Assembly (NCBI GenBank): GCA_021790795.1
Contig: JAJYFU010000016.1
Coordinates: 1-40,442 of the forward strand
Direction: 5' to 3'
Source: Pseudomonadota bacterium
GTDB taxonomy: Bacteria > Pseudomonadota > Gammaproteobacteria > Steroidobacterales > Steroidobacteraceae
DNA: 40,442 bases
Position 1 is the stretch's first letter. Each line of letters begins with the position of its first letter. A model generated the notes under the pieces. The model was not told where the DNA came from. It ran no database searches and saw only the letters and a program-made list of their open reading frames with translations. The translations under genes were made by a program, and so were the position numbers. Of this stretch, positions 1 to 40,442 are shown piece after piece.

Positions 1-644
1 AGGCGAGCGAGGAGGACATCGAGTTCGAAGACGGTGCGTTCCGCGTGAAGGGCACCGATCGCAGCAAGACTTTTGCCGAGATCGCCCTTGCCGCCTATGT
101 GCCCCACCATTACCCGATCGAGCAGCTGGAGCCCGGCCTCAACGAGAATGCGTTTTACGACCCCCCGAACTTCACTTTTCCCGCCGGCTCATATGTGTGC
201 GAGGTGGAAGTCGACCCGGAGACCGGCGCGGCGCGCATCGACCGATTCACCGCCTGCGATGACTTCGGCAATGTCGTCAATCCCATGATCGTGGAGGGCC
301 AGGTGCACGGCGGGCTCGCGCAGGGTATCGGCCAGGCGCTGCTCGAAGGATGCCGCTACGACGAGGAGAGCGGACAACTCCTCACCGGAAGCTTGCTCGA
401 TTACACCCTGCCGCGCGCCGACGATCTGCCCGGCTTTCGCGTCGAGACCGTCAAGGGCACGCCCTGCAAGCACAACCCCCTCGGCGTCAAAGGCTGCGGC
501 GAGGCCGGCGCCATTGGATCACCTCCGGCGGTGATCAACGCCCTGATCGATGCGCTCGCGCCCTACGGCGTGCGCGAGCTCGAGATGCCGGCGACGCCAT
601 TTCGCATCTGGCAGGCCCTCGCGGCCGCGCGCGGCACGAGGTAA
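1..644 (+). CDS. coxL: CO dehydrogenase-type molybdenum hydroxylase large subunit, 3' part
   Basis: The gene enters from outside the window; the first whole codon is at base 3, and 213 residues of the C-terminal molybdopterin-binding domain remain. Visible family features are the segment [20 protein letters not shown] (about residues 83-102 of the fragment) and the loop [18 protein letters not shown]. In this family that loop carries the conserved glutamate next to the molybdenum. The subunit holds Mo-cytosine dinucleotide and would oxidise CO or a related small substrate. The active-site loop that separates form I from form II CoxL lies upstream, so substrate cannot be read here. The stop lies five bases before coxM. 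The family is clear; assignment to CO rather than another substrate rests on the coxM-D-E-G genes that follow. Confidence 0.85.
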
Positions 645-649
645 TCGCC

Positions 650-1447
650 ATGCCGAACCTTTCCTATCACCGACCCTCCTCCATTACCGAGGCCGTCCGG
701 ATGGCCCACGACGATCCGGAGGCCAAGCTGCTCGCCGGCGGCCAGTCGATCATTCCCTCACTGAAGCTCGGACTGCTCGCGCCGTCGGCATTCATCGACC
801 TCGGCGGGCTCGCCGATCTGCGCGGAGTACGCCTCGACGGGCGGTCGCTGCGTATCGGTGCGATGACCTCACACGCCGAAGTGGCGAACTCGGCGCACGT
901 TCGCCAGCACCTGCCCGCGCTCGCGCACCTCGCCTCGGGCATCGGCGACCGGCAGGTCCGCAATCGCGGTACCGTCGGCGGCTCCCTGGCCAACAGCGAT
1001 CCGGCGGCGGACTACCCGGCCGCGGTGCTCGGCCTCGGCGCCGAGCTGCGCACTGACAGGCGCGCGATCCCGGCCGACTCTTTCTTCCACGGACTCTTCG
1101 CGACCGAGCTCGGCTCCGACGAGATTGTCACCGCGGTGGAATTTCCGTTGCCGGAGCGGGCGGCGTACGTCAAGTTCCCGCAGCCCGCATCGCGGTTCGC
1201 GCTCGTCGGCGTGTTCGTCTCGCTGACAGGCAAGTCGGTCCGTGTCGCCGTCACGGGCGCGGGCCCTTGCGTCTTCAGGGTTCCGGAGATGGAGCAGGCC
1301 CTCGCCAGGCGCTTCGCGCCCCAATCTCTGAACGGCATCACGGTGCCGGCGGGCTCCTTGAACGCCGACCTGCACGGCAGCGCCGAATATCGCGCCCATC
1401 TCATTCCCGTATTGACGCGGCGCGCCGTGGAGCAGGCGCTCGCGTGA
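650..1447 (+). CDS. coxM: CO dehydrogenase-type medium subunit, FAD-binding
   Basis: This 265-residue flavoprotein subunit takes electrons from the iron-sulfur subunit and passes them to the respiratory chain. FAD-binding signatures are LLAGGQSIIPSLKL near residues 24-37 and the glycine-rich TVGGSLANSDPAADYP near 107-122, both typical of the CO dehydrogenase/xanthine dehydrogenase FAD domain. The ATG at 650 follows a GAGG with about eight bases of spacing that overlaps the coxL stop, so L and M are probably translationally coupled. A longer open frame upstream only runs antisense-free through coxL and is not used. It is slightly shorter than typical CoxM (about 285 residues). The L-then-M order differs from the M-S-L order of classical form I operons. 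Confidence 0.88.
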   Translation: MPNLSYHRPSSITEAVRMAHDDPEAKLLAGGQSIIPSLKLGLLAPSAFIDLGGLADLRGVRLDGRSLRIGAMTSHAEVANSAHVRQHLPALAHLASGIGDRQVRNRGTVGGSLANSDPAADYPAAVLGLGAELRTDRRAIPADSFFHGLFATELGSDEIVTAVEFPLPERAAYVKFPQPASRFALVGVFVSLTGKSVRVAVTGAGPCVFRVPEMEQALARRFAPQSLNGITVPAGSLNADLHGSAEYRAHLIPVLTRRAVEQALA

Positions 1448-1466
1448 GGCCGGGCCGCCCCCGCCC

Positions 1467-2390
1467 GTGACGCGACAACCCGGCAAACCGGCCTCGATCG
1501 AGGACACTCGATCGCTGCTCCTGGCGCACGACTATGTGGCCGACCGGCCGCTGGCGACCGCGGTGTTCCTCGCGCTTGCGCTCGAGCGGCCGCTATTCCT
1601 CGAGGGAGAACCCGGTACCGGCAAAACGGAGATCGCCAAAGTACTCGCGCTCGCCCTCGGGGCGGAGCTCATCCGCCTGCAATGCTACGAGGGCCTGGAT
1701 GCGAGTCTTGCCGCGTACGAGTGGAACTATGCGCGTCAGATGCTGGAAATCCGCCTGCGCGAGACCACCGACGAGCCGCGTGAGCGGATCGCCTCGAACC
1801 TGTTCTCGGAACGCTTCCTGATCGCGCGCCCTCTGCTGCGGGCGCTCCAACCGCACGACCCGCCGGCGGTGCTGCTCATCGACGAGATTGATCGGGCCGA
1901 CGAGCCTTTCGAGGCCTACCTGCTCGAGGTACTCTCGGATTTCCAGATCAGCATACCCGAGCTCGGTACGATCGCGGCGGAGCGCCCGCCGGTCGTGATC
2001 ATTACATCGAACCGCACGCGCGAGATTCACGACGCCGTCAAGAGGCGCTGCATCTATCACTGGGTAGACTATCCCGATGCCGCGCGCGAGCTCGACATCC
2101 TGCGCCGCCGCGTTCCTCAGGCACAAGAGGCTCTGTCACGGCAAGTGGTCGCATTCGTGCAGCAGTTGCGCACGCTGGACCTGTACAAGCTGCCCGGGCT
2201 TTCGGAAACGATCGAGTGGGGCCGCGCACTGATCGCGCTCGATGCGCAGTCGCTCGACCCCCAGATGCTCGATGATACGTTGGGGCTGCTCCTGAAATAC
2301 CAGGACGACATCGTTCGCGTGCGTGGCGCACAGACCCGACGCCTGCTCGAAACCGTCCGCGCCGCCGACGCGGCGCCTCGATCATGTTGA
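1467..2390 (+). CDS. coxD: MoxR-type AAA+ ATPase, CO dehydrogenase maturation factor
   Basis: A 307-residue MoxR-family AAA+ ATPase. Walker A is GEPGTGKT at residues 47-54 and Walker B is VLLIDE at 135-140, followed by DRADEPFEAYLLEVLSD of the MoxR family. In Oligotropha, CoxD acts with the von Willebrand factor protein CoxE to install the sulfur and copper of the Mo-Cu centre. That role is inferred here from the family and from coxE directly downstream. The start is GTG, 19 bases after coxM, with no convincing ribosome binding site. The 3' end overlaps coxE by seven bases. It could serve a CoxL homologue that does not oxidise CO. Confidence 0.87.
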   Translation: MTRQPGKPASIEDTRSLLLAHDYVADRPLATAVFLALALERPLFLEGEPGTGKTEIAKVLALALGAELIRLQCYEGLDASLAAYEWNYARQMLEIRLRETTDEPRERIASNLFSERFLIARPLLRALQPHDPPAVLLIDEIDRADEPFEAYLLEVLSDFQISIPELGTIAAERPPVVIITSNRTREIHDAVKRRCIYHWVDYPDAARELDILRRRVPQAQEALSRQVVAFVQQLRTLDLYKLPGLSETIEWGRALIALDAQSLDPQMLDDTLGLLLKYQDDIVRVRGAQTRRLLETVRAADAAPRSC

Positions 2391-3640
2391 GAGTCTCGAC
2401 CGACACACAGGCCGGAGTCGGCCGTCTCGCCGATAACGTGCTGCATTTTGTCCGCGTGCTGCGCAAAGCGGGCCTGCGGATCGGCACCGACCGGCCGCTG
2501 CTCGCGCTCGAGGCGCTGCAGGTGGGCGGTCTGCACTCCCGCGAGGACGTGCGCTCCATACTATGCGCCTGCCTCATCGATCGCATCGAGCACCGTCCGT
2601 TGTTCGAGCAGGCCTTCGACGTTTTCTGGCGCGATCCCGCCGCTGCGCTCGACCTGCGGGCCGCACCCGCGGGACCGGAGCCCGCGCGCCCGCACGATCA
2701 TCGACCCTACCGGATGGTCAACCGACGCCTGGCCGAAGCGCTTTGGCCGGGTGGCCACACCGTGCGACCCGCACCCGAGTTCCCCGACTCGGGGCGAGCC
2801 GGCGAGGTTCAGCCGAGCTGGTCGGATCGCGAGCGACTGCGCAGCCTCGACTTCGAATCCATGACGGGCGAGGAATGGAGGGCCGCGGGTCGCGCCGTCG
2901 CCGCGCTTGCGCTCGGGTTCCAGCGGCTGCGCTCGCGGCGCGAGACGGCCTCGGCGCGCGGACAGCGCGTGGATCATCGCAGGCTCATGCGCGAGGCCGC
3001 CCGCCGCGGCGGAGACTTCGTCGTGCTGCCGCGGCGCATGCGTACCGCCCGCATCGAGCCGATCGTCGCCCTGGTCGATGTCTCCGGCTCGATGTCACGC
3101 TATTCGCGCATGTTTCTGCAATTGCTTCATGCGCTCATCAACCGCCCGGTCTCCCACGGCTCGAGCACGACTCGCCTGCGGGTCGCTGCGTTCGTCTTCG
3201 GCACCCGACTGACCCCTGTCACCCGTGAGCTCGCGGCACGCGATCCGGACGAAGCGCTCGCGTGCGTGGCCCACAAGGTGCCGGACTGGTCGGGCGGCAC
3301 GCGCATCGGGGCCTGCCTGAAGGATTTCAACCGGGCGTGGGCGCGCCGACTGTCGCTCGCCAGCGCAACCGTGATGCTCGTGACCGATGGTCTGGAGCGC
3401 GCCGATATCGAGCTTCTTTCCGAAGAGGCGGCGCGTCTCTCGCGCTCATGCCGGCGGCTCATCTGGCTCAACCCGCTGCTGCGTTACGAGTCCTTCGCGC
3501 CCGAGGCCCGCGGCGTGCGCACACTCCTGCCGTATGCCGACCGCTTTCTGCCCGTCCACAACCTCGAATCCCTGGAGCGCCTGGCCCTCGTCCTCGGCCA
3601 GAACACGCACAGCCGGTGGGAGACTCGACCATGGAATTGA
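2384..3640 (+). CDS. coxE: von Willebrand factor A domain protein, CoxE-like maturation factor
   Basis: A 418-residue protein with an N-terminal region of unknown fold, a basic linker (about residues 180-222) and a C-terminal VWA domain. The MIDAS metal site is complete: DVSGS at 232-236, threonine 306 in WSGGTRIG, and aspartate 335 in VTDG. VWA proteins next to MoxR ATPases form chaperone pairs, and CoxE with CoxD is needed for maturation of the active site of CO dehydrogenase. The ATG lies inside the end of coxD, so the two are probably translated in concert. The 3' end overlaps coxG by ten bases. Orthologues are usually near 400 residues, so it looks intact. Confidence 0.87.
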   Translation: MLRVSTDTQAGVGRLADNVLHFVRVLRKAGLRIGTDRPLLALEALQVGGLHSREDVRSILCACLIDRIEHRPLFEQAFDVFWRDPAAALDLRAAPAGPEPARPHDHRPYRMVNRRLAEALWPGGHTVRPAPEFPDSGRAGEVQPSWSDRERLRSLDFESMTGEEWRAAGRAVAALALGFQRLRSRRETASARGQRVDHRRLMREAARRGGDFVVLPRRMRTARIEPIVALVDVSGSMSRYSRMFLQLLHALINRPVSHGSSTTRLRVAAFVFGTRLTPVTRELAARDPDEALACVAHKVPDWSGGTRIGACLKDFNRAWARRLSLASATVMLVTDGLERADIELLSEEAARLSRSCRRLIWLNPLLRYESFAPEARGVRTLLPYADRFLPVHNLESLERLALVLGQNTHSRWETRPWN

Positions 3641-4182
3641 AAGGCGAGCGGCTGCTCGGCGCCGATCGCGACACCGCCTGGCGCATGCTCAACGACGTCG
3701 ATGTCCTCAAGCGCAGCGTGCCGGGATGCGAGAGCATGACGGTGACCGGGGAACACACCTACGACGTGGTCATGCGCGCCGCCGTGGGTCCGGTGCGTGC
3801 GCGCTTCGCGGGCAAGGTCAACCGAGCCGATGTCGAGCCGCCAAGCCGATACCGCCTGGACTTCGAAGGTCAGAGCCCGCAGGCGGGATTCGCCCGCGGC
3901 CAAGTCCGGGTGGAACTCGAGGAGACCACTCCCGGGGAAACACGGCTGCGCTACGCGGCGTCCGTGCAGATTGGCGGCAAGCTCGCGCAGATCGGCTCCC
4001 GCCTGATCGATGCGGCCGCGGCCGCCACCGCGGAGAAGTTCTTCGAGTCCTTTGCCGCGCAGATTCCAGCGACATCCGCGTCCGCAAGTTCCGGTGCGGC
4101 ACCTCCCGGCGCCCCGGTGCGCTGCGGATCCTGCCGCTGGCTGCTTGCCTTCATCCGCCATCTGCTCGCGCGCAGGACCTGA
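3631..4182 (+). CDS. coxG: CoxG-like SRPBCC protein, membrane recruitment factor
   Basis: A 183-residue START/SRPBCC-fold protein that begins MELKGERLLGADRDTAWRML, the usual opening of the CO dehydrogenase subunit G family. Family members bind a lipid or quinone in the SRPBCC cavity and anchor the CO dehydrogenase to the membrane. The core spans about residues 1-145, then an Ala/Ser/Pro linker leads to a short hydrophobic tail (WLLAFIRHLL) preceded by CGSC. The tail could be the membrane anchor. The ATG overlaps the coxE stop, so this is the last gene of the coupled L-M-D-E-G run. No coxF lies between E and G, unlike Oligotropha. Confidence 0.85.
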   Translation: MELKGERLLGADRDTAWRMLNDVDVLKRSVPGCESMTVTGEHTYDVVMRAAVGPVRARFAGKVNRADVEPPSRYRLDFEGQSPQAGFARGQVRVELEETTPGETRLRYAASVQIGGKLAQIGSRLIDAAAAATAEKFFESFAAQIPATSASASSGAAPPGAPVRCGSCRWLLAFIRHLLARRT

Positions 4183-4207
4183 TACTTCGCCGGCGGGATT
4201 TCGGGCG

Positions 4208-4224
4208 GCGCGCCGTCGGCGCGC
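4208..4224. repeat. GC-rich hairpin between convergent genes
   Basis: GCGCGCC and GGCGCGC pair across a three-base loop in the 152-base gap between coxG and the convergent MFS gene. No T-run follows on either strand, so it is at best a weak or factor-assisted terminator. The rest of the gap shows nothing recognisable. Confidence 0.3.
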
Positions 4225-4334
4225 GACTCGCCATCGACGGGCTCTGCCCCGGGAAATTTCCCGCCCGCCTGCGCATCGATCCGGCGAGAGCACGCGGGTC
4301 AGTCCGCCGGGCACCTCGGCCGTCTGTCATCGGC

Positions 4335-5549
4335 TCATTTTCGAGCACAGACCGGGGTCCGCCGCGCGGGCAGTAGTCTGCGGCGAAAAACCACCGCCAG
4401 AAGCACACACGCGCCGCCGCTGATGAGGGCATCCGTGATGAACGCGCCGGTGATGCCGCTCCAGTCGTATCCGCGCGCGTCGATGAATTCCATGTAGTCG
4501 ATCGGCAGATTCATGGCGGCGATGAGCAGCGCGTAGGTCGTGGCGGCCAGAGCATTCCCCGGTCCGATGACCTCGAAGATGACGGCGGCGGCCGTGGCAA
4601 TGGCCGCCGAGGAAAAGAAGGTCTCGCCGACGAACGCGACCGCGAAGGTCGTGGACACCCGCGGCAGGAGCAGGAGGCTGAGCGTGAATACGGCGCCCAC
4701 ACAGCCAATCGCCAGATAGAGCGGCCGAAGCGGCAGCCGCCGCGCCGCGAACGGCACGAGCGCACAGCCGGCGACGCCGCCGAGGATCAGTCCCGCCCCG
4801 CTGATCCGGCTCACGAAGGCGGGCGCGGCGTGAAACGTCCCGCTCCAACTTCCCAAGGTATTGGAGAGCGCGAACGAGGCCGACGGAAGCGCGAACAGGC
4901 ACAGGGCCACGACGACGTCCGAGCGCCCCAGCAGTGCGACGAGGTCGCGCTTGAATCGCCCGACGCTCTCGTGGACCCGCGACCCCTCCGGCGGCAACGC
5001 CGGAACCCAGGGAAACACCAGCAGCGGCGCAAGGAAGGTGGCGAAGATGAGCGCGGCGGCCGGCCCGGGCGGCAGATCTCGCGTCGCCGCACCGGAAATC
5101 AGGATTCCGGCGCCGCCCCCGCAGATGTTGTAGATCGTGCTCCATGCGCCGAGCGGGCTGTCTTGGTCTTTCTCGACCAGACTACCCATCCAGCCGCCGA
5201 TGGCGGACTGGAACATGCACCCGGACAGGAAGGCCCCGAGCATCATGACTTCGACTTGCCCGATCCCGACAGGGTACATCACGGTCAATGCCGTGACCGC
5301 GACCGCCAAGACACCGAAGACAAGCGCGTACGTACGGCGCTTGAAGCCGACGTCGATCAACGGGGCGAAGATGAAGTTCCAGAACATGGGTGAGAGAATG
5401 ACCGCAACGGCGACGGCGATACGGCCACCCGTGACGCCTCGAGGAGCCAGCAGCTGCGGCAGCGTCACGATGATGAAGCCGGTCAGCATCCCGAACGTCA
5501 GCCACGGCAGCGCGAGAATCCAGATAGGGGGGATACGTTGCCTGTTCAC
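4335..5549 (-). CDS. MFS transporter, AmpG/PAT-like, copy 1
   Basis: A 404-residue, very hydrophobic protein with about 12 predicted membrane segments. Characteristic stretches are RRTYALVFG after the second or third helix, GGWMGSL in the middle of the N-terminal half, and IGPGNALAATTYALL in the C-terminal half. It most resembles AmpG/acetyl-CoA-transporter-type major facilitator proteins, but I cannot name a substrate. The start is GTG with a GAGG seven bases upstream. A clear paralogue lies at 8869-10107 on the other strand, and the P-type ATPase lies between them. Stop-to-stop with coxG, so it is not part of the cox operon. Confidence 0.8.
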   Translation of the reverse strand: MNRQRIPPIWILALPWLTFGMLTGFIIVTLPQLLAPRGVTGGRIAVAVAVILSPMFWNFIFAPLIDVGFKRRTYALVFGVLAVAVTALTVMYPVGIGQVEVMMLGAFLSGCMFQSAIGGWMGSLVEKDQDSPLGAWSTIYNICGGGAGILISGAATRDLPPGPAAALIFATFLAPLLVFPWVPALPPEGSRVHESVGRFKRDLVALLGRSDVVVALCLFALPSASFALSNTLGSWSGTFHAAPAFVSRISGAGLILGGVAGCALVPFAARRLPLRPLYLAIGCVGAVFTLSLLLLPRVSTTFAVAFVGETFFSSAAIATAAAVIFEVIGPGNALAATTYALLIAAMNLPIDYMEFIDARGYDWSGITGAFITDALISGGACVLLAVVFRRRLLPARRTPVCARK

Positions 5550-5848
5550 GCGGGCACCTCAGGCAGCAATGACGCTCACTGCAGATCGACCGACGGACGC
5601 TTGCTCGGGATGCCGAATCGATTCCGACGGCGCACGCGGATCAGCCCCGGGACGGGCATGCGTTGCCGCTGCATCCCGCCGCAGTGCGCGTGATTCGGGC
5701 CGATTCAGCCGGACCTGGTGGGTTCGTGGGCATTCGATTCCGTCGGGAAGATGCAACGTCGCGGATCGACGGTACGCCATGGGCACGCTGGCAGGCAAGC
5801 GCCCGGCGCCGAGTGCCCCGAAGCCGGCGTCCGCATCGAGGCGGTCTC
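5550..5848. other. Intergenic stretch without a convincing gene
   Basis: About 300 bases between the ATPase stop and the start of MFS copy 1, both on the minus strand. Open frames are present, but their Arg/Ala/Ser-rich translations look like composition artefacts. The stretch probably holds the promoter and leader of the MFS gene; I see no clear -35/-10 pair. Confidence 0.4.
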
Positions 5849-7861
5849 TCACGGGGATACGGTGGCCTGCTCGCGCTCCTGCCGTGCCCGATCGCCATGG
5901 CGCTGCCTCCCGGGCAGCAGCCGCGCCGAATTCAGGATGAATACCAGCTCGGACGCGACGTGAATGAACGCCGCCAGCAGCGGATTGAGCAGCCCCGCGG
6001 CCGCTAGCGCGATACCGAACGCATCGACCCCGATGGTGCCGGCGAAGTTGACCCAGATGATGCGCCGGGTACGCCGCGCGAGCGCGAGCGTCTCGCCGAG
6101 CCTGCCCAAATCGTTCCCGAGCAGCACGACGTCGGCGCTCTCCCGCGCCACATCGGTTCCCGAGCCCATGGCGAGGCCCACCTGAGCCGCAATCAGCGCC
6201 GGCGCGTCGTTGATGCCGTCACCCACCATCGCGACGATGCGGCGATCCCCGACGAGACCCTCGATGTAGGCTCGCTTGTCTTCGGGAAGCAGCTCGGCCC
6301 GGACTTCGGCGATGCCGAGCTGAGCGGCGACCGATTCGGCCACCGCCCGGGTATCTCCCGTCAGGAGGACGGTGCGCACACCGAGCGCCTGGACGGCCGC
6401 CACGGCGCTGTGCGCCTCCGGCCGCACGAGATCGGCGATCTCGATCGCCCCGAGCAGCATGCCGCCCCGGGCGACATACACCTCGGTCGAGCCTCGATGG
6501 GCATTCGCGAGAGCATCCGGCACGGAAATGCCGTGGTCCCGCAACAAGGTGAGATTTCCCACGTACACCTGCTCACCCGCGATCGTCGCATCGATCCCTC
6601 GGCCCGGCTGATAGCCGAAGCGCTCGGGCTCGACGAGCGTACATCCCGCGGCGCGCGCATGCTCCACGATCGTCTTGCCGAGGGGATGCTCCGAGCGCAG
6701 CTCGGCCGCCGCCGCCGTCTCGAGCAGCGCGTGCGCCTCGACCCCCGCAACCGGATGCAGCGCGCGGATCTCCGGGTGACCGAACGTGAGGGTGCCGGTC
6801 TTGTCGAGCACGACCGTATCGACCCGGCCGAGCTGCTCCAGATAGAGCCCGCCCTTGACGATGGCTCCGCCGCGCGCGGCGCGACCGATCGCCCCCAGGA
6901 TCGCAAGCGGTGTGCCGGCGGCGATCCCGCAGGCTCCGGCGACGATGATGACCGAGATCGTCGAGCGAATATCGCGAGTGAGGAGATACGTCAGGAGCGC
7001 CGCCCCAAGGGCGAAATACACGAGATACCCGGCCAGCCGGTCGGCCAGCCGAAGCACCGGCGCCCGGGAGCGCTCGGCCTGCTCCACCGCCTCGATGATC
7101 TTGCCGAAGCTGGTGTCGCGGCCGATGCGCTCGGCGCGAATCTCGAGGGCACCGGACTGGTTGATCGATCCGGCGAACACGTCCGCCCCCGGCGTCTTCT
7201 CCACCGGCAGGGACTCGCCCGTGACCCGCGACTGATCGACGAACGAATGCCCCGCGATCACTGCGCCGTCCACCGGGATCCGGGCACCGGGGTTGACGAG
7301 TACGGCATCCCCCGGAATCAGCGTCTGCGCATCGACCTCGCAGACACCGCCGGCACGGCGGACCATGATCGCTCGCGGCAGGAATTCGAGCAGGTCGCGG
7401 ATCGCGCGCCGGCCGCGTGATACCGTCATGTCCTCGAGCACTTCGGCGACGAGCACGAAGAGCGTGATGACGAGCGCGGTGAAGAACTGCGTGATCGCCG
7501 CCGCCGCCACGATGGCGATGGTCATCGACAGCTCCATCGTCATCCGCCGCGCCAGAAGATTCTCCACCGCCTCCCTGAAGATCGGCCAACCGCCGACGAG
7601 CAGCCCCAGGACTCCGATCACACTGACGGCGCTCAGCGGCTCCCACACCCGAAACCACACCGCGGTTGCCGCCAGCGCCACCAGGAGGATGCGCGCCGCT
7701 TCGATCCACGTGAACGCGTGCCCAGCGCCAGGATCGTCATCCGCCCGATGCGCCGCCGGCTCCTTCGAGGCCGAATCGGCACCCGAGACGGGAGGCGCAG
7801 CGCTGTCCCGCGTCCGATCCACTCGGGCATCCGCGGCTGTGTGCCGCTGTTGCTCACTCAT
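5849..7861 (-). CDS. Heavy-metal-type P-type ATPase lacking the CPC motif
   Basis: A 670-residue P1B-like cation pump of the inner membrane. Seen in order: a hydrophilic His/Asp-containing N-terminus without a CxxC metal-binding domain (1-50), membrane helices, the actuator TGES at 214-217, phosphorylation site DKTGT at 353-357, HP at 391-392, and the hinge GDGIND at 546-551. The last helices end HVASELVFILNSARLL. The odd feature is transmembrane helix 6, where CPC/SPC would be expected: the protein reads Gly-Ala-Cys (309-311) before GIAAGTP, so the usual proline is gone. Metal specificity is therefore unclear. The gene starts 45 bases after a wrecked CsoR/FrmR-family repressor gene, which suggests it was once under its control. 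Confidence 0.85.
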   Translation of the reverse strand: MSEQQRHTAADARVDRTRDSAAPPVSGADSASKEPAAHRADDDPGAGHAFTWIEAARILLVALAATAVWFRVWEPLSAVSVIGVLGLLVGGWPIFREAVENLLARRMTMELSMTIAIVAAAAITQFFTALVITLFVLVAEVLEDMTVSRGRRAIRDLLEFLPRAIMVRRAGGVCEVDAQTLIPGDAVLVNPGARIPVDGAVIAGHSFVDQSRVTGESLPVEKTPGADVFAGSINQSGALEIRAERIGRDTSFGKIIEAVEQAERSRAPVLRLADRLAGYLVYFALGAALLTYLLTRDIRSTISVIIVAGACGIAAGTPLAILGAIGRAARGGAIVKGGLYLEQLGRVDTVVLDKTGTLTFGHPEIRALHPVAGVEAHALLETAAAAELRSEHPLGKTIVEHARAAGCTLVEPERFGYQPGRGIDATIAGEQVYVGNLTLLRDHGISVPDALANAHRGSTEVYVARGGMLLGAIEIADLVRPEAHSAVAAVQALGVRTVLLTGDTRAVAESVAAQLGIAEVRAELLPEDKRAYIEGLVGDRRIVAMVGDGINDAPALIAAQVGLAMGSGTDVARESADVVLLGNDLGRLGETLALARRTRRIIWVNFAGTIGVDAFGIALAAAGLLNPLLAAFIHVASELVFILNSARLLPGRQRHGDRARQEREQATVSP

Positions 7862-7906
7862 TGGATTGCTTTCATCGGAATGCCTTCGAACGGTGCGGTG
7901 AGGCGC

Positions 7907-8187
7907 TTATCGCAAACAGATGCGCATCACTTCGATGAGTACCCCGGCACCCTTGCGGCGCTCGGCATCCGTCGCGATCTTCGTACCGGCCACATGAGTC
8001 TCAATGCGCTCTTCCAGGACCTCCGACATCAGACCCTTGACGGTCCCTCGCACGACGGCGATCTACCGCAGGACTTCAGCGCAGCCCCGCTCGCCCTCCA
8101 CCGCCCCTTTTCAGCGCCTCGACCCGGCCACGAATGCGGCAAGCCCTGGAGAGCCGCTTTGACTTTCCCCCGTCGAGCGTGACTCAT
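7907..8187 (-). pseudogene. Decayed CsoR/RcnR/FrmR-family repressor gene
   Basis: No single frame is open, but three frames in sequence rebuild almost a whole FrmR-like protein of about 92 residues. Frame 1 starts at ATG 8187 (MSHARRGK) behind an AGGGA site. Frame 2 gives KSKRLSRACRIRGRVEALKR. Frame 3 gives AVEGERGCAEVLR, an amber codon at 8065-8063, then IAVVRGTVKGLMSEVLEERI and on to TAA at 7907. Removing one G from each of two G-runs (near 8166 and 8105) restores the frame. The amber sits where the family has Gln (AEVLRQIA). The sensor cysteine is kept; the family histidine near ESHIRE reads Arg. It lies directly upstream of the P-type ATPase on the same strand, the usual place for such a regulator. 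Confidence 0.8.
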
Positions 8188-8304
8188 TGACATCCCTTCT
8201 ATACTCTAGCAGGGGAACGCATAGTCTCACACCAGGACCCGACGCGGCCCAAAGGCGCGGCCCGTGCACCCTGGGGATACGAGTTCATCATTACGAACGA
8301 AGTT

Positions 8305-8330
8305 GCGCGGCACGTCAGAAAATGCCGCGC
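8305..8330. repeat. Stem-loop, 8-bp stem
   Basis: GCGCGGCA at 8305-8312 pairs with TGCCGCGC at 8323-8330 across a ten-base loop (CGTCAGAAAA). No T-run follows on either strand. It lies in the gene-free stretch, so it could be a terminator-like or mRNA structure, or chance in GC-rich DNA. Confidence 0.4.
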
Positions 8331-8632
8331 GCGATCGCCGAGCGTGACCGGACCGCGCCGGCATGCCCGCTGCCGCCTCCATGCCGCGGAGCCGCTCGAA
8401 TGTGCGCGTCGAGACATCTGCGGACCCACGCAGGCCGACCGAGGCGCGAATTTCCGGCAATAATCCGCTATACTTTCCCCCAATCCTGACAGGGTGACTC
8501 GGCGAATGCGGTCGTTCGTGATCTTCAGCGATTTCCCATCACCGCCCGAACCGAGGGGTGCGGCCGGGCCGCGAGACCCGGCTTGATTCCGGTGCAGAAG
8601 ATCGACATCAAGCGGGGCTTCGGTTCCCTGAC

Positions 8633-8662
8633 CCCTATCGCGATCCGCCCGAAGCGATAGGG
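8633..8662. repeat. Stem-loop, 9-bp stem
   Basis: CCCTATCGC at 8633-8641 pairs perfectly with GCGATAGGG at 8654-8662 across a 12-base loop. It lies about 200 bases upstream of MFS copy 2. It could be an operator, a REP-like element or a leader structure; there is no second copy in this window. Confidence 0.45.
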
Positions 8663-8868
8663 ATCACGCGCGACAAGCACCATGACCATTACCTTCGCCG
8701 ACACGAATATCGTCACCCGCGCCGCAGGGGCGGGCATCATCAAGACCCGACCACGCGACGCATTGTCGGCGCCCACACTCGCTGGGACGGACGTGCGCGT
8801 TGCGCCACGTCCCACAGGCGCCGCGGCGAGCCGCTCGTGTCCGGGTGACCATCGCGCTGGAGTGCGTG

Positions 8869-10107
8869 TTGACTAATTCCCGCGCCGAGCCGCGCCCGCA
8901 TCCGCCGATCTGGGTGATGGGCCTCACCAATGCCGTCTTCGGCATGATGGGCGGCTTTGCGGTGGTGACGCTGCCGCAGTTGCTCGCGGCCGAGGGCATC
9001 CCCGGCGGGCACATCGCTGCGATCACCGCCACCATCATCTCGCCGGGCTTCTGGGCCTTCATCCTCTCGCCGATGCTCGATGTGCGCCTGCGCAGGCGCA
9101 CCTATGCGCTCGTCTTCGGGGGAACCGCCGCCCTCGCCGTGGCGTTCACCGTGCTGCACCACAGCAACGTCGCCACGGTCGAGATCGTCATGCTCATCGG
9201 CTACCTGTCGGCCGCCTTGTATCAGGGTGCGGTCGGCGGCTGGATGGGCAGCCTCATCGGCCACGATGAAGACAGCCGGCTCGGCACGTGGTTCAGTGTC
9301 GCGAATATCGGCTCGAGCGGCCTGATCATCGTGGCCGGCGGACCGCTCATTCTGCACGCGCCTCGGGACCTCGCGGCCGCGTTCATGCTCATCGCCATGC
9401 TCGTCCCGACGGTGCTCTTCCTGTTCATCCCGGCGCCGCCGCCCGACAAGCTGCTCGCCAGCGAGAGCTTCGGTCGCTTCGGACGGTCCATCCTCGATCT
9501 GCTGCGCCGGCGCGAGGTGCTCATCGGGCTCGCGCTGTTCGTCCTGCCGTCGGCCTCCTTCGCCCTCACCAATGTGCTCGGGGGCATCGGCAAGGACTAT
9601 CACGCCACCGCCACGACCGTGAGTCTGTTCGCCGGCACCGGATCGATCGTGGCGGGTCTCGGCGGCAGCTTCCTGGTGCCGCGCCTGGCACGAAAAATCG
9701 AGCTGCGACGCCTGTATCTGCTGATCGGGATCGTGGGCGCGATGTTCACGTTCGCCACGCTGTTGCTGCCGCGAGCACCCTGGACCTTCGGGGTGGTGTT
9801 CACCGGTGAGATCATCTTCCAGGCACTCGCCTTCACGACCGCATTCGGTGTCGCCTTCCAGATCATCGGCCCCGGCAATCCGCTCGCTGCGACGATTTTC
9901 ACCGTTCTCATCGCCGCGATTAATCTGCCGATCGTCTACAGCGGGATGCTCGATGGCTGGGGATACGATCGCGGAGGGCTCGTCGGCAGTTTCGTCATGG
10001 ACGCCGGCGTCAGGCTCGCCTCGTGCATCCTGCTCGCGATCGTTCTGCGGCGCTGGTTGTTTGCCGCTCGTCCTGCGCCGCTGCCGGAATCGTCGCTGTC
10101 GGACTAG
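8869..10107 (+). CDS. MFS transporter, AmpG/PAT-like, copy 2
   Basis: A paralogue of the protein at 4335-5549. It shares PPIW near the N-terminus, the helix end TLPQLLA, RRRTYALVFG, GGWMGSL, LPSASFALTN, and IIGPGNPLAATIF followed by IAAINLPI. About 12 membrane segments are expected. The substrate is not identifiable. The start is uncertain: TTG at 8869 has GGAG six bases upstream and gives 412 residues, close to the 404 of copy 1. GTG 8866, GTG 8845 and ATG 8800 are also in frame, but the longer N-termini are not shared by copy 1. The two copies differ enough to suggest an old duplication. Confidence 0.8.
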   Translation: MTNSRAEPRPHPPIWVMGLTNAVFGMMGGFAVVTLPQLLAAEGIPGGHIAAITATIISPGFWAFILSPMLDVRLRRRTYALVFGGTAALAVAFTVLHHSNVATVEIVMLIGYLSAALYQGAVGGWMGSLIGHDEDSRLGTWFSVANIGSSGLIIVAGGPLILHAPRDLAAAFMLIAMLVPTVLFLFIPAPPPDKLLASESFGRFGRSILDLLRRREVLIGLALFVLPSASFALTNVLGGIGKDYHATATTVSLFAGTGSIVAGLGGSFLVPRLARKIELRRLYLLIGIVGAMFTFATLLLPRAPWTFGVVFTGEIIFQALAFTTAFGVAFQIIGPGNPLAATIFTVLIAAINLPIVYSGMLDGWGYDRGGLVGSFVMDAGVRLASCILLAIVLRRWLFAARPAPLPESSLSD

Positions 10108-10150
10108 CCGAGCCCGGCCGCGCGGTGACGGCACACGCCGCCGCGGAGCG

Positions 10151-10180
10151 CGCGCGTCAAAGCTCAACGATCAACGCGCG
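10151..10180. repeat. Stem-loop between convergent genes
   Basis: CGCGCGT at 10151-10157 pairs with ACGCGCG at 10174-10180 across a 16-base loop. It lies in the 142-base gap between MFS copy 2 and the convergent acetyltransferase gene. There is no T-run, so a terminator role is only a suggestion. Confidence 0.3.
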
Positions 10181-10249
10181 GGTGCGCATTCAGGTGGTGC
10201 GACAGATCTTTCACCCCGGTTCGGCGAGCCCTTCCACGGGTAAGGGCGT

Positions 10250-10867
10250 TCACGCGAACTGCGCAAGACGCGCCTCGAGGCGTCGTCTGACCTCCGGCCA
10301 CTCGCTATTGAGAATGGAGAAATAAACCGTATCGCGGATGTACCCGGTCCACGTGAGCCGGTCCCGGCGCAGCACGCCTTCGCGCACCGCGCCGAGCTTC
10401 GAGACCGCAGCCTGACTGCGCTGATTACGGGTATCGACCCTGAACTGCACCCGCACGGCGCCCATGGAAAAGGCGTGCTGCAGCATCAACAGCTTGGCTT
10501 CAGGGTTCACCACACCGCCGCGCACATCCGGATGCAGGAACGAGGCTCCGATCTCGACTCCGCCTTCACCCGCAAGCGCGGTGTCGAACGTGGACATCCC
10601 CACGACACGCGCATCCTCCCGGCGGCGAATCGCATAGGTCATGCGCTCGTTCCTGGGAGCATCGCACGCCGCCGCCCAATACTTCTCGAAACCCTGCCCG
10701 GTGGGATTGATGGGCATGATGGCCCACGTTTGCGGATCGCAGTCGATCGCTGCGCGAACCTCCTCTTTCAAGCACGGCTCGAACGGCTCCATGCGGATAT
10801 ATCGGCCTTCAAGGAACTCAAAGGTCAGTTGCATACAGCGCGGGTCGGATCTGGTGGATACATTCAC
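10250..10867 (-). CDS. GNAT-family N-acetyltransferase
   Basis: A 205-residue protein of the RimJ/RimL-like GNAT class. It begins, at the second methionine, MQLTFEFLEGRYIRMEPFEP, the usual opening strand of this family. It then has VVGMSTFDTALAGEGGVEIG and the acetyl-CoA-binding region around EAKLLMLQHAFSMGAVRVQF, and ends with the typical NQRSQAAVSKLGAVREGVLR. It would transfer an acetyl group to an amine on a protein terminus or small molecule; the target is unknown. The start may be ATG 10834, which fits the family better than ATG 10867; neither has a good ribosome binding site. It stands alone between the MFS gene and the island scar. Confidence 0.8.
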   Translation of the reverse strand: MNVSTRSDPRCMQLTFEFLEGRYIRMEPFEPCLKEEVRAAIDCDPQTWAIMPINPTGQGFEKYWAAACDAPRNERMTYAIRRREDARVVGMSTFDTALAGEGGVEIGASFLHPDVRGGVVNPEAKLLMLQHAFSMGAVRVQFRVDTRNQRSQAAVSKLGAVREGVLRRDRLTWTGYIRDTVYFSILNSEWPEVRRRLEARLAQFA

Positions 10868-11019
10868 ACACTGCGCGACGCGGATCGGTCACCGCCCGCG
10901 CCTCTTGCCCGCCCGGGAACAGCCGGCGCGACATTCCTCCGGCAGGTCGGAGCGTCTTGCGCCACATTCCCACAGGCAAAGGCCGCCGTCTATCGCGTGG
11001 GAGCCTCGTCTGAGATGGC

Positions 11020-11131
11020 GGAAATATTTCCTGCGAATTCCCTGGCGAGAACATGATCTCACCGCGTAAATCGCTGGCTTGACGAGGCAGTCCGAAGCCG
11101 AGAACCAGGCTCAATTTCGCACTTCATCCTT
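11020..11131. repeat. Decayed attachment-site copy (repeat A)
   Basis: Aligns over its full length with 11535-11646 at a constant offset of about 515 bases and, by eye, roughly two-thirds identity. It starts at GGAAATATTT. Its right part (from about 11090) mirrors the 3' half of the tRNA-Gly gene, for example AGGCTC followed by TTCGC. It looks like the far attachment site of an element that integrated at tRNA-Gly, now heavily mutated. Confidence 0.6.
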
Positions 11132-11434
11132 TTGATTCCGCAGGCAATCCCGCAAGTGTGCCGCGGACGCGCTCCGACGACCGCCTGGAGCGCTCGGGTC
11201 TTGCCTGATTACGCGCCCAAGGCTTCCTTCCTGGCGCGGGACCTCGCCCGCGATCAGACTCACTTGTTCGGCGGCATGAGCGCCCGTGAGCTACCGACCT
11301 TGCATGAAATCCAGGCGCTGTCGTCACACCCGTACGCGGCGGCCGGCTACGAGGTGGTCACAGTCCAGGAGCTGATGGCGCACAGGGACCTGAATATGAC
11401 GCGGGCGTATCAGAACGGGCACGCCCGCAAGGGC
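11132..11434 (+). pseudogene. Tyrosine recombinase (integrase) C-terminal remnant
   Basis: The recognisable part is about 11261-11431, translating to RELPTLHEIQALSSH, then AAGYEVVTVQELMAHRDLNM and TRAYQNGHARK. This is the C-terminal catalytic segment of phage/island integrases (HxLR, LMGH and the tyrosine box). The nucleophile tyrosine is present (codon 11408-11410), but the second catalytic arginine of HxxR is Gln (codon 11312-11314). Everything N-terminal of about residue 44 is unrecognisable, and the frame runs on through repeat B. The fragment lies between the two attachment-like repeats, next to the 3' end of tRNA-Gly. Confidence 0.7.
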
Positions 11435-11534
11435 TGCGGGTCGAGATGTTGCTCCCCTACGGGGTGCTGCAGTGCGGCGATGCCGTCAACAAGAGGCATG
11501 CCAACTAATGCGTGGCCTGCCTTGCAGGAGCTCA

Positions 11535-11646
11535 GGAAATATTTTTTTGAGAATTTCCTCAGCGAAAACAAGTTCGCCGTATAAGTTTCTGAATTCAGAG
11601 GAAATCTGGAGCGGGAAACGAGGCTCGAACTCGCGACCTCAACCTT
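11535..11646. repeat. Attachment-site copy at the tRNA-Gly 3' half (repeat B)
   Basis: The partner of 11020-11131. It runs from GGAAATATTTTTTTGAG, just downstream of the tRNA, through the acceptor and T arms to near the anticodon. The tRNA side is kept intact by selection, while repeat A has drifted. Confidence 0.6.
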
Positions 11647-11682
11647 GGCAAGGTTGCGCTCTACCAACTGAGCTATTCCCGC
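11607..11682 (-). tRNA. tRNA-Gly (anticodon GCC)
   Basis: A 76-base cloverleaf with encoded CCA. The acceptor stem GCGGGAA (5' end at 11682) pairs with TTCCCGC (11611-11617). The D-arm has AGCTCAGTTGGTAGAGC, the anticodon stem-loop has CTTGCCAAG with GCC at positions 34-36 (11649-11647), and the T arm has GTTCGAG. All invariant positions look normal, so it should be functional despite being used as an integration site. Confidence 0.97.
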
Positions 11683-11699
11683 TCGCGAGGGGAGCGGGC

Positions 11700-11727
11700 A
11701 TTTTAGGGAACGGGGAGGCGAAGTCAA
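11700..11727 (-). promoter_or_regulatory. Sigma-70 promoter of tRNA-Gly
   Basis: On the minus strand TTGACT (11727-11722), a 16-base spacer and TAAAAT (11705-11700), followed by a GC-rich discriminator (GCCCGCTCCC) typical of stringently controlled stable-RNA promoters. The tRNA 5' end is 17 bases after the -10 box. Confidence 0.75.
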
Positions 11728-11736
11728 TCCGCGCGG

Positions 11737-12291
11737 TCAGCGCTTGAGCTCGGGCCAGGCGGCTCGCAGGTAGGTCACCATGGAGACCAGTGTGGCCGCG
11801 GCCGCAAGCTCGATGAGCATCACCCCGGTGGAATAGATCGGCACCCCGGCCAGCCGGTGGTGGTAGAGCATCATGGACAGCCCCACGATCTGCAGCACCG
11901 TCTTGACCTTGCCGAGCTGGGACACCGCGACCTTGCGCCGCTCGCCGATCTCGGCCATCCACTCGCGCAGCGCCGAAATCGTAATTTCCCGCCCAATGAT
12001 CACCACGGCGGTGAGCACGATCAGCGCGCGGGTATCCTGGCTCACGAGCAATACCAGTGCCACCGCGACGATCAGCTTGTCCGCCACCGGGTCGAGAAAT
12101 GCGCCCAGACGAGAGGTCTGCCCGAGCCGCCGGGCGAAATACCCGTCCAGCGAGTCCGTGATGCCCGCGGCGGCAAACAGCAACCCTGCCGCCGGATCCG
12201 CCCAGGGATACGGCATGTAGAAGAGCAGCACGATGAGCGGGATCGCCCCGATGCGCAGCAAAGTCAAGGTGTTCGGCACATTCCAGGGCAT
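11737..12291 (-). CDS. pgsA: CDP-diacylglycerol--glycerol-3-phosphate 3-phosphatidyltransferase
   Basis: A 184-residue inner-membrane enzyme that makes phosphatidylglycerol phosphate, the committed step to phosphatidylglycerol and cardiolipin. The CDP-alcohol phosphotransferase motif DG-x2-AR-x8-G-x3-D-x3-D is complete: DGYFARRLGQTSRLGAFLDP followed by VAD. The N-terminus MPWNVPNTLTLLRI is the standard PgsA opening, so ATG 12291 is preferred over an in-frame start 33 bases upstream inside uvrC. Several hydrophobic helices follow. It starts eight bases after the uvrC stop; the uvrC-pgsA pairing is also known from E. coli. Confidence 0.95.
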   Translation of the reverse strand: MPWNVPNTLTLLRIGAIPLIVLLFYMPYPWADPAAGLLFAAAGITDSLDGYFARRLGQTSRLGAFLDPVADKLIVAVALVLLVSQDTRALIVLTAVVIIGREITISALREWMAEIGERRKVAVSQLGKVKTVLQIVGLSMMLYHHRLAGVPIYSTGVMLIELAAAATLVSMVTYLRAAWPELKR

Positions 12292-12298
12292 GCGAGTC

Positions 12299-14119
12299 TC
12301 AAGATCCTGGATGCAGGTGATCATAAAGGGAACGCGCCAGAGTTGCTCCCACTCCTTCGACCTGCTGCAAATCCGCCACGCCGGCGCGCAGCACCCCCTG
12401 CAGCCCCCCGAAGTGCATCAGCAAGGCCCGCCGCTTGGCCGGACCCAGGCCCGGAATGCTCTCCAGAACCGATTCCGTATAGCGGCGTGCGCGCTTGCGG
12501 CGATGGCCCGTTATGGCAAATCGATGGGCCTCGTCCCGGATGCGCTGAACGAGCCGAGATGCCGGCGAATGCGCTTCCGGAATGCGCGCCACCCCTTCCC
12601 CATACAAGTATAGACGCTCCTGCCCCGGACGCCGATCCGGCCCTTTGGCGACGCCGACCAGCGTGATGCCAACCACACCGAGCGCCTCGAGTTCCGTGTG
12701 CACGCCCTCGATCTGGCCCAATCCACCGTCGATCAGCAGCAGATCGGGACGCGGCACTTCCTCGTTGCGCACCCGCGTATAGCGGCGCTTGAGCGCCTGA
12801 CGCAGCGCGCCATAGTCATCACCCGGCGTGATGCCGGTGATGTTGAATCGGCGGTACTCCTTCTTCAGTGGTCCCTCGGGACCGAATACCACGCACGAGG
12901 CCACCGTGCCCTCACCGCTGGTGTGGCTGATGTCGAAGCACTCCATGCGCGCGGGGGGCGACGGCAGCTCGAGTTCCGCGGCGAGCGCCGCCAGCATCTC
13001 CTCCATGCCCTGGCGCCGAGCCAGACGCATGCGCAGCGCCTGCTCGGCGTTCTCGCGCGCCAGCCGCACCCACCGGACAGTGAGGCCCCGCGCCGGACAG
13101 CGCACCGCCACCGTGTGGCCCGCGCGCGCGCCGAGCGCCTCACCGAGCGCCTCGGCGTCCTCCAGACGCCGCCCCACCAACACCTCGGCCGGCGGGTCGT
13201 GCTGCGCGTAGTACTGCATCAGAAACGACGACAGCGCCTCTTGCGGCTCCGCGAGCGCGGCACGGGGGAAACTGCTGGTGGTGCCGAGATTGCGCCCGCC
13301 GCGCACCAGCATCGCGCTGACGGCGTACTCGCCCGGCTCCCCGACGATCTCGAACACATCGGCGTCGCGCTCCTGCTCGGCGGTGACCACCTGCTGGGCC
13401 TGAATCTCGCGCAGCGCCGCGAGCTGATCGCGCAGCTGTGCGGCGCGCTCGTATTCTTGTCGTTCAGCCGCCTGGCGCATCCGTCCAGCGAGTAATTGGT
13501 TGACCTCTTCGCTGCGCCCCTCGAGCACCTTCACCGCCGCCTCGATATCCTGCCCATATGCCTCCCGACCGATCAGGCCGACGCACGGCGCCGAGCAGCG
13601 ACCGATCTGATGCTGCAGGCACGGCCGGCTGCGGTGGGCAAAGAAGCTGTCGCGGCAGTTGCGGATCCGAAACAGCTTCTGCAGCTGATTGAGCGTCTCG
13701 CGCACCGCGGCGCTGCTCGGAAAGGGACCGAAATAGCGCGCCCCGGAGGTCCGGGCGCCGCGGTACAACGACAGCCGCGGGAAGGGGTGACCGACGCCGA
13801 GCAGGATGTAGGGGTAGCTCTTGTCGTCGCGCAGGACCACGTTGAAGCGCGGCCGATGCGCCTTGATCAGGTTGTACTCCAGCAGCAGCGCCTCGGTCTC
13901 CGAGTGCGTGACCGTCACCTCCATGTCCGCGATCTGCTGCACCAGCGCCTGAACCTTGGGGCTGACGTCGCTCGCCGTGAAATAGCTGCCCACACGGTCC
14001 CTCAGGCTCCTCGCCTTCCCAACGTACAGCAGCTCATGGCCGCGATCGAACATGCGATAGATGCCCGGCCGGCGCGGCAATGCGGCCACGAATGCCTTGG
14101 GATCGAATGCGGTGCTCAC
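12299..14119 (-). CDS. uvrC: Excinuclease ABC subunit C
   Basis: A 606-residue endonuclease subunit that makes the 3' and 5' incisions in nucleotide excision repair. N-terminal GIY-YIG nuclease domain (PGIYRMFDRG then LLYVGKARSLRDRVGSYF, about 18-47), a UVR segment binding UvrB (about 200-238, AERQEYERAAQLRDQL), the RNase H-like endonuclease domain containing ECFDISHTSGEGTVASCVVF, and tandem helix-hairpin-helix motifs at the end (SIPGLGPAKRRALL). Length matches the family. The start is GTG, nine bases after the stop of the uracil-DNA glycosylase gene, placing two DNA repair genes in one transcript. Confidence 0.97.
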   Translation of the reverse strand: MSTAFDPKAFVAALPRRPGIYRMFDRGHELLYVGKARSLRDRVGSYFTASDVSPKVQALVQQIADMEVTVTHSETEALLLEYNLIKAHRPRFNVVLRDDKSYPYILLGVGHPFPRLSLYRGARTSGARYFGPFPSSAAVRETLNQLQKLFRIRNCRDSFFAHRSRPCLQHQIGRCSAPCVGLIGREAYGQDIEAAVKVLEGRSEEVNQLLAGRMRQAAERQEYERAAQLRDQLAALREIQAQQVVTAEQERDADVFEIVGEPGEYAVSAMLVRGGRNLGTTSSFPRAALAEPQEALSSFLMQYYAQHDPPAEVLVGRRLEDAEALGEALGARAGHTVAVRCPARGLTVRWVRLARENAEQALRMRLARRQGMEEMLAALAAELELPSPPARMECFDISHTSGEGTVASCVVFGPEGPLKKEYRRFNITGITPGDDYGALRQALKRRYTRVRNEEVPRPDLLLIDGGLGQIEGVHTELEALGVVGITLVGVAKGPDRRPGQERLYLYGEGVARIPEAHSPASRLVQRIRDEAHRFAITGHRRKRARRYTESVLESIPGLGPAKRRALLMHFGGLQGVLRAGVADLQQVEGVGATLARSLYDHLHPGS

Positions 14120-14128
14120 ACCGGCATT

Positions 14129-14770
14129 TTAAGCGTCCGCGAGTTCGCAGGCACGCGTCACCACCTGGCGGAACATCGGCTCGGTCAGCCGCCGGGTCGA
14201 GGTGTTGTAGCGGCTGCAGTGGTACGAATCGATGAGCGTGCGGCCGTCCTCGAGGGCGTGCTCGCGCCCGTGTCCGAACGGGAAGGCCGAGGGCTTCAGG
14301 CCACTCGCCCGCAGGAACGCCTCGTGCGCTACGCGCCCGAGCGCGAGCACCACCCTGACCCGCTTGAGCCGATCGAGCTCCGCGCGCAGGTAAGTGTTGC
14401 AGGTGCGGATCTCCTCGGACGTGGGCTTGTTCTGCGGCGGGACGCATTTGACCGAATTGATGATGCGCGTCCGGCGCAGCTGCAAACCATCCTCGCGCGT
14501 AACCGAGACGGGCCGGCTCGCGAGCCCGGCCGCGTGCAGCGTGCGATACAGCAGGATGCCCGCGTAGTCGCCGGTGAACGGCCGCCCGGTGCGGTTCGCC
14601 CCGTGCATCCCCGGTGCGAGTCCGACGATCAGAATGCGCGGCTGAGCGGCCCCGAAAGACGGCACCGGACGCGCCCAGTAGTCCGGATAGCGTGCGCGCG
14701 CCTCGCGCAGGAATCCGGCGAGACGCTGACAGCGGACGCAGTCCGGGTCGTAGAGCGCCCTATCAGTCAT
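14129..14770 (-). CDS. Family 5 (UDGb-type) uracil-DNA glycosylase
   Basis: A 213-residue glycosylase that removes uracil, and in this family also hypoxanthine or xanthine, from DNA. Motif A is [19 protein letters not shown] (50-68), the family 5 form that lacks the polar catalytic Asp/Asn of classical UDG. Four cysteines suited to a 4Fe-4S cluster are at 11, 14, 109 and 124. The C-terminal motif region has [15 protein letters not shown]. Its ATG overlaps the end of icd by eight bases and uvrC follows nine bases after the stop, so the gene is embedded in the icd-uvrC-pgsA run. The family assignment is firm; exact lesion preference cannot be read. Confidence 0.9.
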
Positions 14771-16091
14771 CCATGTGGCGGACGATGGCGGTGGCGAAGC
14801 CCGAGCAACTCATGAGCGTCGCGCCGGGAATGAGTCGCTGCAGGTCCTCCGCAATGTTCTTCCGTGCCGCGAGCTCGCGCTTGGGCATCTTGATGGCCTC
14901 GCGCAGCCGCGCCAGATCGTAGGTGAGCTCCTTGTGGGCGATGGTATTGCCGACCCCCTTGATGATGAGATCGGCCGCTTCGCTCCACCCGAGGTAGCGC
15001 AACATCATCTCCGCCGACAGAATCAACGAGCCGGGGTTGACGCGATCCTTGCCCGCGAAGCCCGGCGCCGTGCCGTGCGTGGCCTCGAACACGGCCAACC
15101 CGTCACCGATATTGCCCCCCGGCGCGATGCCGATGCCCCCGACTTGTGCGGCAAGCGCGTCGGAGACGTAATCGCCATTGAGGTTGAGCGTGGCGATGAC
15201 ATCGTATTCCTCGGGCCGCAACAGCACCTGCTGCAGAAAATTATCGGCGATCACGTCCTTGATGACGATGTCCTTGCCGGTGAGGGGATTGGCGAACCTC
15301 AGCCATGGCCCGCCGTCGATCTCCGTGGCGCCGAACTCCTCCTTGGCGAGCTGATAGCCCCAGCTGCGGAACGCCCCCTCCGTGAACTTCATGATGTTTC
15401 CCTTGTGCACCAGCGTCACCGAAACCCGATCGTTGTCGATCGCGTACCGGATAGCCTTGCGAATCAGGCGCTGGCTGCCTTCCTTCGAGACCGGCTTGAT
15501 GCCGATCGCGGAGCTGGCCGGGAAGCGGATGGCGGTGACGCCGAACTCCTTCTGCAGGAAGGCGATGAGCTTGTGCACGTCGGCCGAGCCCGCCGGCCAC
15601 TCGATGCCGGCATAGATATCCTCGGTGTTCTCCCGGAAGATGACCATATCGGTCAGGCTCGCGTCCGCCATTGGGCTGGCGACACCCGGGAAATAACGGA
15701 TCGGGCGCACGCAGGCATACAGGTCGAGGCTCTGGCGCATCGCCACGTTCAGCGAGCGGATGCCCCCGCCGACGGGCGTGCCGAGCGGCCCCTTGATCGA
15801 GACGACATAATCGCGCAGGGCGTGCAGCGTTTCCTCGGGAAACCATTGCCCGTAGCGCGCATTCGCCTTCTCGCCGCAGAACACCTCCATCCAGTGGATC
15901 CGCCGGCGATCGCCGTATGCCTTGCGCACCGCGGCGTCCACGACCCGCAACATCGCCGGGGTGACATCCACGCCGATGCCGTCGCCTTCGATATACGGAA
16001 TGATGGGCTCGTCCGGGACGCTGAGCGTCTGATCCGGATGGATCAGAATCTTCTTGCCGGCGCCCGGCGGGGTGATGTGCTCGTAGTGCAT
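14763..16091 (-). CDS. icd: Isocitrate dehydrogenase, Icd type, with altered cofactor loop
   Basis: A 442-residue homodimeric TCA-cycle enzyme that converts isocitrate to 2-oxoglutarate. It aligns with E. coli Icd almost without gaps: the substrate and metal motifs ([31 protein letters not shown]) and HGTAP at 339-343 are present. The two residues that select NADP in E. coli, Lys344 and Tyr345, are Gly344 and Phe345 here (codons 15062-15057). Tyr391 and Arg395, which also contact the 2'-phosphate, are kept. So NADP use is likely but not assured. A TACAAT box lies only seven bases before ATG 16091, suggesting a nearly leaderless mRNA. It is first in the run to UDG, uvrC and pgsA. Confidence 0.95.
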
Positions 16092-16097
16092 CCGGCC

Positions 16098-16103
16098 ATT
16101 GTA
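16098..16103 (-). promoter_or_regulatory. Possible -10 box for icd
   Basis: TACAAT on the minus strand, ending six bases before the icd ATG. A start point six or seven bases downstream would coincide with the ATG, giving a leaderless transcript. No good -35 sequence is seen 16-18 bases upstream. Confidence 0.4.
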
Positions 16104-16172
16104 CCGGCATTCGCTCCGGCCGATCCCGAAACCAGGATTACCGGGCCGAGCGCCCGTCCCGGCGTCCGCCTA

Positions 16173-17540
16173 TTACTCGCGCGCCCGCCGACGGTTCTGA
16201 CTGCGCTCGGCGATCAGCATGGCCAGCTCCAGCGCCTGCTCGTGATTCAGCCGCGGGTCGACCGTGGAGCGATAGGCCCGTTGCAGATCTCCGTCGGTCA
16301 AGCCGCGTGCCCCGCCGGTGCACTCGGTGACATCATCGCCGGTGAGCTCGATGTGCACGCCGCCCAGACGCGAGCCGTGCTCCGCATGGATGCGGAAGGC
16401 GAGATCGACTTCCTGGAGGATGTTCTCGAACCGCCGGGTCTTCAGGCCTCCGGTGCTCGTCTCGGTGTTGCCGTGCATCGGGTCGCACACCCACAGCACC
16501 GACTGACCGGTCTGGCGCACCGCCTCGATCATCTTGGGCAGCGATTTCTCGATTTCCTTGACGCCGAATCGATGGATCAGCGTGAGTCGACCCGGCTGAT
16601 CCTGAGGATTGAGCGCGGCAATCAGGCCCTGCAGCCACGCATCGTCCATCGCCGGGCCGATCTTCACCCCGATGGGGTTGGCGATGCCGCGGAAGTACTC
16701 GACGTGCGCCGCATCGAGCTTCGCGGTGCGCATCCCGACCCAGGGCATGTGCGTCGAAAGGTTGTACCAGCGGTTCTGGCGCGGAATGAAGCGCGTCTGC
16801 GCCTGCTCGTACAGCAGGTGCAGCCCTTCGTGGCACGCGTAGAAGTCCACGTGCGTCGCCTCGTGCACACCACGGCCGCTGATCCCCTCGAAGAAATCGA
16901 GCGCGTCCTCGATCGAATGGACGATCCCCTGATAGGCATCCTTCAGGGGCGCGTGCTTGACGAACCCGAGGTCCCAGTACTCCGGGTGGTGCAGATCCGC
17001 GAAACCCCCATCGACCAGGGCGCGTACGAAGTTCAGCGTCAACGCCGCGCGCTCGTAGCCCCGCAGCAGCAGTTGCGGATCGGCACGGCGCGCCTCCGGC
17101 GTGAATTCCGGCCGATTGACCAGATCGCCCCGGAAGCTCGGCAGCGTCACCCCATCGCGCGTCTCGGTGTCCGCCGAGCGGGGCTTGGCGTACTGTCCGG
17201 CCATGCGCCCGACACGGATGATGGGCTTCTTCAGTCCATGCAGCAGCACGAGGCTCATCTGCAGCAGGATCTTGAGCTTCTTGGCGATCAGATCCGACTC
17301 GCACTCGGCGAAGGTCTCGGCACAGTCGCCGCCCTGCAGCAGAAACGCCTGGCCGCGCTGGGCGGCCGCCAGACGCTCGCGCAGCGCCTCGATTTCCCAC
17401 GAGACGACGATCGGCGGCAGCCGTGAAAGTTCGGCCACCACCCGCTCCAGAGCGGCCGGATCATCGTAGGTCGGCTGCTGCAGAGCCGGTTTGGCATGCC
17501 AGCTGGCGGGGTGCCAGGCAGTGGTCTCTGTGGCGCGCAT
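16173..17540 (-). CDS. Class II 3-deoxy-7-phosphoheptulonate synthase
   Basis: A 455-residue plant/actinobacterial-type (class II) DAHP synthase, the first step of the shikimate pathway: phosphoenolpyruvate plus erythrose 4-phosphate. Family signatures are WEIEALRERLAAAQRGQAFL followed by LQGGDCAETFAE (metal-binding Cys), RVGRMAGQYAKPRS, and CDPMHGNTETSTGGLKTRRF (metal-binding His). The C-terminus matches the family length. ATG 17540 (MRATETTAWHPASW) is preferred; an upstream in-frame TTG at 17573 adds 11 residues but lacks family support. It is divergent from the lysine-catabolic pair across a short region with a palindrome. Erythrose 4-phosphate, its substrate, is also a product of the phosphoketolase acting on fructose 6-phosphate. 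Confidence 0.95.
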   Translation of the reverse strand: MRATETTAWHPASWHAKPALQQPTYDDPAALERVVAELSRLPPIVVSWEIEALRERLAAAQRGQAFLLQGGDCAETFAECESDLIAKKLKILLQMSLVLLHGLKKPIIRVGRMAGQYAKPRSADTETRDGVTLPSFRGDLVNRPEFTPEARRADPQLLLRGYERAALTLNFVRALVDGGFADLHHPEYWDLGFVKHAPLKDAYQGIVHSIEDALDFFEGISGRGVHEATHVDFYACHEGLHLLYEQAQTRFIPRQNRWYNLSTHMPWVGMRTAKLDAAHVEYFRGIANPIGVKIGPAMDDAWLQGLIAALNPQDQPGRLTLIHRFGVKEIEKSLPKMIEAVRQTGQSVLWVCDPMHGNTETSTGGLKTRRFENILQEVDLAFRIHAEHGSRLGGVHIELTGDDVTECTGGARGLTDGDLQRAYRSTVDPRLNHEQALELAMLIAERSQNRRRARE

Positions 17541-17562
17541 AGCGGGCGTGATGCTAGCACGG

Positions 17563-17586
17563 ACTGGCGTCAATCGCCCCGCCAGT
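17563..17586. promoter_or_regulatory. Palindrome in a divergent promoter region
   Basis: ACTGGCG (17563-17569) and CGCCAGT (17580-17586) form a perfect 7-10-7 dyad midway between the DAHP synthase start and the saccharopine dehydrogenase-like gene. Symmetry and position suit a regulator binding site, possibly controlling the lysine genes. No regulator gene is adjacent. Confidence 0.4.
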
Positions 17587-17624
17587 AGAGAATTCTGCCA
17601 TTACTCTCAATCGGGGGGTGCTCC

Positions 17625-18791
17625 ATGCACCGCGTATTGATTCTCGGCGCCGGCAAGATCGGCGCGCTCATCTCGGGACTGCTGGCCGGCTCGGGCGCCT
17701 ACCTCGTCGATTTGGCGGATCAGGACGGCTCCGTTGCCGAAGCCGTGGTCAAGGCGCACGGCCTCAAGGGCATGAAGGCCCATGCTCTCGATGCCAAAAA
17801 TCCCGAGACCCTCGCGCGCCATCTGGCCGGGCACCCGGTCGACGCGGTGATCTCGAGCCTGCCCTTCCACTGCAACGTCGCGGTTGCCGAAGCGGCGCGC
17901 CGCGCAGGCATGCACTACTTCGATCTCACGGAAGACGTGGAAGTCACTCGAGCCGTTCGCGCCATCGCGGTGGACGCCGACCGGGCGTTCGTGCCGCAAT
18001 GCGGTCTGGCGCCCGGGTTCATCAGCATCGCCGCGGCGGAGCTGATCACCCACTTCGAATCACTGCGCGCGGTGAAGCTGCGCGTCGGCGCCCTGCCCCA
18101 GCATCCCAACAACGTGCTCAAGTACTCCCTCACGTGGTCGACGGAGGGACTGATCAACGAATACGGCAACCCGTGCCAAGCCATCGTCGAGGGCCAGACC
18201 GTGGACGTCGCCCCGCTCGAGGGGTTGGAGGAGATCGAGATCGACGGCACACTGTACGAGGCATTCAACACCTCCGGCGGGCTCGGCTCGCTGGCCGAGA
18301 CCCGCGGCGTGCGCGCCGAGTCGATGAACTACAAGACCATCCGCTATCCGGGCCACTGCGAGCAGATGCGCCTGCTGATGAACGACCTGAAGCTCAACCA
18401 GGATCGGGACACCCTCAAGCGCATTCTCGAGAACGCGGTGCCGCAGACGCTCCAGGACGTGGTCATCGTCTACGTGGCGGTCACCGGCATGCAGGATGGG
18501 CAACTGCGCGAAGAGAACTACGTCAACAAGATCTATCCGCAGCTGATCTCCGAGCGGCTCTGGTCGGCCATTCAGGTCACCACCGCGGCCGGCATCACGG
18601 CGGTGGTCGACCTGGTGCTGGAGCACCCCGAGCGCTACCGCGGATTCATCGCCCAGGAACAATTCCGCCTCACCGACATCCTGGCCAACCGCTTCGGACG
18701 CTACTACGCAAGCGGCGGCAACAAGGACGTCTCGGGCGAGGTGATCGTGGCCGGCAAGACCGGCCGCCAGCGCACGAACAAGGCGGCCTGA
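17625..18791 (+). CDS. Saccharopine dehydrogenase / lysine 6-dehydrogenase-like enzyme
   Basis: A 388-residue NAD(P)-dependent enzyme. The N-terminal Rossmann fold shows VLILGAGKIGALISGLLAGS (4-23) and an acidic strand end near LVDLADQD. The middle part FVPQCGLAPGFISIAAAELI is typical of the saccharopine dehydrogenase-like superfamily. Known members cleave saccharopine to glutamate and aminoadipate semialdehyde, or, as in the Geobacillus lysine 6-dehydrogenase of similar length, deaminate lysine directly to that semialdehyde. The aldehyde dehydrogenase four bases downstream is of the aminoadipate-semialdehyde class, so lysine catabolism is the best reading. No lysine-ketoglutarate reductase domain is fused or adjacent, which favours the direct lysine 6-dehydrogenase. 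Confidence 0.82.
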   Translation: MHRVLILGAGKIGALISGLLAGSGAYLVDLADQDGSVAEAVVKAHGLKGMKAHALDAKNPETLARHLAGHPVDAVISSLPFHCNVAVAEAARRAGMHYFDLTEDVEVTRAVRAIAVDADRAFVPQCGLAPGFISIAAAELITHFESLRAVKLRVGALPQHPNNVLKYSLTWSTEGLINEYGNPCQAIVEGQTVDVAPLEGLEEIEIDGTLYEAFNTSGGLGSLAETRGVRAESMNYKTIRYPGHCEQMRLLMNDLKLNQDRDTLKRILENAVPQTLQDVVIVYVAVTGMQDGQLREENYVNKIYPQLISERLWSAIQVTTAAGITAVVDLVLEHPERYRGFIAQEQFRLTDILANRFGRYYASGGNKDVSGEVIVAGKTGRQRTNKAA

Positions 18792-18794
18792 GCG

Positions 18795-20327
18795 ATGGGC
18801 GCACAGATCGATATCCGGACCCTTCTGCGGCGGCTCGAGCTCGAGGCGGTCAATCCCGGGGTCTGCTCGGGCCGCGGCGCGTGGCGCGGCGAGGGGCCGA
18901 TGCTCGAGGTGCGCAATCCCGCCACCGGCGAGCGCATCGCCGCGGTTCGCACCGCGGCGGCCGCCGATTACGAGGTGCTGATGCGCTCGGCGATCGAGAC
19001 CGCCGCGGCGTGGCGGATCGTTCCCGCCCCGAAACGAGGCGAGGCCGTGCGCCTGATCGGCGAGGCGCTGCGTACGGTCAAGGACGACCTTGGCGCGCTG
19101 GTCTCCCTCGAGAACGGCAAGATCCTGGCCGAGGGACGCGGTGAAGTGCAGGAGATGATCGACATCGCCGACTTCGCCGTCGGCCAGTCGCGCATGCTCT
19201 ATGGCCTGACCATGCACTCCGAGCGCCCCGGTCATCGCATGTACGAGCAGTGGCAGCCGCTCGGGGTGGTCGGGATCATCTCCGCATTCAACTTCCCGGT
19301 CGCGGTATGGTCCTGGAATGCCTTTCTCGCGGCGATCTGCGGCAACGTGTCGGTCTGGAAGCCCTCGCCCAAGACCCCGCTCACAGCGATCGCCGTGCAG
19401 AAGCTCGTCAACCGAGTGCTCGAGACTCACGGCCTCCCGCCGATCTTCCAGATGTTCATCGACGCCGGCGCGGAACTCGCCTCGCGCTTCGTCGAGGACC
19501 GCCACGTCGCCTTGGTCTCATTCACCGGCTCGACCGCCGTCGGCCGCAAGGTTGGGGAACGCGTGGCCGCTCGCCTCGGCAAGAGTCTGCTCGAGCTCGG
19601 CGGCAACAACGCCATCATCGTCGATGAATCCGCGAACCTGGAGCTTGCTGTGCCGGCGATCGTGTTCGGCGCGGTCGGCACCGCCGGCCAGCGGTGCACC
19701 ACGACCCGCCGCGTGTTCGCGCATCGGGCCATCGCGGCGGACCTGGAGCGCCGTCTCGTCAACGCCTATCGCCAAGTGAGGATCGGTGATCCACTCGATC
19801 CGGCCACACTCATGGGACCGCTGATCGATGCGGCGGCGCTCGAGCGCTTCACCTCCGCGGTGACCGCGGCTCGGGCAGCGGGCGCAGAGGTGCTCGCCGG
19901 CGGCAAGGTGCTCGAGCGCTCCGGGCACTTCGTGGAGCCGACGCTGATCCGCGCGCGCAACGACTGGCAGATCGTGCAGAACGAGACGTTTGCGCCCATT
20001 CTCTACCTCATCCCGGTCGACTCGCTCGAGGCGGCGATCGCCCAGCAGAACGACAGTCACTACGGCCTGTCCTCGGCGCTGTTCACCGAGCGCCTGCGGG
20101 CCGCGGAGACGTTTCTTTCCGCCGGCGGCAGCGATTGCGGCATCGCCAACGTCAACATCGGCACCTCGGGAGCCGAGATCGGCGGCGCATTCGGCGGCGA
20201 GAAGGACACCGGCGGAGGCCGGGAATCGGGCTCCGATGCCTGGAAGGCCTACATGCGCCGGCAGACCAACACCATCAACTGGAGCGGTGCGCTGCCGCTG
20301 GCGCAGGGAATCAAGTTCGAGCTTTAG
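18795..20327 (+). CDS. Aldehyde dehydrogenase, ALDH7/aminoadipate-semialdehyde type
   Basis: A 510-residue NAD(P)-dependent aldehyde dehydrogenase. The cofactor region has [18 protein letters not shown], the general-base glutamate is in [11 protein letters not shown], and the catalytic cysteine is in [12 protein letters not shown]. The C-terminal [20 protein letters not shown] is typical of ALDH7 (antiquitin/AmaB), which oxidises 2-aminoadipate 6-semialdehyde to 2-aminoadipate. It starts four bases after the upstream dehydrogenase gene, which would supply that semialdehyde. The 3' end overlaps the convergent ackA gene by 17 bases. The ALDH7 subfamily call is strong; the physiological substrate is inferred from the pair. 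Confidence 0.9.
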
Positions 20328-21462
20328 GGGCAGTATCGCCGAGCACGCTCAGCGTCTCGCGCACCATGATCGGCTCCTCGGCCACCGTGACCGTCCACAC
20401 GGCAACCCGGCCGCCGGCCGGGCTGATGCGCGCATCGCTGCCGCATGCCGCCGCATTGGCCGCCGGATCGAGTTCGATTCCCGCCCAGTGCAGGCCCGCA
20501 AGCGCGCGGGCGCGCACCTGCGGCACGTGCTCGCCCACGCCGCCGCCGAACACGATGCCGTCGCAGCCGCCGAGCACCGTCAGATACGCGCCGATATATT
20601 TTCCGATGCGATAACAGTAGAGGTCCACCGCCAGCCGGGCCCGCGCACTGTCTTCGGCGAGCAGCTCCGCCGGGTTGCTCCGCCCACCCACGCCGAGCAG
20701 GCCCGACTCACGGTTGAACGACTCGATGAGCCGATGCGGCGCAATCCCGAGCCGCTCGGTCAGATACGGCACGACCGCGGCATCGATATCCCCCGAACGG
20801 GTGGCCATGACCAGCCCTTCCAGCGGCGAGAATCCCATGGAAGTGTCGCGGGCCCGCCCGCCGTCGGTGGCGGTGATGGAGCATCCGCCGCCCAATTGCA
20901 GGCTGATCAGCCGTCCGCCATCCGGCAGGCCCGGATTCAGCTCGCACCAGCGGCGCCACATGGCCTCATGCGCCAAGCCGTGGAAGCCGTAGCGGCGCAC
21001 CCCGACGTCCCGGCCCAGCCCGCTCGGCAGCGCGTACTCGGCCGCCACGGCGGGCAGCGTCGCATAGAAGGCCGTATCAAAAACGGCAATCTGCGCCACC
21101 TCGACACCGCAGAGCGCCGTGCCCGCGTCGATCCAGCGTAGCGCCAGAGGATTGTGCAAAGGAGCCAGGACCGCGACCTCGCCGATCCCGCGGCGCACCG
21201 CCGCGTCGATGCGCACCGCATGAGTATAGCGGTCCGCGCCATGCACGACCCGATGCGCGAGCGCCGCCGGCCGATCGGGCAACTGTTTGAGGAATCCCTC
21301 GAGCTCCCCCGCCGGATCGAGGTGCGTGCCCTCGTGACGCACCGCCGCGATCTCGAGCGGCGCGCCAGCCGGCCGCGCGCCGCGCGCCGCGCACTCGAAC
21401 GCACCCAGCTTGATCGAGGTGCTGCCGCTGTTGACAGTAACGATCAGCACCGTCTCAGACAC
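20311..21462 (-). CDS. ackA: Acetate kinase
   Basis: A 383-residue kinase that converts acetyl phosphate and ADP to acetate and ATP. ASKHA-fold signatures: [11 protein letters not shown] at the N-terminus, [42 protein letters not shown], and [20 protein letters not shown] followed by DID. It starts 12 bases after the phosphoketolase stop, so the two are one operon. The phosphoketolase makes acetyl phosphate and this enzyme cashes it in. The length is a little under the usual 395-400. No phosphotransacetylase is present in the window. Confidence 0.93.
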
Positions 21463-21474
21463 CGCCCCGGGCGC

Positions 21475-23871
21475 TCATGGCAGGCGGGCCGCATTCCCCG
21501 GCCAACACCAATCCGCCACGAGCGGCATGTCGCGCCCGTGCTCGCGAATATAGGCCGAATGCTCGATCAACAACTTGCGCGCATGCTCCTTCAGATACGC
21601 CCCCCGGTCGCGCAGCCGCGGCAGCCGGTCGATCGCGTCCTGCACCAGATGGAAGCGATCCATCTCGTTGAGCACGGTCATGTCGAAGGGCGTCGTGATC
21701 GTGCCCTCCTCCTTGTAGCCGCGCACATGAATCGCGCCACTGTTGTGCCGCCGATAAGTCAACCTGTGGATCAGCCACGGGTAGCCGTGGAAGGCGAAGA
21801 TCACCGGTATGTCCGCGGTGAACAGCGTATCGAAGTCCGCGTCGCTCAGGCCGTGCGGATGCTCGCTGTCCGGCTGCAACCGCATCAGGTCGACGACGTT
21901 GACCACCCGGATTTTCAACTCGGGCAGCTCCGCCCGCAGAATCGACACCGCCGCCAGCGTCTCGAGCGTCGGCACGTCGCCGGCGCACGCCATCACCAGA
22001 TCGGGCTCCTCGCCCGCATCGTTGCTCGCCCAGTCCCAGATACCGATCCCGGCCGTGCAATGCTCGACCGCCCGGGCCATCGTCAGCCATTGCGGCGCGG
22101 GGTGCTTGCCGGCCACCACCACATTGACATAGTGGCGGCTGCGCAGACAGTGGTCCATCACCGAGAGCAGACAGTTCGCATCCGGGGGCAGATAGACGCG
22201 CACCACGCCGGCTTTCTTGTTCACCACGTGATCGAGGAAGCCCGGATCCTGATGCGTGAAGCCGTTGTGATCCTGACGCCAGACGTGCGAAGTGAGCAGA
22301 TAGTTGAGCGAGGCGATCCGGCGGCGCCAGGGAATCTGCGCGGTGACCTTCAGCCACTTGGCGTGCTGGTTGAACATCGAGTCGATGATGTGGATGAACG
22401 CCTCGTAACAATTGAACAGGCCGTGCCGGCCGGTGAGCAGATAGCCCTCGAGCCAGCCCTCGCACTGATGCTCGCTCAGGATCTCGAGCACCCGGCCGCT
22501 CGGGGCGAGGAACTCGTCGGTCGGAAGCGTGCGCGCCTCCCACTGGCGCGCCGAGGTCTCGAACACCGCCTGCAGCTTGTTGGAAATGGTCTCATCGGGA
22601 CCGAACAGGCGGAAGCTGCGCGGGTTCTGCCGGATCACGTCGCGCAGGAATCCGCCGAGCACGCTGGTATCGGAGGCGCAGGCCGCTCCCGGGGCATCGA
22701 CCTTCTGGGCGTAGAGGCGGAAATCCGGCAGCCGCAGGTCGCGCAACAGCAGTCCGCCGTTGGCGTGCGGGTTGGCGCCCATGCGCCGCTCGCCGCTCGG
22801 CGCGAGCGCGGCCAGGTCGGCGCGCAGACGGCCGGACTCGAACAGCTCCCACGGCCGGTAGCTGCGCAGCCACGCATCGAGCGCCGCCAGATGCCGCGGG
22901 TCCGTGGCCGGATCGGTGATGGGCACCTGGTGGGCGCGAAAGCTGCCCTCGACCGGTTTACCGTCGAGGCTCTTCGGTCCTGTCCAACCCTTGGGACTGT
23001 CGAGCACGATCATCGGCCAGCGTGGCCGCGCCACGCGCGCCCCCGGCGCGCGCGCCTCGCGCTGCGCGGCCTGGATCGCATCGATCGCCGTATCCAGCGT
23101 CGCGGCCATCAGCTGGTGCATCGCCAGCGGCTCATGGCCGCTGACGAAGTAGGGGCGCCAGCCGCAGCCCTGCAGCAGCTGCTCGAGCTCCTCGCGCTCG
23201 ATGCGCGCCAACACCGTGGGGTTGGCGATCTTGTACCCGTTCAGGTGCAGAATGGGCAGCACCGCTCCATCGTGCGCCGGATTGAGAAACTTGTTCAGAT
23301 GCCATCCGGTGGCGAGCGGCCCGGTTTCCGCCTCACCGTCGCCGACCACGCACGCGACGATCAGCTGCGGATTGTCGAGCGCCGCGCCACAGGCATGGCT
23401 GAGGGAATAACCGAGCTCCCCGCCTTCGTGAATCGAGCCGGGACACTCCGGCGAGACGTGGCTCGGAATGCCGCCGGGAAAGGAGAACTGCGTGAACAGC
23501 CGTTTCAGGCCCGCCTCGTCCTGCGCGATCTCGGGATACAGCTCGCTGTAGGTGCCCTCGAGGTAGGTGTTGGCCACCAGCGCCGGCCCCCCGTGCCCCG
23601 GACCGGAAATGTAAATCATGTCCAGGTCGCGCTCGCGGATCACGCGATTCAGGTGCGCGTAGATGAAATTCTGCCCCGGTGTCGTGCCCCAGTGTCCGAG
23701 CAGCATCGCCTTGATGTGACTGGGCGCCAGCGCCACGGTCAGCAGCGGATTGTCACGCAGATAAATCTGCCCGACGCACAGATAATTCGCCGCCCGCCAG
23801 TACGCATCCATTCGCTGCAATGCATCGGCCGACAGTGGACCACTGACCGTTCGATCGCTCTGGCTGGACAT
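21475..23871 (-). CDS. xfp: Phosphoketolase (xylulose 5-phosphate/fructose 6-phosphate)
   Basis: A 798-residue thiamine diphosphate enzyme that splits xylulose 5-phosphate (and often fructose 6-phosphate) with phosphate into acetyl phosphate and a smaller sugar phosphate. Hallmarks: [51 protein letters not shown], the ThDP motif [11 protein letters not shown], and [20 protein letters not shown] in the second half. The frame stays open for 115 further codons upstream, but the family start is [15 protein letters not shown] lies six bases before ATG 23871 and three before the alternative ATG 23874. Followed by ackA after 12 bases. Confidence 0.95.
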
Positions 23872-23927
23872 CATCGACTCCCGTAACGGGCCGCCTGCCC
23901 GTCCGCATCGCAACGTGCCGCGCTCCC

Positions 23928-23933
23928 ATTGTA
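23928..23933 (-). promoter_or_regulatory. Possible -10 box for xfp-ackA
   Basis: TACAAT on the minus strand in the 154-base gap shared with the divergent RNB gene. It would give a leader of about 50 bases before the phosphoketolase ATG. No good -35 is visible. Confidence 0.35.
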
Positions 23934-24025
23934 AATACGCGGTTCCCGAGATGCACGGCGGATCGGCGAATTGACCGTCCCGCGCCGCGCCCGTACGATG
24001 TCGGCAGTCTCGCACGAGGGCTACG

Positions 24026-25495
24026 ATGCACGGCACCTCGCACGGCGGCCGGCAGATCCTCAGACACATCGCGCGCGTCGCCATGATCGAGCGTGGTCTG
24101 CAACCGGATTTCCCAGCCGCCGCCATGCGCCAGGCCGCCGCCCTGAGCGTTCCGCCACGCGCCCCGCTCACTGCCGCGGTGCGCGATCTGCGCGCGCTGC
24201 CCTGGGTCTCGATCGACAACGACGACTCGCGCGATCTGGATCAACTCACCGCCGCACAAGCGCTCCCCGGCGGTGACATCCACGTCCGGGTGGCGATCGC
24301 CGACGTCGATGCGCTGGTCGCTCCCGACAGCCCGATCGACGCGCACGCGCGCCACAACACGACGTCGGTCTATACGGCCGCACGCGTCTTTCCCATGCTG
24401 CCCGAGCGATTATCGACCGACCTCACGTCCCTGGGCGAGCGTCAGGAGCGGCTGGCGCTGGTGGCCGAGATGACCGTCGCCGCCGAGGGTCACGTCACCG
24501 GCTCGGATCTCTACCGGGCGCTGGTGTGCAATCGAGCCAAACTCGCCTATCCGTCGATCGCGGCCTGGCTGGAGGGCACCGCCGAGCCACCCGCGGCGCT
24601 GGAGGATCCGGCACTGCAGCACCAACTGCACCTTCAGGACACCGCCGCACAAGCCTTGCGCGCCCTGCGGCACGAGCATGGGGCGCTGACGCTCGAGACG
24701 CTGCAGACGCACGCGGTGTTCGACGGCGAAACCCTGCGGGACCTGGCGCCGGACCGGAAGAATCGCGCGCAAGAGCTGATCGAGGACCTGATGATTGCCG
24801 CCAACGGCGCGGTGGCGCGGTTTCTCGACCACCATGGCGTCCCTTCCCTGCGCCGGGTGCTGCGCACACCCCGTCGATGGGAGCGCATCGCGGCGCTCGC
24901 CGCGGCACTCGGCGAGCGCCTGCCCGCAAGCCCCGACGCGCTCGCACTGAACTCATTTCTCATCCGGCGCCGCCGAGCCGATCCGCGGGGCTTCGCCGAT
25001 CTGTCGCTGGGGGTCGTCAAATCGCTCGGCGCCGGGGAGTACGTGGCGACGGCCGCCGGCGAGTCCAGCCGGCATTTCGGGCTCGCGGTGAGCAACTACA
25101 CGCACTCGAGCGCCCCCAACCGGCGCTTCCCGGATCTGATCAGCCAGCGGCTGGTGAAGGCGGTGCTCGAGGGCCGCCCGAGCCCCTACCCGCCGCAGCG
25201 CCTGGTCGAGCTCGCCGCGCACTGCACCGCGCAGGAAGACAACGCGGCCAAGGTCGAGCGGCGCGTGAACAAATCCGCCGCCGCGCTGCTGCTGTCGGGG
25301 CGCATCGGGGACGCGTTCGACGCGTTCGTCACGGGCGCCGCCAGCAAAGGCACCTGGGTACGTATCGAACGCCCGGCAATCGAAGGGCGTCTGGTGCGCG
25401 GCATGGAGGGATTGGATGTCGGCGAGCGGCTGCGGGTGCGGCTGTTGCGTGTCGACGTCGAGCGCGGTTACATCGATTTCGGGAGCGTACGCTGA
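24026..25495 (+). CDS. RNB-domain exoribonuclease (RNase II/R family)
   Basis: A 489-residue, short RNase II-like protein: RNB catalytic domain (about 55-385) and a C-terminal OB/S1-like segment ending [16 protein letters not shown], without the two N-terminal cold-shock domains. It would degrade RNA 3' to 5'. The metal-binding cluster reads [13 protein letters not shown] (62-74). Aligned to E. coli RNase II, Asp201, Asp207 and Asp209 have partners at 64, 70 and 72, but the position of Asp210 is Gln73. [18 protein letters not shown], the second RNB signature, is intact. I believe this variant recurs in a subfamily of short RNB proteins. The start ATG follows GAGGG. It overlaps the LOG gene by one base. 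Confidence 0.85.
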
Positions 25496-26292
25496 TGGAA
25501 CCCAACGATCTGCCACCCGAGCGGACCTCGCTGCCGCCGCTCGCCTACGGGGATACGAGCTTCCTGGAGAGCGACGCGGCGCGCCCGCTGCGCATCCTGG
25601 CGGAATACCTCGAGCCGCTCGAGCGCTTCAAGGCCGCCGGTGTGCACGCAACCATCGTCTTCTTCGGCTCGGCGCGCCTGCGTCCCGACGGCCCGCTCGG
25701 ACGTTATTACGCGGATGCTCGCGAGCTTGCCGCCCGCCTGACGCGCTGGTCCGCCTCGCTGCCGCCGCACACCCACCATTACGTCGTCTGCTCCGGCGGC
25801 GGCGGCGGGATCATGGAAGCGGCCAACCGCGGAGCGGCCGAGGCCGGCGGCAAGACGGTGGGATTGAACATCAGCCTGCCGCGCGAGCAACATCCCAACG
25901 CGTATCTATCCGATGAGCTGACCTTCGAGTTCCATTATTTCTTCATGCGCAAACTGTGGTTCGCCCATTTGGCGCGCGCGCTGATCGCCTTCCCCGGCGG
26001 CTTCGGCACACTCGATGAGCTGACCGAGATCCTCACTCTGGCGCAAACCCGCAAGCTCGCGCGCGAGATTCCCGTGATCCTCTACGGCCCCGCGTACTGG
26101 AACGAGATCATCGACTTTGACGCCCTCAGCCGCCATGGAGTGATCGATGCCGGGGATCTGGCTCTGTTCGAATTCGCCGATCGACCGGAGGAGGCGCTGG
26201 CGATCCTGCAACGGCGGCTCGTGCCCGAGGCGCGCGAGCAGCCGGGCTTCGCGCACTCGCGCCTTCGCGGCCACTCCGAGCCGCGCCGGTAA
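25495..26292 (+). CDS. LOG-family nucleotide 5'-monophosphate phosphoribohydrolase
   Basis: A 265-residue Rossmann-like protein of the LOG (lysine-decarboxylase-like) family. These enzymes cut the ribosyl bond of nucleoside monophosphates, for example cytokinin nucleotides or other purine and pyrimidine nucleotides. Signatures: IVFFGSARLRPDGPLGRYY, CSGGGGGIMEAANRGA, FHYFFMRKLWF and the catalytic PGGFGTLDELTE. It is the longer family form with extra N- and C-terminal arms. Its ATG shares one base with the RNB stop (TGATG), so the two are coupled. A joint role in RNA or nucleotide turnover is plausible but inferred. Confidence 0.88.
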   Translation: MEPNDLPPERTSLPPLAYGDTSFLESDAARPLRILAEYLEPLERFKAAGVHATIVFFGSARLRPDGPLGRYYADARELAARLTRWSASLPPHTHHYVVCSGGGGGIMEAANRGAAEAGGKTVGLNISLPREQHPNAYLSDELTFEFHYFFMRKLWFAHLARALIAFPGGFGTLDELTEILTLAQTRKLAREIPVILYGPAYWNEIIDFDALSRHGVIDAGDLALFEFADRPEEALAILQRRLVPEAREQPGFAHSRLRGHSEPRR

Positions 26293-26335
26293 GTTCACGC
26301 GGTGCGGCCCGAAACTGCTTTCGCGGCGACGCCGA

Positions 26336-27691
26336 TCAGATCCGCCCGGGAAGCCGCACGATGAAGCGCGCGCCCCCGAGTGGCGAGGTGTCAACGGCGA
26401 TCGACCCGCCGTACAGTTCGACTGTCTCACGCACCATGGCGAGCCCCAAACCGTGGCCCGGCACGGTCTCATCGGCACGCACCCCCCGCTCGAGGACCCG
26501 GGCGCGGTTCTCGGCCGAGATGCCCGGGCCGTCATCCTCCACCGTCAGCGTCAAGTTCTCCTGAGCGGCCGCGGCGGGCTCGACCGCCACCGCGAGCCGC
26601 ACACGCGCGCGGCACCACTTGCAGGCGTTCTCGAGCAGGTTGCCGAGCATCTCCATCAAATCGGCCCGATCGCCGATGAACTGACTGTCGGGTTGAATCG
26701 CCAGCTCGAGGGACAGATCCTTGCGGCCATAAACCTTCAGCAGCGCCGCGCGCAGATCGGCCGCGATGGGCGCCACCGCCACCGGCGCCTGCCCGAGCAG
26801 CGCGCCGCCGGAAGCCGCGGCGCGCTTGAGCTGATGCTCGATGATGCCGCTGATGCGGTCGATCTCCGCGCCGATCGCCTCGGCCGACTGGGCGCTCTCG
26901 CCCGTGCCCGACAGCGCCGAGCGCATCACCGCGAGCGGGGTCTTCAGGCTGTGCGCGAGATTGCCGAGAGTATCCCGGTAGCGCGCCAGGCGCTTGCGCT
27001 GGCCGATCAGCAGCGCGTTGAGATGGCGCGCCACGCCGCTGAGCTCGCGCGGATATCCGCCGCCGAGCACTTCCTTGCGCCCGGCCTCGACTTCGTGGAT
27101 CTCCCGCTCGAGCCGACGCACCGGAGCGAGCACGGCCCGCAACAGCACCGCCAGAGTCGCCAGCAGCAGCAACATCAGGATACTGAACCACAACACCATG
27201 CGGCGGCGAAACTGCCAAAGCTGCTCTTCGTAGGGAGTCAGACTGATCGCGACACTGAAGGTGACCGGCCGGACGCTGTGCGGGTCATCCGCGAAAGTCA
27301 CGCCGCGGCTCTCGATGGCCAGCCGCTTGTGCCCGGCCACGGTGTAGAGGAACTTGCGCTGCCCCTGCGTCAGCAGCGGTCCGAAATGAACGATCACACC
27401 CGCCGTGGACGGTGAGCGCCAATCGTGGTGCGCCGAGCGGATCGCCGCGTACCACCCGGAACGGGGCGTGCCGAAGCGCGAATCGAGCACCTTGATCGGC
27501 GCACCGTATCCCCCGCCCCGTTCGGGCTCGGCGGCGGCGATGAGCGCGATGATCTGCTCATCGAGCAGCTCATGCAGCCGGCCGCTCGAGAGCGTACGAA
27601 ACCCGCTGTCGAGCACCAGAGTCATGAAGCCGAAGAACAGTGCCAGCGGCACCGCGACCGACAATAGCAGCCGCTGGCTGAGGGAATGCAC
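26336..27691 (-). CDS. phoQ: PhoQ-like sensor histidine kinase
   Basis: A 451-residue inner-membrane kinase: membrane helix 1 (about 8-27), a periplasmic sensor region (about 30-160), membrane helix 2 (about 166-186), HAMP, then dimerisation and catalytic domains. The phosphoaccepting His247 lies in NLAHSLKTPLAVM, the PhoQ-type H-box with Lys-Thr-Pro. ATP-binding motifs are NLLENACKW, DDGPGIS and GHGLGLAMV. It starts 20 bases after the response regulator stop and would phosphorylate it in response to divalent cations, acid or antimicrobial peptides, as PhoQ does. The signal is inferred. The periplasmic part lacks an obvious acidic patch. Confidence 0.88.
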   Translation of the reverse strand: MHSLSQRLLLSVAVPLALFFGFMTLVLDSGFRTLSSGRLHELLDEQIIALIAAAEPERGGGYGAPIKVLDSRFGTPRSGWYAAIRSAHHDWRSPSTAGVIVHFGPLLTQGQRKFLYTVAGHKRLAIESRGVTFADDPHSVRPVTFSVAISLTPYEEQLWQFRRRMVLWFSILMLLLLATLAVLLRAVLAPVRRLEREIHEVEAGRKEVLGGGYPRELSGVARHLNALLIGQRKRLARYRDTLGNLAHSLKTPLAVMRSALSGTGESAQSAEAIGAEIDRISGIIEHQLKRAAASGGALLGQAPVAVAPIAADLRAALLKVYGRKDLSLELAIQPDSQFIGDRADLMEMLGNLLENACKWCRARVRLAVAVEPAAAAQENLTLTVEDDGPGISAENRARVLERGVRADETVPGHGLGLAMVRETVELYGGSIAVDTSPLGGARFIVRLPGRI

Positions 27692-27711
27692 GCTCGCGAC
27701 CCGCGCGCCGC

Positions 27712-28395
27712 CTACCTGGACTCGCGCGCGAGGGAGAACCGGTAGCCGCGGCCCCGCAGCGTCTCGATGGGCTTGAGGCGATCCTGCGGATCGAGCTTGC
27801 GGCGCAGCCGACCGACCAGCACCTCGATGACGTTGCTGTCGCGCTCGAAGTCCTGATCGTAGAGCCGCTCCGTCAACTCAGCCTTGGAGATCACCTCCCC
27901 GGCGCGCAGCATCAGATGCTCGAGGATGCGGTACTCAAAAGTGGTGAGCTCCACCGCGGCGCTCTCCACACTCACCGTCTGGGCGCGCGTGTCGAGCGTG
28001 ACGGGGCCGCATTTCAGCTCCGCGCTCGCCCAGCCGCCGGCGCGCCGCAGCAACGCCTGCAGCCGCGCGAGCAGCTCCTCGAAATGAAAAGGCTTGGCGA
28101 GATAGTCGTCCGCCCCCGCCTGCAGTCCCTCCACCTTGTCCTGCCAGTTGTCGCGTGCGGTGAGAATCAGGATCGGGTAGGTCTTGCGCGCCGCACGCAC
28201 CTTGCGGATCACCTCCAGTCCCGACAGCTGCGGCAGCCCGAGATCGATCACCGCCACATCGAGCGGGTATTCGAGCCCCGCGAACAGGCCCTCGGCGCCA
28301 TCCTGCGCCACATCGACAGCGAAACCGGCCTCGGTGAGTTGTGCCTTGAGGCTCTCGCGCAGCGAGACTTCGTCCTCCACCACAAGTACCCGCAT
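27712..28395 (-). CDS. phoP: PhoP-like OmpR-family response regulator
   Basis: A 227-residue regulator. The receiver domain shows MRVLVVEDEVSLRES, phosphoacceptor Asp51 in VIDLGLPQLSG, the conserved Thr in ILTARDNWQDKVEGLQAGAD and KPFHFEELLAR. The C-terminal winged helix ends with VEVLVGRLRRKLD-like wording (VIEVLVGRLRRKLD) and TLRGRGYRFSLARES. DNWQDKVEGL is characteristic of PhoP. It lies 18 bases after the PepSY gene and 20 before the kinase gene, forming PepSY-phoP-phoQ. No PhoP box could be made out upstream. Confidence 0.9.
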   Translation of the reverse strand: MRVLVVEDEVSLRESLKAQLTEAGFAVDVAQDGAEGLFAGLEYPLDVAVIDLGLPQLSGLEVIRKVRAARKTYPILILTARDNWQDKVEGLQAGADDYLAKPFHFEELLARLQALLRRAGGWASAELKCGPVTLDTRAQTVSVESAAVELTTFEYRILEHLMLRAGEVISKAELTERLYDQDFERDSNVIEVLVGRLRRKLDPQDRLKPIETLRGRGYRFSLARESR

Positions 28396-28413
28396 GCCTC
28401 CCCCCTTCCGCGC

Positions 28414-28716
28414 TCAGAAGATCCGCCCGCTCGAGGCGTCAATCCGCACCGTGAACACGCGACCGGCCTGATCGAGAAGCCTCAGAACGTACACGGTCCG
28501 TCCGGCCCGCTTGATCGATTCGGCACGAACCACGCGGGCTTTGTAGCGCCGCTCGACCATGCGGACAGCCTGATCCATCGTCAGCTGGCGCGGCGCGGCC
28601 TTCTGGCTCACAGCAGCCGTAGGCGGGGGCGATGCCGGTGGCGAGGCCGCCCACACGGCTGCGCCGATCAGCACCACCACAGCCCCGGCGCCTGCCCATT
28701 TCAATCGTATTCGCAC
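28414..28716 (-). CDS. PepSY-domain exported protein
   Basis: A 100-residue protein. An N-terminal membrane/signal segment (about 7-25, WAGAGAVVVLIGAAVWAASP) is followed by a Pro/Ala linker and a PepSY domain (about 43-100, TMDQAVRMVERRYKARVVRA through VFTVRIDASSGRIF). PepSY proteins inhibit proteases or modulate envelope sensors. As the first gene of a PhoPQ-like operon it may tune the kinase in the periplasm; that is inference. The start is uncertain: GTG 28716 with a very close AGGA, or a TTG 12 bases later. Confidence 0.85.
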   Translation of the reverse strand: MRIRLKWAGAGAVVVLIGAAVWAASPPASPPPTAAVSQKAAPRQLTMDQAVRMVERRYKARVVRAESIKRAGRTVYVLRLLDQAGRVFTVRIDASSGRIF

Positions 28717-28835
28717 TTCCTAAGGTCTACCGATCGGCCGATAAGGCCGCCCAGACGCGCTCCACGAGGCTCGCAACCGTAGCCTACCATCCGTGAATCC
28801 TCGCTGAATACCCGCCGGGTCTGCCAGCGCGGCGC

Positions 28836-29645
28836 TCAGGCGCGCCGTTTCGCCTCGCGCCACAACGTATCCCACTCAGCGGCCGTCAGCGCCGTGAGCG
28901 ATGCGCCCCGCTCGGCCGCCAGGCGCTCCATGCAGCGGAAGCGCCGCTCGAACTTTGCATTCGCCGCGCGCAGGGCCTCCTCCGGATCGATCGCCAGGTG
29001 CACGCTCCAGTTGGTCAGCGCGAACAGCACATCACCAAGCTCCTCGGCGATGTGCGGGTCGGGCGCGCCGCGCGCCGCCGCGATCGCCTCGTCGAGTTCC
29101 TGCAGCTCCTCGCGCACCTTCTCGCGCACCTGATCCGCCCGTTCCCAATCGAATCCCACCCGCGCGGCCCGCCGGCCCAGCTTGGCCGCCCGCATCAGCG
29201 CCGGCAAACTCCGGGGCACGTCCGCCAGCGCACCCGTGTCCGGCGCGGATTGCGCACGCTCGCGCGCCTTGTGCTCCTCCCATTGCCGGGACTGCTCCGC
29301 CGCGTCCCCTCGCAATGGGGCGCCGCCGAAGACGTGGGGGTGGCGGCGCACGAGCTTCGCGCGAATGCTCCCGGCGACGGCGGCGAAGTCGAACCAGCCG
29401 CGCTCCTCGGCCAGGCGCGCATGGAAGACCACTTGGAAGAGCAGATCGCCGAGCTCATCGCGCAGCTGGCCGGCATCCGCCCGCTCGATCGCATCGCGCA
29501 CCTCGTACGCTTCTTCGATCGTGTAGGGAGCGATGGTTTCGAAATTCTGGGCACGATCCCAGGGACAGCCCTGCTCCGGGTCGCGCAACCGCGCCATCAA
29601 CTCCAGCAGCGCCGTGAGCGCCTCGGCCGGATCAGCCCCGCTCAT
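28836..29645 (-). CDS. mazG: Nucleoside triphosphate pyrophosphohydrolase MazG
   Basis: A 269-residue all-alpha NTP pyrophosphohydrolase with two MazG domains. The first (about 12-110) has RLRDPEQGCPWDRAQ and YTIEEAYEVRDAIE with the metal-binding acidic residues, then LRDELGDLLFQVVFHARLAE. The second (about 165-260) has VREKVREELQELDEAI and IAEELGDVLFALTNWSVHL. It hydrolyses non-canonical NTPs to NMPs and can lower ppGpp in E. coli. The 5' end overlaps the nudL gene by 14 bases, making fumC-nudL-mazG one unit. Confidence 0.95.
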   Translation of the reverse strand: MSGADPAEALTALLELMARLRDPEQGCPWDRAQNFETIAPYTIEEAYEVRDAIERADAGQLRDELGDLLFQVVFHARLAEERGWFDFAAVAGSIRAKLVRRHPHVFGGAPLRGDAAEQSRQWEEHKARERAQSAPDTGALADVPRSLPALMRAAKLGRRAARVGFDWERADQVREKVREELQELDEAIAAARGAPDPHIAEELGDVLFALTNWSVHLAIDPEEALRAANAKFERRFRCMERLAAERGASLTALTAAEWDTLWREAKRRA

Positions 29646-30351
29646 GCCCGCCCTCGCCGCGGCAGATGCGCTCCAGGGTCAGCAGCATGCCGGCGGTGGC
29701 GCCCCAGATATTGTGCTCGCCGTACGGGATGTCGACGAGCTCGACTTCCACGTCGGTGCCGCGGAACCGGTGACGGCGGGGCCGGTGGTGGCGCGCATCG
29801 AATACATGGGAGAGCGGCGCCTCGAACACGGCCTGTACCTCCTGTCGATCCATCTCGAGCATGAAGCCGGGACGGACTCGCGCAACCACGGGGGTGACGC
29901 GAAAGCCGCTGATAACCACATGATCGGGCAAGTAGCCGATGACGGTCACGAACTGCGGATCGAGCCCGATCTCCTCGCGCGCTTCGCGCAGCGCAGCGGC
30001 CGCCGGATCGGGATCTGCGGCCTCGATCGATCCGCCCGGAAAGCTGACCTGGCCGGCGTGATGGCGCAGATCCTGCCCGCGCACCGTCAGCAGCACAGTC
30101 GGCGCACCCGGATGATCGACCAGGGGCACCAACACGGCCGCCGGGGTCGGATCGTCCGGAAAGTACCGGCAAAGCTCACGACTACGCTCGAAGGTCTGGC
30201 CCGGAACCCACCACTGGTCGCGGGCGTGCCGCGGCCGGCTCCCGGCGAGCCGCGCCTCGATCCGCGCGAGCGTCAGCTCACCGTCCCGAGCCGCCGGCCC
30301 CGTGGCGGGGTTCTCAACCACCGCCGCCGGCGCCACCCGTGATTCCGCCAC
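29632..30351 (-). CDS. nudL: CoA pyrophosphatase, Nudix family
   Basis: A 239-residue Nudix hydrolase of the NudL/YeaB class that splits CoA and its derivatives into phosphopantetheine and 3',5'-ADP. The CoA-type leader [20 protein letters not shown] runs into the Nudix box [20 protein letters not shown] followed by EEIGLD. The start is GTG. The long frame begins at 30351, which overlaps fumC by 38 bases; GTG 30321 is an alternative that overlaps by only eight. It overlaps mazG by 14 bases at the 3' end. Both it and MazG clean nucleotide-like metabolites. Confidence 0.92.
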
Positions 30352-31717
30352 GCGTGAGCGCCTGCGGATCCAGCAGGCGATCGAGCTGCTCGCGCGGCAG
30401 ATCGGTCATTTTCGCGGCCACCTCGCGGATCGGCCGTCCTTCGGCATACGCTTTCTTGGCAATCGCCGCGCCCTTCTCGTAGCCGATGACTGGATTCAAA
30501 GCCGTCACCAGAATCGGGTTGCGCTCGAGCGCTTCGGCGAGACGCGCCGGATTGACCTTGAAGCCCGCGATGGTCCGCTCCGCGAGCAGGCGCGCGACGT
30601 TGGCGAGCAGCCGCGCGCTCTCGAGCAGGTTGTAGGCGATCACCGGCAGCATGACGTTGAGCTGAAAATTCCCGGACTGCCCGGCGACGGTAATGGTTGC
30701 ATCCTGGCCGATCACCTGCGCACACACCATGGCGGTCGCCTCCGGGATCACCGGATTGACCTTGCCGGGCATGATACTGCTGCCGGGCTGCAGCGCCGGC
30801 AGCGCGATCTCGCCAAGACCGGCAAGCGGGCCGCTGTTCATCCAGCGCAGGTCGTTGGCGATCTTCATCAGGCTGACGGCGATGACCTTCAGCTGGCCGG
30901 AGAGCTCCACGGCCGTGTCCTGGCTCGAGAGCGCCTCGAAGTAATTGCGCGCCGGCTCGAACGGACACCCCGTGAGTTCCGCGAGCGCGGCGCAAAAACC
31001 CGCGGCGAACCGCGGGTGCGCGTTGATGCCGGTGCCGACGGCCGTGCCACCCTGCGCGAGCCGCTGCAGGCGCGGAGCGGTGGCGGCGAGGCGCTCCAGT
31101 CCGCTCTCGATCTGCGCGCGCCAGCCGGAGAGCTCCTGCGCGAACGTCACCGGCATCGCATCCATCAGATGGGTGCGGCCGGTCTTGACCTGAGCGCCCA
31201 ACTCGCGCTCCTTGGCGGCGATCGTCCCGCACAGCTGCTCGAGCGCCGGCGCCAGATCGCGCCGCACGGCGAGCGTCGCGCTCACGTGGATCGTGGTCGG
31301 GATCACGTCGTTGCTGCTCTGCCCCATGTTGACGTGATCGTTCGGATGCACCGGGTTGCCGAGGCGGCGCGCCGCGAGCGTGGCGATCACCTCGTTGGCA
31401 TTCATGTTGGTGCTGGTACCCGACCCGGTTTGAAACACATCGAGCGGGAAGTGCGCGTCGTGGCGCCCTTCGGCCACCTCCGCCGCCGCCGCCTCGATGG
31501 CCGCCGCAAGGGTGGACTCGAGCAGGCCCAGCCGGGCGTTGGCGCGGGCCGCGGCCTGCTTCACCAGGCCGAGCGCTCCGATGAACGCGCGCGGCATGGG
31601 CCGGCCGCTGACCGGAAAGTTCTCGAGCGCCCGCTGCGTCTGCGCGCCCCAGAGCGCTTCGCTCGGCACCTGGAGCTCGCCCATGCTGTCGCGCTCGGTT
31701 CGAAAGGATTGCGTCAT
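30314..31717 (-). CDS. fumC: Class II fumarate hydratase
   Basis: A 467-residue iron-independent fumarase that interconverts fumarate and malate. Signatures: [70 protein letters not shown] and the superfamily loop [16 protein letters not shown] with the catalytic serine. The frame remains open far upstream through purB, but ATG 31717 ([13 protein letters not shown]) matches the family and has GGAG eight bases before it. It is divergent from purB, a member of the same superfamily whose reaction releases fumarate. Confidence 0.96.
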
Positions 31718-31791
31718 ACAAATGGCTCCGTGGCCCGCGGTAAGCTCGACCGTGCCGCCGGGGCCGCCTGCGGACGCGTCACGGTATGGGA

Positions 31792-31800
31792 TATCATAAT
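31792..31800. promoter_or_regulatory. Overlapping divergent -10 boxes, fumC/purB
   Basis: The segment ATATCATAAT offers CATAAT on the plus strand (31795-31800) and TATGAT on the minus strand (31798-31793). The two transcripts would start from the same AT-rich island in a 114-base region of otherwise GC-rich DNA. No -35 boxes are convincing. Confidence 0.35.
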
Positions 31801-31831
31801 CGATTTCAGTCCTGGCCTTTCCGCACAGCGC

Positions 31832-33214
31832 ATGCACGACCCACTCCAGAACGATCTTCCCGCCGTACTCGCCCTCTCCCCGGTCGACGGGCGTTACCGC
31901 GCCGCCACCGAGCCGCTGCGCGAGCTGCTTTCGGAGGCCGGCCTGATCCGCGAGCGGATCCGGGTCGAAGCCGCGTGGTTCGAGTACCTCGCCTCCGCGG
32001 TGCCGCAGTTGCCCGGCGCGCGAATCACCGCCGCGGTGCGCGAGCGCGCTCGGCGGCTGCGCGAGGCGCCGGCCGACTCGTGCGCGCCGGCCGTCAAAGC
32101 CATCGAGGCGCGCATCAATCACGACGTCAAGGCCGTCGAATACTACGTTCGCGGCGAATTGGCCGCCGCCGGCGCCGATCCCGCCAACCTCGAACTCGTA
32201 CACTTCGGCTGCACGTCCGAGGACATCAACAACGTAAGCTACGCGCGGCTGCTGCTGGAGGCGCGCCAGCGGCTGCGCGGCACCCTCGCCGGGTTGAGCG
32301 AGGAACTCACCGCCCTCGCCCACCGCGCCGCCGGACACGCCATGCTGGCGCGCACGCATGGCCAGCCGGCCAGCCCGACCACCCTCGGCAAGGAGGTCGC
32401 CAACTTCGTGGGCAGGCTGCGGCGCGCCGAGCGGCGGTGGTCTGCGGTGGAAGTGCTCGGCAAATGGAACGGCGCGGTGGGCAATTTCAACGCGCATCGC
32501 GCCGCGCTGCCCGAGGTGGATTGGCGGGCCGTGAGCGCCGCGTTCGTCGGCTCGCTCGGTCTGCTCGCCAATGCCTACACCACCCAGATCGAGCCGCACG
32601 ACTGGATCGGGGAATATTGCGACGCCGTCGCCGGCATGAACGTCGTGCTGCTCGATCTGAGCCGGGATTTCTGGGGTTATATCTCTCTCGGCTATCTGCG
32701 GCAGCGCGCCGCCGCCGCCGAGGTGGGCTCCTCGACCATGCCGCACAAGGTCAATCCGATCGACTTCGAGAATTGCGAGGGCAACCTCGGGATCGCGAAC
32801 GCGCTGCTGAAACACTTCGCCGAGAAGCTGCCGGTGTCGCGCTGGCAGCGCGATCTGACCGACTCGACCGTGCTGCGCAATCTCGGCGTGGCGCTCGGGC
32901 ACACTCTCATTGCCTGGCGTGCGCTCGCTCGCGGTCTGGGCAAGGTCGAGCCGGACGCGAGCCGGATGCGAGCCGATCTCGACAGCGCTTGGGAGGTGCT
33001 CGGCGAGGCGGTGCAGACCGTGCTCCGTGCGGCCGGCATCCCCGACGGCTACGAGAGACTGAAGACTTTCACACGCGGTCGAGCGATCGATGCGCGCTCA
33101 CTCGCGGAATTCATCGAGGCTTTACCCCTGCCGGCACAGGAGAAGCATCGCTTGCGCGCGCTCACACCGGCCGACTACATCGGTTGGGCCGCGGAGCTCG
33201 CCCGGGAAATATGA
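31832..33214 (+). CDS. purB: Adenylosuccinate lyase
   Basis: A 460-residue enzyme acting twice in purine synthesis, releasing fumarate from SAICAR and from adenylosuccinate. It is of the long E. coli PurB type (456 residues): [23 protein letters not shown] at the N-terminus, [31 protein letters not shown], and the signature loop [22 protein letters not shown] 31832 matches the family; the frame is open much further upstream, antisense to fumC. It heads a plus-strand series with a DUF7931-like gene, nudJ and mnmA. In E. coli purB also lies near mnmA, separated by hflD. Confidence 0.96.
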
Positions 33215-33338
33215 CAAATCGCGCCGCGCAGGCGCCGTTCCGCCCGGGGATTCTGTGACCGGCTCGGCAACGGGGCGGGTCCTCCTAAATTAGTATGGCG
33301 CACGGTGTCCGCACAGCGGACTTCAACAGCGGGCGCGA

Positions 33339-33923
33339 GTGGTGTCTCACGGCGGGGAACTTGAACGGCACAATGTCCTGGTGGCGCTCGCGCATGCGCG
33401 CTACGTGCCGGAAGCCGACTGCGACGACGACACCGGCGGCTTCCACGCGCTCACCGTGCTCGCCACCCTGGGGGAAGCGCGCCTGGCGGTCAATCAAGTC
33501 GCCGCGCGCGCCGAGCGGCTGCTGTCGATCTACACCCCCAGCCTCGAGCCCGAGTTGTACGATCAGAGCGCGTTTCTCGAAGTCGTCAAACGCCTGGTGC
33601 TGACCCGCACGTTCGCCAAGGTGCGCGTGCTGCTCGCCGAGCCCGGCCGTCTCAGTGCGGACGGACACCGCTTCGTCGCGATGGCGCGACGGCTCTCGAG
33701 CTGCATCGATGTGCGCAATCTGCCGCCGCGCAGCGATGCCCCGCATTGCGCCTATGTGATCGCCGATGAGCGCGCGATCCTGTATCGGCTGCGAGCCGAC
33801 GGCTGGGACGGTATCGCCGACCTCGATAATCCGCCGGTGGCCCGGCTCTACCTGCACGAGTTCGAGCAGCTCTGGGACAAATGCGTGACCCCGGAGAGCC
33901 TGCGGCTCGCGCGACGCGCCTGA
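33339..33923 (+). CDS. DUF7931-like protein of unknown function
   Basis: A 194-residue soluble protein without signal peptide. I recognise a family usually described only as a conserved domain (DUF7931): RLLSIYTPSLEPELYDQSAF and LEVVKRLVLTRTFAKVRVLL, then DGHRFVAMARRLSSCIDVRN. The pattern resembles a phospholipase D-like half domain without the HKD motif, but I would not press that. The start is a double GTG (33339 or 33342) with a weak ribosome binding site, 124 bases after purB. It occupies the place where hflD lies in E. coli between purB and mnmA, yet shows no similarity to HflD. Function unknown. Confidence 0.7.
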   Translation: MVSHGGELERHNVLVALAHARYVPEADCDDDTGGFHALTVLATLGEARLAVNQVAARAERLLSIYTPSLEPELYDQSAFLEVVKRLVLTRTFAKVRVLLAEPGRLSADGHRFVAMARRLSSCIDVRNLPPRSDAPHCAYVIADERAILYRLRADGWDGIADLDNPPVARLYLHEFEQLWDKCVTPESLRLARRA

Positions 33924-33989
33924 GCGGGCCGCGGGTCGACCCCCCGCACCGGCGGCGCAGGCGCCGGGACCGACTCCCGCCCCGGCGGC

Positions 33990-33995
33990 TATAAT
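33990..33995 (+). promoter_or_regulatory. Consensus -10 box for nudJ-mnmA
   Basis: TATAAT, framed by a 5-bp dyad (GGCGG at 33984-33988 and CCGCC at 33997-34001). It ends nine bases before the nudJ ATG, so the transcript would have almost no leader. No -35 is evident. Confidence 0.5.
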
Positions 33996-34004
33996 TCCGC
34001 CGTC

Positions 34005-34505
34005 ATGTGCGATTGCAATCCGGAAGTCACCGTCGCCGCGCTCGCCGAGCGTCGCGGCCGGTTCCTGCTCGTCGAGGAGCGCATCGACGGCCGGCTGCTG
34101 CTGAATCAGCCGGCCGGCCATCTCGAGCGCGGCGAGACCCTGCTCGAGGCGGTGGTGCGCGAGGTCCGCGAAGAGAGCGCGTGGGCTTTCACGCCGGAAA
34201 GGTTGCTCGGCGTCTATCTGTGGCGCCAGCCGCTGACCGGTCGGCTCTATAAGCGCTTTGCCTTCACCGGCGCCGTGCACGACCACCGCCCCGAGCAGCC
34301 GCTCGACACCGGCATCATCTCGACCTGTTGGTTGACGCGCGACGAGATCCGCGCCGGCGGCGAGCGGCTGCGCAGTCCCCTGGTGCTGCGCTGCGTCGAG
34401 GACTACTTGCGCGGCGCAACCGCCGGACTTGAACCGATCGGGCACTTCGAGCTGGAGGCGGCGCTCGCCGTGCCGACCCACGAGCTATGCGCCGCGTCGT
34501 CGTAG
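34005..34505 (+). CDS. nudJ: Nudix hydrolase NudJ
   Basis: A 166-residue Nudix protein of the NudJ/YmfB class, which removes phosphate from thiamine pyrophosphate (HMP-PP) and nucleoside di- and triphosphates. The N-terminus MCDCNPEVTVAALAERRGRF and LLVEERIDGRLLLNQPAGHL are typical; the Nudix box is GHLERGETLLEAVVREVREE. The 3' end overlaps mnmA by 19 bases. The nudJ(ymfB)-mnmA pair is conserved in E. coli, which supports the assignment. The perfect TATAAT almost adjoining the ATG suggests a near-leaderless message. Confidence 0.9.
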   Translation: MCDCNPEVTVAALAERRGRFLLVEERIDGRLLLNQPAGHLERGETLLEAVVREVREESAWAFTPERLLGVYLWRQPLTGRLYKRFAFTGAVHDHRPEQPLDTGIISTCWLTRDEIRAGGERLRSPLVLRCVEDYLRGATAGLEPIGHFELEAALAVPTHELCAASS

Positions 34506-35581
34506 GCCTCTCCGGCGGCGTCGATTCCGCGGTCGCCGCGCTGCGCCTCAAGGCACAGGGATGGGAAGTGCACGGCCTGTTCATGAGCAACTGGGAGGAA
34601 GACGAGGACGGCTACTGCACGGCGGCGCAAGACTTCCAGGATGCGCGCGCCGTGGCGCGCGAGCTCGCCATCCCGCTGCACCGCGTGAGCTTTGCGGCCG
34701 AATACCGCCAGCGCGTGTTCGAGCATTTCCTCAGCGAGCACCGCGCCGGTCGCACCCCAAACCCTGACGTGCTGTGCAATCGCGAGATCAAATTCGGTGT
34801 CGCGCTGCGCTATGCCGAGCGGCTCGGCGCGGACGCGTTCGCCACCGGCCACTATGCGCGGGTGGTACCGGGGCCGGACGGTCCGCAGCTGCGCAAGGGC
34901 TGTGACGCGACGAAGGACCAGAGCTACTTCCTGCATGCCGTCGGGCGCGCCGAGCTGTCGCGCACCCTGATGCCGATCGGTGAGCTGGAGAAATCCGCGG
35001 TGCGCGCCGAGGCGCGCGCCGCCGGTCTGCCGGTGTTCGACAAGCCCGACAGCACGGGCATCTGTTTCATCGGCGAGCGCCCGTTCCGCGCGTTTCTCGC
35101 GCATTTCCTACCCGAGCGCCCCGGCCCGATCGAGTCGAGCGGCGGCGAGCGGCTGGGCACGCACCGCGGGCTGCCGTTCCACACCCTGGGCCAGCGCGCC
35201 GGACTGAACATCGGCGGGCGCGCGGGCAGCCGCGAGCTGCCCTGGTACGTCGCCGCCAAGGACACCGGGCGCAACGCATTGATCGTCGTGCAGGGACGCG
35301 ACCACCCGTTGCTGTACAGCGCGGCGCTCATCACCGGCGTGCCGCACTGGCTGGCACCGCCGCGGCGCGCGCTCGAGCGCTGCGCGGTCAAGGTCCGCTA
35401 TCGCCAGTCCGACCAGCCGGCGCGGCTCGAGCCGCTGCCCGACGGGCGCTTGCGCATCGTGTTCGAACAGGCGCAGCGCGCTGTGACGCCCGGGCAATAC
35501 GCGGTGCTGTACCGCGATGAGCTGTGCCTCGGCGGAGCGGTGATCGAGGCGCTCGAGCCGACCACCGACGGCCGAGCCTGA
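34487..35581 (+). CDS. mnmA: tRNA-specific 2-thiouridylase
   Basis: A 364-residue enzyme that installs the 2-thio group on U34 of tRNA for Glu, Gln and Lys. The PP-loop SGGVDS is at residues 9-14, catalytic Cys97 in NPDVLCNREIKF and Cys193 in STGICFIGERPF, with tRNA-binding KDQSYFL (143-149). Length is normal. The ATG lies inside nudJ, 19 bases before its stop, so translation is coupled. HflD, often next in gammaproteobacteria, is not here; acnA follows instead with its own promoter. Confidence 0.97.
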   Translation: MRRVVVGLSGGVDSAVAALRLKAQGWEVHGLFMSNWEEDEDGYCTAAQDFQDARAVARELAIPLHRVSFAAEYRQRVFEHFLSEHRAGRTPNPDVLCNREIKFGVALRYAERLGADAFATGHYARVVPGPDGPQLRKGCDATKDQSYFLHAVGRAELSRTLMPIGELEKSAVRAEARAAGLPVFDKPDSTGICFIGERPFRAFLAHFLPERPGPIESSGGERLGTHRGLPFHTLGQRAGLNIGGRAGSRELPWYVAAKDTGRNALIVVQGRDHPLLYSAALITGVPHWLAPPRRALERCAVKVRYRQSDQPARLEPLPDGRLRIVFEQAQRAVTPGQYAVLYRDELCLGGAVIEALEPTTDGRA

Positions 35582-35626
35582 GCGCTCCCTCGGGCGCCAC
35601 GGCGCGCGCGAGCTCGAGCGACCCGA

Positions 35627-35632
35627 TATAAT
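35627..35632 (+). promoter_or_regulatory. Consensus -10 box for acnA
   Basis: TATAAT in the 83-base gap between mnmA and acnA. It would give a leader of about 25 bases that contains the GGAGAG ribosome binding site (35651-35656). The -35 region is GC-rich and unlike consensus. Confidence 0.5.
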
Positions 35633-35664
35633 CCGCGCCGCGTTTTATGAGGAGAGTCCCGCTC

Positions 35665-38355
35665 ATGACGAACAGCTTCAACGCGCGCACCCGGCTGCAG
35701 GTCGGCTCCCGTTCCTACCAGATCCACAGTCTCGCGGCCTTGCCGCCCGCCAAGGTGGACCGGTTGCCCTACAGCCTGAAGATCCTGCTCGAGAACCTGC
35801 TGCGCTGCGAAGACGGCGTAAACGTCACCCGGGCCGACGTCGAGGCGCTGCTGGAGTGGGACCCCTCCGCGACACCGTCCCACGAGATCGCCTTCACACC
35901 CTCGCGCGTGATCCTGCAGGACTTCACGGGCGTCCCCTGCGTGGTCGATCTGGCGGCCATGCGCGAAGCGATCGTGCGGCTCGGCGGGGATGCCGAGAAG
36001 GTCAATCCGCTGGCGCCGGTCGAACTCGTCATCGACCACTCCGTGCAGGTCGATCAATACGGCAGCCCGGGCGCGCTCGCGGCCAACACGCGCATCGAGT
36101 TCGAGCGCAACGGCGAGCGCTACGCCTTCCTGCGGTGGGGGCAGTCGGCGTTGCGCAATTTCGCGGTGGTGCCGCCGAGCACGGGCATCGTGCACCAGGT
36201 GAACCTGGAGTACCTCGGACGCGTCGTCTTCGACGCCGAGCGCGACGGCGTATCCAGCGCTTATCCGGACACCCTGGTCGGCACTGATTCGCACACCACC
36301 ATGATCAATGGTCTCGGCGTTCTCGGCTGGGGCGTCGGCGGCATCGAAGCCGAGGCGGCGATGCTCGGTCAGCCGGTCACGATGTTGATCCCCCAGGTGA
36401 TCGGCGTGCGGTTGACCGGGCGGCTTTCCCCGGGCTCCACGGCCACCGATCTGGTGCTGACGCTCACCGAGATGCTGCGCAAGCGTGGCGTCGTCGACAA
36501 GTTCGTCGAGTACTTCGGCGACGGGCTGGCACATCTGCCGTTGGCCGACCGGGCCACGATCGCCAATATGGCGCCCGAGTACGGCAGCACGTGCGGCATC
36601 TTTCCCATCGACGAGGAGACGGTCCGCTACCTCGAGCTCTCGGGCCGCCCGCGCGAGCGCATCGATCTGGTCAGCGCTTACGCCCGGCACCAGGGTCTGT
36701 GGCGCAAGAACGGCGCGCCGCCGGCCGCCTACACCGACGTGCTCGAGCTCGATCTCGGCGCGGTCGAGCCGAGCCTCGCCGGTCCGCGCCGCCCCCAGGA
36801 CCGCGTGTCGCTGAAGTCGGCCAAGCGTGTGTATGAGCAGAACGCCGAGAAGACGGCGCAGGAGCGTGCCGCGCGCGCCACGCAGGCCCAGGGCCGGGCC
36901 GAGGTGAACCTCGACGGCCAGCGCTTCGAGCTCAAGGACGGCGCAGTGCTCATCGCCGCCATCACCAGCTGCACCAACACATCCAACCCCTCGGTGATGC
37001 TCGGGGCGGGGCTCCTGGCCCGCAACGCGCACCGGCGCGGCCTCACGGCCAAGCCATGGGTGAAAACGAGCCTCGCGCCCGGCTCGCGCGTGGTCACGGA
37101 CTATTATCGTAAAGCGGGGCTGCTGTCGGAGCTCGCCGCGGTGGGCTTCGAGCTGGTCGGCTACGGGTGCACCACGTGTATCGGCAACTCCGGGCCGCTC
37201 AAGAACGAGATCTCGGCCGCCGTGAAGGCCGGCGACATCACCGCCTGCTCGGTCCTCTCGGGCAATCGCAACTTCGAGGGACGCGTACACCCGGAAGTGC
37301 GCATGAACTTCCTCGCCTCCCCGCCGCTGGTGGTCGCGTACGCGCTGGCGGGCACGCTCGACATCGACCTGACCCGCGAGGCGCTCGGCGCCGGCGCCGA
37401 TGGCAAGCCGGTCTACCTCGCGGACATTTGGCCGAGCGATCAGGAGGTGCAGCAGGCGCTCGCCCAGGCGATCGACTCGAAGATGTTCCAGAGCAGCTAT
37501 GCCAGCGTGTTTCAAGGAGATGAGCATTGGCGCGCGATCAAGATTCCCGCCGGCAAGCTCTATGCCTGGGACGAGAAGTCCACCTACGTCAAGAACCCGC
37601 CGTATTTCGCCGGCATGGGGCACACTCCCCCGCCGGTCGAGGACATCCGCGGCGCGCGCGCACTGGCGGTGCTCGGCGACTCGGTCACCACCGATCACAT
37701 CTCTCCAGCCGGCAGCATCGCCCGCAATAGTGCCGCGGCCCGCTACCTGGAACAACAGGGCGTGCAGCCGAAGGACTTCAACTCCTACGGCGCCCGCCGC
37801 GGCAATCACGAGGTGATGGTGCGCGGCACGTTCGCCAACATTCGCCTGCGCAATCAGCTGGTACCGGGCGTCGAGGGCGGCGTGACCGTGCATCTGCCGA
37901 GCGGCGAGCAGGCTTCGATCTACGACACCGCCATGCGCTACAAGACCGACGGCACGCCGCTGATCGTGCTCGCCGGCAAGGAGTACGGCACCGGCTCCTC
38001 GCGTGATTGGGCGGCCAAGGGCGTGATGCTGCTCGGCGTGCGCGCGGTGCTCGCCGAGAGCTTCGAGCGCATCCATCGCTCGAACCTGATCGGCATGGGC
38101 GTCGCGCCGCTGCAGTTCATGCCCGGCGAGAGCGCCAAGTCCCTCGGTCTCACCGGCAAGGAGGTGTTCGAGATCACCGGCCTGGCGGCAGGCGGTGGCG
38201 AAGTCACCGTCAAGGCGGGCCCGGCGGACGGCGGCAATACGCTCACGTTCAAGGCGCGCGTGCGCATCGACACCCCGAAGGAGCGCGAGTACTACCGCCA
38301 CGGAGGCATTCTGCAGTACGTGCTGCGCCAGCTCGCCGCCCCGGGCCGCGCCTGA
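35665..38355 (+). CDS. acnA: Aconitate hydratase A
   Basis: An 896-residue monomeric 4Fe-4S aconitase that converts citrate to isocitrate. Cluster cysteines are 436 ([15 protein letters not shown]), 502 and 505 ([14 protein letters not shown]), nearly the E. coli AcnA positions. Other signatures are [20 protein letters not shown], and [14 protein letters not shown] in the swivelling fourth domain. ATG 35665 is chosen because GGAGAG lies eight bases upstream; the in-frame ATG at 35647 precedes that site. With icd and fumC it is the third TCA-cycle gene in the window. Confidence 0.96.
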
Positions 38356-38433
38356 TCGGCCGCGCGGACCTCCTCAGGCCCCGGTCCAGGCCGAGGCCTC
38401 GAGGCCGCGCCTCACTCTTGGGAAGCGCTGCGC

Positions 38434-39078
38434 ATGGGCCTTGCGGTCTTCGATCTCGACGGAACGCTCACCCGGCACAACACTTTCGGGCCGTACCTGC
38501 TCGGCATGCTGGTGCGCCGCCCATGGCGTCTGCTGCGCCTGCCCGCGGCCCTGCCCGCCGCGGTGGGTTTCGGCCTCGGCCTGTGCGGACGTGGCGCGCT
38601 GAAGGGCGCGCTGATGCGCGCCACGCTCGGGGGCATTGCCCGCGCCGATCTCGCCCGCTGGTCGGAGCGCTTCGCCACGCATTGGGCCGCGCATGAGACT
38701 TTCGCCTCTGCCCGCGCAGCCCTCCAGGCACACGCCCGCGCGGGCGATCACTTGGTGTTGATGAGCGCGAGCCCCGATCTGTACGTGCCCGCAATCGGCC
38801 GCGCCCTCGGCTTTCAGGAGATCATCTGCACGGAAGTGCGTTGGGACGGCGATCGGCTCGATGGGCGCCTGAGCACGGCGAACTGCCGCGGCGCGGAAAA
38901 GGTGCGCCACCTGCGCCAAATACGCGAGCGGGTTCCGGGAACCGCAAGCGCGTACGGCAACTCGATCACGGACATCGCGCATCTCGCCCTCGTCGAGCAC
39001 GGCGTACTGGTCAACGGCACCAGAGGCGCCCGCCGCATCGCGCGCCGCACGGGCCTGACCTGCGAGCGCTGGCGCTGA
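38434..39078 (+). CDS. HAD-superfamily IB phosphatase
   Basis: A 214-residue HAD subfamily IB hydrolase, related to SerB-like phosphatases. Motif I FDLDGTLTRHNTF (6-18), a hydrophobic helical cap (about 20-60), motif II Ser in LMSASPDLYVPAIGRALG, motif III Lys in GAEKVRHL and motif IV YGNSITDIAHL. The cap, with LLRLPAALPAAVGFGLGL, is hydrophobic enough to touch the membrane. The likely reaction is removal of phosphate from a small metabolite or lipid headgroup; the substrate cannot be named. It is 78 bases after acnA and convergent with kynA, seven bases apart. Confidence 0.88.
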   Translation: MGLAVFDLDGTLTRHNTFGPYLLGMLVRRPWRLLRLPAALPAAVGFGLGLCGRGALKGALMRATLGGIARADLARWSERFATHWAAHETFASARAALQAHARAGDHLVLMSASPDLYVPAIGRALGFQEIICTEVRWDGDRLDGRLSTANCRGAEKVRHLRQIRERVPGTASAYGNSITDIAHLALVEHGVLVNGTRGARRIARRTGLTCERWR

Positions 39079-39085
39079 GATCCGC

Positions 39086-39937
39086 TCACATCGCCGTGCG
39101 CACCTGCCACAGCTCCGGAAAGAACTTCAGCTGCAGCGCCTTGGCGAGGTAGGACACCCCGCCGGTGCCGCCGGTCCCGGGCTTGTGGCCGATGATGCGC
39201 TCGACGGTTTTGAGGTGATGGAAGCGCCACAGCTGGAACTTGTAGTCGAGATCGATCAGATGCTCGGCGAGCTCGTACAGGTCCCAGTCCTTCTCGGCAT
39301 TGTGATAGACGGCAAGCCAGGCGCCGGCGACCTGCTTGCTCGGGTGGTACGGCTCGCTGAATTCGCGGGTGAGACAGCTGTCCGGGACGCCGTAACCGCG
39401 CCGGCCGAGAAGCCTCAGCGCCTCGTCGTACAGCGAGGGCGCGCGCAATGCCCGCTCGAGCCGCGCATACACCGCTCGATCGCGCCGGTGCACCGCGATC
39501 ATCTCGGCGTTCTTGTTGCCCAGCTGGAACTCGAGCAGCCGGTACTGATGAGACTGGAACCCCGAGGCGCGCCCGAGCGCGTTGCGAAACGCCGAATAGT
39601 CCGCCGGCGTCAGGCTGGCGAGCACCTCCCAGCCCGACAGCAGCTGCGATTGCACGCGCGAGATGCGCATCAGGCCCTTGAATGCGGGACCGAGCTCGTC
39701 ACGTCGCACGCACTCCAGGACGCCGGCGAGCTCATCGAGCATCAGTCGCATCCACAGCTCGGAAGTCTGATGCACGATGATGAACATCATCTCATCGCGC
39801 TCGCGCGACAGCGGCTTTTGCGCGTTGAGCAGCTTGTCGAGCTGCAGATACCGGCCGTACGAGAGCCCGGCGCCCAGATCCCAATGGATCGCCTCGCCCT
39901 TCAGGTCGACTCGCCCGCTCCTGCCGCTTCCGCTCAC
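39086..39937 (-). CDS. kynA: Tryptophan 2,3-dioxygenase
   Basis: A 283-residue haem dioxygenase that opens the indole ring of tryptophan to N-formylkynurenine, first step of the kynurenine pathway. Signatures: LSYGRYLQLDKLLNAQKPLS, MMFIIVHQTSELWMRLM, GFQSHQYRLLEFQLGNKN and, with the haem-binding histidine, LWRFHHLKTVERIIGHKPGT followed by GGTGGVSYL. GTG 39937 is chosen: it overlaps the upstream stop (GTGA) and gives the family length, whereas the frame's longer N-terminus is antisense-like sequence inside the peptidase gene. No other kynurenine-pathway gene is in view. Confidence 0.95.
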   Translation of the reverse strand: MSGSGRSGRVDLKGEAIHWDLGAGLSYGRYLQLDKLLNAQKPLSRERDEMMFIIVHQTSELWMRLMLDELAGVLECVRRDELGPAFKGLMRISRVQSQLLSGWEVLASLTPADYSAFRNALGRASGFQSHQYRLLEFQLGNKNAEMIAVHRRDRAVYARLERALRAPSLYDEALRLLGRRGYGVPDSCLTREFSEPYHPSKQVAGAWLAVYHNAEKDWDLYELAEHLIDLDYKFQLWRFHHLKTVERIIGHKPGTGGTGGVSYLAKALQLKFFPELWQVRTAM

Positions 39938-40442
39938 GCCGCGCCTTCGCCGAACACCCAGGCCGGCACGTGCCGCCAGCCCTGCAGCAGCGCCCGGTCG
40001 AGCCGGCGGTACTCGGGGCAATAGCGCGCCACGCACTGCCAGAATCGCTCCGAGTGGTTCATGTGCCGGGTGTGCGAGAGCTCGTGGATCATCAGATAGC
40101 GCACCACATTCGGTGGCAGAAACAACAGGCAGCCGTTGAGGCTGATGGTGCCGCGCGCCGAGCAGCTTCCCCAGCGTGTCCGCTGGCAGCGGATAACCAT
40201 GCGCTCGTAGCGAAAGCCAAGCTCGCGGGCGCACGCATCGAGCGCCGGTCCGAGCACCGCCTTCGCCCGCTCCTGCAGCCAGCGGCGCAGCGCCAGGCGA
40301 ACCGCGCCACGATTCCCCGCATCACCGCTCACGGTGAGCAGCTCGCCCGCGGCGTGCACGCGCACCGGGCCGCCGCCTCCGGCCAGATGCACCCGCCAGC
40401 GCTCGGCGCAGGCGATCAACTCGATGGCGAGCGGCGGGAACG
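39934..40442 (-). CDS. YgjP-like zinc metallopeptidase, 5' end missing
   Basis: About 168 residues are visible, and the frame stays open to the window edge. It belongs to the YgjP/DUF45 group of M48-like peptidases: RTRWGSCSARGTISLNGCLL, then LMIHELSHTRHMNHSERFW with the zinc motif HELSH and the third-ligand region, and the C-terminal YCPEYRRLDRAL. Members are presumed cytosolic metallopeptidases of unknown target. The stop overlaps the kynA start by four bases (GTGA), so the two are co-translated; why is not evident. Confidence 0.87.
   Translation of the reverse strand, partial: FPPLAIELIACAERWRVHLAGGGGPVRVHAAGELLTVSGDAGNRGAVRLALRRWLQERAKAVLGPALDACARELGFRYERMVIRCQRTRWGSCSARGTISLNGCLLFLPPNVVRYLMIHELSHTRHMNHSERFWQCVARYCPEYRRLDRALLQGWRHVPAWVFGEGAA

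Follow-up and report, generated by a model that had tools for sequence, protein, structure and literature searches.

Background

Elements of the clc-like ICE kind are found at tRNA-Gly genes. The locus studied here also lies at a tRNA-Gly gene, in a stretch of 40,442 nucleotides (the window hereafter) from a draft genome of 186 contigs, and the conjugation genes of an ICE cannot fit in the 0.5 kb that it occupies. What are the closest described systems? The Islander map (PMC4383910) lists 125 tandems and 148 damaged islands out of 3919. As in the tRNA islands set out there, the window has an intact tRNA gene, a 3' tRNA fragment in the same orientation and a tyrosine integrase between them, with a crossover region of the anticodon type. 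Unlike those islands, its integrase is a stump, its fragment is decayed and the whole measures about 0.5 kb. Such a scar would probably escape automatic searches that look for an integrase gene with a good fragment. Among the tRNA gene fragments derived from elements (PMC9897764), a partial tRNA copy likewise marks integration; in the window the fragment is too decayed for a tRNA call, and the arm of an older element lies on its outer side.

Lambda integrase is alike in sequence to the integrase considered below, named intY, of which an intact copy is found at locus L117 of a relative; intY differs in that its target is tRNA-Gly, and the window copy is dead. The L117 element itself shares with the window the tRNA, the arm, the attR and the P' junction, while its integrase is intact, its far side is the native tRNA-Cys side, and no older relic stands outside its attR. 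From the comparisons below we consider it very probable that the 627 bases at 11020-11646 join what is left of the ends of two dead, related elements, at a tRNA-Gly gene that is a hot spot of integration. In what follows G, C and L numbers denote genomes, contigs and loci.

The repeat and the tRNA gene

The target gene is an intact tRNA-Gly(GCC) at 11607..11682 on the minus strand, called by ARAGORN, and in relatives pgsA adjoins the same gene. It is regenerated and intact, being identical at 76/76 bases to eight same-genus copies. Six of these (G003, G008, G012, G014, G022 and G024) are separate matches over all 76 bases, and the other two (G020 and G023) lie inside longer matches at 97.6-98.8%.

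A reading made from the sequence alone (the sequence-only reading) had described imperfect repeats of 112 bases, 11020-11131 (copy 1) and 11535-11646 (copy 2), held at a steady 515-base offset. Is the repeat real? As a gapped alignment it is. With several 1-base gaps the two copies align at about 70% identity with a score of 36, above the maximum of 17.5 reached in 5000 dinucleotide shuffles (0/5000), and with a second gap cost they match in 80/115 columns (score 39, 0/2000 shuffles). The part outside the tRNA, taken alone, still gives 49/70 columns and a score of 23 against a shuffle maximum of 14 (0/2000). The part in the tRNA passes narrowly when taken alone, by one point (27/37 columns, 16 against 15, 0/2000). 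The steady offset, in contrast, proves unexceptional. Ungapped, it gives 55/112 matches, which none of 5000 shuffles of the pair reaches, but five other offsets beat it within 9500-13500, and 698 of the 40217 offsets in the whole window give a better 112-base match, so that nothing can be concluded from the offset itself.

The repeat was also said to include the tRNA 3' half, with the tRNA copy preserved, and this agrees with what we find. The attL core, which is the 3' part of the tRNA from the anticodon to the CCA end (11607..11652, minus strand), is identical at 46/46 bases to a displaced core beside an intact intY on contig C81 of G003. The displaced 3' fragment at 11092-11131 is in the same orientation; its 27/37 columns are narrow by shuffle and strong by the attR motif given below. 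It is too decayed for a tRNA call, ARAGORN giving one tRNA only.

The integrase between the copies

The claim of a tyrosine-recombinase C-terminus between the copies holds on two grounds. The open frame 11132-11584 matches PF00589 weakly (E 0.0034, 17.6 bits, below the cut-off of 27.1 bits), and the stump is 56.8% identical over 132 aa to an intact same-genus integrase. Aligned to G003 C81 2211-1712 and to L117, and judged also by its codon-position pattern, the intY stump of the younger element covers 11160..11584 on the plus strand, about the last third of the gene. A 22-base spacer (11585..11606, plus strand, P-arm side) separates the intY stop from the core. This spacing is shared by most copies: it runs to TAA in 7 of the 10 copies read and to CAA in 2, and it is different in 1 (L118).

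The first two thirds of the gene are gone, the frame carries a one-base shift, and Arg is changed to Gln in the HxxR box. Since the stump is truncated and frameshifted and has lost this Arg, it is a dead remnant, not an island. Changes found only in the stump, that is, not shared with G003, L116, L117 and G058, number 8, 9 and 4 at codon positions 1, 2 and 3 (93, 93 and 95 columns compared), against 3, 1 and 12 in the intact L117. About 1.1 kb of L117 is missing from the window between 11147 and about 11180. The GC content is 59.8% in 11092-11606, compared with 67.9-68.1% in 1-8208 and 11607-40442.

Is there an intact relative to compare with? In G003 a 432-aa homologous frame lies on C81, a contig of 129.5 kb, where the end of the gene, the arm and a 46-base core can be aligned with window 11160-11652. 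Eight intY loci came from a scan of GTDB species genomes; L115 among them belongs to G003 and L119 to G058. A complete tRNA-Gly adjoins the integrase in six of them (L116, L117, L118, L119, L120 and L122) and in neither L115 nor L121. The occupied site that the sequence-only reading proposed to look for in relatives is thus seen at three loci, where intact intY frames stand beside tRNA-Gly: 439 codons in L116, 428 in L117 and at least 433 in the stretch of L118 that was read.

L117 is the best delimited of these and shows both ends. On JASHPX010000241.1 the order is tRNA-Gly (7325-7400), 22 bases, intY (about 6016-7302), the P' arm, attR (5731-5770) and tRNA-Cys (5618-5691). Lying between tRNA-Gly and tRNA-Cys, the stretch 5731-7400 is an intact element of about 1.55 kb with an integrase only; on the integrase strand, intY is the single long frame between attR and the tRNA. 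Its intY matches lambda integrase (PDB 1z1b, 5j0n and 1z1g) over residues 18-227 with E about 2e-6, and PHROG family phrog_1 with E 1.9e-28. The intact relatives carry both the lambda integrase similarity and the tyrosine-recombinase catalytic motifs; judged by these likenesses, intY is a lambda-type tyrosine integrase. One IMG/VR scan gave no viral relatives of intY. Distant relatives occur in two phage records, under 60% identity, and in one plasmid record.

Some further features of the intY copies were observed. In G058 the gene is split by other DNA (L079 10426-7514), with codons 110-250 and 252-319 standing 2.3 kb apart, and in L121 757-6378 a distance of 5 kb separates codons 54-115 from codons 150-275. 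The integrase 3' ends in G003, G058 and G007 (L061, L079 and L076) each contain a perfect palindrome of 18 bases, TCAGGAAATATTTCCTGA. Of this palindrome the window retains the 12-base centre at one place, in copy 1, and L116 and L117 lack the 18-base form.

The attR and the DNA outside it

The L117 attR aligns with window 11091-11147. In the window the attR of the younger element, a decayed core with the P' junction, is placed at 11092..11139 (plus strand) by a leave-one-out motif score, and the start of the P' arm at 11132..11147 (plus strand) by alignment to the L117 P' arm. The 40-base profile was made from L117, G077, G058 and G007, the window being left out. It scores 38.7 at 11100-11139, while the next best score in the window is 11.5, at the tRNA itself, and a shuffled control of 797 kb reaches 15.4 with the full profile. 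Note that the leave-one-out score is not wholly independent, because the attR 40-mers were lined up after the window match had been seen. The P' arm by itself (11121-11160) scores 16 against a maximum of 15 in 5000 mononucleotide shuffles, a margin of one point. The same attR is found in G077, G058 and G007. The length from attR to tRNA is 467 bases in the window, 1324 in G077, 1554 in L117, 6486 in G007 and 10454 in G058. With the profile, no attR was found for the genomes of L116 and L118. A candidate on G003 C81 (50738, motif score 18.0) was rejected, as a likeness beyond the 40-mer is not supported (46/2000 shuffles against L117 and 1097/2000 against G058). A search for attR plus P' through 58 genomes of the genus gave 4 matches, one of which is the known G077 site (G051 being the same record as G077); as the window, G058 and G007 were not among them, the search is not sensitive enough for counting copies.

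With attL, attR and an integrase stump in place, an integration scar at tRNA-Gly stands as proposed. Was it left by a single element? The part of the proposal that names one element gives way to two nested ones, on account of what lies outside the attR. The 72 bases of the repeat outside the tRNA, 11020-11091, cannot be att core; from their resemblance to other arms, they are read as what an older, second element left of its 3' end and its arm. The similarity runs further left. The extension 10960-11019 matches G058 in 39/50 columns (0/2000 shuffles), to about 10966, and matches G003 and G007 with 1/2000 shuffles each, while against copy 2 it is not significant (67/2000), nor is the longer stretch 10866-11019 against G003 (57/2000). 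The relic of the older intY, comprising the integrase gene 3' end and the arm, is placed by arm comparison at 10966..11091 (plus strand). This stretch and its extension lie on the outer side of the attR, where native DNA would be expected after a single integration, and hence they point to a second element.

If there had been only one element, its attR would be copy 1, and what is alike beyond the tRNA would be incidental or convergent. This is the simpler account, and an attR with a P' arm is indeed present. However, the 72 bases match copy 2 at 49/70 with none of 2000 shuffles as good, and the stretch 10950-11091 matches six independent arms with scores of 26-45 against shuffle maxima of 14-18. 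The same outer stretch is blank at the five other attR sites or candidates (L117, G077, G058, G007 and the unsupported candidate of G003), with scores of 7-12 that are within chance. An intY relic outside attR is thus found in the window only, among the six sites or candidates, and we regard a single element as improbable.

Could copy 1 instead be a local duplicate of copy 2? A tandem duplication of a unit of about 515 bases, made of the integrase end and the tRNA 3' half, would require no second element and would produce two like copies with one orientation, spaced by about 515 bases, as is seen. But the alignment shows features of G003, G058 and G007 in copy 1 that are missing from copy 2. 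In the stretch of the integrase 3' end, copy 1 is identical to G007 at 26/36 positions, to G058 at 25/36 and to G003 at 21/36, compared with 15/36 to copy 2. With G007 and G058 as closer kin than copy 2, it is taken to be a separate older member of the family, not a local duplicate. The arm itself does not discriminate, with 66-70% identity to all. Moreover, copy 1 is followed on its right by a P' arm and not by the 5' part of a tRNA. For these affinities and the P' arm we reject local duplication, whose probability we put even lower than that of a single element.

Two related elements therefore remain our preferred reading. The TAA of the older copy also stands 22 bases from the core, as in six others of the ten copies read. 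An attR or distal tRNA fragment of its own was searched for with the attR profile, and none was found in the window left of 10966. The older member keeps only the relic of its integrase end, while a tandem in the Islander sense requires an integrase gene and a tRNA fragment for each member.

The tRNA gene in relatives

Does the same gene receive elements elsewhere? Relatives with the spacing of the window and no sign of an island were not seen: at 20 of 20 same-genus loci, homology to the window ends at most 16 bases from the tRNA 3' end, although four of these contigs stop within 100 bases of the tRNA and so say little. The distance from tRNA-Gly to tRNA-Cys is 61 bases in G002, about 1.9 kb in G017 and G021, 31.3 kb in G006, 69.1 kb in the genome of L118 and 101.7 kb in G001. 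Both occupied and empty sites are present in relatives.

An integrase of another family, X, adjoins the same tRNA-Gly in G001, G003 and G014, with its C-terminus facing the tRNA as that of intY does; blastp gave no match between the two families at E 1e-3. In G001 a second copy of the tRNA 3' end (39/40 bases) lies 65.8 kb downstream and would delimit the element there. The family X frame of G001 (L053) appears to extend into the tRNA-Gly 3' end, its last residues being encoded by the tRNA. Short matches at the family X/tRNA-Gly end were seen in L120 and L122.

In G003 the intY core and the intact intY are on C81 (L061 1-1757) without a tRNA, and beyond that core is a 28-base inverted match to the family X arm, which stands at the tRNA on contig C70 (L043). 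As these matches read, an element of another family has taken the place of the intY element of G003 at the tRNA, the same process as we propose for the window.

Partial copies of the tRNA-Cys 3' end are present in L099 (G058 C3), in L097, L100 and L102 (G003), in L101 and L103 (G006) and in L098 (G012). These copies make the neighbouring tRNA-Cys look like a further integration site. The backbone genes after tRNA-Cys were tried as an anchor for the far end of the islands and failed, that side being variable too. No tRNA-Cys match was found in the genome of the window.

Flanking genes and cargo

The sequence-only reading also took the element to have lost nearly all its cargo, which is unproven. 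L117 has the same ends and an integrase only, while G058 and G007 carry cargo between the tRNA-side core and attR. In G058 this includes an SNF2 helicase, a Gp49/HI1420-type toxin-antitoxin pair, a PIN protein and nucleotidyltransferase-like, NikA/TacA-like and methyltransferase-like proteins, with intY pieces in between. As relatives of both kinds exist, the parent of the window element may have been of either. Window 1-10900 was considered as cargo of the younger element and rejected, because the attR at 11092-11139 lies to the right of it.

Might genes on the left be cargo of the older element instead? An MFS transporter gene (8800..10107, plus strand; MFS_1 E 1.7e-7, just below the cut-off) and a GNAT acetyltransferase gene adjoining the older relic (10250..10867, minus strand; Acetyltransf_3 E 2.4e-12) are intact reading frames. 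Further left, window 1-8208 is a block of CO-dehydrogenase-type, AAA, CoxE-like, MFS and heavy-metal P-type ATPase genes. The two MFS genes, at 4338-5549 and 8800-10107, are on opposite strands and about 64% alike at the DNA level over about 1.1 kb.

It is possible, though unlikely, that within a scar of two elements the MFS and GNAT genes, and perhaps the block with the P-type ATPase and CO-dehydrogenase genes, are surviving cargo of the older one. The MFS gene 8800..10107 is 86% identical in DNA to C81 24886-26125 of G003, the contig with the intact intY. A closely related CoxE-like gene (82-84% identity) occurs in only 3 of 57 other genomes of the genus, and the block adjoins the same tRNA-Gly in G058. 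On the other hand, the P-type ATPase block is outside attR in G058 and G007, the MFS gene adjoins the ATPase in G066 too, and the profile finds no attR left of 10966.

Discussion

How could two elements come to be joined within half a kilobase? An older element with a lambda-type intY, its gene ending 22 bases from the core, would have integrated at the 3' end of the tRNA gene. A younger intY element would then have integrated at the regenerated tRNA, presumably by recombination through its own intY. By insertion at this place, the older integrase end and arm would become the outer (B') side of the younger attR. Later the younger element may have lost its inside, from the P' arm to codon 290 or so of intY (some 1.1 kb if L117 is a fair model), and what remained would have drifted, except for the 46-base core, which doubles as tRNA. 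This order of events, like the internal deletion, is proposed from sequence comparison.

There is a further question, what such elements carry when they move. L117 is intact, the same-genus G077 is decayed at about 1.3 kb, and the relic in the window is about 0.5 kb. These three suggest that intY elements might travel and persist as integrase-only units of about 1.5 kb, a reading that we hold to be rather doubtful. If it were true, the cargo of G058 and G007 was inserted later, partly inside the integrase gene, and an island at this tRNA would begin as a bare integrase marking the site and grow, instead of beginning loaded and shrinking.

The window adds one worked case of how elements accrete and decay at a hot spot in a tRNA gene. 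The scar is of an ordinary kind and brings no new principle. It does show that an intergenic stretch of half a kilobase can store two successive integrations, which are legible only through relatives. The L117 integrase, intact and with both ends of its element known, is a possible small integration tool. More generally, the comparison delimits an intY family at tRNA-Gly by its attachment site, its arms and its 22-base geometry, in poorly studied proteobacteria that are known here from assembled metagenomes.
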